This document shows, piece by piece, positions 1-64,000 of a stretch of 64,000 bases of DNA. Position numbers and translations under genes: made by a program. Position 1 is the stretch's first letter; each line of letters begins with the position of its first letter. Source of the stretch: Acidobacteriota bacterium (lineage in GTDB: Bacteria > Acidobacteriota > Terriglobia > Terriglobales > Acidobacteriaceae); assembly GCA_021791875.1 (NCBI GenBank), contig JAJYVU010000013.1, positions 1 to 64,000 on the forward strand, in the 5' to 3' direction. The notes under the pieces were generated by a model that made no database searches, was not told the DNA's origin, and saw only the letters and a program-made list of their open reading frames with translations.

Positions 1-985
1 GCCGTCGGACGACAAGGCCTACACCATCTTTGCCCAGTCAGAGGACAGAACCGGATTCGCACGCGGCACGCTTGCCCCGCGCATGGGCATGACCGCACCC
101 ATTCCTCCCATGGATCCTCGCCCCAGGCTCACGATGATCGACATGGGGATGGGCAGCATGGCCGGCATGAAGATGGCCAATATGAACGGCATCGACGGAA
201 TGACGGCAGATGATATGCGGATGGGAAACAAAGTTCATGGCGGCGAGCATTCGCACATGAACGGGAACAATCCAGAAAAAGCCGCTCGCGACCGCATGGC
301 CGAAATCACGAATGCCGCCGAGATGTCGATGGCTTCCATGCCACACATGGGGAACACCAATGCCAGCGTCGGCAAAACCCCGTTCCCACAACCAAGCCCT
401 TACACCACGCCGGCCGTCACCGTCCCGGAATCAGAAATTCGCGCCATCGAGTCGCACCTCAAACCCTCCAATCCAGTCAAACTCCATCTCGGCCCGTCCG
501 TCGCGCAAATCTCCGGGCACGTGGAATCGCGTCTCAACACACCCGGCATTGGCCTCGATCACAATGGCCGACGCGTACTGACTTATGCCGATCTTCGTTC
601 ACCTTATCGCGGAGTCGACGGTAGGCCGCCCTCACGCGAAATTGAACTTCACCTTACCGGCAATATGAATCGCTACATCTGGGGATTCAACGGAGAAAAA
701 TTCTCCAACAACAATCCCATCGTCCTCAAACTCGGTGAACGTGTGCGCTTCGTACTCATCAATGACACGATGATGTCCCATCCCATTCACCTCCACGGCC
801 TCTGGAGCGAACTCGAAAACGGCCACGGAGAACACAGGCCCTTCAAAGACACCATCATCGTGAAACCCTCTGAGCGTGTGACATATCTCGTCAGCGCAGA
901 CACTCCGGGCCGATGGGCCTATCACTGTCACCTGCTCTATCACATGCAAGCGGGCATGTTTCGCGCTGTGGTGGTGCTGCCATGA
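1..985 (+). CDS. copA: Copper resistance protein CopA, multicopper oxidase (5' end outside window)
   Basis: C-terminal part of a periplasmic multicopper oxidase of the CopA/PcoA family, thought to oxidise Cu(I) and help sequester copper. The first complete codon is at position 2. The visible part opens with a CopA-type stretch (FAQSEDRTGFARG), followed by a Met/His-rich region (about 83-360) with repeated MGM, MAGM and MASM motifs typical of Cu(I) ligands. The C-terminal cupredoxin domain holds HPIHLHG (about 779-799) and HCHLLYHMQAGM (about 925-960), the trinuclear and type-1 copper ligands (His, Cys, Met). The stop codon overlaps the copB start (ATGA). The N-terminal domain and Tat signal of the family are not in view. 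Family assignment is secure. Confidence 0.93.
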   Translation, partial: PSDDKAYTIFAQSEDRTGFARGTLAPRMGMTAPIPPMDPRPRLTMIDMGMGSMAGMKMANMNGIDGMTADDMRMGNKVHGGEHSHMNGNNPEKAARDRMAEITNAAEMSMASMPHMGNTNASVGKTPFPQPSPYTTPAVTVPESEIRAIESHLKPSNPVKLHLGPSVAQISGHVESRLNTPGIGLDHNGRRVLTYADLRSPYRGVDGRPPSREIELHLTGNMNRYIWGFNGEKFSNNNPIVLKLGERVRFVLINDTMMSHPIHLHGLWSELENGHGEHRPFKDTIIVKPSERVTYLVSADTPGRWAYHCHLLYHMQAGMFRAVVVLP

Positions 986-1782
986 ACAGATCGCCATCCC
1001 TCGCATTTCCCTCTCTGCTTGTCGTAACCTCGCTCTGGCTCGGGGCGATCTGCTCGCCAACGATTGCAACCGCGCAGTCGACATCCACCCAGTCACCCAC
1101 GAAAGTCACCTCCGCGCTTCCCGGCCTGAAGCCGCCGGACATGGGCCATCAGCTATTTGTTCATGCCCTTCTCGATCAGTTCGAGGGCCGCACCAATGGC
1201 CCGGACAATGAATTCCGCTGGGACGGCGAAGGCTGGATCGGCACGGACATGAACAGGCTTTGGATTAAGTCCGAAGGTTTTGCAGGCAATGGAATCGTCA
1301 GCGACGGTGACCAGGAATTTCTCTACGACCGCCCCATTCCGCGCCTCCGCTACTTCGACGCGCAGGTCGGCGTACGCGAAGATATCGATTCCGGTCCATT
1401 ACGTAGCTGGGCAGCCATCGGCATCGAAGGATTGGCACCCTACTTCTTCGAGTTCGCCCCGACTCTCTACATCGGCAGGAACGGCGACGTCGCCGGCCGC
1501 ATCAACGCGGCCTATGAGCTGCTCTTCACGCAACGCCTAATCGCCGAGCCGCAAGCCGAGCTCAACTTCTACAGCCAGGATGACCCGGCACGCGGCACCG
1601 GCTCAGGATTATCTGAAATCGATACAGGTATCCGCCTCCGTTACGAATTCAGCCGCAAATTCGCGCCATACATCGGCTTTGCCTACAACGGCCGATACGG
1701 CGACGCGGCCACCTTCGCGCGTCAGGCTGGAGAATCCCCCCGCAACCCAGCCTTCGTATTCGGCATTCGCACCTGGTACTGA
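982..1782 (+). CDS. copB: Copper resistance protein CopB, outer membrane
   Basis: Outer-membrane partner of CopA (CopB/PcoB family), 266 residues. The ATG at 982 overlaps the copA stop by four bases, so the two are translationally coupled; an upstream in-frame codon at 913 would run into copA and is not preferred. Residues 1 to about 32 form a signal peptide ending near ATAQS. The mature protein begins with a short linker, then MGHQLFVHALLDQFEG, the typical start of the CopB domain, and continues as alternating beta strands to a terminal aromatic residue (...FGIRTWY), as expected of a barrel protein. The Met-rich N-terminal segment found in several CopB proteins is missing; CopA carries such a region instead. 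Confidence 0.92.
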   Translation: MNRSPSLAFPSLLVVTSLWLGAICSPTIATAQSTSTQSPTKVTSALPGLKPPDMGHQLFVHALLDQFEGRTNGPDNEFRWDGEGWIGTDMNRLWIKSEGFAGNGIVSDGDQEFLYDRPIPRLRYFDAQVGVREDIDSGPLRSWAAIGIEGLAPYFFEFAPTLYIGRNGDVAGRINAAYELLFTQRLIAEPQAELNFYSQDDPARGTGSGLSEIDTGIRLRYEFSRKFAPYIGFAYNGRYGDAATFARQAGESPRNPAFVFGIRTWY

Positions 1783-1866
1783 TCCACGCAAACCAGACAT
1801 TCGTGGCCCGGCAAATCGCCGGGCCTGCTCAACCCTGGTTCGCACTACAGAAACACAGCTATGGGC

Positions 1867-1908
1867 TGGTGATCCTCGCAAGATTCGAACCTGTGACCTG
1901 CGGTTTAG
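1867..1908 (-). repeat. Truncated copy of the tRNA-Arg 3' half, probable attachment-site repeat
   Basis: These 42 bases match the 3' half of the tRNA-Arg gene at 2977-3018 at 38 of 42 positions and in the same orientation. The copy includes the CCA end, the T arm (with GGTTCGAATC on the minus strand) and the 3' side of the anticodon stem, and then diverges. It has no 5' half and cannot be a functional tRNA. A direct repeat of a tRNA 3' end near an intact tRNA is the usual footprint of integration by a tyrosine recombinase. The footprint is seen; the integration event is inferred. Confidence 0.75.
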
Positions 1909-2074
1909 TGCCCCGTCCCGATTTTCCGCTCGGTGAATGATACGAATTATCCAGCCGTCAGGCGTCCAAGAGCTCACTGGCGAACCTCACCATTTTGCGT
2001 CACAACAATCGGTGACTCAAATCACAGCTTTCAAAGTTTGTCCTACACAACCTATTTCAAGGGAGGGGAGAGCA

Positions 2075-2316
2075 TTGGCTCTCCTATCCTCTTCCATGGT
2101 CGCCTACGGGCAAGAAATTCATTGCAACTACGATCATGGCAGCGACTTCACTACCTACAAGACCTACCAGTGGGTCCCGCCAGGAAACAGCTGATCTGGC
2201 GAGGAGAAGTCACCAGGATGATCCAGCCCAGCAAAGATCTGGACAAGAACTATAAGAATTTTCAGAAAGCGCTGGCCAGGCTCTTTAAGAATTTTCCTCC
2301 CAAAGCGAAGCAATAA
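2075..2316 (+). pseudogene. DUF4136-family lipoprotein-like gene with internal deletion and frame change
   Basis: Two pieces of one DUF4136-like protein lie in different frames. The first (a TTG at 2075 behind GGGAGGGG, or the ATG at 2096) encodes a short hydrophobic leader ending in AYGQE and then YDHGSDFTTYKTYQWVP, the family's N-terminal motif; it stops at 2194. In the next frame the sequence continues with LIWRGEVT and ends LARLFKNFPPKAKQ, which resembles the family's C-terminus. Members are usually 170-200 residues, so roughly 100 central residues are missing. The neighbouring tRNA fragment fits a decayed accessory segment. The family call rests on motif recognition only. Confidence 0.6.
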
Positions 2317-2372
2317 ATCAAGCGTCGGCGCTGTGGTGTTGTTCGAGACATTGCCGGCCTGGAGACAACAAC

Positions 2373-2900
2373 ATGAGCGAACCCAAATCGACCTTGAAGC
2401 AAAAGGCGCGGCAGGGGCTGAAAGAGTATCTGACAATTGCTGGTTATCTCTGGGTCGTCTTCGCATTGTTTGTCCTATACAAATCAGTCGTTCTCGCCGA
2501 ACACCATATTCCTTTTGCCCCGCAGGGAGTAGCGCTGCTAAACGCGCTGGCGCTCGCAAAAGTCATGATGGTCGCCCAGCACCTTCACATGGGTGAAAAG
2601 TTCAAGCAGGCACCGCTCATTTACACGACCCTTTTCAAGTCAATTGCTTTCGCCATCGTACTTGGCTGCTTCAAGATAGTTGAGGAAGTATTGAAGGGCC
2701 TGTATCACGGGGAATCTCTCAACGAGAGCGTTCACAGGATCGGCGGCGCGCTCGAAGGAATCCTGGTGCTGATGACGATTCTGACCGTCGTCCTGATCCC
2801 ATATTTTGCGTTCATGGAGCTGGACAGTATCCTCGGCAAAGGCAGTCTAAGGAAACTTCTATTCTCCTCTCGCCATACTGCTGAGGGTTACCGGCGCTGA
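2373..2900 (+). CDS. Unknown four-helix integral membrane protein
   Basis: 175 residues, not recognised. The N-terminus is charged (MSEPKSTLKQKARQ), followed by hydrophobic segments at about residues 20-42, 50-68, 82-105 and 124-148, and a basic C-terminal tail. This predicts an inner-membrane protein. No catalytic motif is visible. It stands alone between the truncated tRNA copy and the intact tRNA-Arg, so it may be cargo of a small integrated segment. A hairpin terminator follows 29 bases after the stop. Its base composition is less GC-biased than the housekeeping genes further right. Real coding is likely from the clean membrane pattern; function is unknown. Confidence 0.7.
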   Translation: MSEPKSTLKQKARQGLKEYLTIAGYLWVVFALFVLYKSVVLAEHHIPFAPQGVALLNALALAKVMMVAQHLHMGEKFKQAPLIYTTLFKSIAFAIVLGCFKIVEEVLKGLYHGESLNESVHRIGGALEGILVLMTILTVVLIPYFAFMELDSILGKGSLRKLLFSSRHTAEGYRR

Positions 2901-2928
2901 AACCGGTACTGGCACTACACAAGAGAAA

Positions 2929-2948
2929 AGAGGCTGTCGCCAGCCTCT
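2929..2948. terminator. Perfect 8-bp hairpin, possible bidirectional terminator
   Basis: AGAGGCTG pairs perfectly with CAGCCTCT around a four-base loop. A T-rich stretch follows on the plus strand (CATTTATTTTG) and another on the minus strand (CTTTTCTCTT). It could therefore end both the membrane-protein transcript and the tRNA-Arg transcript. Confidence 0.7.
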
Positions 2949-2976
2949 CATAATCCATTTATTTTGTGGTGTTTAC

Positions 2977-3053
2977 TGGTGACCCTGGCAAGATTCGAAC
3001 TTGCGACCTGCGGTTTAGGAAACCGTCGCTCTATCCACCTGAGCTACAGGGCC
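2977..3053 (-). tRNA. tRNA-Arg (anticodon CCU)
   Basis: A complete 77-base cloverleaf on the minus strand with an encoded CCA end. The acceptor stem GGCCCTG pairs with CAGGGTC (one G-T pair), the D loop contains the usual AGCTCAGGTGGATAGAGC, the anticodon loop reads TTCCTAA (anticodon CCT in DNA), and the T arm contains GTTCGAATC. The top pair of the anticodon stem is an A-C mismatch. It reads AGG arginine codons. Its 3' half is duplicated at 1867-1908, and its 3' end faces that copy, as expected if it served as an integration target. Confidence 0.96.
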
Positions 3054-3161
3054 ACACTCAAAGTTTACAATGCTCTGCCATTTCTCCGTCATACACATCA
3101 GCACATCCAATATTTGCGCGCTGCTGGCGGCACTCCCTCGCTCACATTCATCTAACCGGCC

Positions 3162-4160
3162 ATGCGCGCTGCCGTGCTGCACCAACCCGGCCCCATTGCA
3201 AGTCAGCCCCTCACCATCGAAGACGTTCCCATCCCCGAACCCGGTCCAGATGAAGTCCTCCTCAGAGTTGAAGCCTGCGGCGTCTGCCGCACCGATCTTC
3301 ATATCGCCGCCGGCGACCTAAAGCCGCAACACCCCGCCATCATTCCAGGCCATCAAATCGTCGGACGCATCGAACGCGCCGGCAAAGGTGTGAATCACCT
3401 CAAGCTCAAAGCCCGCGTCGGCGTTTCATGGATGGGCGGCGTCGACGGCGACTGCCCGCTGTGCCGCAAAGGCCTCGAAAACCTCTGCGACAATCCCGTC
3501 TTCACCGGCTATTCCGTCAATGGCGGTTATGCCGAGTATGCCGTAGTCCGCGCCAATTTCTGCTTTGACCTGCCGGACGATCGCTCCGCAACAGCACTCG
3601 CGCCGTTGCTCTGCGCCGGGATCATCGGCTTTCGCAGCCTCCGCGTAGCGGGCGTGCAACCCGGCGACCGCGTCGGTCTCTTCGGCTTCGGAGCATCCGC
3701 CCACCTCGCCATCGAAGTCCTCCACCACTGGGACTGCCAAGTTTATGTCGCCACGCGCGGCGAAGAGCACCGCCAGCTCGCCCGCGAGCTCGGCGCAACC
3801 TGGGTCGGTGACGCGACGGACAAGCCTCCTGTCCTGCTCGACTCCGCCGTCACATTCGCGCCCGTCGGCAGCGTCGTCATCTCCGCACTCGGTTCCCTGC
3901 GCAAAGGTGGAATCGTCGCCATCAATGCGATCCACCTTGACCACATCCCCGAGTTTGACTACGACTCGCTCCTCTGGGGCGAGCGCCAATTGCGCAGCGT
4001 CGCCAACATGACCCGCCAGGACGCGAAAGACTTCATCTCCCTCGCCATGGAAATCGGCATCACACCCCGCACTCGCATCTTCTCGCTCGATCAGGCCAAC
4101 GAAGCGCTCGCCGCCATCGAGCATGACGAAATCAACGGCGCAGCGGTGATGACTCCCTAA
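3162..4160 (+). CDS. Zinc-dependent alcohol dehydrogenase family protein
   Basis: 332-residue medium-chain dehydrogenase/reductase; expected to oxidise an alcohol with NAD(P). The catalytic-zinc region is present (C39-G-V-C42, H47, then G63-H-Q65, where Gln replaces the more usual Glu). The nucleotide-binding Rossmann segment contains GLFGFGASAHLAIE. The structural-zinc loop is unusual: C98, C101 and C109 are conserved but the first of the usual four cysteines is Asp95. The overall pattern (GVSWMGG, GYAEYAV, LLCAGIIGFRSLR) fits a subgroup of zinc-binding dehydrogenases that I recall as uncharacterised. Its stop overlaps the stop of the convergent methyltransferase by four bases. Substrate unknown. 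Confidence 0.9.
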   Translation: MRAAVLHQPGPIASQPLTIEDVPIPEPGPDEVLLRVEACGVCRTDLHIAAGDLKPQHPAIIPGHQIVGRIERAGKGVNHLKLKARVGVSWMGGVDGDCPLCRKGLENLCDNPVFTGYSVNGGYAEYAVVRANFCFDLPDDRSATALAPLLCAGIIGFRSLRVAGVQPGDRVGLFGFGASAHLAIEVLHHWDCQVYVATRGEEHRQLARELGATWVGDATDKPPVLLDSAVTFAPVGSVVISALGSLRKGGIVAINAIHLDHIPEFDYDSLLWGERQLRSVANMTRQDAKDFISLAMEIGITPRTRIFSLDQANEALAAIEHDEINGAAVMTP

Positions 4161-4825
4161 TCGTTCACGCGAATCAGCGTGAACCCGTCGTAGCCCTTGC
4201 TCCCAACCGTCTGCACCGTCGTTGCCGTTACCCTCGGCTCGGCCGCCACCGCTTCGTTAAATCGCCGAATCCCCGCGACCAGCGAATCAGTCGTCTCCGC
4301 GTTCGCAACCTCACCATCGCGAATCACGTTGTCTACCATGATCACCGTGCCTGGCCGCGACAACCGCACCGCCCACTCAAAATACGGCGCGCAGTTCTCC
4401 TTGTCCGCGTCGATAAACACAAAATCGAACGGCCCCGCGCCTTCGGCTTCCAGCTTCGGCAGGGTATCCAGCGCCGGGCCCAATCGCTGGTCCACGCGTT
4501 CACTCAAGCCCGCCCGAGCAATGTTCTCCCGCGCCACTTCAAAGTGCTTCGCGGCAAACTCCAGCGTCACCAGCCGCCCATCGGCGGGCAGCGCGCGCGC
4601 CATCCATATCGTGCTGTAACCGCCCAGCGTTCCAAGCTCCAGTATCCGCCGCGCTCCCTGCATCTTGGTCATAATGTGCAGCAGCCTACCCTGGCTCGGC
4701 GTCACCGCAATCGTCGGCAAACCCGCGTCTTCACTGGCCTTCCGCGCGGCTTCCAGCACCGCATCTGTCGGAATCAACAGCCCGTCTACATACTCTTCAA
4801 CCTTGGTCCACAATTTCTGAGACAA
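4157..4825 (-). CDS. SAM-dependent O-methyltransferase (caffeoyl-CoA OMT type)
   Basis: 222 residues, the usual size for the bacterial O-methyltransferase family 3 (COMT-like). The SAM-binding motif LELGTLGGYSTIW lies near residue 63, the acidic residue closing the second strand is in LVTLEFAAKHFEVA, and the metal-binding pair appears as VFIDADKEN and VMVDNVIRDGEV. It should transfer a methyl group from SAM to a hydroxyl on an unknown, probably phenolic, acceptor. It lies 28 bases downstream of the DinB-like gene on the same strand and may be the last gene of the glyQ-glyS transcript. Its 3' end overlaps that of the convergent dehydrogenase. Confidence 0.88.
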   Translation of the reverse strand: MSQKLWTKVEEYVDGLLIPTDAVLEAARKASEDAGLPTIAVTPSQGRLLHIMTKMQGARRILELGTLGGYSTIWMARALPADGRLVTLEFAAKHFEVARENIARAGLSERVDQRLGPALDTLPKLEAEGAGPFDFVFIDADKENCAPYFEWAVRLSRPGTVIMVDNVIRDGEVANAETTDSLVAGIRRFNEAVAAEPRVTATTVQTVGSKGYDGFTLIRVND

Positions 4826-4853
4826 TTATTCCCCCTCACTCATCGCGCACTCG

Positions 4854-5402
4854 CTATCTTTGGCTCGCCGTGCCCGCTTGTACCTTGCGATTAAACTCCG
4901 CTGACTGATTGCGCGGAACCGTCAGCGCTTCCCACTTCTCACTTGAAAATTGCTTTGCCAGCAGCACAATCTGCCCCACGTGATAGGGGTAATGCGCCAG
5001 TTGCCGGTTGATCGCCTGCATCACCGAGTGAGCCTCGCCGCGAATCATCACCCTCCGCGTCAAATCCTCCTCACGCAGCGGCTCCAGCGCCCCAAACAGG
5101 CGCGCCCACCCCTCGTCCCACATCTGCATCAGCTCGGCCCGCGTCGCCGGTGGATCGATAAACTCACTGTCACGATTACGATTTGGCTTCTCCCCGTCCG
5201 AAGTCAAGAAATCCGTCCACCGCGACCGCATGTTGCCGGCCATGTGTTTCACAATCACGGCAATCGAATTCGACTCTTCGTTCTCCGCCAGGAACAACTG
5301 CTCGTCTGTCACCTGTGCCATCGCACGCTCGGCCAGCTTCTTGTACTGGCGGAACACCGCCAGCGCATCTTCCAGGTACGACGTCGTAAACTCCAGCGCC
5401 AT
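4854..5402 (-). CDS. DinB-like four-helix protein (DUF1572 type)
   Basis: 182 residues from the ATG at 5402; a GTG directly before it is also possible, but the GGAGG sits at better spacing for the ATG. The predicted all-helical protein shows the DinB/DUF1572 pattern: a first metal-type His in VIVKHMAGN (about residue 53) and the pair in HYPYHVGQIV (about 137-141), which together suggest a His3 metal site. Such proteins include thiol-dependent transferases, but this subgroup has no assigned function that I know. It begins 17 bases after glyS ends on the same strand, so it is probably cotranscribed with the glycyl-tRNA synthetase genes. Fold call is firm, role is not. Confidence 0.82.
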   Translation of the reverse strand: MALEFTTSYLEDALAVFRQYKKLAERAMAQVTDEQLFLAENEESNSIAVIVKHMAGNMRSRWTDFLTSDGEKPNRNRDSEFIDPPATRAELMQMWDEGWARLFGALEPLREEDLTRRVMIRGEAHSVMQAINRQLAHYPYHVGQIVLLAKQFSSEKWEALTVPRNQSAEFNRKVQAGTASQR

Positions 5403-5419
5403 CACAACCTCCCCGGCAG

Positions 5420-7564
5420 TCAGCCCGCAACAATCTCCGAGAAATCCGCAATCGACGAAAAACTCTCCAGCACAAACTGGATCAGCGCCAGCCGGTTCCT
5501 GCGCAGTTTTTCGTCATCCACCATCACCATCACTCTGTCGAAAAACAGATCCACATCCGGCCGCAGCGTCGCAATTTTTTCCAGCGCTGCCTTGTATTCG
5601 CGCTGCGCCCGCAATTCCCCCACTACCGGAGCCAGCTTGCTTGCCGCGCGAAAAACTCCCGTCTCGGCCTCATCCGTCAGAAGGCTTTCGCTCACGTCCA
5701 GCTGTTCGCCAGCCTTGAGTAATCCCTTTTCCGCCGCCTGCCGCAGAATGTTCTTGCTCCGCTTGAACGCCGTCGCGATTGCAGCAAAATCTTCCGAACC
5801 GCGCACCTCACTTAAGTCCTTCGCGCGAGCAACTGTGTCGCGCACATCATCCCAACCAACTCCCACTTTGCCGCTAACGACGTTATTCATAACGGCATTA
5901 ACGATGTCATAGGCAAAGCCTCGGACATCACGTAAATAAAACTCAACTCTTTCACGGAGAAAGTTAAGTAGCTTTGCCGCTTCATCATCGTTGTGACCTA
6001 ATCTGCCCGACACCTCTGGGGACCAACCCATCAGCTCGATCATGGTCAGCGGAATCGCAGACTCCGCCAGAATCTTCACCACCGCATTCGCCGCGCGACG
6101 CAGCGCATACGGGTCCTTCGATCCCGTAGGCTCCAGCCCAATCCCAAACATCTGCGTAATCGTTGCAATCCGATCCGCCAAACCCAGCAGTTGCCCTTCT
6201 ACCGTCGGCGGAATCGCATCCTCCATCGAAGCTGGCGAGTACTGCCAGTAGATCGCCTGCGCTACGGCCTCGCCTTCATCCTGCGCCCGCGCGTACAGCC
6301 CGCCTACCTGCCCCTGCAGCTCGGTAAATTCCTTCACCAGTTCCGTCGTCAAATCGGTCTTCGCCAACTCCACCGCGCGCAGCAGCGCCTTCTCATCCAC
6401 GGCAACACCCTGCTGCTTCACCAGGTCTGCGAGCCGCTTCGCAATCTCGCGATTCGCCTGCGTCTTATCCCAATAGCTGCCAAGTTCCTTATGAAACGTC
6501 ACCGCCTGCAGCATATCCACGCGATCCGCCAGCGAAATCTTCTGGTCCACCGTCCAGAAAAACCGCGCGTCGTTAAACCGCGCCCGCAGCACGCGCTCAT
6601 TCCCATGCTGAATAATCCCCGCCGCTTCCTCATCCGGCTCTGTATTCAGTACCGTCAGGAAATACGGTGCCAGCTTGCCCTTCGCATCCTCCACCGCAAA
6701 GTACTTCTGGTGATCGCGCATCACCGTCACCAGTACTTCTTCCGGCAGCTCAAGATACTCGTGTTCAAAGCCGCCCAGCAGTACCGACGGCCATTCCGTC
6801 AGGTGCGTCACCGTGTCCACCAGCGGCTCATCCTCGCGCCACAGCGCACCCTCCACTTTGCGCGTCGCATGATCCAGTGCCTTGCGAATCTTCTGCCGCC
6901 GCACTTCCACATCGGCCAGCACCTTCGCCGACTCCAACTTCTTCAGGTAATCCGCCGGCTTCACAATCTCCACCGGCTCGCTGCCATGGAGAATGCGATG
7001 CCCATAGGTCGCGCGCCCCGCCGTCACTCCTGCAAACTCCACGGGAATCACCGCCTCGTCCACCAGTGCGACCATCCACTGCACCGGCCGCACAAACCGT
7101 TCCGGCTTGCCTTCGCGCCAGTACATATTCTTCGGCCAGTAGATCGCGGCGATCTCCTTTGGCAGCGCTTCTTCCAGAATCTCCGCCGCCGTGCGCCCCT
7201 TGCGAACCGTGCTCGCGCCCACGTACTCGCCCCTTGGCGTCTGCACTTTTTTGAGATTTGTAACCGCCACGCCTGCTTTTTTCGCAAACGCCTGCGCCGC
7301 CGGTCCCGGCTCGCCATCCTTGAATGCGATATTCCACGCCGGACCCGTCAGGTGTTCTTCCATGTCCGCTTGCGCCTCGCGCACGCCACTCACCAGCACC
7401 GCCAGCCTGCGCGGCGTCGAATAGCTCTGCGCCTCCTGGCCCGGCTCCAGCAACTGCTCCCGCGTCAACAGCTCAAAAACCCGCCGCGCCAGCTCATCCT
7501 CGGCCGCCGCAATCATCCGCGCGGGAATCTCTTCCAGTCCTACTTCAAAAAGAAAGTCAGCCAT
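5420..7564 (-). CDS. glyS: Glycyl-tRNA synthetase, beta subunit
   Basis: 714 residues, near the usual size of about 690. The beta chain of the bacterial alpha2-beta2 glycyl-tRNA synthetase recognises and binds tRNA-Gly. The N-terminus shows the family opening FLFEVGLEEIPARM, followed by SYSTPRRLAVLV, then DHQKYFAV, ARFNDARFFWTVD and GLADRIATITQMF, and a C-terminal tRNA-binding helical part ending near FFDRVMVMVDDE. It lies 60 bases after glyQ on the same strand, the classical alpha-beta order. No unusual feature was seen. Confidence 0.97.
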   Translation of the reverse strand: MADFLFEVGLEEIPARMIAAAEDELARRVFELLTREQLLEPGQEAQSYSTPRRLAVLVSGVREAQADMEEHLTGPAWNIAFKDGEPGPAAQAFAKKAGVAVTNLKKVQTPRGEYVGASTVRKGRTAAEILEEALPKEIAAIYWPKNMYWREGKPERFVRPVQWMVALVDEAVIPVEFAGVTAGRATYGHRILHGSEPVEIVKPADYLKKLESAKVLADVEVRRQKIRKALDHATRKVEGALWREDEPLVDTVTHLTEWPSVLLGGFEHEYLELPEEVLVTVMRDHQKYFAVEDAKGKLAPYFLTVLNTEPDEEAAGIIQHGNERVLRARFNDARFFWTVDQKISLADRVDMLQAVTFHKELGSYWDKTQANREIAKRLADLVKQQGVAVDEKALLRAVELAKTDLTTELVKEFTELQGQVGGLYARAQDEGEAVAQAIYWQYSPASMEDAIPPTVEGQLLGLADRIATITQMFGIGLEPTGSKDPYALRRAANAVVKILAESAIPLTMIELMGWSPEVSGRLGHNDDEAAKLLNFLRERVEFYLRDVRGFAYDIVNAVMNNVVSGKVGVGWDDVRDTVARAKDLSEVRGSEDFAAIATAFKRSKNILRQAAEKGLLKAGEQLDVSESLLTDEAETGVFRAASKLAPVVGELRAQREYKAALEKIATLRPDVDLFFDRVMVMVDDEKLRRNRLALIQFVLESFSSIADFSEIVAG

Positions 7565-7624
7565 CTCATCTCTTTCGCGCTATCTGCGCTGTTTTCACAC
7601 TGCTGCGCCGCCCGGCGCCAATTC

Positions 7625-8662
7625 TTAAGCGGTCAGGCCCACGCTCTGCTGCCGGTACGCTTTGGCCACGCCCACTACCATCGCGCGAATCCTCGCCATC
7701 ACCGCCACGCGCTCTGTCACTGAGATTGCGCCCCGCGCATCCAGCAGGTTAAAGAGGTGCGAGCACTTCAGGCAAAGCTCATAAGCACCAAGCACCGGAA
7801 AACGTCGCAGTTGCTGTTGCAAATCCTCCGCCGCCGGAACAGGACCATCCCCATGCACCACATGCTCGTGCTTCTTCTCATGACGCTCGGCTTCCTTTTC
7901 CGCCTTCTTTGAGAAGACTTCATGGAAGCTCGCCAGCAGCGCCTGGCACTCGGATTCATACATCCGCAGGTGCTCCCACAGCTTGCTCACGTCCGCCGCC
8001 TCAAAGTTGTAGACCGAAAGCTGCAACTCCTCCTGCAGCCGAATCTCCCCGTACGTCACTTCCCGGCCCGTGCGCGGATCGCGCGCCCACACAATCTCGT
8101 AAATCGAATCCACATCCTGCAGAAACGCCGTCAGCCGCTCCAGCCCGTAGGTAATCTCGCCCGAAATCGGATCCAGGTCCATCCCGCCGCACTGCTGGAA
8201 GTACGTGAACTGCGTGATCTCCAGCCCATCCAGCATCACCTGCCAGCCCACGCCCCACGCGCCGCCAACCGGCCACTCCCAGTTGTCTTCTTCAAACTTG
8301 ATATCGTGTTCGCGCAGATCAATCCCAATCGCCTCCAGCGAGGCCAGGTACAAATCCTGAATATCCGCCGGCGGCGGCTTCAAGATCACCTGCAGTTGCA
8401 AATGCTTGTATAGCCGGTTCGGATTCTCCCCATACCGCCCGTCCGCTGGACGCCGCGAGGGCTGTGCATATGCAATGTTGATCGGCTCTGGCCCCAGCAC
8501 GCGCAAAAACGTGTCCGGAGACATCGTTCCTGCACCCACCTCTATGTCATAAGGCTGCTGCAGTACGCATCCGCGCTCGGCCCAATAGCTCTGCAGGCGG
8601 AACAGAACTTCCTGAAAGGTCAAAGGCTGCTTCGATATCTGGTTCTTCAAGGCTGAGGCCAC
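7625..8662 (-). CDS. glyQ: Glycyl-tRNA synthetase, alpha subunit
   Basis: Catalytic chain of the alpha2-beta2 enzyme; it activates glycine with ATP. Motifs are clear: [17 protein letters not shown] near the start, [19 protein letters not shown], then [15 protein letters not shown] and [15 protein letters not shown], and near the C-terminus [15 protein letters not shown]. At 345 residues it is about 40 longer than typical GlyQ. The extra length is one charged, His-rich insertion at about residues 251-288 ([17 protein letters not shown]...), just before the final helical segment. The insert is in frame and the downstream motifs are intact, so this is an expansion rather than a frameshift. Confidence 0.97.
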
Positions 8663-8752
8663 GTGGCTACCGTCACTCCATCAACTTGGATATTGCTTCG
8701 ATTCTACAGATTCTCTCCACTCCGTATGACCAACTCTATCCTCCACACACGC

Positions 8753-9511
8753 TCACGCCTTCGCCAGCCGCCGCAACGCCTCCACCGACCGCAGCCGCCG
8801 CTCCAGGTGCCGCTCCAGCGACTGCGTCGTGAACCGCCGCAAATCCGCCGCCCGGGCAGCCGGCCACGCCGCCTCGCCCTCGCTGGCAGCAAACTTCGCC
8901 ACCGGCTGCCGGAACATCGTCTGCGCCAGCGCGAGGCTCTCGGCCGTCAGCATCCTCGCGCCTGCGGGCCTGTGCGTCTCGCAAACCAGCCCATCCATCT
9001 CCGCGTGAAAATACCCTCCACGCCCAGTCAGCGGCTCCTCGCAAACCGTGCAACGGCCCAGCTCGGGCAACCACCCCAGCAGCCGCGGAATCCACAACGA
9101 AAAATACGTCACCGGCATCCATATATGACCCTTGCGCGTGTGCGCCAGCACCGCCAGCGTCAGCCGAAAAATCGCATCCTGCGGATCCCGGTCCGGAAGC
9201 GCCTCTTCCAGCACTTCGGTGTAAAACGCCAGCGCCGCAGCCCGCCCATAATCCATCTCTTCTGACAGCGGCGAGGCCACAATCTCGCACGAATCCAGTC
9301 GCACCAGCTCCTGCCGCGGTTTCTCCGCGTAGCTCGCCAGAACATAGGTCATCGGCTCCAGAGCGCCGCCGAACCGCCGCCGCGACTTCAACCCAGACTT
9401 CGCAATCCCCTTGATCTTCCCAGCCTCACGCGTCAGCAATGACACCACCAGGTCGGCCTCGTGCAGGGGCCAGCTCTTCAGCACAATCGACTCAATGCGG
9501 TGGGTCGTCAC
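8753..9511 (-). CDS. recO: DNA repair protein RecO
   Basis: 252 residues from a GTG at 9511, chosen because homologous sequence begins at TTHRIESIVLKSW; the open frame extends further upstream but that part has no RecO character. RecO binds single-stranded DNA and, with RecR, loads RecA onto SSB-coated DNA. The N-terminal OB fold spans about residues 1-80 (VVSLLTREAGKIKGIAKSG). The helical C-terminal domain carries a zinc-type cluster, CTVC followed by DGLVCETH. It reads in the same direction as glyQ 90 bases downstream and diverges from glnA. Confidence 0.93.
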   Translation of the reverse strand: MTTHRIESIVLKSWPLHEADLVVSLLTREAGKIKGIAKSGLKSRRRFGGALEPMTYVLASYAEKPRQELVRLDSCEIVASPLSEEMDYGRAAALAFYTEVLEEALPDRDPQDAIFRLTLAVLAHTRKGHIWMPVTYFSLWIPRLLGWLPELGRCTVCEEPLTGRGGYFHAEMDGLVCETHRPAGARMLTAESLALAQTMFRQPVAKFAASEGEAAWPAARAADLRRFTTQSLERHLERRLRSVEALRRLAKA

Positions 9512-9753
9512 ATTCAGAGCATAGCCCGCGTCGAGACAATCCCAGCCCGGAATCGCAACATTTCGCACCGCCCGCGGTGCCGCCCGCACTCCGCGCTGCC
9601 AATTCCCCTGGCCAAATCCATTTTCCTGCCCCACACAGGTGGACTTTCGCGATACTCTGTTCGCAGGTCGTCTTCCATCGTCAACATGCATGAACATTAG
9701 CCCGGCCACTGGCTGGGAGGGAGACGTACACCCACTTCGATCCGAGGAGACGC

Positions 9754-11184
9754 ATGTCCACAGAACTCCGTAATTTCCTGGCCCTGCCCTATGAAGAGCT
9801 GGAAGAACTGAACCTTAAGGCGAAGCACGAGCGCCGAAACCGCGTTGCTCCGGAAAAACTCCAGGAAGAGCGGCTCAAGTTCCTCACCGACCATAAGGGC
9901 ATTAAGGCTGTCACCGTCATGTTCAGCGACCTGGAAGGCCGCCTGCACATGCTCGACTACGACAAGAAGTTCCTGGTCAAGAGCTTTGACAATCTCACCT
10001 TTGATGGCTCCTCCATTCGCGGCTTTACCGCCCAGCGCGAAAGCGACCTCCGCCTCGGCATCGACTGGAGCGCCTTCTACCTCGCCCCGGCAGACATCTT
10101 TGGCCCCGGAAAGGTCCTCGTCTTCGGCGAAGTCATCGACAAGAACGGCACCCCGTACTCAGGCGACATGCGCGGCGTCCTCAAAGCCTTCGCCACGGAA
10201 ATGTTCGAGAAAGATGGCTACACCCTCAACGCCGCCAATGAAATCGAAGGCTTCCTCTTCCAGGGCGTCGACGCCGAACGCCGCTTCCCTGAGACCCATC
10301 GCTTCGAATACGTCAACACCGGCGGCTACTATCACTCACTGCCCGGCGACCCGCTCCGCACCTTCATCGATACCACGGCTGAAGTCCTCCGCGCCATGGG
10401 CTTCGAGAACGAAAAGGACCACCCCGAAGTTGCGCCCTCGCAGTTTGAGATCAACTACGGCTACGGGGAAGTCCTCGCCGCCGCCGACCAGATCCAGATC
10501 TACAAGCTGGTCTGCCGCCAGGTAGCCACCCGCATGGGACTCACCGCGTCCTTCCTGCCCAAGCCGGTCGTCGGCGTCAACGGCAGCGGCATGCACACCA
10601 ACATCTCCATCAGCAAGGGCGGCAAGAACCTCTTCTGGGATCCCAAGGGCGAAGAAAAGCTCGCCGGTTTCGCCTGGGAGTTCGTCGACCGCATCCTTAC
10701 TCATGGCAATGACATCTGCCTGCTGCTCAACTCCAGCGTCAACGCCTACCGCCGCCTCGACCCACACTTCGAAGCCCCCAACCAGATCAAGGCCTCGGCC
10801 GTCGATCGCGGCTCCATGGTCCGCATCCCCATCGGCAACGAAAAGTCTTCGCGCGTCGAAGTCCGCTCCGTTGCCCCGGACGCGAACCCCTACCTCGTCC
10901 TCTACTCCATCTTCAAGTCTGGCCTGCACGGCGAAACCGCAAAGATCGCCAACCTGCGCCAGGCCGAGCGCTACCTGCCGGACAACATCTACACCGCGCT
11001 CGAAAACTTCCGCAACTCCGGCTGGACCACCAAGCTGCTCGGCGAAGACGTCAAGGCGCGCTACGCCGACCTCAAGCAGGCCTCGGCCGACCGCTGCGCC
11101 CGTCTCCTCGGCACTTACGTCAAATCCCAGGAAGTCCAGTTCCACCACGAGGTCTACAATCAGTTCCTCTGGAACCAGTTCTAA
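9754..11184 (+). CDS. glnA: Glutamine synthetase, type I-like, without an adenylylation loop
   Basis: 476 residues; makes glutamine from glutamate, ammonia and ATP. GAGGAG lies just upstream of the ATG. Recognisable motifs are FDGSSIRGF (83-91), NEIEGFLF, HPEVAPSQFEINYGYGE, VNGSGMHTNIS, NSSVNAYRRL and RIPIGNEKSSRVEVR, covering the metal, glutamate and ATP sites. Two deviations stand out. The N-terminus is about 33 residues longer than in enterobacterial GlnA. The NLYDLPPEE-type adenylylation segment is replaced by AERYLPDNIYTAL, so GlnE-type control at the standard tyrosine is unlikely. It is monocistronic, with its own strong terminator. Confidence 0.95.
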   Translation: MSTELRNFLALPYEELEELNLKAKHERRNRVAPEKLQEERLKFLTDHKGIKAVTVMFSDLEGRLHMLDYDKKFLVKSFDNLTFDGSSIRGFTAQRESDLRLGIDWSAFYLAPADIFGPGKVLVFGEVIDKNGTPYSGDMRGVLKAFATEMFEKDGYTLNAANEIEGFLFQGVDAERRFPETHRFEYVNTGGYYHSLPGDPLRTFIDTTAEVLRAMGFENEKDHPEVAPSQFEINYGYGEVLAAADQIQIYKLVCRQVATRMGLTASFLPKPVVGVNGSGMHTNISISKGGKNLFWDPKGEEKLAGFAWEFVDRILTHGNDICLLLNSSVNAYRRLDPHFEAPNQIKASAVDRGSMVRIPIGNEKSSRVEVRSVAPDANPYLVLYSIFKSGLHGETAKIANLRQAERYLPDNIYTALENFRNSGWTTKLLGEDVKARYADLKQASADRCARLLGTYVKSQEVQFHHEVYNQFLWNQF

Positions 11185-11206
11185 ATCTCATCACCATCCA
11201 TACAGA

Positions 11207-11235
11207 AAGCCCCGGATTCCTCCGGGGCTTTTCTA
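11207..11235 (+). terminator. Rho-independent terminator of glnA
   Basis: AAGCCCCGGA and TCCGGGGCTT form a perfect 10-bp stem with a four-base loop (TTCC), followed by TTCTATT. It lies 22 bases after the glnA stop. Confidence 0.92.
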
Positions 11236-11252
11236 TTCCTGTCTCCCCAACT

Positions 11253-11594
11253 CTATCCCGCCGCCTTCGCACCGCGAAAATACCGCCGCGAACTCTCGCG
11301 AAACAACAGCCACACAATCAACACCAGAAAACAGCTATGCACTATCAGCTTTCCAATATCTCCATAGCTGATCGCCACATGGAAAGCCATCCACGCCACC
11401 GCCAGCCACCGCGCCCAGTTCTGGCGCAGCAGCAGAAACACCCCCGTCACAATCGCCAGGCTCTCCGTCAAGATCACCCAGCCCCCATCCGGCTTCCCTA
11501 AATCATGAAAGTGAGACACGAACGCCACACAACCCACCAGCAGATACAGGCAGGCCACCACCCAAACCGGCAATGGACGCGGGTTCTCAGGCAC
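11253..11594 (-). CDS. Small unknown membrane protein coupled to the PIN toxin gene
   Basis: 113 residues, not recognised. It starts with a GTG whose bases overlap the stop of the PIN-domain gene by eight bases, so translation is probably coupled. Three or four hydrophobic stretches are visible (about residues 10-28, 39-57, 62-80 and 83-100), with a basic C-terminal tail (RESSRRYFRGAKAAG). It has no toxin or antitoxin signature. The tight overlap makes it the third gene of a vapB-vapC-like operon, which is not usual for such modules. It could simply be a chance downstream gene sharing the transcript. Confidence 0.72.
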   Translation of the reverse strand: MPENPRPLPVWVVACLYLLVGCVAFVSHFHDLGKPDGGWVILTESLAIVTGVFLLLRQNWARWLAVAWMAFHVAISYGDIGKLIVHSCFLVLIVWLLFRESSRRYFRGAKAAG

Positions 11595-12012
11595 CGAATG
11601 GATTCCTTATCTGAACGCCACCAATCTCCTGCCCGTGTTGAATATCCTCGCTGTAAAGAATCTCGCATTCTGATTCAATCGACGCAGCAACAATCAGCGA
11701 GTCGTACCAGGAAAAGTGGTGTCTCGCCTGCACATGCAATGCTTCAGAGAAAAGCGCCGGTGAGGAATGAACCGCAAGCAAGGGACGAAACGTGATCGCC
11801 AGAAACTGCTGTGCTTCTTCGAGACTCATCTTCTTCGGAAAATGGCGTAGCGCCACATGGAAGAATTCCTGCACCACCTGGTAGCTAACCACCCCAAGCC
11901 CCGAACGGATGCCCTCCCGAATCAGCTTTTGTGCCTTTAAAGCTTTCCCCTGGGCGGACTGGTCGAACGCATAAACAAAGACATTCGTATCGAGAAAGTA
12001 TCTACCGGGCAT
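11587..12012 (-). CDS. vapC: PIN-domain ribonuclease toxin (VapC-like)
   Basis: 141 residues with the complete acidic set of a PIN nuclease: D8 in YFLDTNVFVYA, E49 in VVQEFFHV, D104 in WYDSLIVAAS and D123 in YSEDIQHG. Family members usually cleave tRNA or rRNA when free of antitoxin. The start overlaps the upstream antitoxin gene by 11 bases, the standard arrangement for vapBC. Expression is probably controlled by the palindrome in front of the antitoxin gene. The fold and active-site residues are seen; toxicity and target are inferred from the family. Confidence 0.9.
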   Translation of the reverse strand: MPGRYFLDTNVFVYAFDQSAQGKALKAQKLIREGIRSGLGVVSYQVVQEFFHVALRHFPKKMSLEEAQQFLAITFRPLLAVHSSPALFSEALHVQARHHFSWYDSLIVAASIESECEILYSEDIQHGQEIGGVQIRNPFGA

Positions 12013-12220
12013 TCATTTCGTCTCGGCTGTAGTGACGCCCCGCGTCCACGTGCTGCAAGCGTCGCATGAGCGCGTCGAAGTCCTTCGCGCTCCCCGATTG
12101 CCCCGTATACTGCTCCAGCCACTCGCGGAACACGCTGTTCAAAGTCTTGTGCTGCGCACGCGCAATTTGTCTCGCCTGCTCAATCAGGTGCTCATCTGCG
12201 CTCAGGGTCACATTCTTCAT
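12002..12220 (-). CDS. vapB: VapB-like antitoxin, probable ribbon-helix-helix
   Basis: 72 residues. The N-terminus MKNVTLSADEHLIEQARQIA followed by HKTLNSVFREWLEQY has the strand-helix-helix pattern of ribbon-helix-helix DNA-binding antitoxins. The charged C-terminal part (DFDALMRRLQHVDAGR) would wrap the toxin. The ATG at 12220 has no clear Shine-Dalgarno sequence; only nine bases separate it from a large inverted repeat, so the message may be leaderless or nearly so. It should bind that repeat and repress the operon, as is usual for VapB proteins; this is inferred. Confidence 0.87.
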   Translation of the reverse strand: MKNVTLSADEHLIEQARQIARAQHKTLNSVFREWLEQYTGQSGSAKDFDALMRRLQHVDAGRHYSRDEMNAR

Positions 12221-12229
12221 ACGGTTTCA

Positions 12230-12252
12230 GTGTACACGATTTTCGTGTACAC
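12230..12252 (-). promoter_or_regulatory. Inverted-repeat operator of the vapBC-like operon
   Basis: GTGTACACGA and TCGTGTACAC are perfect 10-base inverted arms separated by TTT. Each arm also contains the self-complementary octamer GTGTACAC, so the site has nested symmetry suited to two RHH dimers. The minus strand reads TACACT at the proximal end, a possible -10 element close to the antitoxin start. Position and symmetry strongly suggest the autoregulatory operator. Confidence 0.82.
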
Positions 12253-12321
12253 GAGCTTTTACCCATCCACCGTGCGAGGCGATCCCCCAACGCGAACCTA
12301 TCAGAAGCAATGCCCCGTCGC

Positions 12322-13353
12322 TTACGCCCCCACAAACCGCGCGTACAAGCTCCGCGCCAGCCCCACATCCGTCGTGCCCTGCACAATTGCCCGCCCGTCC
12401 TTGAACACCGTCAGCACATGCTCCCCGCGCTGGAATCTGAGCAGCATATCATTGCTCCGCACATCTCCATGCGGCCGCAGCCGCGCCGCCAGCTCCGCAA
12501 AATCCACAGGCCGCCCATGCTCGTGAATTTGCACCGAGTTCCGTCCGCACAGCGTAATGTGCGCCCGGCCCTCCCCGCGCAGATGCACAAAGTCCCGCGC
12601 CCCGCACGACCGGCAATCCGTCCGCGGCCGCTCCGTCCTTACCTCAGACCACTCATTCGACCACTGATCCACTGACAGCAGCGTCCGCCGCATCTTCTCC
12701 TGTTGCCCCGTCAGATATTTCAGCGCCTCCGCAACCTCCATCGACGCTGCCACATTCACCGCCGTATTCAAAATTCCGGCCGTATCGCACGTCTCCACCG
12801 TCCCGCCCGGAGCCTCCGGAAAAATGCACGCCAGACACGCCGTCTCACCCGGCAGAATATTCATCGTCACGGCATAAGCGCCCACCGCTGCCGCATAAAT
12901 CCACGGCCTGCCCTGTTCCACCGAATAATCGTTCAGTAGATACCGCGTCTCAAAGTTGTCTGTCGCGTCCAGCACCAGGTCGGCCCCGCGCAGCAGCTCG
13001 TGGACATTCCCCGGCGTCAGGTCCGCCACATGGGCCTCAACGGTAATCTCGCTGTTAAACAGCGCAATCTTCCGCCGCGCCGCCTCCGCCTTCGGCAAGG
13101 ACTCCCGCGCATCCGCTTCGTCGAACAGAACCTGCCGCTGCAGGTTGCTCTCCTCCACAAAATCCCGGTCGATCAGCGTCAGACGGCCCACTCCGGCCCG
13201 CGCCAGCAGCCCGGCAGCCGCCGCTCCGGTCGCGCCCACTCCCACCAGCGCGACTTGCGACTGCCCAATCCGCTCTTGCCCCGCCGGGCCGATCCCGGCA
13301 AACAAGACCTGCCGCGAATACCGTTCTGCCTGCTTGCAAGACGAACTTTGCAT
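12322..13353 (-). CDS. ThiF/MoeB-family adenylyltransferase
   Basis: 343 residues from ATG 13353 (a GTG precedes it). E1-like enzymes adenylate the C-terminal glycine of a sulfur carrier such as ThiS or MoaD. Visible (numbered from the GTG): GVGATG at 39-44 (nucleotide loop, with Ala in place of the second usual Gly), D63-R-D, N71 and R74, K89, D131-A-T-D-N-F, zinc cysteines C174/C177 and C248/C251, and Cys190 in the catalytic-loop region. The last 90 residues are not a rhodanese domain and I do not recognise them. No carrier gene is adjacent; the only one in the window is thiS near 32 kb. A TATACT hexamer close to the start may be the -10. MoeB versus ThiF cannot be decided. Confidence 0.88.
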   Translation of the reverse strand: MQSSSCKQAERYSRQVLFAGIGPAGQERIGQSQVALVGVGATGAAAAGLLARAGVGRLTLIDRDFVEESNLQRQVLFDEADARESLPKAEAARRKIALFNSEITVEAHVADLTPGNVHELLRGADLVLDATDNFETRYLLNDYSVEQGRPWIYAAAVGAYAVTMNILPGETACLACIFPEAPGGTVETCDTAGILNTAVNVAASMEVAEALKYLTGQQEKMRRTLLSVDQWSNEWSEVRTERPRTDCRSCGARDFVHLRGEGRAHITLCGRNSVQIHEHGRPVDFAELAARLRPHGDVRSNDMLLRFQRGEHVLTVFKDGRAIVQGTTDVGLARSLYARFVGA

Positions 13354-13484
13354 CACTCTTTAGTATAGGGAGAGACGGAAGCGTCGCGCGTTCGTAGCGG
13401 CAACGCATTTGCATCATTTGCAACATCTGAGCCCCGGAACGCAATTCCATTTCGCCTGAGGATCGCTTGTATTTTCCCGGAAAA

Positions 13485-16400
13485 ATGAAGGCGCGTGGCT
13501 GGTGGCTGGGGCTCCTCATGGCAGGCAGTCTCATGGCATCACCGCACGTCCGGGCACAGACCAAGGCGGTGACGTCCGCGCACTCGCAGGCAAAGCCCAG
13601 CCCGAATTCCAAAACTCCTCAGCCGCAACTCACCCCCAGCGATGGAGTGCCCCCCACCCGGCAGGTCCAACCCGTCCCTCCCGGTGCCACACCCGCCATG
13701 CTGGAATGGTCCGGCCTCACCGTCAGTTCCATCGAGTTTCAGGGCGTCAGCGCCAAAACCCTGGCTCCGCTGCCATCCATGCTGCCCCAGCAGCCCGGCA
13801 CGCCCCTCAATCCCAACAGTGTCCGCCAGAGTCTCCGCCGCCTCTTCGCCACCGGCCTCTATCGCGATATCCAGGTCGAAGGCGTCCGTGAAGGCCGCCA
13901 GGTCAAACTCATCTTCACCGGAACACCGGCTTATTTCATCGGCCTCGTGACCGTGCACGGAGTTAAAAACCCCGAACTGAAGGCACGCATCTCCTACGCC
14001 CCGGGTCTTTCACCGGGAACGCTATTCACCGACCCTAAACTTGCCGATGCCTCCGGCGATCTCGAAACTGCCCTGAAGCAAAACGGCTTCTACCTCGGCA
14101 AGATCTTCCATTCCATGACCATCGACAAGGAAGACCGCCTCAAGAACATTAATTTCTTCGTCGAAACCGGCCCACGCGCCCGCATTGGCAACGTCGCCGT
14201 CGAAGGCAACAGTGGCATGTCCGTGCACGCCTTCCGCAAGCGCGCCAAACTCGGGGCCGGCAAGAAAGTCACTCACGACACCATCGGCCGCGCTCTCACC
14301 AGGCTGCGCAAGCACTACCAGAAGAACCATTACCTCGAAGCCACTGTTCAGCTCAAATCGCGCGAATTCCAGCCGAAAACCAATCACCTCGACTACACCT
14401 TCGTCGCCGACAAAAAAGCTACCGTCAAAATCAACGTCGACGGCGTCAGTCTCAGCAAGGGAAAGATTCGCAAGCTCGTGCCCGTCTACCAGGAAGGCGA
14501 CGTCGACGAAGACCTCCTCAACGAAGGCAACAACCTCATCAAGGACTACTACCAGCGACGCGGATACTTCAACGTGAAGGTATCTCACAAGCGCACCACC
14601 ACCCCGGGCCACACCACCATCACCTACAAGGTCACGCTCGGCATCCGCAGTTCTGTCACCAAAGTCACGGTCTCAGGCAACCACTACTTCTCCAGTTCCA
14701 CTCTCGTCTCGCGCCTCTCAGTTCAACCAAAAAGTTTCTTCGTGAGGCACGGACTCTACAGCGAAGACCTCACCGAAACCGACAGCAACACCCTTGAAGC
14801 CCTCTATCAGATGAATGGCTTCACGGATGTCAGCGTCACACCGCAGGTTCGCGAAACCTACGGAACCCGACATCATAAGAAGGTCGGCTACCTCACCGTC
14901 AATTACGCCATCAGCGAAGGCAGGCAGCACACCTTCGGCAAAATCAGCATCACCGGAAACCACAAAATCCCCACGTCGGAGCTCGCTCCGCTCGTGATTG
15001 CAAGCACCGGACAGCCCTATAACCCGAACGAAATCCAGAACGACCGTAACGGCCTGTTGTCTTATTACCTCTCGCGCGGCTTCGCTCATGCCCAGGTCAA
15101 CCCTATTCAGCGCAACGACCCGAAAAACCCCGACCACATCGACGTCGACTTCAAAGTCACGGAGGGCGATCAGACCTTCATCCGCAAAGTACTCATCTCC
15201 GGCCTGCACCACACCAAGCGTTCCACCATCGCACCCCGCATCCTCGTCCACCCTGGCGAGCCCCTCGATCAGACGGCTCTGCGCAACACCCAGCGCGAAC
15301 TCTACAACCTGACCCTGTTCAACGAGGTCAACACCGCGGTCGAAAATCCCACCGGCCAGGAGCCGGACAAGAATGTGCTCATCCAACTCACCGAGGCCAG
15401 ACGCTGGAATATCACCTACGGCTTCGGTTTGCAGGCCCAGACCGGAACCCCCTCCACCAACTGCCCCGGCCCGGCCACGCTCATTGCGCTCGGCATCAAT
15501 CCCAGCACCTACCAGGGCGGCTGCGGCACCAGCGGCAAATTCGGCGTCAGCCCGCTCGTCGAGTTCGACGTCTCACGTATCGGCCTCTTCGGCACCGATC
15601 AATCCATCTCCCTGCAGTCCAAGTACGGCACCCTTGAGCAGCTCGCCGAGCTCACCTATGAGCACCCTCACCTGCTCCACCATCCCGGCCTGTCTTTGTC
15701 CATCAGCGGCGGCTACAACAACGCCCAGGACGTCATCACCTACTCGGCCTCGCGCCTCGAAGGCAACTTCCGGATCACGCAGCATCCTAACCCCATCGAC
15801 ACGTTCATCTACCAGTTCACCTACCGCCGCGTGAAGGTCAACGCCGCCACCGTCCAGGTTGCGCCCAACCTCATCCCACTGCTGGCCCAGCCCGTCCGCG
15901 TCGGCGGGCCCGAATTCACCTGGATTCGCGATACCCGCCGTCCCGAGCCCCTCGACGCAAAGAACGGCTGGTACAACAGCGTCCAGGAATTCCTCGCCGA
16001 CAACCGCTTCGCTTCCGAAGCAAACTTCAATCGCTTCCAGTGGACCAACTCCAGCTACTACACCCTCCCCGACAAGCTCACCATCGCCCGCAATACGGTC
16101 TTTGGCTTCGAACGCTCTTACGGCAGCCCCCAGTACGAAGAAATTCCACTTCCAGAACGCCTCTTCGCCGGCGGCGCTCAATCCCTGCGCAGTTTTGGTC
16201 TCAATGAAGCGGGTCCACGCGACTCGCTCACCGGCTTCCCCATTGGCGGCGCTGCGCTCTTCATCAACCAGACCGAATTCCGCTTCCCGCACCCGACCCT
16301 GCCCTACGTCGGCAACGCCCTCGGATTCGTGCTCTTTCATGACATGGGCAACGTCTTCAACAACTCGTCCGATATCTGGCCAAGCTTCATCCGCGTAACG

Positions 16401-16718
16401 CAGCCCCACAGCGAAACCTGCCGCGACCTGAACATCGCGGACCAGCAGAAGGTCAGCCGCCACTCCAGCACCAATCCCACTGGCACCTGCAGCTTCAATG
16501 ACTTCTCGCATGCCATTGGCCTGGGGCTCCGTTACCACACCCCCATCGGCCCCGTTCGGCTCGATTTCAGCTACACCCTCAACCCGCCTATCTTCCCGGT
16601 CATCATCACGTACGGCACCTGCCCTGACTCTCAGGGCGCCGTGGACAACCATATTTGCCCCAGCGTGCAACAGGCGCCCCACTTCAACGTCTTCTTTAGC
16701 ATCGGGCAGGCATTCTGA
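13485..16718 (+). CDS. Omp85-family outer-membrane assembly protein with seven POTRA repeats (BamA/TamA-like)
   Basis: 1077 residues from ATG 13485; an in-frame TTG at 13467 behind GAGG is an alternative. A signal peptide ends near VRAQ and a Pro/Gln-rich linker follows. Seven consecutive repeats with the POTRA pattern (beta strand, helix, then G-[FY] and a strand) can be counted; openings include IGNVAVEGN, ISITGNHKI and VLISGLHHT. A 16-strand-type barrel follows, with GGAQSLRSFG and GPRDS corresponding to the lid loop and a terminal Phe (SIGQAF). The conserved RGF of loop 6 reads RSF here. It inserts barrel proteins into the outer membrane. The stop and the next start overlap (TGATG). Confidence 0.9.
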   Translation: MKARGWWLGLLMAGSLMASPHVRAQTKAVTSAHSQAKPSPNSKTPQPQLTPSDGVPPTRQVQPVPPGATPAMLEWSGLTVSSIEFQGVSAKTLAPLPSMLPQQPGTPLNPNSVRQSLRRLFATGLYRDIQVEGVREGRQVKLIFTGTPAYFIGLVTVHGVKNPELKARISYAPGLSPGTLFTDPKLADASGDLETALKQNGFYLGKIFHSMTIDKEDRLKNINFFVETGPRARIGNVAVEGNSGMSVHAFRKRAKLGAGKKVTHDTIGRALTRLRKHYQKNHYLEATVQLKSREFQPKTNHLDYTFVADKKATVKINVDGVSLSKGKIRKLVPVYQEGDVDEDLLNEGNNLIKDYYQRRGYFNVKVSHKRTTTPGHTTITYKVTLGIRSSVTKVTVSGNHYFSSSTLVSRLSVQPKSFFVRHGLYSEDLTETDSNTLEALYQMNGFTDVSVTPQVRETYGTRHHKKVGYLTVNYAISEGRQHTFGKISITGNHKIPTSELAPLVIASTGQPYNPNEIQNDRNGLLSYYLSRGFAHAQVNPIQRNDPKNPDHIDVDFKVTEGDQTFIRKVLISGLHHTKRSTIAPRILVHPGEPLDQTALRNTQRELYNLTLFNEVNTAVENPTGQEPDKNVLIQLTEARRWNITYGFGLQAQTGTPSTNCPGPATLIALGINPSTYQGGCGTSGKFGVSPLVEFDVSRIGLFGTDQSISLQSKYGTLEQLAELTYEHPHLLHHPGLSLSISGGYNNAQDVITYSASRLEGNFRITQHPNPIDTFIYQFTYRRVKVNAATVQVAPNLIPLLAQPVRVGGPEFTWIRDTRRPEPLDAKNGWYNSVQEFLADNRFASEANFNRFQWTNSSYYTLPDKLTIARNTVFGFERSYGSPQYEEIPLPERLFAGGAQSLRSFGLNEAGPRDSLTGFPIGGAALFINQTEFRFPHPTLPYVGNALGFVLFHDMGNVFNNSSDIWPSFIRVTQPHSETCRDLNIADQQKVSRHSSTNPTGTCSFNDFSHAIGLGLRYHTPIGPVRLDFSYTLNPPIFPVIITYGTCPDSQGAVDNHICPSVQQAPHFNVFFSIGQAF

Positions 16719-17485
16719 TGAAGACGCTGGCCATCCTCGGTTTCGTCGCGCTTCTCGCTCCCGGCGCTATCGCCGTGCCGGCTCTGGCCGCCGCGCAGAC
16801 TGCCACCCAGACCAGCAGCAACGCCACCGACAGCCAGCCGATCGTCCTCGACCGCGTCATCGCCATCGTCAACGGCGAGGTCCTGCTCCAGAGCGACGTG
16901 GACCAGGAGCGCCGCCTCTCTGCACTCAACCCTCTCAGCGTTTCCGCCGCCAAGGACACGGACGCCGCCGCCGCCCATCGGCTCATCCGCCGCACTCTGG
17001 TCCTCGAACAGATGAAGCAGCAGGGACAGCCCACCACTGTCTCCCAGGCCGACGCCGAGAAGGGCCTGGAGCAGCTCCGTGCCACCCTCCACGGCTGCGC
17101 GCCCTACTCCTGCACCAGCCAGCAGGGCTGGGACAAATTCCTCAAGGATCACGGCATCTCGCAGCAGGAAGCCATCGAGCGCTGGAGCCAGCGCCTGGCC
17201 ATCGAAAATTTCATCAACCTGCGCTTCCGCACCGGCATCCGAATCACTTCCGCGGAAATCTCAACCTATTACAACGACACGCTGGTGCCCACGCTTCAGG
17301 CCAATCAGGTTCCCGTGCCGCCGCTCAAGCAAATCGCTCCCCGCATCGAACAACTGCTGCTTGAGCAACACGTCAATTCCATGATCTCGCAGTGGCTCCA
17401 GAGTCTTCGTGCCGAAGGCAGCGTACAAATCCTCGTACCGGCCTATGGCAAAAGCACCAATCCGCCAGTGGACGGCGACGAATGA
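16718..17485 (+). CDS. SurA N-terminal domain periplasmic chaperone without PPIase domain
   Basis: 255 residues. Signal peptide 1 to about 26 (ending AAAQT), then VLDRVIAIVNGEVLLQSDVDQE, the classic opening of the SurA N-terminal domain, and a helical chaperone core with FLKDHGISQQEAIERWSQRL. No parvulin domain follows, whereas E. coli SurA has two. It probably binds unfolded outer-membrane proteins. It overlaps the Omp85 gene by one base and tamB by four, so the three are translationally coupled and likely act in one delivery route. A pair of cysteines (CAPYSC, near residue 130) could form a disulfide. Confidence 0.87.
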   Translation: MKTLAILGFVALLAPGAIAVPALAAAQTATQTSSNATDSQPIVLDRVIAIVNGEVLLQSDVDQERRLSALNPLSVSAAKDTDAAAAHRLIRRTLVLEQMKQQGQPTTVSQADAEKGLEQLRATLHGCAPYSCTSQQGWDKFLKDHGISQQEAIERWSQRLAIENFINLRFRTGIRITSAEISTYYNDTLVPTLQANQVPVPPLKQIAPRIEQLLLEQHVNSMISQWLQSLRAEGSVQILVPAYGKSTNPPVDGDE

Positions 17486-20400
17486 ACCACGAGCCCAACA
17501 ATCCGCCGCAAAATCCCGTGCCTCCTGGCGAAAGCGGCTCCGCGCCTGTCCCCCCCGAGGAAACACCTCCCGCGCCCGGTCCCGTCCGCTCGCGTTTCAG
17601 CCGTCACTTCTGGCGCGTCACCGCGTCCATCGTCGCCGCCTGCTGCCTGCTGTTGCTCATCATCATCGGTGGCGCCATCTGGTACTCCACCACTGCCGGA
17701 TTTCAGCACCGCGTGCGTAACCTGGTCATTACGCAGCTGGAAAAGTCCACCGGCGGCCGTGTCGAACTCGGCAGATTTCGAGTAGATCTGGCACAACTCG
17801 GCATCGAGGCCGACAACCTTACCATTCACGGCAAAGAAGCCCCCGGCCAGATCCCCTACTTCCACACCGACCGCCTCGTCGCGCACCTCAAGATCATCGA
17901 TCTCTTCGCCGGCAAAATCGGCCTCAGCTACCTCGGCCTCAGCCATCCCACCATTCACATCATCATTTACCCCGACGGCTCTACCAACCAACCCACGCCC
18001 AGAGCCGCCTCCACGGCCACTGCTACATCCATCTCGGACCAGATCTTCAATCTCGCCATCGATCAGGCCCAGTTCAATGATGGACTCTTCATCCTCAACG
18101 CCCACAAATTCCGCTTCAACGTCGACGCCAACAACCTCCACGCCAACGTCAGCTACGACCGCCTCCGCCAGCACTACCTCGGCAACTTCGCCGCCCGCGA
18201 TATCCGCTTGCAGCACGGCGCCGCACAACCCGTTGCCTCGCGCCTCTTTATTCAGATCGACGCAACCCATAACGACCTCCGCCTCAACCACCTCACTTTT
18301 CTCAGCGGCCAATCCCGCCTCGAAGTTGCAGGAAACCTGAGCAACTTCGCCCATCCGCAATTCCGCATGCACGCCACAGGCTCTATCGACCTCCGCGCCC
18401 TTGAGCCCCTCACCGGCTTCCATGGCATCCACAGCGGCGTCCTCCAACTCGAAACCGAGGCCCATGGCACACCCGCCAGCTACACCCTGCAGGGCACAGC
18501 ACAGCTTGACAACCTCCTCTACGAACCAGGTCCCGGCCAGTCCGTCGGCCTCAATGCGCGCAGCCAGCTACTCATCACGCAGGATGAAATCTCCGCAACC
18601 GGCTTCCAGGCGCAGTTCGCCGGCGGCGGCGCGGCATCCGGCAGCCTACACATTCTCCATTGGCTTCGCACCGCAGCCTCCGCGCCGCAGCCCGAGCGCA
18701 CGGCTCATTGGTTCTTCCTGCACAAGAAGGCCCCGCCGGCTTCCACGCCCAAACCCGAGCCGCCAACCACTGGCGCCATCCACGTCGAGCTCGCCAGTGT
18801 GCCGTTATATACCCTGCTTCACGCCGTCGCACCGCCCAGGTTCAGCGATACCGGTTTCAACACAGATCTCTCCGGTCCGGTCGACGGCCACTGGACAGGC
18901 TCGCTCCAGAGCCTCAGCAGCACCACCACCCTCAAGCTCGCTCCCGGCAATGCACTCGTTCCCGGCCAGGTGCCTCTCAGCGGAACCGTGGTCGCGTCGT
19001 ATTCACCGGCGGCCGGCATAGCTCAGCTCCGCACCATGCAGATTCACACGCCGGGCACGCACGCCGAGGCCTCCGGCATGCTCGGCATCAACCGCAACAT
19101 GCGCGGCTCCAGGATCACTGTCAGCGTCGTCACCAGCAACCTTGCCGAATTCGACAAGATTTTCAGCGTCTTCAACATTCGCCCCGCTTCCCAGGCCCTT
19201 CCCGTCGATATTCACGGCGCAGCAGCTTTCCATGGCACAGTCATCGGCGCATTTTCTGCGCCGCAAATCCAGGGCCATCTCGATGCCAGCAATCTCGACA
19301 TCGCCTTCACCACCCCTGCTGCTTCCTCACCCTTCACGCCACAGGCGCAGCCCGCGAGCCTCGCCGCCAATCCCTCATCAACTTCTGTCACGCACAAGGT
19401 CCACATCGACACTGCGCAGGCCAACATCGACTACTCCCCGCAACGCTTCACCATCACCGGAGCCACACTCCGCGCCGGCAAGGCCGTTGCCGACGCCTCC
19501 GTCACGCTCAGCGGCGATCGCGTTGCAAAAGACCGTTACGCCTTCAATAACTCGTCGGCCATCACAGCCCAGGCTACTCTTCAGCATGCGTCTCTCGCCC
19601 AGCTCATGCCGCTGCTTGGAATGCAACTGCCGGCCACCGGCACCGTAGGCCTCCAGATGCGTCTTGGTGGCACGCTCGGTGACCCCACCGGCGAAGGCTC
19701 CATCACCGTCACCGGCGGCCAGGTCTATGGAGAGCCCTACAACGACCTGCGAGCCGACCTCAGTCTCGCTGCCCATACCCTGCACGCCACAAATCTCCTT
19801 TATCAGCAGGAGGGAGGCCAGATTCGCGGCTCTGGCCAACTCGACCTCAGCTCCCGGCAGTTCCGCTTCGGAATCCTCGGCTCCAACTTTTATCTGGCGC
19901 GCTTCCATCGCCTCCAGACGCCCAAATACCCACTCGGCGGCGTCCTCAACTTCCAGGCTGACGGCAGCGGAACACTGCAGCAGCCAGCCATCACCGCCAA
20001 TCTGCACCTTACCCAGCTCCAGCTCGCACAGGATGCCTCCGGCTTCATCGACGGCACGGCTCAGCTGCAGGATCACAACCTCGCCATCGATGCCACCGCG
20101 CATCTTAACCAGTCCATCATCCAGCTTCACGAGCAAGCCCAGCTCACCGGCGACGATCCTTCACAGGCACGCCTCACCGTCACCAACCTCGACCTGAACC
20201 CGCTTGCGAAGACCTTCCACATCACAGGCATCGCCAGCCGTCGTCCCATCGATGCCACCGTCACCTTGCAGGGACCGCTTCGCACACCTCAGGCTCTTGC
20301 CGGCGACATCGTCGTCCAGCCTGTCGCGCTTTCACTCGCCAACGTCGCCGTGCAAAGTTCCACCAGCATCCATGCGGTACTCAAGAGTGGCGTCCTCACG

Positions 20401-21753
20401 CTCGACCCCTTCCAGATGCAGGGGGACGACGTGGATGTAAAGGCCGGCGGCTCCATCGGCGTCTTCGACAAGACCCATCCCATCCAGTGGCATACCGAGG
20501 GCAGCATCAATATGAAGGTTGCCGAAACCTTCAGCGACGAAATCACTTCCTCCGGCACGGTCGCCTTCCATGTCAACGCCGCTGGAACCCTGCACCATCC
20601 CAACCTCAATGGCCAGGCCACCATTCAGAACGTCGATCTCGCGTCCAACAACTACATCAACGGCCTCAGCCGCATGAACGGCACACTCAACTTCAACGAG
20701 GGCCGCGTCGATCTCAACAACGTGACCGCCTATAGCGGCGGCGGACCCATCCAGCTGACTGGATTCGCCACCTACGCCGGCGGCCTCTACGTCAACATCA
20801 AGGCCACCGCCCGGGGAGTTCGCGTCCGCTATCCCGCGGGCGTCACCTCCATGGTCGACGCCAACATGCAGCTCCAGGGGGGCCTGCAGAGTCTCTTGCT
20901 CAGCGGCTCCGTCCAGGTCACGCACTTCGCCGTCAACTCAACCCTCAACCTCGTCTCACTCGTCAACACTTCATCCGCCGTCTCGCTGCCGCCCAATCCA
21001 AAGGCCTTTGCCAATCACATCCGCCTCGACATCCATGTCACGTCCTCGCCTTCGATGGACTTCCAGAACTCCTTCGCCAAGCTCGCCGGTACGGTGAACC
21101 TGCACATCGGCGGCACTCTCGCGCAACCCTCCGTACTCGGCCAGATCAACATCACCGAAGGCCAGGCCACTCTCGCCGGAACCACCTACCAGCTCCAGCG
21201 TGGCGTCATTTACTTCAACAACCCCATCCGCATCGAGCCCACCATCGACCTCGATGCCACCACCCATGTCGAAAACTACGACATCACCATCGGCCTCCAC
21301 GGCACGCCCAACAAGTTCCGGCCCGTCTTCCGCTCCAGTCCGCCGCTCTCCGAGCAGGACATCTTTTCCCTGCTGGCGCTTGGCCGCACCCAGGAGGAGC
21401 AGCAGATCTACGCTCAGCAGCAAAGCCAGGCCGGGGTCAGTTCCGCCGACGCCCTCCTCGGCTCGGCCATCAATGCCACCGTCAGCAACCGCATTCAGAA
21501 GCTCTTCGGCGGCGGCAGCGTCAAAATCGACCCCACCTACGTCAGCACCACCGGAAACGCCACCGCCCGCCTCACCGTCCAGCAGCAAATCTCGAAGTCC
21601 CTCACCCTCACCTATGCCACCAACGTCAATTCCTCCGCCGAGCAGCTCATCCAGGGAAAATGGGATCTTACGCCCAACCTCTCCGTGCTCGCCGTTCGCG
21701 ATGAAACCGGCGTCTTCAGCCTCGTATTCACCATCCGCAGGCGTTACAAATAG
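17482..21753 (+). CDS. tamB: TamB-like translocation and assembly module protein
   Basis: 1423 residues from ATG 17482, overlapping the previous stop (ATGA). Cytoplasmic Pro-rich tail 1-45, one membrane helix about 46-68, then a very long run of beta-strand repeats typical of AsmA/TamB bridge proteins. The C-terminal DUF490 domain is clear: GQINITEGQATLAGTTYQ, FNNPIRIEPTIDLDATT, LLALGRTQEEQ and a basic end (FTIRRRYK). TamB-type proteins span the periplasm and move lipids or assist barrel insertion with an Omp85 partner. Here the partner is the seven-POTRA protein two genes upstream. A double-length spacer region around residues 430-640 is rich in Pro and Ala. Confidence 0.93.
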   Translation: MNHEPNNPPQNPVPPGESGSAPVPPEETPPAPGPVRSRFSRHFWRVTASIVAACCLLLLIIIGGAIWYSTTAGFQHRVRNLVITQLEKSTGGRVELGRFRVDLAQLGIEADNLTIHGKEAPGQIPYFHTDRLVAHLKIIDLFAGKIGLSYLGLSHPTIHIIIYPDGSTNQPTPRAASTATATSISDQIFNLAIDQAQFNDGLFILNAHKFRFNVDANNLHANVSYDRLRQHYLGNFAARDIRLQHGAAQPVASRLFIQIDATHNDLRLNHLTFLSGQSRLEVAGNLSNFAHPQFRMHATGSIDLRALEPLTGFHGIHSGVLQLETEAHGTPASYTLQGTAQLDNLLYEPGPGQSVGLNARSQLLITQDEISATGFQAQFAGGGAASGSLHILHWLRTAASAPQPERTAHWFFLHKKAPPASTPKPEPPTTGAIHVELASVPLYTLLHAVAPPRFSDTGFNTDLSGPVDGHWTGSLQSLSSTTTLKLAPGNALVPGQVPLSGTVVASYSPAAGIAQLRTMQIHTPGTHAEASGMLGINRNMRGSRITVSVVTSNLAEFDKIFSVFNIRPASQALPVDIHGAAAFHGTVIGAFSAPQIQGHLDASNLDIAFTTPAASSPFTPQAQPASLAANPSSTSVTHKVHIDTAQANIDYSPQRFTITGATLRAGKAVADASVTLSGDRVAKDRYAFNNSSAITAQATLQHASLAQLMPLLGMQLPATGTVGLQMRLGGTLGDPTGEGSITVTGGQVYGEPYNDLRADLSLAAHTLHATNLLYQQEGGQIRGSGQLDLSSRQFRFGILGSNFYLARFHRLQTPKYPLGGVLNFQADGSGTLQQPAITANLHLTQLQLAQDASGFIDGTAQLQDHNLAIDATAHLNQSIIQLHEQAQLTGDDPSQARLTVTNLDLNPLAKTFHITGIASRRPIDATVTLQGPLRTPQALAGDIVVQPVALSLANVAVQSSTSIHAVLKSGVLTLDPFQMQGDDVDVKAGGSIGVFDKTHPIQWHTEGSINMKVAETFSDEITSSGTVAFHVNAAGTLHHPNLNGQATIQNVDLASNNYINGLSRMNGTLNFNEGRVDLNNVTAYSGGGPIQLTGFATYAGGLYVNIKATARGVRVRYPAGVTSMVDANMQLQGGLQSLLLSGSVQVTHFAVNSTLNLVSLVNTSSAVSLPPNPKAFANHIRLDIHVTSSPSMDFQNSFAKLAGTVNLHIGGTLAQPSVLGQINITEGQATLAGTTYQLQRGVIYFNNPIRIEPTIDLDATTHVENYDITIGLHGTPNKFRPVFRSSPPLSEQDIFSLLALGRTQEEQQIYAQQQSQAGVSSADALLGSAINATVSNRIQKLFGGGSVKIDPTYVSTTGNATARLTVQQQISKSLTLTYATNVNSSAEQLIQGKWDLTPNLSVLAVRDETGVFSLVFTIRRRYK

Positions 21754-21883
21754 GCTCCGGACGATGTACCCTCATCAAAACCGGCTACGGCGTTTTCGGC
21801 TGACGCCTCTGCTACCGGACCGAAAATCGAATATTTTCGTACTGAATCGCATCTAATCGAGTGAAAGTACGGGGAGATTAATA

Positions 21884-22639
21884 ATGAAATTCAAGCTCTT
21901 TGCTTCATCTGTTTGTCTCGCCGCGTTCTTGCTCGTTCCCGTCCCGGGACTCCACGCCCAAGCCAACGATGCGCTGTTACAGTCCCATGCGAAGCGGGTT
22001 CTACGCGGCGGGCGATTCAAAAATATTCACGTTTCCGTCCAGAATGGCACTGTCATGCTCAACGGCACGGTGAAGTATTTCTCTGACAAGGTGGATGCGC
22101 AGAAGAAAGTCAAAAAGGTTGACCCCAAAGCCGCAATCGAAAACAACGTCCAGGTCAACGGCCGTAACGTCCCCGATGATGTCCTCGAGCAGAAGCTCAC
22201 CCGGGCCATCAACTACTCCCGTGTCGGCTACGGCACAACGGCCTTCGACGCCATCGCTGTGCAGGTTGTCGGCAACGGCGTTGTCAGGCTCGGCGGATAC
22301 GCCTACTGGCCCATCGACGCCAACACTGCTTTCGATATCGCGGCAAGCACTCCTGGCGTCAAAGACGTCATCAACCAGATCCACATCGATCCGCCTTCGC
22401 CGCTGGATGACCGCATCCGCCGTATGGAATACCGGGCCATCTATGGCTACCCGCAGTTGAATCAGTATGCACTCAACCCGGTCAAACCCATCCGCATCCA
22501 GGTCGACAACGGCCATGTGACCCTTTACGGTGCAGTCGATAGCCAATCCGATAAGGAAGTCGCCGGCCTCCAGGCTAAAGGCGTTCCCGGGGTCTTCAGC
22601 GTCACCAACGACCTTCAGGTTGCCGGACAGGAACATTAG
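21884..22639 (+). CDS. Secreted protein with three BON domains
   Basis: 251 residues with a good Shine-Dalgarno (GGGGAG) before ATG 21884. Signal peptide 1 to about 25 (LHAQA). Three BON-type units follow at about residues 28-95, 98-170 and 175-248; each has the pattern helix, V-x-V-x-x-G-x-V-x-L-x-G (e.g. VSVQNGTVMLNGTV, VQVVGNGVVRLGGY, IQVDNGHVTLYGAV). BON domains bind phospholipid or other envelope components, as in OsmY. It probably acts in the periplasm in envelope stress or barrier maintenance. A 130-base gap separates it from tamB, so it likely has its own promoter. Confidence 0.9.
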   Translation: MKFKLFASSVCLAAFLLVPVPGLHAQANDALLQSHAKRVLRGGRFKNIHVSVQNGTVMLNGTVKYFSDKVDAQKKVKKVDPKAAIENNVQVNGRNVPDDVLEQKLTRAINYSRVGYGTTAFDAIAVQVVGNGVVRLGGYAYWPIDANTAFDIAASTPGVKDVINQIHIDPPSPLDDRIRRMEYRAIYGYPQLNQYALNPVKPIRIQVDNGHVTLYGAVDSQSDKEVAGLQAKGVPGVFSVTNDLQVAGQEH

Positions 22640-22666
22640 AGGTAGCCCGTAGCCCTAACTCCCTGC

Positions 22667-22692
22667 GCGGCTTTTCCATCAAGAAAAGCCGC
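22667..22692 (+). terminator. Hairpin after the BON gene, possible terminator
   Basis: GCGGCTTTTC pairs with GAAAAGCCGC (10 bp) around CATCAA. It lies 28 bases after the BON gene stop. No T-run follows, so termination by the standard mechanism is uncertain. Confidence 0.5.
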
Positions 22693-22752
22693 ACCCGCAA
22701 TACCTCGACACGGTATAGCAACCGTGAATTCGCTTTAAACTCAATCCAACCC

Positions 22753-22778
22753 TGCGGCGGAGCACCCACTCCGCCGCA
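22753..22778 (+). promoter_or_regulatory. Strong hairpin in the ubiA leader
   Basis: TGCGGCGGAG pairs perfectly with CTCCGCCGCA (10 bp) around CACCCA. It ends 23 bases before the ubiA start and has no T-run after it, so it is more likely a leader structure than a terminator. No known riboswitch motif is recognised. Confidence 0.5.
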
Positions 22779-22801
22779 TACTCTTCGATAAACTAAACAT
22801 C

Positions 22802-23668
22802 ATGAGCTTCTTCCGCAGCGTGGGCACCACGCTCGAAATGATCAAGTGGGAGCATTCCATCTTCGCGCTCCCTTTTGCCCTGGTCGGCGCCATGCTCGCC
22901 GCTCATGGCCTGCCCACCATTTCCCAACTGCTCTGGATCATCGCCTGCATGGTCACCGCGCGCTCCGCCGCCATGGCTTTCAATCGCTGGGCCGATGCCG
23001 ACCTCGACGCAAAGAATCCCCGCACTGCCATCCGCGCTATCCCCGCCGGGCTTCTCACACGCCGCTTCACTGGCGGATTCACCGCCGTCATGGCCATACT
23101 CTTCCTTTTCTGCGCAGCGCAGCTCAACCGCCTCACGCTGCTGCTCGCGCCCGTCGTCCTCGTCGTCCTGTTTCTGTACTCCTACACCAAGCGCTTTACC
23201 CGCTGGTCGCACCTGGTCCTCGGACTCTCCCTCGGCATCGCCCCAGCCGCCGCCTGGATCGCTGTCCGCGGCTCGCTCGACCCGCGCATTCTCGTCCTCA
23301 CCCTCGCCGTGCTCTTCTGGGTCGCCGGCTTTGACCTCCTCTACGCCTGCCAGGACGCCGAACACGACCGCGCCCACGGACTCTTCAGCATTCCCTCCAG
23401 CTACGGCATCCCTGTGGCTTTTGCCCTGGCCCGCACCATGCATCTGATCATGCTCGGCCTCCTGCTCTGGCTCGTCCAACTCTTCCACCTCGGCGGTTTC
23501 GCGCTCGCCGGCATCGCCATCGTCGCCGCGTTGCTCCTCTACGAGCACCTCATCGTTTCCCCGCGCGACCTCCGCCGCCTCAACGCCGCCTTCTTCACCA
23601 TGAACGGCGTCATCGCCGTCGTCTTCTTCGTCTTTGTCGCCGCCGACCTGCTCATTCGCCATCTGTAA
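22802..23668 (+). CDS. UbiA-family prenyltransferase (4-hydroxybenzoate/MqnP-like)
   Basis: 288 residues, polytopic membrane protein with about eight or nine helices. The two prenyl-diphosphate/Mg sites are present: N61-R-W-A-D65-A-D-L-D69 and a later DLLYACQDAEHDRAHG. IRAIPAG follows the first motif, as in bacterial UbiA homologues. It transfers a polyprenyl chain to an aromatic acid. Homologues of this type in bacteria without ubiquinone are usually assigned to menaquinone synthesis by the futalosine route (MqnP); no other mqn or men genes are near, so that is inference. pheA follows 81 bases downstream on the same strand. Confidence 0.88.
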   Translation: MSFFRSVGTTLEMIKWEHSIFALPFALVGAMLAAHGLPTISQLLWIIACMVTARSAAMAFNRWADADLDAKNPRTAIRAIPAGLLTRRFTGGFTAVMAILFLFCAAQLNRLTLLLAPVVLVVLFLYSYTKRFTRWSHLVLGLSLGIAPAAAWIAVRGSLDPRILVLTLAVLFWVAGFDLLYACQDAEHDRAHGLFSIPSSYGIPVAFALARTMHLIMLGLLLWLVQLFHLGGFALAGIAIVAALLLYEHLIVSPRDLRRLNAAFFTMNGVIAVVFFVFVAADLLIRHL

Positions 23669-23749
23669 TCTCCGCGAATGCGCAGCCGCGGCTTGCGCCC
23701 CCGCACGCTTGCCGTATCCTTTCCTCATCAGCCTTTGAGGACATCTGCC

Positions 23750-24583
23750 ATGCCCATCATCGCCATCCAGGGCGAACCCGGTTCCTTCAGTCACGAAGCC
23801 ACCACGCGCCTCTTCTCTGACGCCACCCTCCTGCCCTGCGCCATCTCGCGCCTCGCCTTCGATGCCCTCGTTTCCGGCAAGGCCGACGCCGCCGTTCTCC
23901 CCATCGAAAACAGCCTCGCCGGCTCCGTCCTTGAGCACTACGACCTCCTGCTCCAGCATCCCGTCACCATCGAACGCGAAATGTTCCTCCGCATCGAGCA
24001 CAATCTCATCGTCTATCCCGGCGCCACCCTCAACCAGATCCGCCGCGTTCTCTCCCACCCCATCGCGCTCGCACAGTGCAACCGCTTCTTCCTCGACCAC
24101 CCCTCCATCCAGCCCTCCGCCGCCTATGACACCGCAGGCAGCGTCAAGCAACTCGTCTCAGAAAAGAACCCCTCCATCGCCGCCATCGCCCCGGCCCGCG
24201 CCGCTTCCGAATACGGCGGCGAAATCCTTCTCCGAAACCTCGAAGACAACCCGCAGAACTACACCCGCTTCTTCGTCGTCCGCCGCCAGGAATCCGCCAC
24301 TGCTCCCTATTCCCCTGCCGCCGAAGGCATCAACAAGGCCAGCCTCGCCTTCACCCTTCCCAACCAGCCCGGCGCGCTGGTCTCCGCCCTCCAGATCCTC
24401 GCCAATCTCGGCGCCAACCTCACCCGCCTCGAATCCAGACCCGTCCTCGGCCAGCCCTGGCATTATGTCTTCTACGCCGACTACGGCTTCTCCAACCCCT
24501 CCATCGCCGATCAGGCCCTCGACGGCCTCGCCGCCATCTGCCCCTCAGTAAAAGAGTTGGGCCGCTTTCCCGCGGCGGAATAG
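23750..24583 (+). CDS. pheA: Prephenate dehydratase
   Basis: 277 residues from ATG 23750, chosen because MPIIAIQGEPGSFSHEA is the family start and GAGG lies upstream; longer in-frame starts exist. Converts prephenate to phenylpyruvate in phenylalanine synthesis. The catalytic PDT domain covers about 1-180: PIENSLAGSV, the Thr-Arg-Phe motif in NYTRFFVV. The ACT regulatory domain begins near residue 198 (ASLAFTLPNQPGALVSAL) and has the phenylalanine-binding motif LTRLESRP, so feedback inhibition by phenylalanine is expected. There is no chorismate mutase domain. Confidence 0.95.
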   Translation: MPIIAIQGEPGSFSHEATTRLFSDATLLPCAISRLAFDALVSGKADAAVLPIENSLAGSVLEHYDLLLQHPVTIEREMFLRIEHNLIVYPGATLNQIRRVLSHPIALAQCNRFFLDHPSIQPSAAYDTAGSVKQLVSEKNPSIAAIAPARAASEYGGEILLRNLEDNPQNYTRFFVVRRQESATAPYSPAAEGINKASLAFTLPNQPGALVSALQILANLGANLTRLESRPVLGQPWHYVFYADYGFSNPSIADQALDGLAAICPSVKELGRFPAAE

Positions 24584-24803
24584 CCCTCCGTCCAAATCCG
24601 ACTCCCCCGTCATGCGCGCCCTCCCGCAAGCCGATGTAAATAACAGGAGCAACCTTTTTAGGGCCCGGAAGCGTATAGCAATCAGGGAGTAGATTTTTCA
24701 AGGGCCAGAGAATCCGCGATTTTCCTCCTCGGGTCCACAGGTGAGCTGCAACTTTTCGCAAACCTGATATATCTAATGAATAAAAGTTGATAGAGGTACA
24801 CTC

Positions 24804-27245
24804 ATGTCCAGCGACTTCCTCAGCGTCATCAATCCCAGCGAACGCGACTCCCAGTCCGCCACGCAATCCGGCCGCGTCGTCCCGGTACTCCCCGTTCGCG
24901 ATACCGTCCTCTTTCCCCACGCGGTTTTGCCTCTGACCGTCGGACGCGAAAGTTCCATCCAGCTCATCCAGTCGCTGGGCGATGAAAAGACCATCGTCGT
25001 TGTCGCGCAGCGCGACGCACATATGGATACCCCCGGCCCATCGGACCTGCATCACTACGGCACTCTGGCCACCATCCACAAAGTCGTCAAGATGCCGAAC
25101 CAGAGCCTTTTCGTCTTCACCGAAGGCACTGAACGCGTCAAGCTCGGCGAATTCACCCAGCTTGAGCCTTTCATGCTGGCCACCGTCGAAACGGTCCCCG
25201 AGATTCAGCCCGAGAAGCAGGCCGAACTCGAAGCCCTGCAGCGCAATGTCATCTCGCAGTTCCAGCAGATCGTCACCGCCTCGCCGACCCTCTCTGACGA
25301 GCTCCAGACCATTGCCATGAACATCGATGAACCGGGCCGCCTCGTCGACTTCATCGCCTCTTCGCTCCCGTTCCTCACCACCATCGACAAACAGGAACTG
25401 CTCGAAACCCCCGACGTTGAGGCACGCCTCAACCGCGTCAACAAGCATCTCGTCAAGGAACTCGAAGTCCAGCAGTTGCGCAACAAGATTCAGTCGGAAG
25501 TGCAGGACCAGGTCCAGCAGTCCCAACGCGACTACTACCTCCGCGAGCAGCTCAAGGCCATCCAGAAGGAGCTCGGCGAAGCCGACGAAGGCCAGAAGGA
25601 TATCGAAGAGCTGCGCGAAAAAATCGAAGCCGCCGGCATGCCCGAAGAAACCAAAAAGGAGACCCTCAAGGAACTCAACCGGCTCTCCCGCATGTCGCCC
25701 ATGGCCGCCGACTACTCTCTCACCCGCAATTACATCGAGTGGCTCGCCGTTCTCCCATGGTCCAAATCCTCCGGCCACGACGTCGACATCCCCGAAGCCA
25801 AGGCCATTCTCGACGAGGACCACTACGACCTCAAGAAGGTAAAAGACCGCATCCTCGACTATCTCTCGGTGCGCCGCCTCAAGGCCGACATGAAAGGCCC
25901 CATCCTCTGCTTCGTCGGCCCCCCGGGCGTCGGCAAGACCTCGCTCGGCCGCAGCATCGCGCGCGCCCTCGACCGCAAGTTCCAGCGCATCTCCCTCGGT
26001 GGCATGCACGATGAAGCCGAGCTACGCGGCCACCGCCGCACCTACATCGGCGCCCTGCCCGGTCAGGTCATCCAGAACATCCGCCGCGCCGGAACCAACG
26101 ATCCCGTGCTCATGCTCGATGAGGTCGACAAGCTCGGCCGCGACTTCCGCGGCGACCCGGCCTCAGCACTGCTCGAAGTACTCGATCCTGAGCAGAATCA
26201 CACCTTTAGAGACAATTACCTCGACCAGCCCTTTGACTTGTCCAAGGTACTCTTCATCTGCACGGCCAACGTGCTCGACCCCGTTCCAGCGCCCTTGCTC
26301 GACCGCATGGAGATCATCGAGCTGCAGGGCTACACCGAGGAAGAAAAACGGCACATCGCCTTCCGCTACCTCATCCCGCGTCAGATCACCCAGAACGGCA
26401 TCAAGCCTGAAGACATCGAGTTCCCCGAGGACTCCATCGGCTATATCGTGCGCCACTACACGCGCGAGGCCGGCGTCCGCAAACTCGAGCAGCTCATCGG
26501 TACTGTCTGCCGCAAACAGGCGCGCCGCATTGCCGAAGGCAAACACGAAAAGCTCATCGTTACCCCAGAGATCATTCACGAATTTCTGGGCGGCATCAAG
26601 GTCCGCGTCGACACCGAAATCGCCGAACGCACCAGCCGTCCCGGCGTCGCGGTCGGACTCGCCTGGACACCCGCCGGCGGTGACATTCTCTTCATTGAAG
26701 CCAATCGCATGAAGGGCAAGGGCGGCTTCACCATGACCGGTCAGCTTGGCCAGGTCATGCAGGAATCCATGCAGGCTGCGCTCACCTGGGTCCGCTCCAA
26801 CGCCTCCGCGCTCGGCCTCGAAGAAGACTTCATCAAGGACATGGACATTCACATCCACGTCCCCGCCGGCGCCATTCCCAAGGATGGCCCTTCGGCTGGC
26901 GTCACCATGGCCACCGCGCTTGCATCCCTGCTCACCAATCATCCGGTGCGCACGCTCACAGCCATGACCGGCGAAATCACTCTCAGCGGCAATGTGCTGC
27001 CTGTCGGCGGTATCAAGGAGAAGTTCCTCGCCGCCAAGCGCGCCGGCGTCAAGCATGTCATTCTTCCCGAGGAAAACCGCCTCAACGTGGAAGAAGACCT
27101 TACGCCCGAGCAGATTGAGGGAGTCGAAATCCACTACGCCAGCCGCATTGAAGATGTGCTGGCCGTCGCACTGCCCGACCTGCCCAAGGTCGAGCAGTCG
27201 AAAACCGAAAAGTCACCTGAAGAAGTGCTCCAACACGCTTCCTAA
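24804..27245 (+). CDS. lon: ATP-dependent Lon protease
   Basis: 813 residues, full length for bacterial LonA. Substrate-binding N domain (about 25-220; [20 protein letters not shown]), then a coiled-coil linker, the AAA module with Walker [10 protein letters not shown] (372-380) and Walker [12 protein letters not shown], and the protease domain with Ser697 in PKDGPSAG and Lys740 in [14 protein letters not shown] as the catalytic dyad. It degrades damaged and regulatory proteins in the cytoplasm. The upstream gap of 220 bases has an inverted repeat (CAACTTTT at 24749, AAAAGTTG at 24782) around a TATATCTAAT stretch, possibly the promoter. No CIRCE element was found. Confidence 0.97.
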
Positions 27246-27266
27246 CCAGGAAGCACAGGCACTCCT

Positions 27267-27310
27267 CCCGCCCGTCCGTGCAGAGAACACCTCGCGGGCG
27301 GGCTTTCTTG
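27267..27310 (+). terminator. Terminator of lon
   Basis: CCCGCCCG (27267-27274) pairs with CGGGCGGG (27295-27302) across a 20-base loop, followed by CTTTCTTG. It lies 21 bases after the lon stop. Confidence 0.75.
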
Positions 27311-27377
27311 TCGACCGCTGACTTGACTTACCAACTCAGTGAGAGCATTGTGACGAATGCTAGGGAGGGCAAGTTAG

Positions 27378-27557
27378 ATGGACAAGGCGCTAGAAGAGAA
27401 GCTGGAAGAAATCAACCAAACGCTAAAACTCGCGATCCTGGTAATTGGCGCCGCCGCATTCCAAGCAAGTTCACAAGAACTAACCAGTGAAGCGGCGTTA
27501 AGAAAGACTTTCCTGCTATACCGAGAGGCCATTGACACATCCGGCCACGATCTGTGA
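27378..27557 (+). CDS. Unknown small protein, 59 residues
   Basis: Not recognised. ATG 27378 follows a strong AGGGAGGG at 8-base spacing. The protein begins with a charged amphipathic helix (MDKALEEKLEEINQ), then a hydrophobic stretch (LKLAILVIGAAAF), then a polar tail ending ISTS-like (AIDTSGHDL). It could be a small membrane-associated peptide. Upstream, TTGACT at 27323 with a weak CATTGT 17 bases later may be a promoter, and AGCATT/AATGCT forms an inverted repeat just before the ribosome site. Composition is lower in GC than lon, so it may be acquired. A second small gene follows 81 bases later. Confidence 0.55.
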   Translation: MDKALEEKLEEINQTLKLAILVIGAAAFQASSQELTSEAALRKTFLLYREAIDTSGHDL

Positions 27558-27638
27558 TCACGTCGCTTAGAAGATAGCGTCGCCGCCGACAATACCGAGG
27601 TCAGACGCTTCCGCTCAACCACAAGATAGGAACCTCCT

Positions 27639-27893
27639 ATGATTAGCAATGCCGAAATTCTTGATTCGACCTACAAAACTCGCGACACCCTCTCTGCGTA
27701 CATCAAGCTTCTGGTCGCAACCCTAGAAGAACAAGGGATCTCCGAACAGGCAAGAAATTCAGAGATGTATAAACTCATGGACAAGCTAACCGCGGCCTCA
27801 GAGGGAACCTTCCCCGGAATCGTAACACTCACTCTGTCTTACACGCTCTACAAGTTCTTAGACCACGTGATCCAGACCTCCACACCCACGTAA
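27639..27893 (+). CDS. Unknown small protein, 84 residues
   Basis: Not recognised. ATG 27639 is preceded by AGGAA. The first 50 residues are polar and helical (STYKTRDTLSAYIKLLVATLEEQG), and the C-terminal part is more hydrophobic (FPGIVTLTLSYTLYKFLDHVI), perhaps membrane-associated. It shares the lower-GC composition of the preceding 59-residue gene and may form an operon with it. No homology to a toxin, antitoxin or phage family can be claimed from the sequence. The 130 bases after it hold no recognised feature. Confidence 0.55.
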   Translation: MISNAEILDSTYKTRDTLSAYIKLLVATLEEQGISEQARNSEMYKLMDKLTAASEGTFPGIVTLTLSYTLYKFLDHVIQTSTPT

Positions 27894-28022
27894 GGGTTTC
27901 GGTCGTCCAACCACCGCCTTGGGCCTCCAACCCCGGTCACGGAGCAGCAACTATTCCCTCCACCGTAGGCCCGGGAATCGCTTCGAACTTCCGCCTGCCG
28001 ACGCTAGGCTAATGGCTCACCA

Positions 28023-29318
28023 TCAGTCCTTCCCGCTATCTTCAATCGCGCCCAGATCCCGCAGCACGCATTCAGCCGCCATCCGGCCGGAAACCAGCGC
28101 GCCCTGCAGCCCCGGGAAAAGCTGCAAATCGCCACATGCATAAATGCCCGGCGAAATCCGTGCCCGCTCCGGCGTAGGATTCCACTCCGTATGCGTCAGC
28201 CGCGGCAGCGCCTGTGCAATCGGGTAGCTCCCCACCGTCGTCCAATCCCGCACCTGGTGCCCAAACCACAGCATGCAGTGTTCCCGGACCTGCGCTTCCA
28301 GGAGTGCCAATGCCTGCGGATCGCCCGGCGCCTCACCCACCACGCTGGCGCAAACCAGTTCCGCACCCGGCGGCGAGTACGCATGTGAAACCCGGCTCAT
28401 CACCGCCAGGTGATTCACCGGGCCCCGTCCCGGCTCGCCATTCAGCACCAGCACTGGCTCGTCTATCGGAATTCGCTCAGAAGCAAAATAAAACGTCGTC
28501 GTCTGGTTCCACGCTTTCGGCGCCTCAAACGGACGCGGCGGCAGCCCAAAGCTCTCGGGTGGCTCGTCGGCCGCCAGCACAACCGCTCGCGCCAGCACAG
28601 CGCCCGTTCCGTCGGCCTCCACCAACATTCCACTCGTCTGCGGTGCCACCCGTCTCACTTTCGCATGAGTCTGCAATGTGCGCGGTTTCAGTGCTGCGAC
28701 CATCTCCCGCGAAATCGCGCCCATGCCCTGCTCCGGCACCGCCACGGCGCCGCTCGCGAACATCCGGAAGACAAACTCAAAATATCGGCTGCTCGTCACC
28801 AGCTCTTTTTCCAGAAATACTCCGCCGAAAAACGGCCGGAAGAACGCCTCGATCACCGCATCCGAAAAAGCAAACTCCCGCAGAAACGCCATCGTCGAGG
28901 TCTCCGGCTGGTCAAAAAGAGACTCCCAGCTGCCGCTCATGACGCGCCCTCGCAGCCGCGCCACATGCACCTTGTCCTTCAGCGTGATGATCGGATCAAA
29001 AGCCAGCTTCAGCGCAGCGCCGAAGTCGCGAAACGGATCGGCAAAGGTGTGCATTCGCTCGCCTTTCCACACCATCGCACCCGGCTTCATCGGGCACAGC
29101 TTCAGGCTGTCGTAATTCAGAGCACGGCGCGCCTCGGGATACGCCGTCAGCAACACCTGGAACCCCCGGTCCAGCCGGAACCCATCCACCACGTCGGTGC
29201 GAATCCTTCCGCCCGGCACATCCGACGCTTCCATCAGCAGCACATCAAGCCCGGAGTGTTCCAGCAGGCGCGCGCAGTACAGTCCCGCCACGCCGCCGCC
29301 CACGATGACTACATCCAT
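28023..29318 (-). CDS. FAD-dependent oxidoreductase (amine oxidase/desaturase fold)
   Basis: 431 residues. N-terminal dinucleotide motif VIVGGGVAGLYCARLL, then the acidic ribose ligand and MEASDVPGGRIRT, typical of flavin amine oxidases, protoporphyrinogen oxidase and carotenoid desaturases. The C-terminal FAD motif is GIYACGDLQLFPGLQGALVSGRMAAE. The middle part (FFRPFFGGVFLEKEL) resembles soluble phytoene-desaturase-like oxidoreductases found widely in bacteria. Substrate cannot be told. It is divergent from the AhpD-like gene; the 294 bases between them hold both promoters but no further gene. Confidence 0.9.
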   Translation of the reverse strand: MDVVIVGGGVAGLYCARLLEHSGLDVLLMEASDVPGGRIRTDVVDGFRLDRGFQVLLTAYPEARRALNYDSLKLCPMKPGAMVWKGERMHTFADPFRDFGAALKLAFDPIITLKDKVHVARLRGRVMSGSWESLFDQPETSTMAFLREFAFSDAVIEAFFRPFFGGVFLEKELVTSSRYFEFVFRMFASGAVAVPEQGMGAISREMVAALKPRTLQTHAKVRRVAPQTSGMLVEADGTGAVLARAVVLAADEPPESFGLPPRPFEAPKAWNQTTTFYFASERIPIDEPVLVLNGEPGRGPVNHLAVMSRVSHAYSPPGAELVCASVVGEAPGDPQALALLEAQVREHCMLWFGHQVRDWTTVGSYPIAQALPRLTHTEWNPTPERARISPGIYACGDLQLFPGLQGALVSGRMAAECVLRDLGAIEDSGKD

Positions 29319-29612
29319 CTCATCGCTCCCCCACGTCTTCCGCTTACGTCTCGCTGCACAGCGCTCTTACCATCCCGCCGCGCATTTCCGAACCTTTTAC
29401 GCACTCACCCGGCCAAAAGCTCCCTCGTAAACTCGATGCCAGCTTACCAGCACAGCGCTGCTCAGGCCTGTGAACAGACTCTCGGCTTTGCGTCCCGCGT
29501 ATCAACATCCCATCCTACGCGCCTCCCCGCACCATCTGTCAGCCCGAGCTCCACGCGACGCACTTCTGTTCACGCCCCGAAAAAGTTACCCTGTCTGGTT
29601 AAGGAGACAATC

Positions 29613-30170
29613 ATGATTCGCACCGAACCCCGCCTCCCCCGTGTCTCGCGCAAGGACGCCCCCCCGAACGTCGCCGCCATCTTCGACCATTACATGCAGA
29701 CCCGCGGCAACGTACCCAACATGTTCCGCACCGTCGCCCTGCGCCCCGAAATCTTCGAGACCATGATCGCCCACTTCCAGGCCATCCTGAATACGGGCAC
29801 CCTTCCCACCAGGCTCAAGGAGCTGGTCATCGTCCGCACTTCGCAGCTCAATGCCTGCCGCTACTGCCTCGGCTCGCACACGCAGATCGCCCGCAAGCTT
29901 GGCTGGACCGACGACCAGATCGACAATCTCGCCGAATATGCCACCCGCGACGACTTTACCCCCGCCGAAAAAGTCGCCCTGCGCCTTGCCGAAGAAATGA
30001 CCCTCGACGCCAACAAAATTTCCGACGCCTTCTTCGCGGAAGTCCGCAGCCATTACAGCGAGGGCGAGGTCGTCGAGCTGATGGCCGCCATCGGCCTTTT
30101 CAACTACTTCAACCGCTTCAACAACGCGCTCCAGCTTGAGCCCACCAGGCCCGGCGAGGGCGCGGAGTAA
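29613..30170 (+). CDS. Carboxymuconolactone decarboxylase / AhpD-like protein
   Basis: 185 residues from ATG 29613, chosen for the AAGGAGA 7 bases upstream; the open frame extends far to the left but only as a shadow of the oxidoreductase. The AhpD-type redox motif is present: C82-R-Y-C85-L-G-S-H89, with the usual LVIVRTSQLNAC before it. Such proteins reduce peroxides through the cysteine pair, or act as uncharacterised peroxidase-related enzymes. The length suits the single-domain class. No ahpC or thioredoxin gene is near, so the electron partner is unknown. Confidence 0.9.
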   Translation: MIRTEPRLPRVSRKDAPPNVAAIFDHYMQTRGNVPNMFRTVALRPEIFETMIAHFQAILNTGTLPTRLKELVIVRTSQLNACRYCLGSHTQIARKLGWTDDQIDNLAEYATRDDFTPAEKVALRLAEEMTLDANKISDAFFAEVRSHYSEGEVVELMAAIGLFNYFNRFNNALQLEPTRPGEGAE

Positions 30171-30200
30171 CCCTCTGCACCCAGCCCCGTTGATTACGCC

Positions 30201-30968
30201 TTAGTAGAGCAAGATCGCTACCCGGAACGTCGTGAACCCCGGCTGCGCTCCCTCGGGAGCGCATGCTCCCACGGCGGCTCGCGTGTAATGACCGCGATGC
30301 AGGGCCTCTACCACCTGTTCCGGCAGCTCGTTCAGGTTCGAAGTCTGAAAGCGGATCACCAGCCGCACCGCCGGCCCACCCGGTATGCCGCGCTGCGAGC
30401 GGCAAGCCGCCTCCGCCGGCGCTCTTGGACCATCTGGAACGATCCCCTGTTGCTGCAGAAGCTCGCCCACTCGCTGCTCCACCTGCTCCGGACCGCGCGA
30501 CTCGATCGCATGCGCAAAATCCTCCACCACATACAACCGGCCCAGGTGCCACGCCGTTGCCAGGCCCACCGCGTTCAGGCCCGGATCCAGAATGTTCCTC
30601 CGGTGCGGCGGCGAATGCATCCATCCAACCTCCACGGACTCGGGATTGAACCCCGCCGCCAGGTTCTCCGCCACTTCGCTGAAGGCCACTCCCGCCTGTC
30701 GCGCGCGCTCCGGCAGCGGAGCCTCGCCGGGATACTGGTGCAGCAGCACCCGTTCGTGCAGCATCCACTGCAGATGCGCCTCCGCCGATCGCTGCAATCC
30801 TGCGTCCCACCGCAGCGAAACCAACCCATGCCGCATCCGGTCTGCATTCGTCAGTCGAAAAATCTCCCGCGCCGCATCCGGTCTCGCGTAGCGCTGCGCC
30901 ATCACCGGCGCGGCCGGCAGCAGGCACCCGCACAGTGCAGCCAGCATCACCCACACTCGTCTCTGCAT
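30201..30968 (-). CDS. Secreted CAP-domain protein (SCP/PR-1, YkwD-like)
   Basis: 255 residues from ATG 30968; the open frame could start at an ATG 15 bases or a TTG 39 bases further upstream, and no start has an ideal ribosome site. Signal peptide ends near PVMAQ. The CAP domain (about 35-155) shows FRLTNADRMRHGL, the helix with SAEAHLQWML, VAENLA and the signature HSPPHRRNIL. Family roles are varied and usually extracellular. About 100 further residues with Cys pairs and a Pro-rich linker follow and are not recognised. It reads towards the AhpD-like gene. Confidence 0.87.
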   Translation of the reverse strand: MQRRVWVMLAALCGCLLPAAPVMAQRYARPDAAREIFRLTNADRMRHGLVSLRWDAGLQRSAEAHLQWMLHERVLLHQYPGEAPLPERARQAGVAFSEVAENLAAGFNPESVEVGWMHSPPHRRNILDPGLNAVGLATAWHLGRLYVVEDFAHAIESRGPEQVEQRVGELLQQQGIVPDGPRAPAEAACRSQRGIPGGPAVRLVIRFQTSNLNELPEQVVEALHRGHYTRAAVGACAPEGAQPGFTTFRVAILLY

Positions 30969-31047
30969 CCGCAACGGAACCATCCTCCGCAATCCACCCC
31001 GAGTCAATTTCAGCCCGCTCCCTTCTTCACGGCTTTATGATCAGACT

Positions 31048-31899
31048 TTGAATCTCTCTTCCCATTGGACCCGGTTTTGTAAACAACCACTCGCCTACAT
31101 CGGTGCAGTGCTGGTGGTCCTATTTGTCGTTTGCGCTGTCTTCGCCCCTTGGGTCGCGCCCTACAACCCGGACCACATCCACCTGCTCGACCGCCTCGCC
31201 GGCCCCAGTCCCCAACACTGGTTCGGAACAGATGAACTCGGCCGCGACATCCTCTCGCGCATTATCTACGGCTCGCGCATCTCCCTTGAAGTCGCCACCT
31301 CCGTCGTCACGCTCTCGCTTTTCCTCGGACTCATCTTCGGCGGCATCGCCGGCTTCTACGGCGGCATTCTCGATACGGCCATCAACATGTTCGCCATGAA
31401 CGCCTTCATGGCCATGCCCGGCATCCTGCTCGCCATCGCCTTCGTGGCCTTCCTCGGCCCCGGCCTGCTCAACTTGATTTTGGCATTATCCATCGGCGGA
31501 TGGGTCGGTTACGCCCGCCTCGTCCGCGCCCAGGTCCTCGCCGCGCGAGAGAAGGAATTCGTCGAAGCCGCCCGCGCCCTCGGCGCCGGCGACCTCCGCA
31601 TCTTCCTCCGCCACATTCTGCCCAACATCATCCAGCCGCTCGTCGTCCAGGCCGCCATCGGCATGGCCGGAGCCGTCCTCGCCGAAGCCACTCTCAGCTT
31701 CCTCGGCCTCGGAGTACCACCCCCGACCCCAAGCTGGGGCTCCATGCTCAACGATGCCCGCGCGCATCTCTTCGACGCGCCCCATACCGTCGTCTTCCCA
31801 GCCATCGCCGTCATGTGCTGCGTGCTCTCCTTCAACTTCCTCGGCGACGCACTCCGCGACTACCTCGACCCCCGTACCCGCCTCACCGTCGGCCTCTAG
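31048..31899 (+). CDS. Peptide/nickel-type ABC transporter permease (DppC/OppC-like), orphan
   Basis: 283 residues; TTG start at 31048 (the nearby ATG is out of frame). It has the OppC N-terminal segment (about 10-60, with FAPWVAPYNPDH and HWFGTDELGRDILSRIIYG) and six membrane helices with the EAA loop EFVEAARALGAGDLRIFLRHILPNI. The end SFLGLGVPPPTPSWGSML and FNFLGDALRDYLDPR is typical of DppC. A DppB partner, binding protein and ATPases normally lie beside it, but none is present in this window. It may work with components encoded elsewhere. Confidence 0.9.
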   Translation: MNLSSHWTRFCKQPLAYIGAVLVVLFVVCAVFAPWVAPYNPDHIHLLDRLAGPSPQHWFGTDELGRDILSRIIYGSRISLEVATSVVTLSLFLGLIFGGIAGFYGGILDTAINMFAMNAFMAMPGILLAIAFVAFLGPGLLNLILALSIGGWVGYARLVRAQVLAAREKEFVEAARALGAGDLRIFLRHILPNIIQPLVVQAAIGMAGAVLAEATLSFLGLGVPPPTPSWGSMLNDARAHLFDAPHTVVFPAIAVMCCVLSFNFLGDALRDYLDPRTRLTVGL

Positions 31900-31913
31900 G
31901 CGGAAGCTGAAAT

Positions 31914-32129
31914 CTATCTCTTCCCGCCCCCCACAAAATGCACAATCTCAATCTTGTCGCCGTCGCAGAGCCGCGTCTCGCTCCACGCCGAGCGCGGAAC
32001 AATCTCCCCGTTCCGCTCCAGCGCCACGCGGTCGCCCTTCAAATGCAACGCCGCGAGCAAATCGCTCACGGCAGAGGTTTCGCTCAGCTCAGCAAACTCA
32101 CGCTGCTGGCCGTTGATCAGCAATTGCAT
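31914..32129 (-). CDS. thiS: Sulfur carrier protein ThiS
   Basis: 71 residues with the ubiquitin-like fold of ThiS: MQLLINGQQREF, a helical SDLLAALHLKGDRVALERNGEIV, and the C-terminal IEIVHFVGGG. ThiS is adenylated and thiocarboxylated on its final glycine to supply sulfur for the thiamine thiazole. Here two residues, KR, follow the GGG before the stop, so the glycine is not the terminal residue of the translated protein. A trimming step or a different role must be considered. The ThiF/MoeB-like gene is 19 kb away, and no other thi genes or TPP riboswitch are seen. Confidence 0.82.
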   Translation of the reverse strand: MQLLINGQQREFAELSETSAVSDLLAALHLKGDRVALERNGEIVPRSAWSETRLCDGDKIEIVHFVGGGKR

Positions 32130-32210
32130 GCCTTGAATCTAACAGTTCCTTGAGAACCAAAGGCAGAAGGCCAGACAGTTCCCCGCCATCCGGCAAATAA
32201 CCTCATCGAC

Positions 32211-32558
32211 TCAGTGCAGCCAGTGCCACAACAGCAGCCCACCCAGCCCCATGGCCCCCATCCCGATGTAAAGCCCCACCACCAGCATGAAACCCCGCAT
32301 CGCGCCCATACCATCTTCCAGCATTACTTGGTCCCGGCCTGTGACCAGTCTCTCGGCGTACCTTCCGTCTTCAAAAGAAAAATCCGCCGCCGCTTCTCCC
32401 GTGGACCCACGACCAGGAAGCCTCGACGGCGGATCAGAAAGAAGATCCCTGGCCCCTGGACGCACCACCGGACGCAGAATCACCTCTGCGGCCCTCTTCT
32501 CAGAAAAGACAGAAACCGCTTCTACCGATTGCGCTGGCGGATGAGATCCAGTTGCCAT
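32211..32558 (-). CDS. Unknown protein with C-terminal membrane anchor
   Basis: 115 residues, not recognised. AGGAGG lies at good spacing before the ATG, supporting translation. The first 85 residues are polar and probably disordered (Arg-, Pro- and Gly-rich), and residues about 88-112 form one hydrophobic helix (MLVVGLYIGMGAMGLGGLLLW). This suggests a tail-anchored or single-pass inner-membrane protein. It lies between thiS and the kinase gene on the same strand but separated by 80 and 167 bases. No domain is recognised. Confidence 0.65.
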   Translation of the reverse strand: MATGSHPPAQSVEAVSVFSEKRAAEVILRPVVRPGARDLLSDPPSRLPGRGSTGEAAADFSFEDGRYAERLVTGRDQVMLEDGMGAMRGFMLVVGLYIGMGAMGLGGLLLWHWLH

Positions 32559-32725
32559 GAAAGCTTTCCTCCTGGATCACCTATCGGCCAGAAAGAAGTC
32601 TTTCTTTAGCAAGTGGGCGCGACAAGCAGCTTCCCCCGAAACGGCCGCCCGGCAAATCCTCCCTGCCCACACACTTCAGGCAGCACCGGGGCCTTGCAGC
32701 TTCCCGCAGGCCAGCCCTTCAACCA

Positions 32726-35176
32726 CTACTTCAGATTCAGCTCGTCAAATACACGCTTCCATTGCTTCTGATTCTTGCGGTAGCTCCGCTTCAAATCATC
32801 CAGAATTCGCTCAAAATCCGCATGCCCGCGCAGCCGGTTCCATGCCGGATTCCGCGAAAACCAAGGATAATTCTCATTCCCCAGATAGATCGCCCGCCGC
32901 AGCCAGTGCAGCGCCTCGCTCTCGTCTCCATCCACTGCGAAATACGTCGCCAGCCGGTACGCCATCTCGCTGTCCGCCTCGGCCGCGGCCATCGATTCCT
33001 CCTCGATCAGCGCCGCCGCCCGCTCCCGCTGACCAATCTGCACGTAGCACATCGCCAGCGTCGGATAGATGATCCGAAGACTCGTATCGTCCTTCAAAAC
33101 CGCTTCCATGATGGCGATTGCTTCGTCCAGCTTCCCCTGCCGCATCCGCTGGTACCCCAGCGAGGTCCGCAGCAGCGGATGCCGTGGCTCCAGTGCGAGC
33201 CCCTTCTGCAATTCTCCTTCGGCGATATCCAGCAGGTTCTGATAGTGGTACACCCGCGCCCGATGGTTGTAGATCATCGGCGCGCTCGACGGATTCAACA
33301 GCAGCGCCTGGTGGAATTGCGCCAGCGCCTCCTCGTACATGCCGTCCAGCCGCAGCATCGTCCCGGCCAGCACATGCACGTTCCAGGCATTGGCCGCGCT
33401 CCCCAGCAGCGTCTCGATCCCGTGCCGCGCGCTTTCCTTCTCGCCGCGCGCCAGCAGCATGTACACCCGGTACAGATTCGCCTCCACCGAGCCCGGATCG
33501 ATCTCCAGTGCCTTATCGAACGCCCTTCGCGCCGCCATCACATGCATATGCCCGCCCAGCCCGTGCCGCGTGTACTGCACATGCGTCACGCCCAGCCCGC
33601 TCCAACCGGCGGCATATTGCGGCTCACGCTCGGTCACCTGCTCAAACATCTCCCGCGCCCGGTCCAGATCCGTCCGGCTGCCGGTGCGCAGCATAAAAGA
33701 CGAAAGCATCGCGCTGGCCTGCAGATACAGCTCTGAAATCCCCTCCGCCAGCGCTTCTGACCGCATCGTCAGCCGCTCGGTTCGCGCCTTCAGTTGCCCG
33801 CTTCCCTGCAGCGAAGCAAACACCTCGTTGCAGATCTCCGTCTGCACGGCAATCAGGTCAAACGACGCCACGCTGATCGACCCTCCCCCGCGCACGCTCT
33901 CCCGCGAAACATCCAGCAGCTGCCAGTTCAGGTCAAATCCCTTGTCCGAGCGCAAAAAGCTTCCCGTCAGCACGTAATCCACAATCAGCTTGTGCCCGAT
34001 TGCCAGCGGATCCATCTGCGACTGCGGCACATGCATCAGCGCGCTCGACGGACGCACCACCAGCGAAGTCATCCGCGCCAGCCGCGCTCCAATCGCATCG
34101 GCCAGCGCATATCCGTACAGCGGAGCCACATCCACGCTGCCCAGATTTTGAAACGGCAGCACCAGGATCGCCTGCGACTTCTCCTGCTCCTGCTCCGACT
34201 CCCGAAAGCGCTCCGCCAACAGCGAAAGCAAGCCTGTCGCGCGCTTCTCCCGCTCCGGAATCGTCGGCATCAGGTTTGCTCCGGCATCGCCCGGAATCAC
34301 CCCCGTCTCAAACTGCATCGTCTTCATGATCGTGCGCAGCGCCTCCCGCACGTCCGCTGCGCTCGCATAACGCTCCGCCGGAGTCTTCTGCAGCAGCTTC
34401 AGGATCACCGAGCTCAATTCCTGCGGCACCTCCGGGCAGCACTCCGAAAGCGGCACCGGGTCCAGAAACTGAATCGCCCGAATCGTCTGAAATTCATCCG
34501 TATTCGGCTTCGAAAACGGATGCCGCCCGCTCACCAGCTCGTACAGAATCACTCCCAGCGCCCACAAATCGCTCTGCACGCTGCTCTGCCCCGTCACAAA
34601 CTGCTCTGGAGCCATATACGCAATCGTGCCGCCACGCGCCGTATACGTCGCTGTTTCCGCCCCTTTCGACGAAGGCTTCGCCGGATCGAATTCCGCTTCT
34701 TCCCTCGTCAGCCGCCGCGCCAGGCCAAAGTCCAGAATCTTCGCCAGCCCCCCATCGGTCAGCATCACGTTCGCCGGCTTCAAATCACGATGAAAAATCC
34801 CCAGCGAATGCGCCGCGTTCAACCCATCCGCAATCTGGATGCCCACCGAAATCGCCAGTTGCACATTGGACGGCCCCTTCGCAATCAGCTTGTCCAGCGA
34901 TTGCCCCGGAACATACTGCATCGCGATGAACGTTTCGTCTTCCTGCTCTCCCACCTCGTAGATCGCGCAGACGTTCGGGTGCTCAATCGCCGAGGCCATC
35001 TGCGCCTCACGCAGCACCGTCTTGCGCATCTGCTCGGCGCTCAGCAGACCCCGCCGCAACACCTTCAACACCACTGGCCGCATCAGCAGCGAATCTTCCG
35101 CCAGATACACCACTCCGCTGCCGCCCGCGCCCAGCTTCCGCACCAGTTCGTACTGCTTGATCTTTCGCGATTTCAT
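32726..35176 (-). CDS. Serine/threonine protein kinase with TPR repeats
   Basis: 816 residues. Kinase domain 8-290 with GAGGSG glycine loop, Lys38, Glu57, HRDLKPAN (catalytic Asp131), DFG at 149-151 and APEQF, so it should be active. A central region (about 335-490; QAILVLPFQNLG, GYALADAIGARLARM) resembles the TolB-like/adenylate-cyclase-associated domain often found between kinase and TPR in Acidobacteria. Several TPR units follow (e.g. AAGWSGLGVTHVQY, AFDKALEIDPGS, LLNPSSAPMIYNHRARV). No membrane helix is visible, so it is probably cytosolic. Substrate unknown. Confidence 0.93.
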   Translation of the reverse strand: MKSRKIKQYELVRKLGAGGSGVVYLAEDSLLMRPVVLKVLRRGLLSAEQMRKTVLREAQMASAIEHPNVCAIYEVGEQEDETFIAMQYVPGQSLDKLIAKGPSNVQLAISVGIQIADGLNAAHSLGIFHRDLKPANVMLTDGGLAKILDFGLARRLTREEAEFDPAKPSSKGAETATYTARGGTIAYMAPEQFVTGQSSVQSDLWALGVILYELVSGRHPFSKPNTDEFQTIRAIQFLDPVPLSECCPEVPQELSSVILKLLQKTPAERYASAADVREALRTIMKTMQFETGVIPGDAGANLMPTIPEREKRATGLLSLLAERFRESEQEQEKSQAILVLPFQNLGSVDVAPLYGYALADAIGARLARMTSLVVRPSSALMHVPQSQMDPLAIGHKLIVDYVLTGSFLRSDKGFDLNWQLLDVSRESVRGGGSISVASFDLIAVQTEICNEVFASLQGSGQLKARTERLTMRSEALAEGISELYLQASAMLSSFMLRTGSRTDLDRAREMFEQVTEREPQYAAGWSGLGVTHVQYTRHGLGGHMHVMAARRAFDKALEIDPGSVEANLYRVYMLLARGEKESARHGIETLLGSAANAWNVHVLAGTMLRLDGMYEEALAQFHQALLLNPSSAPMIYNHRARVYHYQNLLDIAEGELQKGLALEPRHPLLRTSLGYQRMRQGKLDEAIAIMEAVLKDDTSLRIIYPTLAMCYVQIGQRERAAALIEEESMAAAEADSEMAYRLATYFAVDGDESEALHWLRRAIYLGNENYPWFSRNPAWNRLRGHADFERILDDLKRSYRKNQKQWKRVFDELNLK

Positions 35177-35453
35177 TCCCTTTCAGTCTAGCGTTTTCGG
35201 CTCAAAACTCTGTGAATGCGCCGGTGAAATCTCCGCACGCACAATTTGCGCCCCGGTACCCGGTGTATCTCACGCTATGGGCGGCCGTCCCCGCGCATCG
35301 TTATACTCAGTGCGTTGCCATGGAAACAAAGCCCCTCTTTTTCCGCTTTGTTTCAACCCCGCATCCGGCTCGGGCAGTTTCAGCGCGCCGCCCCGCCAGT
35401 TGCTTTGGACCACAGCGCCCGTACTCGGCGCCTTTGGAGGTATCTCTTTCCCA

Positions 35454-37079
35454 ATGAATTCGCGACTTGCCGCTTTCCACCGGATCCTTCTCTCCGCCGC
35501 CCTCTGTGCTTTCGCCGTCACCGCGGCGCACGCCCAGGCCGTTGCCGCCGCCGGAGTGCTCAGCAGCCAGACTCCGCACCCCAACATCAAGGTCCCGTTC
35601 ACCCAGATCACGACCACGCAGACGCCAACCCAGACCGTCGCCGTACCGTATACGCTGCGCCTGCCCAACATCATCAGCAACAACGCAGTCCTCCAGCGCG
35701 GCCGCCCCATTCACATCTGGGGCTGGAGCAGCCCCAACGAAAACATCACCGTCCAATTCAACAATCAAAATGAGCAGACCACGGCCAATTCGCAAGGCCA
35801 GTGGGAGCTCTGGCTCGCGCCCGAACCCGCCGGCGGACCCTACACCCTCACCGTCACCGGCAGCAACAACGAGCCGCCGCTCACTGTCAGCAATATCCTC
35901 GTCGGCGACGTCTGGTTCGCTTCCGGCCAGTCCAACATGCAGATCCCCCTCAACGGTTTCCCCGGCTCCGCCGTCATCAAAAACGCCGCACAGGAAATCG
36001 CCAACTCCAACTATCCCGACATCCGCCTGCTCAACCTCGCAGACACTGCCTCGTCCACGCCGCTCGACAACATCACCGCCACCTGGACCACCTGCGATCC
36101 CACCACCACCCCCAACTTCTCCGCCGTCGCCTATTTCTTCGCGCGCGACCTCGAAGCCCATCTCCACATCCCCATCGGCATCATCGACTCCTCCTGGGGC
36201 GGCACACCCATCTCCTCATGGATGAGCAACACCCTCCTCACCTCGCACCCAGGCTTCCAGCCCGTTTACGACAAATGGAAGGCCTTCGAGGCAAAGCAGC
36301 CTCAGGTCACCATCCTCGGGGAGCAGCAACAGCCCGAAGAGGCAGCCCGCAAACACGTCTGGCATCCTGACCCGAAATCCTGGCACCCCTCCTGGCTCTG
36401 GAACGGCATGGTCGCGCCCATGACCCCTTACACCATTCGCGGCTTCATCTGGTATCAGGGGGAAACCGACGCCACTGACGACTGGAACCCAAATCTCTAC
36501 CGACGCCTTTTCCCAGCCATGATTCAGGACTGGCGCGACCAATGGCATGAAGGCAACCTGCCCTTCCTCTATGTCCAGATATCCAGCTTCTCCGCGCCAA
36601 ATCAGCACTGGGGCGTCATCCGCAACGCCCAGCGCACCACCCTCGCCCTCCGCGACACCGGCATGGCGGTCAGCCTTGACATCGGAGAAAAAAACAACAT
36701 CCATCCGCCGGACAAGCAGACCGTAGCCCAGCGCCTCGCGCTCACCGCTTATCACGTCTCCTACGGCCAACAGATCGAAGACGAAGGACCGCTCTTCCAG
36801 CAGGTCATCCGCCAGGGCGAACAGCTCCGCGTCTACTTCACTCACACCGCTCAGGGCCTCGTCAGCAAGGGCGGCCCGCTCAAAGGCTTTGAGATTCAAG
36901 ACAACGACGGCAACTGGCACTACGTCAACGCCGTTATTCAAGGCAATACCGTCGTCGTCGACACCACGTCCATCCCCAACACCCCCGCGGTCCGCTACGC
37001 CTGGGCCAACTACTCAACCGCCAATCTCTACAACGGTGTCAGCCTGCCCGCTTCCACCTTCGAGGCCACTGTCCCATAA
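35454..37079 (+). CDS. Sialate O-acetylesterase-like secreted esterase
   Basis: 541 residues from ATG 35454, with GGAGG 13 bases upstream; the frame extends left but only the ATG gives a signal peptide (ending AHAQA). An SGNH-type esterase with the family landmarks: WFASGQSNMQIPL (nucleophile Ser), SSWGGTPISSWM, IWYQGETDA, and DIGEKNNIHPPDK (catalytic Asp/His). An N-terminal beta-sandwich (VLQRGRPIHIWGWS) precedes the catalytic part. It removes O-acetyl groups from sialic acids or, more likely here, from plant or microbial polysaccharides. Ends with a strong terminator. Confidence 0.92.
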   Translation: MNSRLAAFHRILLSAALCAFAVTAAHAQAVAAAGVLSSQTPHPNIKVPFTQITTTQTPTQTVAVPYTLRLPNIISNNAVLQRGRPIHIWGWSSPNENITVQFNNQNEQTTANSQGQWELWLAPEPAGGPYTLTVTGSNNEPPLTVSNILVGDVWFASGQSNMQIPLNGFPGSAVIKNAAQEIANSNYPDIRLLNLADTASSTPLDNITATWTTCDPTTTPNFSAVAYFFARDLEAHLHIPIGIIDSSWGGTPISSWMSNTLLTSHPGFQPVYDKWKAFEAKQPQVTILGEQQQPEEAARKHVWHPDPKSWHPSWLWNGMVAPMTPYTIRGFIWYQGETDATDDWNPNLYRRLFPAMIQDWRDQWHEGNLPFLYVQISSFSAPNQHWGVIRNAQRTTLALRDTGMAVSLDIGEKNNIHPPDKQTVAQRLALTAYHVSYGQQIEDEGPLFQQVIRQGEQLRVYFTHTAQGLVSKGGPLKGFEIQDNDGNWHYVNAVIQGNTVVVDTTSIPNTPAVRYAWANYSTANLYNGVSLPASTFEATVP

Positions 37080-37104
37080 ACCGGAAGCACCCTCCAGACG
37101 AGCG

Positions 37105-37140
37105 AAAGCCCTGCAGACACATTCGTCCGCAGGGCTTTTG
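37105..37140 (+). terminator. Terminator of the esterase gene
   Basis: AAAGCCCTGC pairs with GCAGGGCTTT (10 bp, extended by GAC/GTC after one mismatch) around ACATTC, followed by TG. Confidence 0.88.
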
Positions 37141-37440
37141 TATCGCCGGTGATCTGTTGAGTTTGACCTGAGGCACCCTCGCTATCCGATCGGGCCTCGG
37201 CGTGTCAGTTCCTGTTACGCCAGGTCTAGAGCCAAGGGCGCTCTAAGCCTCAGTCACCTCACGTTGAGTCATACAACTACCATCAGAATTTTTCATAGAT
37301 TATGGATCACCCTCCTTTCCCGTGTGCTTTTACCCTAAAAGCCGCGCCCGACGCGGTCAAGAGTGTATTTCCTACCCCGCTTTTATCCCCTGAACACTCA
37401 CCACCCCAACTCCCGCAGCGTCAACAATTTCCCGCTCCCG
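37141..37440. other. Intergenic region without a recognised feature
   Basis: About 300 bases between the esterase terminator and the end of the ABC ATPase gene. Every frame is broken or has no recognisable protein. It is AT-richer than its surroundings around 37285-37305. No promoter, repeat or RNA gene could be supported. Confidence 0.6.
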
Positions 37441-38250
37441 TCACCAGGCGTGGAAAAATCCCTTCCGCTCCGCCATCTCCACGTCCACGCCAAACAGCTC
37501 TCGCAACTTCCCTTTCGTCAGCAGCTCTCGCTTGCTTCCATCGGCAAAAATTCGTCCCTCGCGTATCATCAGCACCCGCTCCACGCTTGGCAGAATATCC
37601 CCAATGTGGTGCGTCACCAGGATCAGCCCCACGCCCCGCCCCGTCACACCCTCCAGCGCCTCGCGCAGTTCCGCCTGCGCCGCCAGGTCCAGCGCATTCG
37701 ACGGCTCATCCAGCAGCAGCATCTCCGGCTCATTCACCAGCGCCCGCGCAATCATTACCCTTCGCTGCTCGCCCGCGGACATCTGCCCCACCAGCTTCTC
37801 CGCCAGATGCGTCGCATCCAGCACCTTCATCGCCGCCTCCGCGCGGTCGTACATCTCCGGCGTCACCGTCAGATTCGGCCACAGCGTCGAAGACCCCAGC
37901 AGCCCTGAAACCACCGCGTCGATCCCATTCGTCAGCGGCGTCCGTTCGCCCGGCAGATTCGCCTCCACCACGCCGAAATGCTGCCGCAGATCCGCCACCA
38001 CCCAGCGCTCCCATCCGAACAGCCGCATCCGCATCCCCGGCTCCATCATCGGATAGCACTCGCGCGTCATCGTCTTGATCAGCGTCGACTTCCCGCACCC
38101 GTTCGGCCCCAGGATCACCATCTGCTCGCCGCGCCGTATCCGCAGCGAAACATCATGCAGCACCACCGCCGCGCCACGCGCCACGCTCACGTGCTCCATC
38201 TCCAGAAACCACTCCACATCCTCATGCACTGCCCGCGTCTCGTCGGTCAT
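37441..38250 (-). CDS. ABC transporter ATP-binding protein, orphan
   Basis: 269 residues from ATG 38250 (a GTG directly before is possible). Walker A GPNGCGKST, an unusual signature MSAGEQRR in place of LSGGQ, Walker B MLLLDEPSNALD and the switch His in LVTHHIGDI. It resembles YlmA/iron- and molybdate-type ATPases; the loop DLRQHFGVVEANL is typical of that group. No permease is adjacent. The minus strand places it divergent from argJ. Transported substrate is unknown. Confidence 0.9.
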   Translation of the reverse strand: MTDETRAVHEDVEWFLEMEHVSVARGAAVVLHDVSLRIRRGEQMVILGPNGCGKSTLIKTMTRECYPMMEPGMRMRLFGWERWVVADLRQHFGVVEANLPGERTPLTNGIDAVVSGLLGSSTLWPNLTVTPEMYDRAEAAMKVLDATHLAEKLVGQMSAGEQRRVMIARALVNEPEMLLLDEPSNALDLAAQAELREALEGVTGRGVGLILVTHHIGDILPSVERVLMIREGRIFADGSKRELLTKGKLRELFGVDVEMAERKGFFHAW

Positions 38251-38442
38251 CACTCTCCTGTTCGTCCCAGCCTAACTGATCCCCGCGTACGCCGGGCGCG
38301 CCCACAATCTGGGTTTCGCATACTTTCTCCTCGTGCCTTTCGAGGAAAAAGTACGGACCGCATCGGCAAAAGGCCGACCCAACCACAGATAGGCAGCGAA
38401 AACCTCACAGCTATCCCCACTTATCAGCGACAATATTTCAAA

Positions 38443-39666
38443 ATGTCCTCCACCGACCTGCTCCTCGCTCCCGACGCTCTTCCTGCCGGCTTCCGCTTCG
38501 CCTGCGTCACCGCCGGACTCAAAGCCAGCGGCAAACCCGACTTCGCCCTCGCCATCGCCGATGCGCCCGCCTCTGCCGCCGCGCTCTACACCGCCAATCG
38601 CGTGCAGGCCGCGCCGCTCATCGTCGACCGCAAACACATCGCCCGCAGCGGCGGAAAAATCCGAGTTGTCGCCGTCAATTCCGGCAATGCCAACTGCGCC
38701 ACCGGAGAAGCCGGCATCCAAGCCGCAGAGCAGGTCTGCGCCGCAGCTTCGGAAGCCTTCGCCTGCCACGACTACGAAGTCTTTCCATCCTCCACCGGCA
38801 TCATCGGCGTCCCGCTTCCCGCCGAAAAACTCGTCGCCGCCATGCCCGCCGCCAGCGCGCAGGCCGCCGGCACCGCAGAAGCATTCTCCGCTTTCGCCCG
38901 TGGAATCCTCACCACCGACACACGCCCCAAGGTCGCCTCAGCCAGGGCCGAAATCGACGGCCAGACCGTCCGTATCGTTGGAACCTGCAAGGGCGCCGGC
39001 ATGATCGGCCCCCAACTCGTCCCCCACGCCACCATGCTCGGTTACATCTTCACTGACGCCGCCATCGAACCCGCCGTCCTCGACTCGTACCTCCGCGCCT
39101 CGGTCGACACGAGCTTCAACTGCATCTCCATCGACGGCGACATGTCCACCAATGACACGGTTCTCATCCTCGCCTCTGGAACCTCCGGCGTTGCCCTTCC
39201 TGCCGGTCATCCCGCCTTCCGCATTGCCCTCGACGCTGTCTGCCTCTCACTCGCCCGGCAAATCGTTCACGACGGCGAAGGCGTCACCCACGTCGTCGAA
39301 CTACAGATCAAGGGCGCACCCAGCGATGCCGACGCCCGCACCATCGCCAAAACCATCGCCCATTCCCCCCTCGTCAAAACCGCCTGGGCCGGCATGGACC
39401 CCAACTGGGGCCGACTCATGGCCGCCATTGGCTACTCCGGCGTCGCCATCGAACCCGAGCGCATCAATATCTGGTTCGGACGCCACGAAATCTGCCGCAA
39501 CGGCGGACGCTCTCCGCTCTACGATGAGGCACAGGCCCATGCCTACCTTCAGCAGCGCGAATTCACCGTCCGCATCGATCTCGGCCTCGGCTCGGGCACT
39601 TGCAATTTCTTCACCACTGACCTCACCCACGAGTACGTGCACATCAACGCCGACTACTCCACATAA
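38443..39666 (+). CDS. argJ: Bifunctional ornithine acetyltransferase / N-acetylglutamate synthase
   Basis: 407 residues from ATG 38443. ArgJ moves acetyl from N-acetylornithine to glutamate and so recycles the acetyl group in arginine synthesis. The precursor cleaves itself before a threonine; here the motif is HAT197MLGYIFTDA, so Thr197 becomes the catalytic N-terminus. Other landmarks: VNSGNANCATGE, SSTGIIGVPLP, ILTTDTRPK, CKGAGMIGP, NDTVLILASG, TAWAGMDPNWGR. The stretch between KGAGMIGP and ATM is three residues longer than usual. No other arg genes are near. Confidence 0.95.
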   Translation: MSSTDLLLAPDALPAGFRFACVTAGLKASGKPDFALAIADAPASAAALYTANRVQAAPLIVDRKHIARSGGKIRVVAVNSGNANCATGEAGIQAAEQVCAAASEAFACHDYEVFPSSTGIIGVPLPAEKLVAAMPAASAQAAGTAEAFSAFARGILTTDTRPKVASARAEIDGQTVRIVGTCKGAGMIGPQLVPHATMLGYIFTDAAIEPAVLDSYLRASVDTSFNCISIDGDMSTNDTVLILASGTSGVALPAGHPAFRIALDAVCLSLARQIVHDGEGVTHVVELQIKGAPSDADARTIAKTIAHSPLVKTAWAGMDPNWGRLMAAIGYSGVAIEPERINIWFGRHEICRNGGRSPLYDEAQAHAYLQQREFTVRIDLGLGSGTCNFFTTDLTHEYVHINADYST

Positions 39667-39963
39667 ATTTCGCCCGCTGCACCAAAAACTGTGCAATCCG
39701 CTCAAGCCCGCATCGTTGCTGATCTTCTGGCTTTCTGCCCCCACATATGCACAGGCATTTCCTCACTTCTGAGGAAAAATCTCCGGATTCTTCCTCTTGC
39801 GCATTCCGTGTCAATCGTGAAAGAGTGGCGGCTTCGCCTGTCGCCATTCCCCTCCGCTCCCATTCGCTCTGCCGCGTTTCCTCTCGATCCAGCGCAAGCA
39901 CTCACTCTGAGCTGCCGTTCGCGTGCGGTAAAATTTAGAGTCACCCCTGTGCGCCGTTAAACC
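39667..39963 (+). promoter_or_regulatory. Upstream region of the E1-alpha-like/aceE pair
   Basis: 297 bases with no supportable gene. A TAAAAT hexamer at about 39929, roughly 35 bases before the next start, is a candidate -10 element; no clear -35 is seen at standard spacing. The region should hold the promoter for the E1-alpha-like gene and probably aceE. Confidence 0.4.
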
Positions 39964-40737
39964 ATGAAACAAAACATGCAAAGTGCGATTTCGAAGCCAC
40001 CCGGCGACGCCGTCGTTGCCGGCAAGCACGGCGCTCCGCTTATCAGCAACGCAAAGCTCCTGGACCTGCACTCCGCCCTGCTTCGAGCTACCGGCGCAGG
40101 CGTCAAGGCTAAGGACGCAGCCGCTCGGGTTGCCGGTGCCGCCCCGGCCGCAAGCATCAGGTTCCCTGCCGTTTACGCCTCGCTCCTCGCCGATTTCACC
40201 CCGCAGGACCGCATCACCGCTGACATTCCTCTCCATCTCGCGCCTTTCACCGCCCTCGCACCTCTCGACCTCAGCCCCATCGTCGCCACCGGGCTGGCAC
40301 TCGGTCTGGCCCAGCATCAGCCTGGCTCGCTGGTCATCTCCTTCACCCGCGCCAACCGCCTCGATCCCCGCAACTTTCGCCAGACCCTCCGCGTAGCCGC
40401 GCAAAACCATCTGCCCATTCTTTACGTCCTTCTGCCTGCGCCTGCCGCCCCGTCCGACTTCGACTGGAGCGCCCGCGCAATCCTCGAAAACGTCCCTTGC
40501 ATCCCCGTCGACGCCCACGACGCCGTCGCCCTTTACCGCGTCGCGCAGGAAACCATCCTCCGCGCCCGCAACCAGGGAGGCCCAACACTCATCGACTGTA
40601 AGCAGGTACAGATTTCGCGCGGCGATACCAACGCCGTCGCCCGCATGGAAGCCCATCTCCGCCGCAAAGGCCTTATGCCCTCGGCTCGCCAGCTCGCTTC
40701 CAACAGAACAATTTCAACCAGCTCGACACTGGCCTGA
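39964..40737 (+). CDS. Degenerate pyruvate dehydrogenase E1-alpha-like protein
   Basis: 257 residues. The last 90 residues match the end of E1-alpha chains: VPCIPVDAHDAVALYRVAQETILRARNQGGPTLIDCK corresponds to the VDGxDvxAVyxaxxxAvxxARxGxGPtLIE motif. The middle, LVISFTRANRLDPRNFRQTLRVAAQNHLPILYVLL, aligns with the ThDP site, but the essential GDG is missing and no matching NN follows. Catalysis is therefore unlikely. It begins 298 bases after argJ and ends 27 bases before aceE, so it is probably cotranscribed with aceE and may regulate or assemble the complex. That role is inferred. Confidence 0.72.
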   Translation: MKQNMQSAISKPPGDAVVAGKHGAPLISNAKLLDLHSALLRATGAGVKAKDAAARVAGAAPAASIRFPAVYASLLADFTPQDRITADIPLHLAPFTALAPLDLSPIVATGLALGLAQHQPGSLVISFTRANRLDPRNFRQTLRVAAQNHLPILYVLLPAPAAPSDFDWSARAILENVPCIPVDAHDAVALYRVAQETILRARNQGGPTLIDCKQVQISRGDTNAVARMEAHLRRKGLMPSARQLASNRTISTSSTLA

Positions 40738-40764
40738 GGCCAACTACCATCTGACAGGATACCG

Positions 40765-43434
40765 ATGACGACAAAAACTCCGACTCCCGTAATGAACGAC
40801 TTTCAGCAGGAACTCTCCGAATGGATCGAAGCGTTCGACGATATAGTGGTCGCCGAAGGTCCTGAGCAGGGCGGCCAGATCCTCGACGCCCTTCGCCAGC
40901 GCGCCCGCGAAGCCGGCATCGCCGCCCCCAGCCAGATCACCACCCCCTACCTCAATACCATCCCCAGGCATGAGGAAGTGCCCTACCCCGGCAATCGCGA
41001 CATCGAAAGACGCATCGAAGCCCTCATCCGCTGGAACGCCATGGCCATGGTCCATGGCCAGAACAAGAAGGACGACGGCATCGGTGGCCACATCGCCACT
41101 TACTCCTCGCTCTGCACCCTCCTCGAAGTCGGCTTGAATCACTTCTTCCGCGCCACCTACGGCGACCAGCCCGGCGACTTCATCTACTTCCAGGGCCACG
41201 CCTCACCCGGCGTTTATGCCCGCGCGTTCCTCGAGGGCCGCCTTACCGAGCAGCATCTGCTCAACTACCGCCACGAGCTCCGCGAGCATCCCGGTCTGTC
41301 TTCCTATCCGCATCCCTGGCTCATGCCCGACTTCTGGCGGTTCCCCACCGTCTCCATGGGCATCGGACCTCTCAACGCCATCTACCAGGCGCGCTTCATG
41401 CGCTACCTTGAGAATCGCGGCATCATCGAGAAAACGCCACGCAAGGTCTGGGCCTTCGTCGGCGATGGCGAAACCGACGAAGTCGATACCCTCGGCGCTA
41501 TCTCCCTCGCCGCCCGCGAAAAGCTTGACAACCTCATCTTTGTCGTCAACTGCAACCTCCAGCGCCTCGATGGACCGGTCCGCGGCAACAAGCGCATCAT
41601 CGACGAGCTCGAAGGTGTCTTCCACGGCGCCGGTTGGAACGTTATCAAGGTCGTCTGGGGCGCTGACTGGGACAAACTCTTCGAGCGCGACCACACCGGC
41701 CTTCTGCTCAAGCGCATGGAAGAGTGCGTCGACGGCGACTATCAGACCTTCAAGGCCAAGGGTGGCGCCTATATCCGCGAGCACTTCTTCGGCAAGTACC
41801 CTGAGCTCCTCGAACTCGTTAAGGACTACACCGACGACCAGATCGCCCACCTCCATCGCGGCGGTCACGACTCTCTCAAGATCTACAACGCCTACAAGCG
41901 TGCCACCGAGCACAAGGGCGGTCCCACCGTCATCCTCGCCAAGACCGTGAAGGGCTACGGCATCGGCACCACCCAGGCTCGCAATGCTGCACACCAGGAA
42001 AAGAAGCTCACTGACGATGCCCTCTCCGGCTTCGTCAAGCGCTTCAACATTCCTGTCCCCGAAGACCTCGCCAAGAACGGCAAGCCCTTCTGCCCGGACG
42101 CGGACAGCCCCGAGCTGGTCTACCTCCGCGAACGCCGCGACGAACTCGGCGGCTTCATGCCCTCACGCAACGTCCCTCCGTTTGAATTCAAGGCCCCTGC
42201 ACTCGACTACTACGCTGAGTGGACCGGCGGCTCCCGCGGCCGCGAAGTCTCCACCACCATGGGCTTCGTCAGCATCCTGCGCCACCTGCTCAAGGACTCC
42301 AACTTCGGTAAGCTCGTCGTTCCCATCGTCCCCGATGAAGGCCGTACCTTCGGCCTCGAATCAGCCATCCGCCAGGTCGGCATCTACGCGCCGGAAGGCC
42401 AGAAGTACACCCCCCACGATCAGGACATGCTCCTCTACTACCGCGAGGAGAAGGATGGTCAGATCCTGGAGGAAGGCATCACTGAAGCCGGCTCCATGGC
42501 CTCCTTCACTGCTGCCGGCACGGCCTATGCCAACTACGGTGTGCCGACCATCCCTTTCTACATGTACTACTCCATGTTTGGCTTCCAGCGCGTCGGCGAC
42601 ATGATCTGGGCCTTCGCCGACTCGCGCGGCAAAGGCTTCCTCATGGCCGGCACCGCCGGCCGCACCACCATGCTCGGCGAAGGACTGCAGCACCAGGACG
42701 GCCACAGCCACGTGCTCTCCAGCACCGTTCCCACCTGTATCAGCTACGACCCCGCCTACGTCTATGAGCTGGCCGTCATCGTACAGGATGGCCTCCGCCG
42801 CATGTACCAGGAGAACGAGCAGGTCTTCTATTACATCACCATGTACAACGAAGACTACGCCATGCCCGCCATGCCCGAAGGCGCCACCGAGGGCATCCTC
42901 CGCGGCATCTACAAGGTCAGCCCCGCGGTCAAAGGCAAGGGTGTTGCACAACTCTTCGGCAGCGGCCCCATTCTTCGCGAAGTGCTCCACGCCCAGCAAA
43001 TCCTCGCAGAGAAGTACGACGTCCAGACTGACGTCTGGAGCGTCACCAGCTACACGGAACTGCGCCGCGATGCGCTCTCCGTCGAGCGCTGGAATCGCCT
43101 CCATCCCACCGAACCGGAAAAGACACCCTACCTCCTGCAGGCACTCAAGAGCGCCAAGGGCCCCATCATCGCCGCAACCGACTACATGAAGGTTGTCCCC
43201 GATCAGCTCGCCCCTTGGCTCTCCAACCGACTCATCTCGCTCGGCACTGACGGCTTTGGCCGCAGCGACAACCGCGAGCACCTGCGCCGCCACTTCGAAG
43301 TCAACGCCGAATCCATCGCCGCTGCCACCCTCTCCCGTCTGGCCCGCGACGGTAAATTCGACGCAGCCAGAGCCCAGAAAGCCTTCACCGACCTTGGCGT
43401 CGATACCGAAAAAATCGACCCGGCCCACGCCTAG
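40765..43434 (+). CDS. aceE: Pyruvate dehydrogenase E1 component, homodimeric
   Basis: 889 residues, the usual size. Decarboxylates pyruvate with thiamine diphosphate and transfers the acetyl group to lipoyl E2. The ThDP motif is GDGETDEVDTLGA ending in VVNCNLQRLDGPVRGN. Other family signatures: YFQGHASPGVYARAFLEGRL, HPWLMPDFWRFPTVSMG, KTVKGYG, GITEAGSMASF, GRTTMLGEGLQHQDGHS and YDPAYVYELAVI. E2 and E3 genes are not in the window. It lies directly after a degenerate E1-alpha-like gene. Confidence 0.96.
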   Translation: MTTKTPTPVMNDFQQELSEWIEAFDDIVVAEGPEQGGQILDALRQRAREAGIAAPSQITTPYLNTIPRHEEVPYPGNRDIERRIEALIRWNAMAMVHGQNKKDDGIGGHIATYSSLCTLLEVGLNHFFRATYGDQPGDFIYFQGHASPGVYARAFLEGRLTEQHLLNYRHELREHPGLSSYPHPWLMPDFWRFPTVSMGIGPLNAIYQARFMRYLENRGIIEKTPRKVWAFVGDGETDEVDTLGAISLAAREKLDNLIFVVNCNLQRLDGPVRGNKRIIDELEGVFHGAGWNVIKVVWGADWDKLFERDHTGLLLKRMEECVDGDYQTFKAKGGAYIREHFFGKYPELLELVKDYTDDQIAHLHRGGHDSLKIYNAYKRATEHKGGPTVILAKTVKGYGIGTTQARNAAHQEKKLTDDALSGFVKRFNIPVPEDLAKNGKPFCPDADSPELVYLRERRDELGGFMPSRNVPPFEFKAPALDYYAEWTGGSRGREVSTTMGFVSILRHLLKDSNFGKLVVPIVPDEGRTFGLESAIRQVGIYAPEGQKYTPHDQDMLLYYREEKDGQILEEGITEAGSMASFTAAGTAYANYGVPTIPFYMYYSMFGFQRVGDMIWAFADSRGKGFLMAGTAGRTTMLGEGLQHQDGHSHVLSSTVPTCISYDPAYVYELAVIVQDGLRRMYQENEQVFYYITMYNEDYAMPAMPEGATEGILRGIYKVSPAVKGKGVAQLFGSGPILREVLHAQQILAEKYDVQTDVWSVTSYTELRRDALSVERWNRLHPTEPEKTPYLLQALKSAKGPIIAATDYMKVVPDQLAPWLSNRLISLGTDGFGRSDNREHLRRHFEVNAESIAAATLSRLARDGKFDAARAQKAFTDLGVDTEKIDPAHA

Positions 43435-43644
43435 TTCTTACAAAACCGACCACGGGCTGGCAGGACCTCCCTGCCAGCCACGCTTTTTCCCCTCTCGTAC
43501 CTGCGATCTGCATCTGCATATCCGCACCGGTTCCTTCTATTGTCATCGCCGGTCGATTTCAATAGCCTGATACCAGATTCGTATACCGGCTCCGCTTCAT
43601 GACGCCGGCAAAAATCCCCTGAGTACGCGTTCCACGAGGCCTGA

Positions 43645-45417
43645 GTGAGAGCTTTTCTGCGCATCTTCGCCGCCGCTGCTGTCTGCGCGGTCATTCCCGC
43701 CGCCCACGCCGCAACCGCCCATCCCATCCCCGGACCACAGTCTTCGGACCTGCCGTCACCCTATCTCACCAATACCGAAGGCTCGACCTACGTCCCCATG
43801 GACAGCTGGATCTACCCGGCTCTCGACCGCCTGCACGCCATGGGTTACCTCGACACGGCCTACCTGGGCCTGCGCCCCTGGACTCGCCTCGAAATCGCGC
43901 AAATGCTCGAAAATGACGCCGCAAAAATTCAGCTCAACGCCAACAAGGACCCTCAGGCCCTCGCCATTTACGAAGCTGTCTGGAATAACATCGAGCCCAC
44001 CGTCGGCCATCCCACTACGCTCTTCCATCCGCGCACGGTCCTCGGCCGGGTCTATACCCAGATTCGCGGCATCGGCGGCACGCCCCTCCGCGACAGCTTC
44101 CACCTCGGCCAGACCATCATCAACGACTACGGACGCCCCTACGCCCCCGGCTTCAACAACTACACCGGCTTCAGCACCCGCACCCGCGCTGGCCGCTTCG
44201 CTCTTTACTTCCGCGGCGAATTCCAGCACGCCCCCGCCACCACTGGCTACTCACAAGCCCTGGCCCAATACCTCTCTGAGGATATCGACGTCATCACCTA
44301 CGATCCCAATATTCACTACGATGACCTTCCGGCCGGCCAGCTCCCCGCCTCCGATTACTTCCGCCTCATGGAAGCCAATCTTTCGTATCACCTTCTCGGC
44401 AACGACATCTCCATCGGCAAAACCGACCACTGGCTCGGACCCGACAAAGGCACCGTCATGTCCTGGAGCAACAACGCCGAAGACATCTACGCCTTCCAGA
44501 TCAACGACCTTCAGCCCTTCCGCATCCCCATTCTTTCCCTGCTCACAGGCCCGTTCCGTTACGAGTTCTTTGTCGGCAGCCTCAAGGGCCACACCTACCC
44601 CAACCAGCCCTGGGTCCACATGGAAAAGATCAGCTTCAAGCCCACTCGTAACCTTGAGATGGGCTTCGATCGCACCATCATCTGGGGCGGCCTCGGCCAC
44701 GAACCCGTCACCTGGCACACCTTCTGGCAAAGCTTCTTCAGCTTCCAGAACGTCTCTGCAGCCACCAAATTCTCCGCCAAGGATCCCGGTGCCCGCTTCA
44801 GCAGCTTCGACTTCAACTACCGGCTCCCCTTCGTCCGCAACTGGATCACCCTCTACTGCGACTCGCTCGTCCATGACGACGTGAGCCCCGTCGATGCGCC
44901 CCGCCGCGCCAGCGTTGCCCCCGGCATTTACCTCTCGCACTTCCCCGGCCTGCCCAGGCTCAGTCTGCGCGTCGAGGCCGTCTCTACCGACCCCGTCAGC
45001 AATCGCCTGCAGTTTGGCCGATTCATGGAGTGGGAAAGCATCCAGAGACAGGGCACCACCAACAAAGGCTTCACTTTTGGCAGTTGGATCGGCCGCGAAA
45101 ACAAAGGTGGCCAGGCATGGCTCACCTGGCACTTCTCACCCAAGGAAGAAGCTCAGTTCATCTACCGCCGCGACAAGGCCAGCAGTGCCTTCATCCCCCG
45201 CAAAATCGACTACACCGCCTTCTTGAACGGCGGCACCACCCAGAACGACTTCACGTTCTCCGTCGTCAAGCGCCTGCTCCCCGACAAGAGCCTCGAACTC
45301 CACGCCTGGGTCCAGTACGAAAACTACCTCATCCCCATCTACAAGACCGGCACCCAGAGCGACACCACCGCCACCGTCCAGTTCACCTGGTACCCCCACG
45401 ATAAGAAACTCTTCTAG
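43645..45417 (+). CDS. Capsule assembly Wzi-family outer-membrane protein with SLH-like N-terminus
   Basis: 590 residues from GTG 43645 with GAGG just upstream. Signal peptide ends AHAAT. Residues about 50-90 (SWIYPALDRLHAMGYLD, LRPWTRLEIAQML) follow the pattern of an S-layer-homology repeat. The remainder is strand-rich with repeated aromatic ends (FSTRTRAGRFALYFRGEF, FGFDRTIIWGG-like, LHAWVQYENY) as in the Wzi barrel that anchors capsule. No capsule genes are near. A strong terminator follows. The Wzi assignment is by overall pattern and length. Confidence 0.8.
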   Translation: MRAFLRIFAAAAVCAVIPAAHAATAHPIPGPQSSDLPSPYLTNTEGSTYVPMDSWIYPALDRLHAMGYLDTAYLGLRPWTRLEIAQMLENDAAKIQLNANKDPQALAIYEAVWNNIEPTVGHPTTLFHPRTVLGRVYTQIRGIGGTPLRDSFHLGQTIINDYGRPYAPGFNNYTGFSTRTRAGRFALYFRGEFQHAPATTGYSQALAQYLSEDIDVITYDPNIHYDDLPAGQLPASDYFRLMEANLSYHLLGNDISIGKTDHWLGPDKGTVMSWSNNAEDIYAFQINDLQPFRIPILSLLTGPFRYEFFVGSLKGHTYPNQPWVHMEKISFKPTRNLEMGFDRTIIWGGLGHEPVTWHTFWQSFFSFQNVSAATKFSAKDPGARFSSFDFNYRLPFVRNWITLYCDSLVHDDVSPVDAPRRASVAPGIYLSHFPGLPRLSLRVEAVSTDPVSNRLQFGRFMEWESIQRQGTTNKGFTFGSWIGRENKGGQAWLTWHFSPKEEAQFIYRRDKASSAFIPRKIDYTAFLNGGTTQNDFTFSVVKRLLPDKSLELHAWVQYENYLIPIYKTGTQSDTTATVQFTWYPHDKKLF

Positions 45418-45434
45418 AACGTACAAAACTCCGC

Positions 45435-45475
45435 GCCCCACACAGGACACCCACCTGCGTGGGGCTTTTCTCTTT
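45435..45475 (+). terminator. Terminator of the Wzi-like gene
   Basis: GCCCCAC-A-CAGG pairs with CCTG-C-GTGGGGC around a seven-base loop, followed by TTTTCTCTTT. It starts 18 bases after the stop. Confidence 0.88.
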
Positions 45476-45742
45476 GACAAACCACCTATCCCCGCTCAGT
45501 CTGCATCAACCGCATAGGAACACAGGGATTTGTAATTGGGGTAACGCAAATCTGGTTTGACGAGTCTTCAGACGGAAAAGTCAGAATGTCCTCAGTCAAC
45601 GCCATGGTATGTGCGGGAGAATGACCTTCTGACGATCTGCCACATCATTCTCGAGTCTTGGAGTTCTTCGCGGCCTTTGCGGTCAACAGTCTTTTGCGTG
45701 CGAAGCACGCGTTCGCCCGCCCTGCAGTCCCCCAAAACGACA
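45476..45742. other. Intergenic region without a recognised feature
   Basis: About 270 bases between two converging transcripts, each with its own terminator. Frames are short, and no RNA gene or repeat could be supported. Composition is lower in GC than the flanking genes, so it may hold decayed sequence. Confidence 0.6.
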
Positions 45743-45773
45743 GACACCCTTGCGACACAGTCGCAAGGGTGTC
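45743..45773 (-). terminator. Terminator of the eno-gpmI transcript
   Basis: Fourteen-base perfect stem (GACACCCTTGCGAC with GTCGCAAGGGTGTC) with an ACA loop. On the minus strand it is followed by TGTCGTTTTGG. It lies 22 bases after the gpmI stop. Confidence 0.9.
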
Positions 45774-45795
45774 CCGTTTCTAACTTCAACCTGAC

Positions 45796-47400
45796 CTAAC
45801 AGTCCTCCAGGTCCTTCCCTGTCATCTGCGGCGGAGGCGCCAGTCCCAGCAGATGCAGAATCGTCGGCGAAACATCCTGCAGCGACCCGCCTGCCTTCAA
45901 GTGATGCTGCTTCACCTGGTCCGTGATCGCGATAAACGGCACCGGATTCGTCGTATGCGCCGTATGCGGACCGCCCGTCACCGGATCCACCATCAGCTCG
46001 GCATTCCCGTGGTCGGCCGTCACCAGCATCGCGCCGCCCTTCTGCTTCACCGCCTGGTAAACCTGCCCCAGGCAAGAGTCGATCTTCTCCACGCCCTTGA
46101 TCGTCGGCTCCAGCTTGCCCGAGTGCCCCACCATGTCGGCATTGGCAAAGTTCACCACGATCAAATCGAACGCCGTGTCGTTCACCGCCTTGGTCACCGC
46201 ATCGGCAATCCCCTGCGCCGACATCTCCGGAGCCAGATCGTACGTCGCCACCTTCTGCGACGGAATCAGAATCCGATCCTCGCCCGGAAACGGCTTCTCC
46301 ACGCCCCCGTTGAAGAAGTACGTCACGTGCGCATACTTCTCCGTCTCGGCCACCCGCAGGTTCCGCAGGTTCGCCTGCGCCAGCACATCAGCCAGCAGGT
46401 TCTCCATCGACTGCGGCAGCAGCACTGACGGCAGCGTAAACATCTTGTCGTACTGCGTCATGCACAGGTAATACAGCCCCTTCGGCACCTCGTTCCGAGG
46501 AATCGTCACATCCAGATCCTCGGCGCCCGGCAGGTCCCGGCCCGCTTCCTTGTTCAGGCCGCTGTTGCGCGTCAGCACGCGCGTAATCTGCCGCGCCCGG
46601 TCTGCGCGGTAGTTGAACATGATGCAGGCATCCCCATCCTCAATTGTCCCTACCGGATACCCCTTCTCATCTGTAACCACGAACGGCACAATAAACTCGT
46701 CCGTCATCTCCTTGCCGTAGCACTCTCGCACCTTGGCCACCGGATCATGAGTCGCGCCGCCCTCGGTCTTACCCTTCACCATCGCCTCGAACGCCAGCTT
46801 CTCGCGCTCCCAGCGCCGGTCGCGATCCATCGCATAGTAGCGCCCGCTCACGCTCGCAATCTGGCCCACCTGGTACTCGCGCATCTTCTGCCGCAGCGCC
46901 TCCAGGTAGCCCGCACCGCTGGTCGGCAGCGTGTCGCGCCCATCCATGAAGGCATGCACGTAGACCTTTGACAGCCCATGCATCTTCGCCGCCTTCAGCA
47001 GTGCGTACAGATGATTCTGATGCGAATGTACCCCGCCATCTGAAACCAGCCCGAACAAATGCAGCGCCCGATTGTTCTTGAGCGCATGCTCAATCGCCTT
47101 CACAATCTGGGGATCGTTGTAAAAATCCCCGTTCGCAATCATCGCATCGATGCGGGTAATGTCCATCATCACCACGCGTCCCGCGCCCAGGTTCAGGTGA
47201 CCGACTTCGCTGTTCCCCATCTGCCCATCCGGCAGGCCCACAAAGTGTTCCGCCGCGCGAATCAGCGTATTCGGGAACTCGGCCATCAGCTTGTCATACG
47301 TTGGCTTCCGAGCCAGCGCAATGGCGTTGTTTTCAGTTTCAGCACGATAACCCCATCCATCCAGGATGGTCAGGACAACAGGCTTGGGACGAACAGACAC
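45796..47400 (-). CDS. gpmI: 2,3-bisphosphoglycerate-independent phosphoglycerate mutase
   Basis: 534 residues from GTG 47400 with GAGGAG upstream. Interconverts 3- and 2-phosphoglycerate using two Mn ions. Asp14 in TILDGWG and the phosphoserine nucleophile Ser64 in [17 protein letters not shown] are present, as are [20 protein letters not shown] and, near the C-terminus, TADHGNAE and [10 protein letters not shown]. It lies 62 bases after eno on the same strand, so consecutive glycolytic steps are encoded together. No deviation from the family was seen. Confidence 0.97.
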
Positions 47401-47462
47401 GCAGGCTCCTCGCTTGGCTAAAAAGAAGAAAGGCGGCGAATCTTTGTCCGCCGCCCCATGAT

Positions 47463-49166
<1,704 letters not shown>

Positions 49167-50207
49167 ATGAAGCAGTTCTTTCAACTTGCCTCTGTCGCGC
49201 TCATCAGCGGCGGCCTTCTCACCGGCGCCTGCGCCTTCGCGCAGCAGACCAGCTCCACGCAAAACAACCAGAGTCGGTACAGCGGCGTCTCCAATCCGCC
49301 AGACACTCCCATCGTCGCAAACGAGCCCATGACGCCGCCGTCTCCGCCGCCCGCGCAGAGCAAGCCCTCCGCAGCCGTGCCCGCGCAACGGCCTGCGCCC
49401 GCCGCGCAACCGCAGCAGCCCGCTGCTGCCACATCTTCGGCTCCTGCATCCGCGACCTATTCCGGCCAGTCCGCCAACACGCCAACCGCCGCCAGCAACA
49501 ACGCCAGTCGCTATGACAACACTGACTTCGGCATCGTCACCAGGCTTCCAGACCAGCACGCCACGCACCAGGTGGAAGCGCAGGACGCCCAACTCGAGAA
49601 TCGCTTCTCCAACCCAAGCTACGGCGTGGTTAGCGTTATTCCCTTCATCCCCAACGCGCTCAATCCCGGAACCAACATCACGGTCCGCCTGCTGCAGCCG
49701 CTTTCTACCAACACCACCCCTCAGGGCACGCCCTTCCGCGCAACCATCGTTTCCCCCGTCTATCGCGGATCACAGCTCGTCATCCCCGCTGGCTCTGAGC
49801 TGCGCGGCGTCGTCACCGATGTTCATCCCGGCCGCCATCTCGTCTCGCGCGCCACGTTGCGACTCACCCCTCAGTTCGTCCTGCTCCCCGACGGCAAGGC
49901 CTATCGCATGGACGCCGAAGCCATCTACACTTCCGCACCCCACGCAAACACTACGCAGGAAGGTGCTTTCCAACCCAGGATGCACCTCGCCAAAGACAGT
50001 GCTGAATATGGCGCCGGCACCGGCCTTGGTGCTCTCGTCGGCGCAAAATTCGGCCCTGGCGGAGCACTGATCGGTTCTCTCGTAGGCGCCGGCGCGGTCA
50101 GCGCCCACATGCTCATGCAACCGCCAGACTCACTCCACTTGCCACGCAACGCTGAAATCATCTTCAGTCTCACGCAACCCATGCAACTCACGCCCTCGCG
50201 CGACTGA
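49167..50207 (+). CDS. Secreted Pro/Ala/Gln-rich protein with TrbI/VirB10-like C-terminal part
   Basis: 346 residues. Signal peptide ending CAFAQ, then a low-complexity region (about 30-125) rich in Pro, Ala, Gln, Ser and Asn. The C-terminal region begins at about 160: LNPGTNITVRLLQPLST, VSPVYRGSQLVIPAGSELRGVV, ATLRLTPQFVLLPDG and a Gly-rich helix GAGTGLGALVGAKFGPGGALIGSLVGAGA. This strand order resembles TrbI/VirB10-type beta barrels, and the protein may be a cell-envelope scaffold. No conjugation genes are near, so the similarity may only be structural. Confidence 0.65.
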   Translation: MKQFFQLASVALISGGLLTGACAFAQQTSSTQNNQSRYSGVSNPPDTPIVANEPMTPPSPPPAQSKPSAAVPAQRPAPAAQPQQPAAATSSAPASATYSGQSANTPTAASNNASRYDNTDFGIVTRLPDQHATHQVEAQDAQLENRFSNPSYGVVSVIPFIPNALNPGTNITVRLLQPLSTNTTPQGTPFRATIVSPVYRGSQLVIPAGSELRGVVTDVHPGRHLVSRATLRLTPQFVLLPDGKAYRMDAEAIYTSAPHANTTQEGAFQPRMHLAKDSAEYGAGTGLGALVGAKFGPGGALIGSLVGAGAVSAHMLMQPPDSLHLPRNAEIIFSLTQPMQLTPSRD

Positions 50208-50235
50208 GTCAGCAGACGCCCGAATCACCTTTCAC

Positions 50236-50262
50236 GCGGGAGCCAGTCGGCTCCCGCTTTTT
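50236..50262 (+). terminator. Terminator of the TrbI-like gene
   Basis: GCGGGAGCC and GGCTCCCGC (9 bp, loop AGTC) are followed by TTTTT. The stop of the gene lies 28 bases upstream. Confidence 0.93.
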
Positions 50263-50356
50263 GATTTGCACATCCAACGTCCACACGCAGATCTATGCCT
50301 CTTCATCACATCGCGAGCCGAATCGAGAGACAATCGTTTCGCAAGGGAGGTGCAAC

Positions 50357-50800
50357 ATGCCCGTCAAAGCAATTCCCGATAACTACCACTCCGTCCAGCC
50401 CTACCTCATGTTCCAGAACACTCGTGCCGCCCTCGAGTTCTACCAGCATGCATTCGGCGCCAAAGAGCGGCTCTGCATGACCAACGCCGATGGCCGCATC
50501 GGCCACGCCGAAATCACCATCGGCGACTCTGTCCTCATGATGGCCGACGAGACCCCGACAGTCGAAGCATGGTCCATCCAGCACTTCGGCGGCTCTCCGG
50601 CCAGTTTTCTTATCTACACCGAAGACTGCGACGCCCTTTACCGGCGCGCCATCGACGCCGGAGCCACCACCTTTCGCGAACCCGCGGACCAGCCCTACGG
50701 CGACCGAATGGCCGGCGTGAAAGATCCCTTCGGCTATCGCTGGTTCCTAGCCACCCACATCCGCGACGTCTCAAAGGAAGAGCTCGAAGCCATGCACTGA
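50357..50800 (+). CDS. VOC-family protein, PhnB-like
   Basis: 147 residues from ATG 50357; GGGAGG lies 6 bases upstream, and the longer in-frame starts enter the previous terminator. The glyoxalase/bleomycin-resistance fold is seen as two beta-alpha-beta-beta-beta units: YLMFQNTRAALEFYQHAFGA, RIGHAEITIGDSVLMMADE, ALYRRAIDAGATTFREP and YGDRMAGVKDPFGYRWFLATH. This arrangement is the PhnB/YdcM type. Metal ligands may be H in IGHAEI and E in later strands. Function unknown. Confidence 0.88.
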   Translation: MPVKAIPDNYHSVQPYLMFQNTRAALEFYQHAFGAKERLCMTNADGRIGHAEITIGDSVLMMADETPTVEAWSIQHFGGSPASFLIYTEDCDALYRRAIDAGATTFREPADQPYGDRMAGVKDPFGYRWFLATHIRDVSKEELEAMH

Positions 50801-50950
50801 ACCGTTTCTTTTCATGCAATTCGATTCACCGCGCAAACATTGAATCGAATCACATCTTGACCATCGAACTCCGGCCCCTTCCCTTGACTCTTGACAGTCG
50901 CAGAACTAGATTCGAAATGAGGGTGTTGGCACAATCCTCGTCCTATCACT

Positions 50951-51358
50951 ATGCAAAGTCATCCCTACACTTGGAATTACCTTCCGCTGCTGATCCAGGT
51001 CGTCGTGGCAGCGGGTTTGGGCTTGGCCATTGTCGGCCTCTCGTGGCTCATTGGCCGCGGACGAGCGTCCAAAGCCAAGCTAGATGCCTATGAGTGCGGT
51101 GTGCCGGTCGAAGGCGACGCTCGCGGACGATTCTCCGTCCGCTTTTACATGGTCGCCATGCTGTTCATCCTCTTCGACGTCGAAGCAGTCTTCATGCTTC
51201 CCTGGGCTGTCATTTACCGCCATCTTCCTGTGCTGACCGGCTCGCGCATGTTCGGCTTCTGGGAAATGGTCGTCTATCTCGGCTTCGTCGTGGTCGGCAT
51301 TTTTTACGTGTGGAAGAAGGGCATCCTGGACTGGACAAACGACCGGGGCGATCTATAA
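50951..51358 (+). CDS. nuoA: NADH-quinone oxidoreductase subunit A
   Basis: 135 residues with three membrane helices (about 9-34, 65-85, 99-120). The family motifs are clear: AYECGVPVEGDARGRFSVRFYMVAMLFILFDVEAVFMLPWA. NuoA is a small membrane subunit near the quinone channel. It opens the operon; TTGACA at 50891, about 60 bases upstream, is a candidate -35 with only a weak -10. nuoC follows after 33 bases; nuoB, which normally lies between them, is absent. Confidence 0.96.
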   Translation: MQSHPYTWNYLPLLIQVVVAAGLGLAIVGLSWLIGRGRASKAKLDAYECGVPVEGDARGRFSVRFYMVAMLFILFDVEAVFMLPWAVIYRHLPVLTGSRMFGFWEMVVYLGFVVVGIFYVWKKGILDWTNDRGDL

Positions 51359-51391
51359 GTACCTCTCAACCGAATTGAGGCAAAAGTACGC

Positions 51392-51889
51392 GTGGCTAAC
51401 GAACCGATCATCGGCAAGGAAGCAGTATTGACAGCACTACCCGGCAATCGTGCCATCGAGGCGCTCAGTAGCGCCGACTCTCAAATCATTACCGATGCCA
51501 GGTTCGATCGCAACGAACTTACGCTGACCATTCAGCGTGAAAAGATCCGCTCGGCCTGCGAGATCGTCCGCGCCGCCGGCTACAACTTCTTTTCTGATCT
51601 CACCGCCGTCGACTGGTATCCCGCCGAACCCCGTTTCCAGCTTTCCTATCACCTGCTCTCCCATCACCTCAAAGAGCGTGTTCGCCTCAAGGTCATGGTT
51701 AGCACGGACGACCCCGCCGTCGAGTCCATCACTTCCGTCTGGCCCGCTTCCAACTCTTACGAACGCGAGGTCTGGGACCTCTTCGGCGTTCGCTTCCAGG
51801 GCCACCCGGACCTGCGCCGCATCATGATGCCCGAAGAATGGGAAGGCCACCCCCTGCAAAAGACCTATCCCGTGGAGGGTTACCGCTAA
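51392..51889 (+). CDS. nuoC: NADH-quinone oxidoreductase subunit C (30 kDa)
   Basis: 165 residues from GTG 51392. The 30-kDa subunit of the peripheral arm helps hold the quinone site. Motifs: FFSDLTAVDWYP, HLKERVRLKVMV, then WPASNSYEREVWDLFGVRFQGHPDLRRIMMPEEWEGHPLQKTYPVEGY, the diagnostic C-terminal signature. The protein is a stand-alone C subunit and not a C-D fusion. Its stop overlaps the nuoD start (TAATG). Confidence 0.96.
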   Translation: MANEPIIGKEAVLTALPGNRAIEALSSADSQIITDARFDRNELTLTIQREKIRSACEIVRAAGYNFFSDLTAVDWYPAEPRFQLSYHLLSHHLKERVRLKVMVSTDDPAVESITSVWPASNSYEREVWDLFGVRFQGHPDLRRIMMPEEWEGHPLQKTYPVEGYR

Positions 51890-53133
51890 TGCCTCGCTCG
51901 ATGCCTGAACTCGCTGAATTTGTCGCTACCGAACGACTGGTCAAGCCCTCCCACGAGCAGGATTCCCAGTCCCACACCATGGTCCTCAACATGGGGCCGC
52001 AGCACCCGTCCACCCACGGCGTGCTCCGCGTAGTGGTCGAAATCGACGGCGAAACCGTCGTCAAGCTCGTTACCGACATCGGCTATCTCCACACCGGAAT
52101 CGAAAAAAACTGCGAAGCCAAGTTCTACCAGCAGGTCGTTCCCATGACCGACCGCATCGACTACCTGTGCCCGATGACCAACAATCTGGCCTACTGCCTC
52201 GCGGTCGAAAAACTCCTCCAGCTTGAAATTCCCCCTCGCGGCCAGTGGATGCGCGTGCTCATGAACGAGCTCACCCGCCTTCAGTCTCACCTGGTCTGGC
52301 TCGGCACCCACGCCATGGACATCGGCGCGCTCACCGTCTTCCTCTACTGCTTCCGCGAGCGCGAAGAGCTGCTCCGCCTCTTTGAAGCTATCGCCGGCCA
52401 GCGCATGATGACCTCCTACTTCCGCGTCGGCGGACTCGCGCTCGAGCCGCCGCTCGACTTCTTCCCCCGCGTGCGTGCGCTCCTCAAGAGAATGCCGGAG
52501 AAGATCGACGAATATCAGAACCTGCTCACCGGCAATCCCATCTGGGTCAACCGCCTCAAGGGCGTCGGCCATCTCACCGCCGAACAGGCCATCGCGCTCG
52601 GCGTCACCGGTCCCCCGCTCCGCGCCTCTGGCGTTGACTGGGACCTCCGCCGCGACATGCCCTACTCCGGCTACGAAAACTTTCAGTTCAGGGTGCCGAC
52701 TTCCACTGACGGCGATGTCTGGGCGCGCTACTGGGTGCGCCTGGAAGAGATGCGCGAATCCGTCAAAATTGCCACCCAGGCCCTCGATGGCATGCCCGAA
52801 GGCCCCATCCAGGCCGACGCACCGAAGGTGGTCTTACCGGATCGCGAAAAGATGAAGACTGAGATGGAAGCCCTCATCTATCACTTCAAGATTGTGACCG
52901 AGGGTTTCACCGTTCCCGCCGGCGAAGTCTATCAGGCAGTGGAATCGCCTCGCGGCGAAATGGGTTATTACGTGGTGAGCGACGGCACGGCCAAGCCCTA
53001 CCGCGTGCACATGCGCAATCCTTCGTTCGCCACTCTGCAGGCTCTGCCTGCCATGTGCGAGGGCAGGTTGTTAGCCGACGTGGTGGCGGTCATTGGTTCG
53101 ATCGACATCGTGCTCGGTGAGATCGACAGGTAG
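51889..53133 (+). CDS. nuoD: NADH-quinone oxidoreductase subunit D (49 kDa)
   Basis: 414 residues from ATG 51889, overlapping the nuoC stop; an ATG 12 bases later is possible. The 49-kDa subunit forms the quinone pocket with NuoB. Motifs: MGPQHPSTHGVLRVVVEIDGE, YLHTGIEKNCEAKFYQQVVPMTDRIDYL, LTRLQSHLVWLGTHAMDIGAL, GPPLRASGVDWDLRRDMPY, and a C-terminal RVHMRNPSFATLQALPAM and GSIDIVLGEIDR. The sequence appears complete. Confidence 0.97.
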   Translation: MPRSMPELAEFVATERLVKPSHEQDSQSHTMVLNMGPQHPSTHGVLRVVVEIDGETVVKLVTDIGYLHTGIEKNCEAKFYQQVVPMTDRIDYLCPMTNNLAYCLAVEKLLQLEIPPRGQWMRVLMNELTRLQSHLVWLGTHAMDIGALTVFLYCFREREELLRLFEAIAGQRMMTSYFRVGGLALEPPLDFFPRVRALLKRMPEKIDEYQNLLTGNPIWVNRLKGVGHLTAEQAIALGVTGPPLRASGVDWDLRRDMPYSGYENFQFRVPTSTDGDVWARYWVRLEEMRESVKIATQALDGMPEGPIQADAPKVVLPDREKMKTEMEALIYHFKIVTEGFTVPAGEVYQAVESPRGEMGYYVVSDGTAKPYRVHMRNPSFATLQALPAMCEGRLLADVVAVIGSIDIVLGEIDR

Positions 53134-53145
53134 TCGCGCATCGCT

Positions 53146-53508
53146 ATGACCCGAACGTCTGGCGACGCGCCGCAGTTGTATCAGGAACTCTGGATTTCTT
53201 TCGCTGCGCTCCTCAAGTCCTTTGCGGCGGCTGTTTCGCTCGCACTCCCCGGGGGCGCAATGAAAATCTCGGACCGCGATGGTTGCGGTCTGCAGTTTTG
53301 TACGGCCTCGAAGGTTCTCGAAATTGCCTTCGACAGCCAAAGCGGCTCCGGCCAGTGGTCGATCAAATCGCTGGACGGATCAACAACGGCTTCTTCCGGC
53401 GCATTCGTGATCGACAGGGCCGGAACCGTAAGCCTCGACGGCATTGCTTCGGGCAGCCCGATGGAAATGGACGCTGCTGCGGAAACTCTGGCCGCCAGGA
53501 TTTTGTAA
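53146..53508 (+). CDS. Unknown protein encoded within the nuo operon
   Basis: 120 residues, not recognised. It sits 12 bases after nuoD and 18 before nuoE, in the same direction, so it is cotranscribed. ATG 53146 lacks a good ribosome site; the in-frame ATG at 53260, behind a G-rich stretch, would give 83 residues. The C-terminal half has a strand-like pattern (LEIAFDSQSGSGQWSIKS, GAFVIDRAGTVSLDG). Two cysteines in GCGLQFC are the only reactive side chains that stand out. It does not resemble any Nuo subunit, in particular not NuoB. Confidence 0.7.
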   Translation: MTRTSGDAPQLYQELWISFAALLKSFAAAVSLALPGGAMKISDRDGCGLQFCTASKVLEIAFDSQSGSGQWSIKSLDGSTTASSGAFVIDRAGTVSLDGIASGSPMEMDAAAETLAARIL

Positions 53509-53526
53509 CTGAGGAGCACGCGGCGA

Positions 53527-54027
53527 ATGGCAGCCGAAAACACGACGATCTTCTCTCCCCAACTGGCGGCGCGCTTTGACCGGCTCGTTACCCTCTACCC
53601 GGTCAAGCGCTCAGCACTGGTCCCCATGCTGCTCTACGCGCAGGATGAGATTGGTTATATCTCCGATGCGGTCGTCGCCGAAGTCGCCCAGCGCATTGGA
53701 ATCACCGAACTCGATGTTCGTAACGTCGTCAGTTACTATTCACTGATGCGCACCAAACCCGTGGGCAAATACCACGTGCAGGTCTGCACCAATATCTCCT
53801 GCATGCTCCGCGGCGGTAACGAACTCCTCCACCACTGCAGCCAGCGCCTCGGCATCGGCCACAAGCAGACCACTCCCGACGGGCTCTTCTCGCTCGAAGA
53901 AGTCGAGTGCATCGGCGCCTGCTCCTGGGCTCCGGCCGTCCAGGTCAACTACGACTATCACGAGAACCTCACCCCTGAATCGATGGACAAGGTACTCGAC
54001 CAGTACCGCGCGAAAGCGAGCAAGTAG
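53527..54027 (+). CDS. nuoE: NADH-quinone oxidoreductase subunit E (24 kDa)
   Basis: 166 residues. Carries the N1a [2Fe-2S] cluster; the ligands are the Cys pair of CTNISC and the later pair in CIGACSWAP. The rest follows the family: YPVKRSALVPMLLYAQDEIGYI, VAEVAQRIGI, RNVVSYYSLMRTKPVGKYHV and VNYDYHENLTPE. It pairs with NuoF in the NADH-oxidising module. nuoF starts 3 bases after its stop. Confidence 0.96.
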   Translation: MAAENTTIFSPQLAARFDRLVTLYPVKRSALVPMLLYAQDEIGYISDAVVAEVAQRIGITELDVRNVVSYYSLMRTKPVGKYHVQVCTNISCMLRGGNELLHHCSQRLGIGHKQTTPDGLFSLEEVECIGACSWAPAVQVNYDYHENLTPESMDKVLDQYRAKASK

Positions 54028-54029
54028 TC

Positions 54030-55343
54030 ATGGCATATTTGACCACTCATCCTGACGTTGTTCCGGTCATCAGCTTCCGCTTCGGCAAGGGAGCGGCCGA
54101 CATCGACCGTTACCTCGAACTCGATGGCTACAAGTCGGTGCGGAAGTGCTTCGAAATGGAACCCGACGCCATCATCAACGAGGTCAAGACCTCCGGCCTC
54201 CGCGGTCGCGGCGGCGCCGGCTTCCCCGCCGGCATGAAATGGTCCTTCGTGCCCAAGGAATCCGCCAAGCCCAAGTACATCCTCGTCAACGGCGACGAAA
54301 GCGAACCTGGCACCTGCAAGGACCGCCTCATCTTCGAGCATGATCCCCACTCCGTCATCGAGGGCGTGCTCATCGCCGGCCTCGCTGTCGGCGCAAAGAT
54401 GGGCTTCATCTACCTCCGCGGCGAGTATCGCTTCCTCATCGAGATCATGGAGAAAGCCGTGGCCGACGCCTACCAGCGCGGCTTCCTCGGCAAGGGCATC
54501 TTCGGCACCAAACACGACTTCGAAATCGTCGTGCAGACCGGCGCGGGGGCCTACGAAGTCGGCGAAGAGTCCGCACTCATGGAATCCCTTGAAGGCAAGC
54601 GCGGCGTGCCTCGCATTCGCCCGCCCTTCCCTGCCGTCGCGGGCCTCTACGGCGGACCCACCATCATCAACAACGCCGAAACCATCGCCACCGTCCCGCA
54701 CATCTTCCGCATCGGCGCTAAGGAATACGCTGCCCTCGGCACCGAGCGCAACGGCGGCACGCGCCTCTTCTGCCTCAGCGGACATCTTGAGAAGCCCGGC
54801 GTCTACGAGTTGCCCATGGGCTACAACCTCAAGAAGATGATCTACGAGGTCGGCGGCGGCATCCCAAACGGCAAAAAACTCAAGGCCGTCGTCCCCGGCG
54901 GATCCTCCACGCCTGTCCTGCTTCCTGAGGAAATCGACATCGGGATGGACTTCGACCAGGTCGCCAAAGCCGGCTCCATGCTTGGTTCCGGCGGCGTCGT
55001 TGTCCTCGACGAAACCGTCTGCATGGTCGAATTCGCCCTCCGCACCATCAAGTTCTACCAGCATGAGAGCTGCGGCTGGTGCATCCCTTGCCGCGAAGGC
55101 ACCGACTGGCTCAAAAAGTCGCTCACGCGGTTACATATGGGCGGCGCCGTCGACAAGGATATCGACCAGATCAAGTACATTGCTGACAACATGCTGGGCC
55201 GCACCTTTTGCCCACTGGGTGACGCCGCGGCCATGCCGACTGCGGCCTTCGTCAAAAAGTTCCGCAAAGAATTTGAAGATCACCTCAACGGCAAGGGCTG
55301 CCCCTATCACCCGGCCCCGGACTACGAACTGGCAACCGTTTAA
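54030..55343 (+). CDS. nuoF: NADH-quinone oxidoreductase subunit F (51 kDa)
   Basis: 437 residues. Binds NADH, FMN and the N3 [4Fe-4S] cluster. NADH/FMN loop GLRGRGGAGFPAGMKWSFVP and NGDESEPGTCKDR; GAGAYEVGEESALMESLEGKRG and PTIINNAETIA follow. The cluster cysteines are in ESCGWCIPCREGTDWL and in the later TFCPLGDAAA. It matches the canonical length. nuoG starts 15 bases later. Confidence 0.97.
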   Translation: MAYLTTHPDVVPVISFRFGKGAADIDRYLELDGYKSVRKCFEMEPDAIINEVKTSGLRGRGGAGFPAGMKWSFVPKESAKPKYILVNGDESEPGTCKDRLIFEHDPHSVIEGVLIAGLAVGAKMGFIYLRGEYRFLIEIMEKAVADAYQRGFLGKGIFGTKHDFEIVVQTGAGAYEVGEESALMESLEGKRGVPRIRPPFPAVAGLYGGPTIINNAETIATVPHIFRIGAKEYAALGTERNGGTRLFCLSGHLEKPGVYELPMGYNLKKMIYEVGGGIPNGKKLKAVVPGGSSTPVLLPEEIDIGMDFDQVAKAGSMLGSGGVVVLDETVCMVEFALRTIKFYQHESCGWCIPCREGTDWLKKSLTRLHMGGAVDKDIDQIKYIADNMLGRTFCPLGDAAAMPTAAFVKKFRKEFEDHLNGKGCPYHPAPDYELATV

Positions 55344-55357
55344 GAAACGAGACAGGA

Positions 55358-57703
55358 ATGGCTGACGTAACCTTTACCGTCGATGGCAAGCAACTCACCG
55401 CCCCCAAGGGCACGCTGCTCATTGAGGCCTGCCGCAAGGCCGGCATTGAGATCCCGGCGTTCTGCTACTACCCCGGCCTCTCGCTGCAGGGCGCCTGCCG
55501 CATGTGCGTTGTCCGCGTAGAAAAAATGCCCAAGCTCCAGACCGCCTGCACCACCCCCGTCGCGGACGGCATGGTCGTCACCACTGAGAGCCCTGAAATT
55601 GCTCAGGCCCGCAAGGCCACCATCGAACTGCTCCTCGGCAACCACCCCCTCGACTGCCCCGTCTGTGACGCCGGCGGCGAGTGCGAGCTGCAGGACATGA
55701 CCTTCAAGTACGGCGCGCACCAGTCGCAGTTCGTCGAAATCAAGAACCACCGCGAAGAGCAGCAGTGGTCGCCCGTCGTCTACTTTGACCGCCCGCGCTG
55801 CATCCTCTGCTACCGCTGCGTGCGCGTCTGCGGCGAAGGCATGGACGTCTGGGCGCTCGGCATCCAGAATCGCGGCTCCGGCGCCGTCATCGCCCCCAAC
55901 AAGCAGGATCACCTCGAGTGCGAAGAGTGCGGCATGTGCATCGACATCTGCCCCGTCGGCGCGCTCACCTCCGGCACCTACCGCTACAAGACCCGCCCCT
56001 GGGAAATGAGCCATGTCTCCACCGTCTGCACCCACTGCGCTGACGGCTGCAAGACCACCCTCGGCGTCCGCCGCGCAGACGACGGCATGGAAATCGTCCG
56101 TGGCGACAACCGCGACAAGAGCGGCTTCAACAACGACTTCCTCTGCATCAAGGGCCGTTATGCATTCGACTTCGCCAGCCGCGAAGACCGCATCACCCAG
56201 CCCCTGCTCAAGCAGCCTGACGGCCAGTTCAAGCCCGCCACCTGGGACGAAGCCCTCGACTTTGCCGGCAAACAGCTTCGCGAAATTCGTGACACCCGCG
56301 GTGGCAAATCCATCGGCGTCATCGGTTCCACCCGCATCACCAACGAGGAAGCCTACCTCCTCCAGAAGTTTGCCCGCACCGTCCTCGGCACCAACAACAT
56401 CGATCACCACCGCACCGCGGACTATCCCAGCTTCCTCGCCGCTCTCAAGGCAAAGGGGCAAAAGGAAGCCTCCATCCGCGACTTCGCCGATGCAAAGGCC
56501 ATTCTCGTCCTCGGCAGCGACCCCACCGAGCAGCATCCGCTCCTCGCCTGGCAGATTCGTAACAATGTCCGTAATAATCAGGCGCGCCTCTACGCCGCCA
56601 ACCATCAGGACATCAAGCTGCGCCGCCAGGCCACCGGATTCCTCAAGATTCAGCAGGAAAACTACGGTGCGCTCATCGCCTTCCTTGCCGGCAATGAAAA
56701 AACCTTCGAAGGCAATGCCAACGCTGCTGGCTTCCGCGAGGCCCTCCGCAAGGAAGAGTCCATCGTCATCGCCTTCGGCTCCGAGTACCGTGGCCGCGAC
56801 ATCGAAGCCCTCATCGCCTTCGGCGCGGGCTTCCCGAACGTAAAGTTCGCCTGTCTCGGCGATTACGCAAACTCGCGCGGCGCGTCAGACATGGGCCTGC
56901 TGCCCGACCTGCTCCCCGGCTACGTTCCCGTCACCGGCGCCGGCAGCTTCATGCAGGAATACGGCGCTGCCCTGCCCCAGACCGCCGGCATGGACATGGT
57001 CCAGATGTTCGACGCAGCCGGGCGTGGCGAACTCGCCGCCCTCTATGTCGCCAGCGCAGACCCCGTCAAGCGTTTCGGCGTCGATCCCGCGGCTCTCAAG
57101 AACACTTTCCTCATCGTGCAGGACATGTTCCTCACTGAGACCGCGAAGCTCGCTGACGTGATCCTCCCGGCTGCCAATCTCTACGAGAAGGCCGGCACCG
57201 CCACCAACACCTACGGCGATCTCCAGCTCGTCAAGAAGGCCGGCGACAAGGCCGGCGTCCGCTCCGACTTCGATCTCATCGTCCGCCTCGCCGGTCACAT
57301 GGGCCATGACATCAAGTCGCTCGTCCCCTTCGGCAAGGGCCTGCTCGCCGACTTCGGCCAATCCCGCGGCACACAGTCCGGCGAAGCCGATCGCCACGCT
57401 GTCTGGCTCACCGCGCATCAGTTGGAGCTCAAAGCGAGCCCCTTCGATCCATTCGCCATCTTCGACGAAATCCAGCGCCTCGTCCCTGCCTATGACCTCC
57501 CACGCCTCGACCTCATGGCCGGCAACGACGAGCATCTCAAGTCTGACCTTGTGCAGATCCAGACCGGCGCAACGCGCCGCGACCTGGTCCTGCCCTCCAA
57601 TGACACTCTCTTTACCTCCGGCACGCTTGGCGAGTACAGCCAGATGCTGCACTCAGTGATGGAGTCCAGAAAGCAAAGCCCGGCAGAAACAGCCGCTGAC
57701 TAA
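55358..57703 (+). CDS. nuoG: NADH-quinone oxidoreductase subunit G
   Basis: 781 residues. N-terminal [2Fe-2S] domain with CYYPGLSLQGACRMC; then HPLDCPVCDAGGECELQD (the His-ligated cluster), two tetranuclear clusters in CILCYRCVRVC and CEECGMCIDICPVGALT, and a molybdopterin-oxidoreductase fold starting with CTHCADGCKTTLGVR. Cysteines for the extra N7 site appear present in that last motif. It gathers electrons from NuoE/F. Length is somewhat below that of the E. coli subunit. Confidence 0.96.
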   Translation: MADVTFTVDGKQLTAPKGTLLIEACRKAGIEIPAFCYYPGLSLQGACRMCVVRVEKMPKLQTACTTPVADGMVVTTESPEIAQARKATIELLLGNHPLDCPVCDAGGECELQDMTFKYGAHQSQFVEIKNHREEQQWSPVVYFDRPRCILCYRCVRVCGEGMDVWALGIQNRGSGAVIAPNKQDHLECEECGMCIDICPVGALTSGTYRYKTRPWEMSHVSTVCTHCADGCKTTLGVRRADDGMEIVRGDNRDKSGFNNDFLCIKGRYAFDFASREDRITQPLLKQPDGQFKPATWDEALDFAGKQLREIRDTRGGKSIGVIGSTRITNEEAYLLQKFARTVLGTNNIDHHRTADYPSFLAALKAKGQKEASIRDFADAKAILVLGSDPTEQHPLLAWQIRNNVRNNQARLYAANHQDIKLRRQATGFLKIQQENYGALIAFLAGNEKTFEGNANAAGFREALRKEESIVIAFGSEYRGRDIEALIAFGAGFPNVKFACLGDYANSRGASDMGLLPDLLPGYVPVTGAGSFMQEYGAALPQTAGMDMVQMFDAAGRGELAALYVASADPVKRFGVDPAALKNTFLIVQDMFLTETAKLADVILPAANLYEKAGTATNTYGDLQLVKKAGDKAGVRSDFDLIVRLAGHMGHDIKSLVPFGKGLLADFGQSRGTQSGEADRHAVWLTAHQLELKASPFDPFAIFDEIQRLVPAYDLPRLDLMAGNDEHLKSDLVQIQTGATRRDLVLPSNDTLFTSGTLGEYSQMLHSVMESRKQSPAETAAD

Positions 57704-57725
57704 TGATTAGGAAGGCCTGAACGAC

Positions 57726-58775
57726 GTGAATTTTTGGTGGTTTCTTCTTCTGAGCATCATCAAGATCGCCGTGGTGCTGGTGATCCTGCTCACGGCTGTC
57801 GCCTACACGGTGCTGCTCGAGCGCAAGGTCGTAGGACGCATCCAGAACCGCTGGGGACCCAGCCGCGTCGGCCCCTTCGGCCTGCTCCAGCCGCTCGCCG
57901 ACGGCCTCAAGCTCTTCCTCAAGGAAGACCTGTTGCCCACGGCCGTCTACAAGCCGCTCTACATCCTCGCGCCTGTCATCGCCCTCGCCTGCGCTCTCAC
58001 TTCCATCGCAGTCGTGCCCTTCGGCGCTGATATCAAATTCAAAGGCGTCGATCTCTTCCAGATCGCCAACGTCAATATCGGACTGCTCGTCATTCTCGCC
58101 GTCACTTCGGTCGGCGTTTACGGCATCGCGCTCTCCGGCTGGTCCTCCAACAACAAGTACTCGCTGCTCGGAGCCCTGCGTTCCAGCGCGCAGCTTGTCA
58201 GCTACGAGCTCGCCCTCGGCCTCTCGCTCGTCGGCGTCGTCCTCCGCGCCGGTTCGCTCAACCTGCGCACCATCGTCGACGTCCAGGCCACCCACGGCGC
58301 ACTCAGCTGGAACATCTTCGGCGGCTTCCAGATCGTCGCCTTCTTCGTCTATCTCACGGCAGCCTACGCGGAAACCAACCGCACTCCCTTCGACCTTCCC
58401 GAAGCGGAAAGCGAACTCACCGCCGGCTACCACACCGAGTACAGCTCCATGAAGTTCGCCATGTTCTTCATGTCAGAGTACGCAAACATGATCACCGTCT
58501 CGTGCGTGGCCACGCTGCTCTTCCTCGGCGGATGGTCCAGCCCCTTCGGTCATCTTTTCCCGTCCTTTGGGCCGGTCATCGACGCAATCCTTCCGGTCTT
58601 CTGGTTTGTTGCAAAGGTCTTCTTCTTCCTCTTCGTTTACATCTGGGTGCGCGGCACGCTGCCTCGCTTCCGCTACGATCAACTCATGGGCTTTGGCTGG
58701 AAGGTTCTGCTTCCTGTGGCGATTGCCAACATCGTCGTCACCAGCCTCTGGCTAGGGTTCACGAGGCCGCTGTGA
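57726..58775 (+). CDS. nuoH: NADH-quinone oxidoreductase subunit H
   Basis: 349 residues from GTG 57726. Membrane subunit at the junction of the two arms. Motifs: LLERKVVGRIQNRWGPSRVGPFGLLQPLADGLKLFLKED, the loop with SSNNKYSLLGALRSSAQLVSYE, and YAETNRTPFDLPEAESELTAGYHTEYSSMKFAMFF. About eight membrane helices. After it nuoI would be expected, but nuoJ follows 64 bases later. The gap contains a T-rich stretch (CTTTTTTCTCTTT). Confidence 0.97.
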   Translation: MNFWWFLLLSIIKIAVVLVILLTAVAYTVLLERKVVGRIQNRWGPSRVGPFGLLQPLADGLKLFLKEDLLPTAVYKPLYILAPVIALACALTSIAVVPFGADIKFKGVDLFQIANVNIGLLVILAVTSVGVYGIALSGWSSNNKYSLLGALRSSAQLVSYELALGLSLVGVVLRAGSLNLRTIVDVQATHGALSWNIFGGFQIVAFFVYLTAAYAETNRTPFDLPEAESELTAGYHTEYSSMKFAMFFMSEYANMITVSCVATLLFLGGWSSPFGHLFPSFGPVIDAILPVFWFVAKVFFFLFVYIWVRGTLPRFRYDQLMGFGWKVLLPVAIANIVVTSLWLGFTRPL

Positions 58776-58839
58776 ATTACAATGATTTCCGGCTGCTGAA
58801 ACGTTCCGCTTTTTTCTCTTTACCTCAGGCGACGCAAGC

Positions 58840-59373
58840 ATGCATCTAGTTCTCTTCTTCATATTCGGTGGCTTTTGCGTGGCGGGAGCATTGAACCTCC
58901 TGCTGCAGCGCCACCCAATTAACAGCGCCCTCTCTTTGATTGTCGTCATGACGTCGCTGGCGGTGCTGTACCTGCTGCTCGGCGCGGAGTTCCTGGCCGC
59001 GGTGCAGGTCATTGTCTACTCCGGCGCCATCATGGTGCTCTTCACCTTCGTCATCATGCTGCTCAACGCGCAGCGTGAAGAGCGAACGCATGGCAGCCGC
59101 GCTGCTTACATTCTTGGCTTCCCCGGAGCCGCCGCGCTCTTTGCCCTGCTCACTTTTATCTTCATCTCCAACGGCAAGTCTCTCGGATTCGCGGTGCTCG
59201 GCCCGGACATGGTTTCAACCAGCCAGTTAAGCTCCGTCCTCTTCCGCGACCTGCTGCTGCCTTTTGAAGTCACTTCGGTTCTCATCCTTATCGCCATCCT
59301 TGGCGCGGTCGCGCTGGCCCGCCACCACGAACCCCACAAGGACGAATCAAAAACCCAGGGAAAGGAGCGCTAA
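58840..59373 (+). CDS. nuoJ: NADH-quinone oxidoreductase subunit J
   Basis: 177 residues with five membrane helices. Family landmarks: [49 protein letters not shown] membrane subunit needed for coupling proton transport. The C-terminus is polar ([16 protein letters not shown]). nuoK begins three bases after its stop. nuoI is not present before it. Confidence 0.95.
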
Positions 59374-59375
59374 GC

Positions 59376-59690
59376 ATGGTACCTGTTTCCTACTACCTCA
59401 TCCTCAGCGCCATCCTCTTCTCCATCGGCGTGGGCGCGTTCCTTATCAAGCGCAACATCATCACCATCTTCATGTCGATTGAGCTCATGCTCAACGCCGT
59501 CAATCTCTCCTTCGTCGCTTTTGCCAACTACTGGAACCAGATCAACCACCAGTTCAGCGGGCAGATTTTCGTCTTTTTCGTAATGGTCGTCGCCGCCGCC
59601 GAAGCCGCTGTCGGCCTGGCCATCATCATCGCGCTCTTCCGCACACGGAAGACCCTCAACGTTGACCAAGTGGACTTGATGAAGCTATGA
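59376..59690 (+). CDS. nuoK: NADH-quinone oxidoreductase subunit K
   Basis: 104 residues, three membrane helices. The conserved carboxylate stretches are visible in [19 protein letters not shown] and [19 protein letters not shown]. It resembles MrpC and takes part in proton channelling. Its stop overlaps the nuoL start (ATGA). Confidence 0.96.
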
Positions 59691-61687
59691 ACGGAATCCC
59701 CAATCTGCACCTTTGGCTGCTGCCCATTCTGCCCCTTGCCGGATTCCTGGTGAACGGCCTGTTCGGCCGCCGTCTGCCTAAGGCTCTGGTGACCGCGGTC
59801 GCCATCATCGCCACCGCCATCCCGCTGATTCAGGTCGCGACCATCGTCGCCCGTTTCAGCTCGCTTACCCTGCCCCATGTCGAGCGCGTCGCTACCTGGA
59901 TCTCCGCCGGCCCATTCCATGCCGGCTTCACCTTCCAGCTCGACCAGCTCACCATGGTCATGCTCTGTGTCATCACCGGCGTAGGCTTCCTCATTCACGT
60001 CTACTCCATCGGCTACATGGCTCATGAAGACGGCTACTGGCGCTACTTCGCCTATCTCAATCTCTTCATGTTCTTCATGCTCACGCTGGTCCTCGCCAAC
60101 AATTTCCTGCTGCTCTTCATCGGTTGGGAAGGCGTAGGCCTCGCCTCTTACCTGCTTATCGGCTTCTATGTCCTCAAGACCTCCGCCGCCGACGCAGGCA
60201 AAAAAGCCTTCATCTATAACCGCGTTGGCGACTTCGGATTCCTCCTGGCCATGTTCCTGATGGTCCAGCATTTCGGAACCCTCGACTACACCCAGGTCTT
60301 CGCGCAGATCATCGCGCACCCCGCATGGCAGGGCGGATTCCTCACCGCCATCGGCCTGCTGCTCCTGCTCGGCGCCACCGGCAAGTCCGCACAGATTCCC
60401 CTCTACGTCTGGCTCCCTGACGCCATGGAAGGCCCCACCCCGGTTTCGGCTCTCATCCACGCCGCCACCATGGTCACCGCTGGCGTCTACATGGTCGCCC
60501 GCGCGCACGTCATCTTTGACCGCTCCGCTCTGGCCCTGGGACTCGTCGCCGTCATCGGCACCGCAACGGCATTTTTCGCCGCCACCATGGCCGTCGCCCA
60601 GAATGACATCAAGCGCGTCCTCGCCTACTCCACCGTCTCCCAGCTCGGCTACATGTTCCTCGGCTGCGGAGTCGCTGCCTACGGCGCGGGCGTCTTCCAT
60701 CTCGTTTCCCACGCCTTCTTCAAGGCGCTGCTCTTCCTCGCTGCCGGCTCTGTGATCCATGCGCTCTCCGGTGAACAGGACATGCGCTACATGGGCGGTC
60801 TCCGCAAGAAAATCCCCATCACCTTCTGGACCATGACCGCAGCGGTCTTCGCCATCTCCGGCTTCCCACCGCTCTCCGGCTTCGTCAGCAAGGACGAAAT
60901 CCTCTACGAAGCTTTCATCTCCCCCGGAGGCAAAATCCTTTGGTTCGTAGGCCTCTTCACCGCCGGCCTCACCGCCTTCTACATGTTCCGCCTCTGGTAC
61001 ATGACCTTCTTCGGCAAGGACCGCACCGCGGACTCGGAAATCATGGCCCACGCGAAGGAGCATGGCCACGGTCACGGCATCCATGAGAGCCCCTGGGTCA
61101 TGCTCATCCCGCTCATCATTCTTGCCATCCTCTCCGTCATCGGCGGCTGGATGGGCTGGCCGGCAGGACTCGGCGGCAACGAGTGGTTCACCCGCTTCCT
61201 CGCTCCCGTCTTCAACACCGCAGGCCTCTCCATGAATCCAAACGTGATTCACGCCCCGGCTGGAGCCGGCAGTGATCATCTGCAGTTGATCCTCGCCATC
61301 GTCTCCACGCTGACGGCCGCCGGCGGCTGGTACATCGCGCACCTCATGTACTACGCCAGGCCTGAACTGCCCGAGTTGCTTGCTCAAAAATTCCGCGGCG
61401 TGTACCGCATGCTCTTCAACAAGTACTGGGTCGACGAGTTCTACGGCGCCGTCATTGCAGCACCCGTGCTCTTCTTCTCCCGCTTCGTGCTCAATTTTCT
61501 AATTGATCGCGGCGTCATTGACGGCGCCGGGTTCACAGCCGGTGCTACAGCTCAGGGCTTCGGCTCGCTCGTAGCCCGTATTCAATCTGGAAATATCCGC
61601 TCCTATGCCGGTTGGCTGGCATTTGGAGCCATGTTGGTGCTGGTCGTGACCTACTTCGTGTTCACGGGCAGCTTCATGCTTCACTAA
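59687..61687 (+). CDS. nuoL: NADH-quinone oxidoreductase subunit L
   Basis: 666 residues, antiporter-like subunit with about 16 helices. Landmarks: [106 protein letters not shown], and [19 protein letters not shown]. The lateral-helix C-terminus is present ([13 protein letters not shown]). It pumps protons in the distal membrane arm. A 186-base gap follows before nuoM. Confidence 0.97.
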
Positions 61688-61716
61688 TCAGTCCGCGGCC
61701 GGCAGTTTCGCGGACT
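61688..61716 (+). promoter_or_regulatory. Hairpin in the nuoL-nuoM gap
   Basis: CAGTCCGCG pairs with CGCGGACTG (9 bp, 11-base loop) directly after the nuoL stop. No T-run follows. The rest of the 186-base gap has no gene; the nuoM ribosome site GAGGAAAGG is at its end. It may be an intercistronic processing or attenuation structure. Confidence 0.45.
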
Positions 61717-61873
61717 GCAAGCACTCTTGGATCGTGATCATGTCGGCTTTTGGATTGGTTTTGGTTTCGCGCTTTACTCCTGGATGCTCGCATCGGCCTG
61801 TTGCGTCGACCGGCATCCCGGTGATTCCGGCGCATTTTTCGCAGCCAGTTGGCATGCATAGAGGAAAGGCTTC

Positions 61874-63409
61874 GTGCTGAACGGATCAATCTTATCGCTG
61901 ATAACCTTCCTGCCCCTCGCAGGAGCGATTATCCTTGCCCTGCTGCCCCGGCGCGGCCGCATCATCCAGTGGTGGGCCCTCCTGGTCACGCTCGCCACCT
62001 TTGTCCTTACGCTGCACCTGCCGGCGCATTTTGAATACGGACACTCAGGCTTCCAGTTCGTCATCAACGCGCCCTGGATCGCCCACCCTGCCATCCGTTA
62101 TCACCTCGGCATCGACGGACTCTCCATGTGGCTCGTCGTTCTCACCGGCTTCCTCGCGCCCATCGGCGTCCTCGTCTCCTGGAAGGCCATCGAGAATCGC
62201 ACCAAGGAGTTCTACTTCCTATTTCTGATCCAGCAGACCGCCATGCTCGGCGTCTTCGTCTCGCTCGACCTCTTCCTCTACTACGCCTTCTGGGAACTCA
62301 CGCTTGTCCCCATGGCCATCCTCATCGCCATGTTCGGCCGCACCCGCGGACCGCAGGCAGCCGTCAAGTTTTTCCTCTATGCCTTTATTCCCTCCGCGCT
62401 GCTGCTCGTCGCCATCCTCTGGCTCTATGCTGAAACAGGCACCTTCGAGTTCACCCAGTTGCAGAGCGCCATTGCCGCCGGCGGCCTCGGACCACAGGCA
62501 CTCTTCTGGGCCGCTCTGGTCTTCCTCGTAGCCTTCGCCGTCAAAGTCCCGGTCTTCCCGCTGCACGGCTGGCTCGCAGACGGTCTTACTGAAGCCCCCA
62601 CAGCCATGTCGATGGTGATCGCCGGCAAGCTCGGCCTTTACTCACTCATTCGCTTCAACCTCGGCCTCTTCCCTCAGCAGGCTCGCGAATTCGCCCCCTG
62701 GATGATCGCCCTTGCCGTCATCGGCCTCATCTATGGCGCGCTCGTCGCCCTCGTACAGCGCGATATGAAGCGCCTGGTCGCCTACTCCATCCTCAGCCAG
62801 CTCAGCTTCTGCACGCTCGGCATCTTCTGCTTCTCCATTACCGGCCTCGATGGCGCCGTCTATCAGATCATCAATGAAGGCGTCTCCGGTGGCGCGCTGC
62901 TCGTCCTGCTCGGCATCCTTTACGAGCGCTACGGCACCTTCGAAATCTCCGAGTACGGCGGCCTCTCCAAACGCCTGCCGCACATGGCCACCCTCTACGT
63001 CATCACCACGCTCTCGCTCATCGGCCTGCCCATCCTCAACGGCTTTGTCGGCGAGTTCCTGGTCCTTAGCGGCAGCTTCGTTGGCCATCACGGATGGGTC
63101 GTCGCCGCCACTCTCGGCGTCATCCTCAGCGCCTCCTACATGCTCTGGTTCATCCAGCGCGTCTTCTACGGCCCACCATCCTCCCTGGTCGAAAACAGGC
63201 CCACCGCTGACGTCAACTTCCGCGAGTTCGTCACCCTCTGGCCCATGGTGCTGCTCATGGTCGTCATGGGCGTCGCTTCGCCCTTCTGGATCCGCGGCAT
63301 CGAAGACGGTGTTCGCCCCCTCGCCAATCCTCCTATGACACAACCGGTTGCCCAGATTCACGGCCGCAGCCTTCCGGCGCAGGCAAGCATCCTGAAAGGA
63401 AGGCAGTAA
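61874..63409 (+). CDS. nuoM: NADH-quinone oxidoreductase subunit M
   Basis: 511 residues from GTG 61874. Antiporter-like proton-pumping subunit with 14 helices. Landmarks: YHLGIDGLSMWLVVLTGFLAPI, LYYAFWELTLVPMAILI, FAVKVPVFPLHGWLADGLTEAPTAMSMVIAG, YSILSQLSFCTLGIF and QIINEGVSGGALLVLLGILYERYGT, where Gln-Asn-Glu replaces the usual HMxNHG motif. nuoN starts three bases after its stop. Confidence 0.96.
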   Translation: MLNGSILSLITFLPLAGAIILALLPRRGRIIQWWALLVTLATFVLTLHLPAHFEYGHSGFQFVINAPWIAHPAIRYHLGIDGLSMWLVVLTGFLAPIGVLVSWKAIENRTKEFYFLFLIQQTAMLGVFVSLDLFLYYAFWELTLVPMAILIAMFGRTRGPQAAVKFFLYAFIPSALLLVAILWLYAETGTFEFTQLQSAIAAGGLGPQALFWAALVFLVAFAVKVPVFPLHGWLADGLTEAPTAMSMVIAGKLGLYSLIRFNLGLFPQQAREFAPWMIALAVIGLIYGALVALVQRDMKRLVAYSILSQLSFCTLGIFCFSITGLDGAVYQIINEGVSGGALLVLLGILYERYGTFEISEYGGLSKRLPHMATLYVITTLSLIGLPILNGFVGEFLVLSGSFVGHHGWVVAATLGVILSASYMLWFIQRVFYGPPSSLVENRPTADVNFREFVTLWPMVLLMVVMGVASPFWIRGIEDGVRPLANPPMTQPVAQIHGRSLPAQASILKGRQ

Positions 63410-63412
63410 CCC

Positions 63413-64000
63413 ATGAACGGATCGATGACTGTCCTCCGCATACTTCCGGAAATCATCTTCACCCTCACCGGCGTCGCCATCATGCTGATCGACCCGGTCA
63501 TGCCAAAGCAGGCCAGCCGTAAGCCCCTCGGCTGGCTCGCCGCGTTCGGCGCCCTCGCCGCTCTCATCGCGAGCCTCTACCAGTATTCCCTTCCCGTCGG
63601 CACCGCCTACTTCGGCGTCGTACAGACGGACGCCTTCAGCGTCTTCTTCCATGTCCTCATCTCCGGCATCATCCTGGTTTCTGCGCTGGTCGTGCTCGAT
63701 GCCGTACACCCCGATACGGAAAGCCTCGGCGAACTCTTTGCCCTCATGTCTTTCGGCGCGGTCGGCATGCTGCTCATGACCAGCGGCGTCGAACTGCTGC
63801 TCGTCTTCATCGGCCTCGAAATCTCCTCCATCTCCACCTACATCCTCGCCGGATTCCGCCGCAAAACCGCCAAGAGCCCCGAATCAGCCCTCAAGTACTT
63901 CCTCCTCGGCTCCTTCGCCACGGCGTTTTTCCTCTATGGCATCGCGCTCACCTACGGCGCCACTGGAACCACCCGCATCACCGACATCGCCGCCGGCCTC
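63413..64000 (+). CDS. nuoN: NADH-quinone oxidoreductase subunit N (3' end outside window)
   Basis: The first 196 residues of the ND2-like proton-pumping subunit, open to the window edge. It begins [20 protein letters not shown] and continues with helix-rich sequence including [20 protein letters not shown] and [25 protein letters not shown], which are diagnostic of NuoN. ATG 63413 follows the nuoM stop by three bases. It completes the membrane arm. Confidence 0.95.

What the first reader, a model, noticed from the sequence alone, without database searches (positions are those of the whole stretch)
39964..40737. E1-alpha-like protein without a ThDP motif directly before aceE
C-terminal E1-alpha sequence is kept, but the GDG of the cofactor motif is gone, and the gene lies 27 bases before a homodimeric E1 that needs no alpha chain. 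A pseudo-enzyme regulating or assembling pyruvate dehydrogenase is a plausible new component.
Basis: partly seen in the sequence, partly recalled or inferred. Interest (0 to 1): 0.55.

Follow-up and report, generated by a model that had tools for sequence, protein, structure and literature searches.

The report
Dead E1-alpha relative kept beside aceE
A soil bacterium and nearly half of the relatives examined keep a worn-down copy of one half of an old pyruvate-burning enzyme that has lost its vitamin-cofactor site, sometimes right beside the gene of the enzyme that replaced it, and selection still protects the protein, so it probably has a second, non-enzymatic job.

Summary
Confirmed: 39964-40737 encodes a 257-aa E1-alpha relative without the ThDP motif, 27 bases before a genuine homodimeric aceE. 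It is not decay in one genome: at least 96 of 200 genomes of the family carry it, and 0 of 91 aligned copies keep G[DE]G. It has the E1-alpha fold (pLDDT 86-87, Z 20-21) and evolves under purifying selection (dN/dS 0.06-0.37 in 25 of 25 chosen congeneric pairs). It sits where relatives have intact E1-alpha/E1-beta operons. One genus shows E1-beta lost and the ThDP site of E1-alpha decaying in aceE-carrying species. In 30 of 82 genomes with both genes it neighbours aceE, on either side. It goes mostly with an AceE type without a linked aceF (66 of 79 genomes against 8 of 51). Best reading: a pseudoenzyme made from the old PDH E1-alpha and kept as a non-catalytic assembly or regulatory subunit. 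The partner is not shown: 14 genomes have it without a detected aceE, and 69 have aceE with neither it nor a native E1-alpha/beta pair.

The parts
39964..40737 (+). Pseudo-E1-alpha gene (257 aa), a relative of the alpha subunit of heterotetrameric pyruvate dehydrogenase E1 without a ThDP site
40348..40365 (+). Codons 129-134 (RANRLD), the place of the lost GDGSTS ThDP/metal motif
   Evidence: alignment with intact E1-alphas of the same family; 0 of 91 aligned copies keep G[DE]G
40507..40599 (+). Codons 182-212, the retained core VDxxDxVAxYRVAxExxxRARxxGGPTLIDC
   Evidence: holds most of the invariant and near-invariant residues of 86 sequences, 3 of them intact E1-alphas, and of 55 pseudo-E1-alphas only
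40765..43434 (+). aceE, homodimeric pyruvate dehydrogenase E1 (the type without a linked aceF)
   Evidence: TIGR00759, 1311.9 bits; AceE tree; no linked E2 seen for this type
38404..39666 (+). argJ, upstream landmark of locus A (start codon approximate)
   Evidence: Pfam ArgJ 2e-140; synteny
43645..45417 (+). Wzi-like capsule assembly protein, downstream landmark of locus A
   Evidence: 83% identical to the L031 orthologue, which is Pfam PF14052
37441..38253 (-). ABC transporter ATPase, outer landmark of locus A
   Evidence: 89% identical to the L031 orthologue, which is Pfam ABC_tran

Best explanation
The gene is what remains of the alpha subunit of a heterotetrameric pyruvate dehydrogenase E1 (pdhA) that the family originally had. 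Shown by sequence: (1) relatives have intact E1-alpha plus E1-beta at the same two chromosomal sites; (2) where aceE is present, E1-beta at these sites is nearly always gone (4 of 154 genomes keep one) and the alpha gene, if present, usually has no ThDP site; (3) the remaining protein keeps the E1-alpha fold and a fixed core; (4) it is under purifying selection; (5) it neighbours aceE in many genomes, on either side. Inferred: the protein works as a non-catalytic subunit, most likely binding AceE and/or the resident E2, and helps an AceE that came without its own AceF to assemble on, or be regulated within, a complex built on a SucB-type E2. The binding partner and the direction of the effect are not shown.
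For: Synteny: argJ - E1a - E1b in G014, G018, G110, G112, G138, G161, G192, G195, G206, G209, G222, against argJ - pseudo-E1a - (aceE) - wzi in others; ftsJ beside E1a - E1b in G003, G015, G025, G031, G105, against ftsJ beside a lone pseudo-E1a in 24. Genus g78: intact pair, no aceE detected (G161, G209, G222); intact pair with aceE (G138, G195); aceE, E1-beta not found, ThDP loop altered (G087, G179). The 33 changes of these two at 136 near-invariant columns hit 0 of the 22 columns that pseudo-E1-alphas keep (P 0.0012). Selection: dN/dS 0.06-0.37 in 25 of 25 chosen pairs. Fold. Neighbour of aceE in 30 of 82 genomes with both, 12 in one order and 18 in the other. Association with the AceE type without linked aceF: 66 of 79 against 8 of 51 genomes, 20 of 26 against 7 of 30 genera (133 of 154 aceE genomes typed). 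An E2 gene lies within 6.5 kb of aceE in 50 of 51 genomes of the other type and in none seen of this type. E2s of G000, G014 and G010 score as SucB_Actino; the linked E2 of G017 as PDHac_trf_long. Twelve genomes with AceE, a native pair or neither hold E2s 51-81% identical to each other.
Against: 14 genomes have it without a detected aceE; five are under 85% complete, but the nine of genera g9 and g61 are 94-100% complete. Eight carriers have the AceE type with a linked E2. 69 aceE genomes have neither it nor a native pair, so it is not essential for AceE. In 52 of 82 genomes with both genes adjacency was not seen (in some the contig or the fetched stretch ended). In heterotetrameric E1 it is E1-beta, not E1-alpha, that binds the E2 subunit-binding domain (recalled). 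In Corynebacterium AceE works in a hybrid complex on one E2 (start of the abstract of PMC7568260) without such a protein (recalled). Selection is mostly weaker than on aceE or argJ of the same pair and weak in the aceE-less genus g9 (0.32-0.52 where dS is not saturated). The association with AceE type is corrected for shared ancestry only by counting genera; each AceE type is one clade on the AceE tree.
Confidence: 0.42

Rival explanations
1. The protein kept a second, non-PDH job that E1-alpha already had in this family (moonlighting), for example binding a metabolite, a nucleic acid or another enzyme. aceE neighbours it only because aceE entered the old pdhAB operon and uses its promoter.
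For: Kept under selection in genomes without detected aceE (G127/G220: 0.29; G004/G106: 0.27; g9 pairs 0.32-0.52); in 52 of 82 genomes with both genes adjacency was not seen; in part of the genomes aceE lies where E1-beta used to be, as expected if it replaced E1-beta in place.
Against: aceE neighbours it at both sites and on both sides; presence follows the AceE type.
Confidence: 0.28
2. It pairs with an E1-beta of another 2-oxoacid dehydrogenase still in the genome and acts as a dead, regulatory alpha subunit of that enzyme.
For: 198 of 200 genomes have an E1-beta relative at E 1e-60 or better; the fold is E1-alpha-like over residues 17-257.
Against: The E1-beta of its own type is in only 32 of 200 genomes; the other E1-betas are 45-53% identical to the query in the listed rows; no co-localisation with them was seen in the stretches read.
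Confidence: 0.13
3. It is only a slowly eroding relic with no function, held open by operon position.
For: Mostly faster evolution than its neighbours; graded decay and many indels; the two intermediates differ from each other with dN/dS 0.46; aceE genomes without it.
Against: dN/dS under 0.4 in 25 of 25 chosen pairs at dS 0.2-2.0; D82, D186, E196 and R202 invariant in 86 sequences; of the lone remnants seen at the two sites all but one (a lone E1-beta in G006) are alpha.
Confidence: 0.1
4. It is still an enzyme with an altered cofactor site.
For: Selection on the protein.
Against: No conserved replacement motif: the ThDP loop, NN segment and His loop vary and are shortened in different ways.
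Confidence: 0.03

Closest known systems
E1-alpha subunit of heterotetrameric PDH/BCKDH (PF00676; TIGR03181/TIGR03182; PDB 1w85, 1umb, 1olu)
   Same: Fold over residues 17-257 (Z 20-21), core VDxxDxVAVYRVAxEAxxRARxGxGPTLI, gene position of intact E1-alpha in relatives
   Different: No GDG...N ThDP/metal site, no GHS loop, no E1-beta beside it, about 100 residues shorter than intact relatives, 25 bits against a TIGR cut-off of 411
E3-binding protein (PDHX, protein X) of the mammalian PDH complex (recalled)
   Same: A catalytically dead relative of a complex component kept as a structural subunit
   Different: PDHX descends from E2 and its role is established; this descends from E1-alpha and no binding is shown
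Transketolase-like protein 1 (TKTL1); title and start of the abstract of PMC3485151 in the listing
   Same: A ThDP-enzyme relative argued to be inactive: the title says that a deletion variant modelling it has no activity; that the deletion removes cofactor-site residues is recalled
   Different: Human transketolase relative; its inactivity is disputed (title of PMC6334435, same listing)
AceE with linked AceF and lipoamide dehydrogenase (E. coli-like PDH operon)
   Same: The partner aceE belongs to TIGR00759; in G017 the other AceE type lies beside an E2 of PDH type and a pyridine nucleotide-disulphide oxidoreductase, taken to be lpd
   Different: The window's AceE type has no linked E2 in the genomes seen and mostly occurs with the pseudo-E1-alpha
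Hybrid PDH/ODH complex of Corynebacterium glutamicum (start of the abstract of PMC7568260)
   Same: AceE working on an E2 that is shared between complexes
   Different: No pseudo-E1 subunit there (recalled)

Membership tests
Functional PDH E1-alpha (PF00676, TIGR03181/3182) | Sequence and fold of E1-alpha | tested here: met
   Pfam gathering score reached, 25.3 against 22; profile against PDB E1-alpha 1e-47; Z 20.3 and 21.1
Functional PDH E1-alpha (PF00676, TIGR03181/3182) | ThDP/Mg motif GDG...N | tested here: not met
   RANRLD and LPAPA in the window; 0 of 91 aligned relatives keep G[DE]G
Functional PDH E1-alpha (PF00676, TIGR03181/3182) | Equivalog score cut-off | tested here: not met
   25.4 bits against 411 and 17.8 against 394
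Functional PDH E1-alpha (PF00676, TIGR03181/3182) | Adjacent E1-beta partner | tested here: not met
   No E1-beta beside it; none of the 96 carriers has the native pair at the two sites
Pseudoenzyme subunit of a 2-oxoacid dehydrogenase complex | Catalytic site lost while the fold and selection persist | tested here: met
Pseudoenzyme subunit of a 2-oxoacid dehydrogenase complex | Genomic association with the complex | tested here: inconclusive
   Neighbour of aceE in 30 of 82 genomes with both; absent from 69 aceE genomes without a native pair; present without detected aceE in 14
Pseudoenzyme subunit of a 2-oxoacid dehydrogenase complex | Physical presence in the complex | not testable with these tools
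   Needs co-purification or structure
Homodimeric AceE (TIGR00759), for the neighbour | Score over the equivalog cut-off, full length | tested here: met
   1311.9 bits against 859.9, profile positions 9-884 of 885

The most novel reading that the evidence does not exclude
When this bacterial family replaced heterotetrameric E1 by an AceE that lacked its own AceF, the old E1-alpha was turned into a dead adaptor or regulator that lets AceE work on a foreign, SucB-type E2. That would be a pseudo-E1 subunit of the pyruvate dehydrogenase complex, of which the few literature searches made here showed no description, with steps of the conversion still visible among living species.
Probability: 0.25. 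Interest if true: 0.78.

Novelty: new variant of a known kind. Interest (0 to 1): 0.6.

Why it matters
It offers a natural experiment in how a central metabolic complex is swapped for an unrelated one: intact, redundant, half-lost and pseudoenzyme states exist in living relatives, the first three within a single genus. If the protein proves to be a subunit, it adds a component to one of the best-known enzyme complexes and shows what E1-alpha can do besides catalysis. It can be tested directly, because Acidobacterium capsulatum, which appears to be one of the genomes used here (recalled from its genome length), is cultured.

Tried and rejected
Recent decay in this genome only: rejected. Spurious ORF: rejected (selection and fold); the overlapping 281-aa minus-strand ORF 39811-40656 was not tested for conservation. 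Wzi as the conserved partner: rejected, since no wzi was found beside locus-B copies. Strict dependence on AceE: rejected (14 genomes). Lone remnants always alpha: not quite, G006 has a lone E1-beta at locus B. Independent origins at loci A and B: not shown. On a reduced set (20 of 91 pseudo-E1-alphas, chosen by me, with 30 intact and 2 intermediates) one clade of pseudo-E1-alphas is not rejected (support 91), but one clade that also holds the two g78 intermediates is (AU p 0.0004), so the site decayed at least twice; branches are long. Outside the family: in a class-wide search of 200 genomes the listed hits outside the family had open frames of 316 residues or more and best E 7e-50; their ThDP motifs were not read. 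Literature: pseudoenzyme + E1 alpha + pyruvate dehydrogenase, Acidobacteriaceae + pyruvate dehydrogenase + subunit alpha, and homodimeric E1 + heterotetrameric E1 each gave 0 papers; pyruvate dehydrogenase + Acidobacteria + aceE gave 6, of which passages of one were seen (PMC11636273), naming aceEF and por in A. capsulatum; the passages shown do not mention such a gene. A search for disease variants in the core helix gave none.

Limits of the counts. G172, G086, G158 (partial or at contig ends) and a second G194 copy were left out of trees and column counts. The 96 carriers are a lower bound: only hits among the listed rows were fetched. One search flagged one stop codon inside the match in some carriers' rows; I took these for matches running past the gene's end, since the open frames read hold the core, and did not check each one. 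Locus labels (A, B, unassigned) were given by me; some A labels rest on wzi alone. AceE was typed by score (1360 bits) in the 133 of 154 aceE genomes whose rows were listed; G084, G098 and G169 (fragments) were dropped from the counts. That raised the linked count of the other type from 48 to 50 of 51 (G105 and G137 are linked) and left this type at none; in six genomes of this type no E2 was found, and one second E2 (G198) was not located. G005 and G006 were not picked up for the AceE tree. Gap lengths rest on guessed start codons; for the window the script took a later ATG and gave 54 bases instead of 27. Gaps reach 767 bases (G061), and I did not test for genes inside them.

Full report
What is there. 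The ORF 39964-40737 encodes 257 residues and ends 27 bases before the first ATG of aceE at 40765. The neighbour is a genuine homodimeric E1 (TIGR00759, 1311.9 bits). Alone, the small protein matches only a late part of Pfam E1_dh (residues 169-214, 8.8e-6). The ThDP loop GDGSTS of intact relatives reads RANRLD and the NN...ES segment reads LPAPA; the GHS loop is missing.

It is widespread in the family. Relatives without the ThDP motif were first seen in 16 genomes including this one, then, with a profile of those, in 96 of 200 family genomes, counting two intermediates and three partial copies. None of 91 aligned copies keeps G[DE]G. Of 170 columns that are at least 90% uniform in 30 intact E1-alphas, 77 are kept by 15% or fewer of the 91. 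Thirty columns uniform in at least 80% of the intact set are kept by 70% or more. D82, V182, D186, E196 and R202 (window numbering) are invariant in 86 sequences, 3 of them intact. In a class-wide search of 200 genomes the listed hits outside the family looked like ordinary-length E1-alphas, though their motifs were not read.

It is a folded protein under selection. AlphaFold gives pLDDT 86.7 with three intact E1-alphas in the alignment and 85.8 with pseudo-E1-alphas only, with nearly the same elements. The best structural matches are E1-alpha chains: Z 20.3 (rmsd 3.6, 220 residues) and Z 21.1 (rmsd 3.8, 234 residues). By Nei-Gojobori counts, dN/dS was 0.06-0.37 in 25 of 25 congeneric pairs that I chose, mostly above that of aceE, argJ, ftsJ, nadK or wzi of the same pair. 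In eight pairs from genomes without detected aceE it was 0.27-0.52 in six, and synonymous change was saturated in two (one of these pairs is also). The pairs overlap and the method ignores codon bias.

Where it came from. Intact E1-alpha/E1-beta pairs lie at two sites in relatives: after argJ (site A) and beside ftsJ (site B). The pseudo-E1-alphas lie at the same sites without E1-beta: 62 at A, 24 at B and 5 unassigned among the 91. E1-beta of this type (71% identity or more to the query; next best 53%) is in 32 of 200 genomes. No carrier has the native pair at A or B, and three genomes have both the native pair and aceE. Genus g78 shows the steps: intact pair and no aceE detected in G161, G209 and G222; intact pair with aceE in G138 and G195; aceE with E1-alpha only, its ThDP loop altered, in G087 and G179. 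The changes in the last two avoid every column that the pseudo-E1-alphas keep (0 of 22 among 33 changes at 136 columns, P 0.0012); the test treats columns as independent. Between these two dN/dS is 0.46, against 0.03-0.05 between intact g78 copies, so constraint is relaxed at this stage. One clade of all altered copies is rejected when these two are included (AU p 0.0004, reduced set), so the site decayed at least twice; one origin for the rest is not rejected. The reverse case, a lone E1-beta, was seen once (G006).

Link with aceE. aceE is in 154 of 200 family genomes, and 82 of these are carriers. In 30 of the 82 the two genes are neighbours on one strand: pseudo-E1-alpha then aceE in 12, aceE then pseudo-E1-alpha in 18. 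One of each order is near site-B landmarks (G176, G157), the rest at site A; three overlap by an estimated 4 bases, and the largest gap is 767 bases. On the AceE tree each order needs two changes of label, so a few events may explain them.

Two kinds of AceE. AceE of the family forms two clades on a tree of 49 rows. Typed by score, one kind has an E2 gene within 6.5 kb in 50 of 51 genomes. The other, to which the window belongs, has none among the E2s located; in six of its 79 genomes no E2 was found. In G017 the linked E2 is of the PDH type and is followed by a disulphide oxidoreductase, probably lipoamide dehydrogenase. The E2s examined in G000, G014 and G010 score as SucB_Actino, and twelve genomes with AceE, with the native pair or with neither hold E2s 51-81% identical to each other; ten of the twelve have a single one. 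The pseudo-E1-alpha is in 66 of 79 genomes of the window's kind and 8 of 51 of the other, or 20 of 26 and 7 of 30 genera. This is the main support for a role in fitting AceE to a foreign E2. It is a correlation within one family, with each AceE kind being a single clade.

Against a PDH role. Fourteen genomes have the protein without a detected aceE. Nine of them, from genera g9 and g61, were checked for PFOR: seven have a full-length one and two (G010, G200) do not. Sixty-nine aceE genomes have neither the protein nor the native pair. In known heterotetrameric E1, E1-beta rather than E1-alpha binds the E2 subunit-binding domain (recalled), so an adaptor role would need a new surface.

Judgement. 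That this is a dead E1-alpha kept by selection is well supported by sequence (about 0.95). That it is a subunit or regulator of the AceE-containing complex is the likeliest role but unproven (0.42). Moonlighting outside PDH is the strongest rival (0.28).

Noticed in passing
L206 (G006): A lone E1-beta of the native PDH type beside ftsJ/nadK, without E1-alpha next to it, in a genome with aceE: the mirror image of the finding.
   Followed up: partly
L046 (G000 contig C22, 83868-85823): The window's own genome also has an intact E1-alpha/E1-beta pair (GDGSTS) of a third group found in nine genomes; six of the nine also have aceE and the pseudo-E1-alpha.
   Followed up: partly
G010 and G200: Genomes rated 100% complete with no detected aceE, native E1-alpha/beta or full-length PFOR; how they make acetyl-CoA from pyruvate is unclear.
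   Followed up: no
L190 (G017 contig C7): The other AceE type of the family lies beside an AceF-type E2 and a disulphide oxidoreductase, so the family holds two AceE lineages with different E2 arrangements.
   Followed up: yes
one search hits: Several further E1-beta families (45-53% identical to the query in the listed rows) are spread unevenly among the genomes.
   Followed up: no
window 39811-40656 (-): A 281-aa open frame runs antisense to the pseudo-E1-alpha gene; probably a by-product of high G+C, not tested.
   Followed up: no
window 35022-37079 (+): An ORF with a SASA-type carbohydrate esterase domain (Pfam PF03629) upstream of the locus.
   Followed up: no
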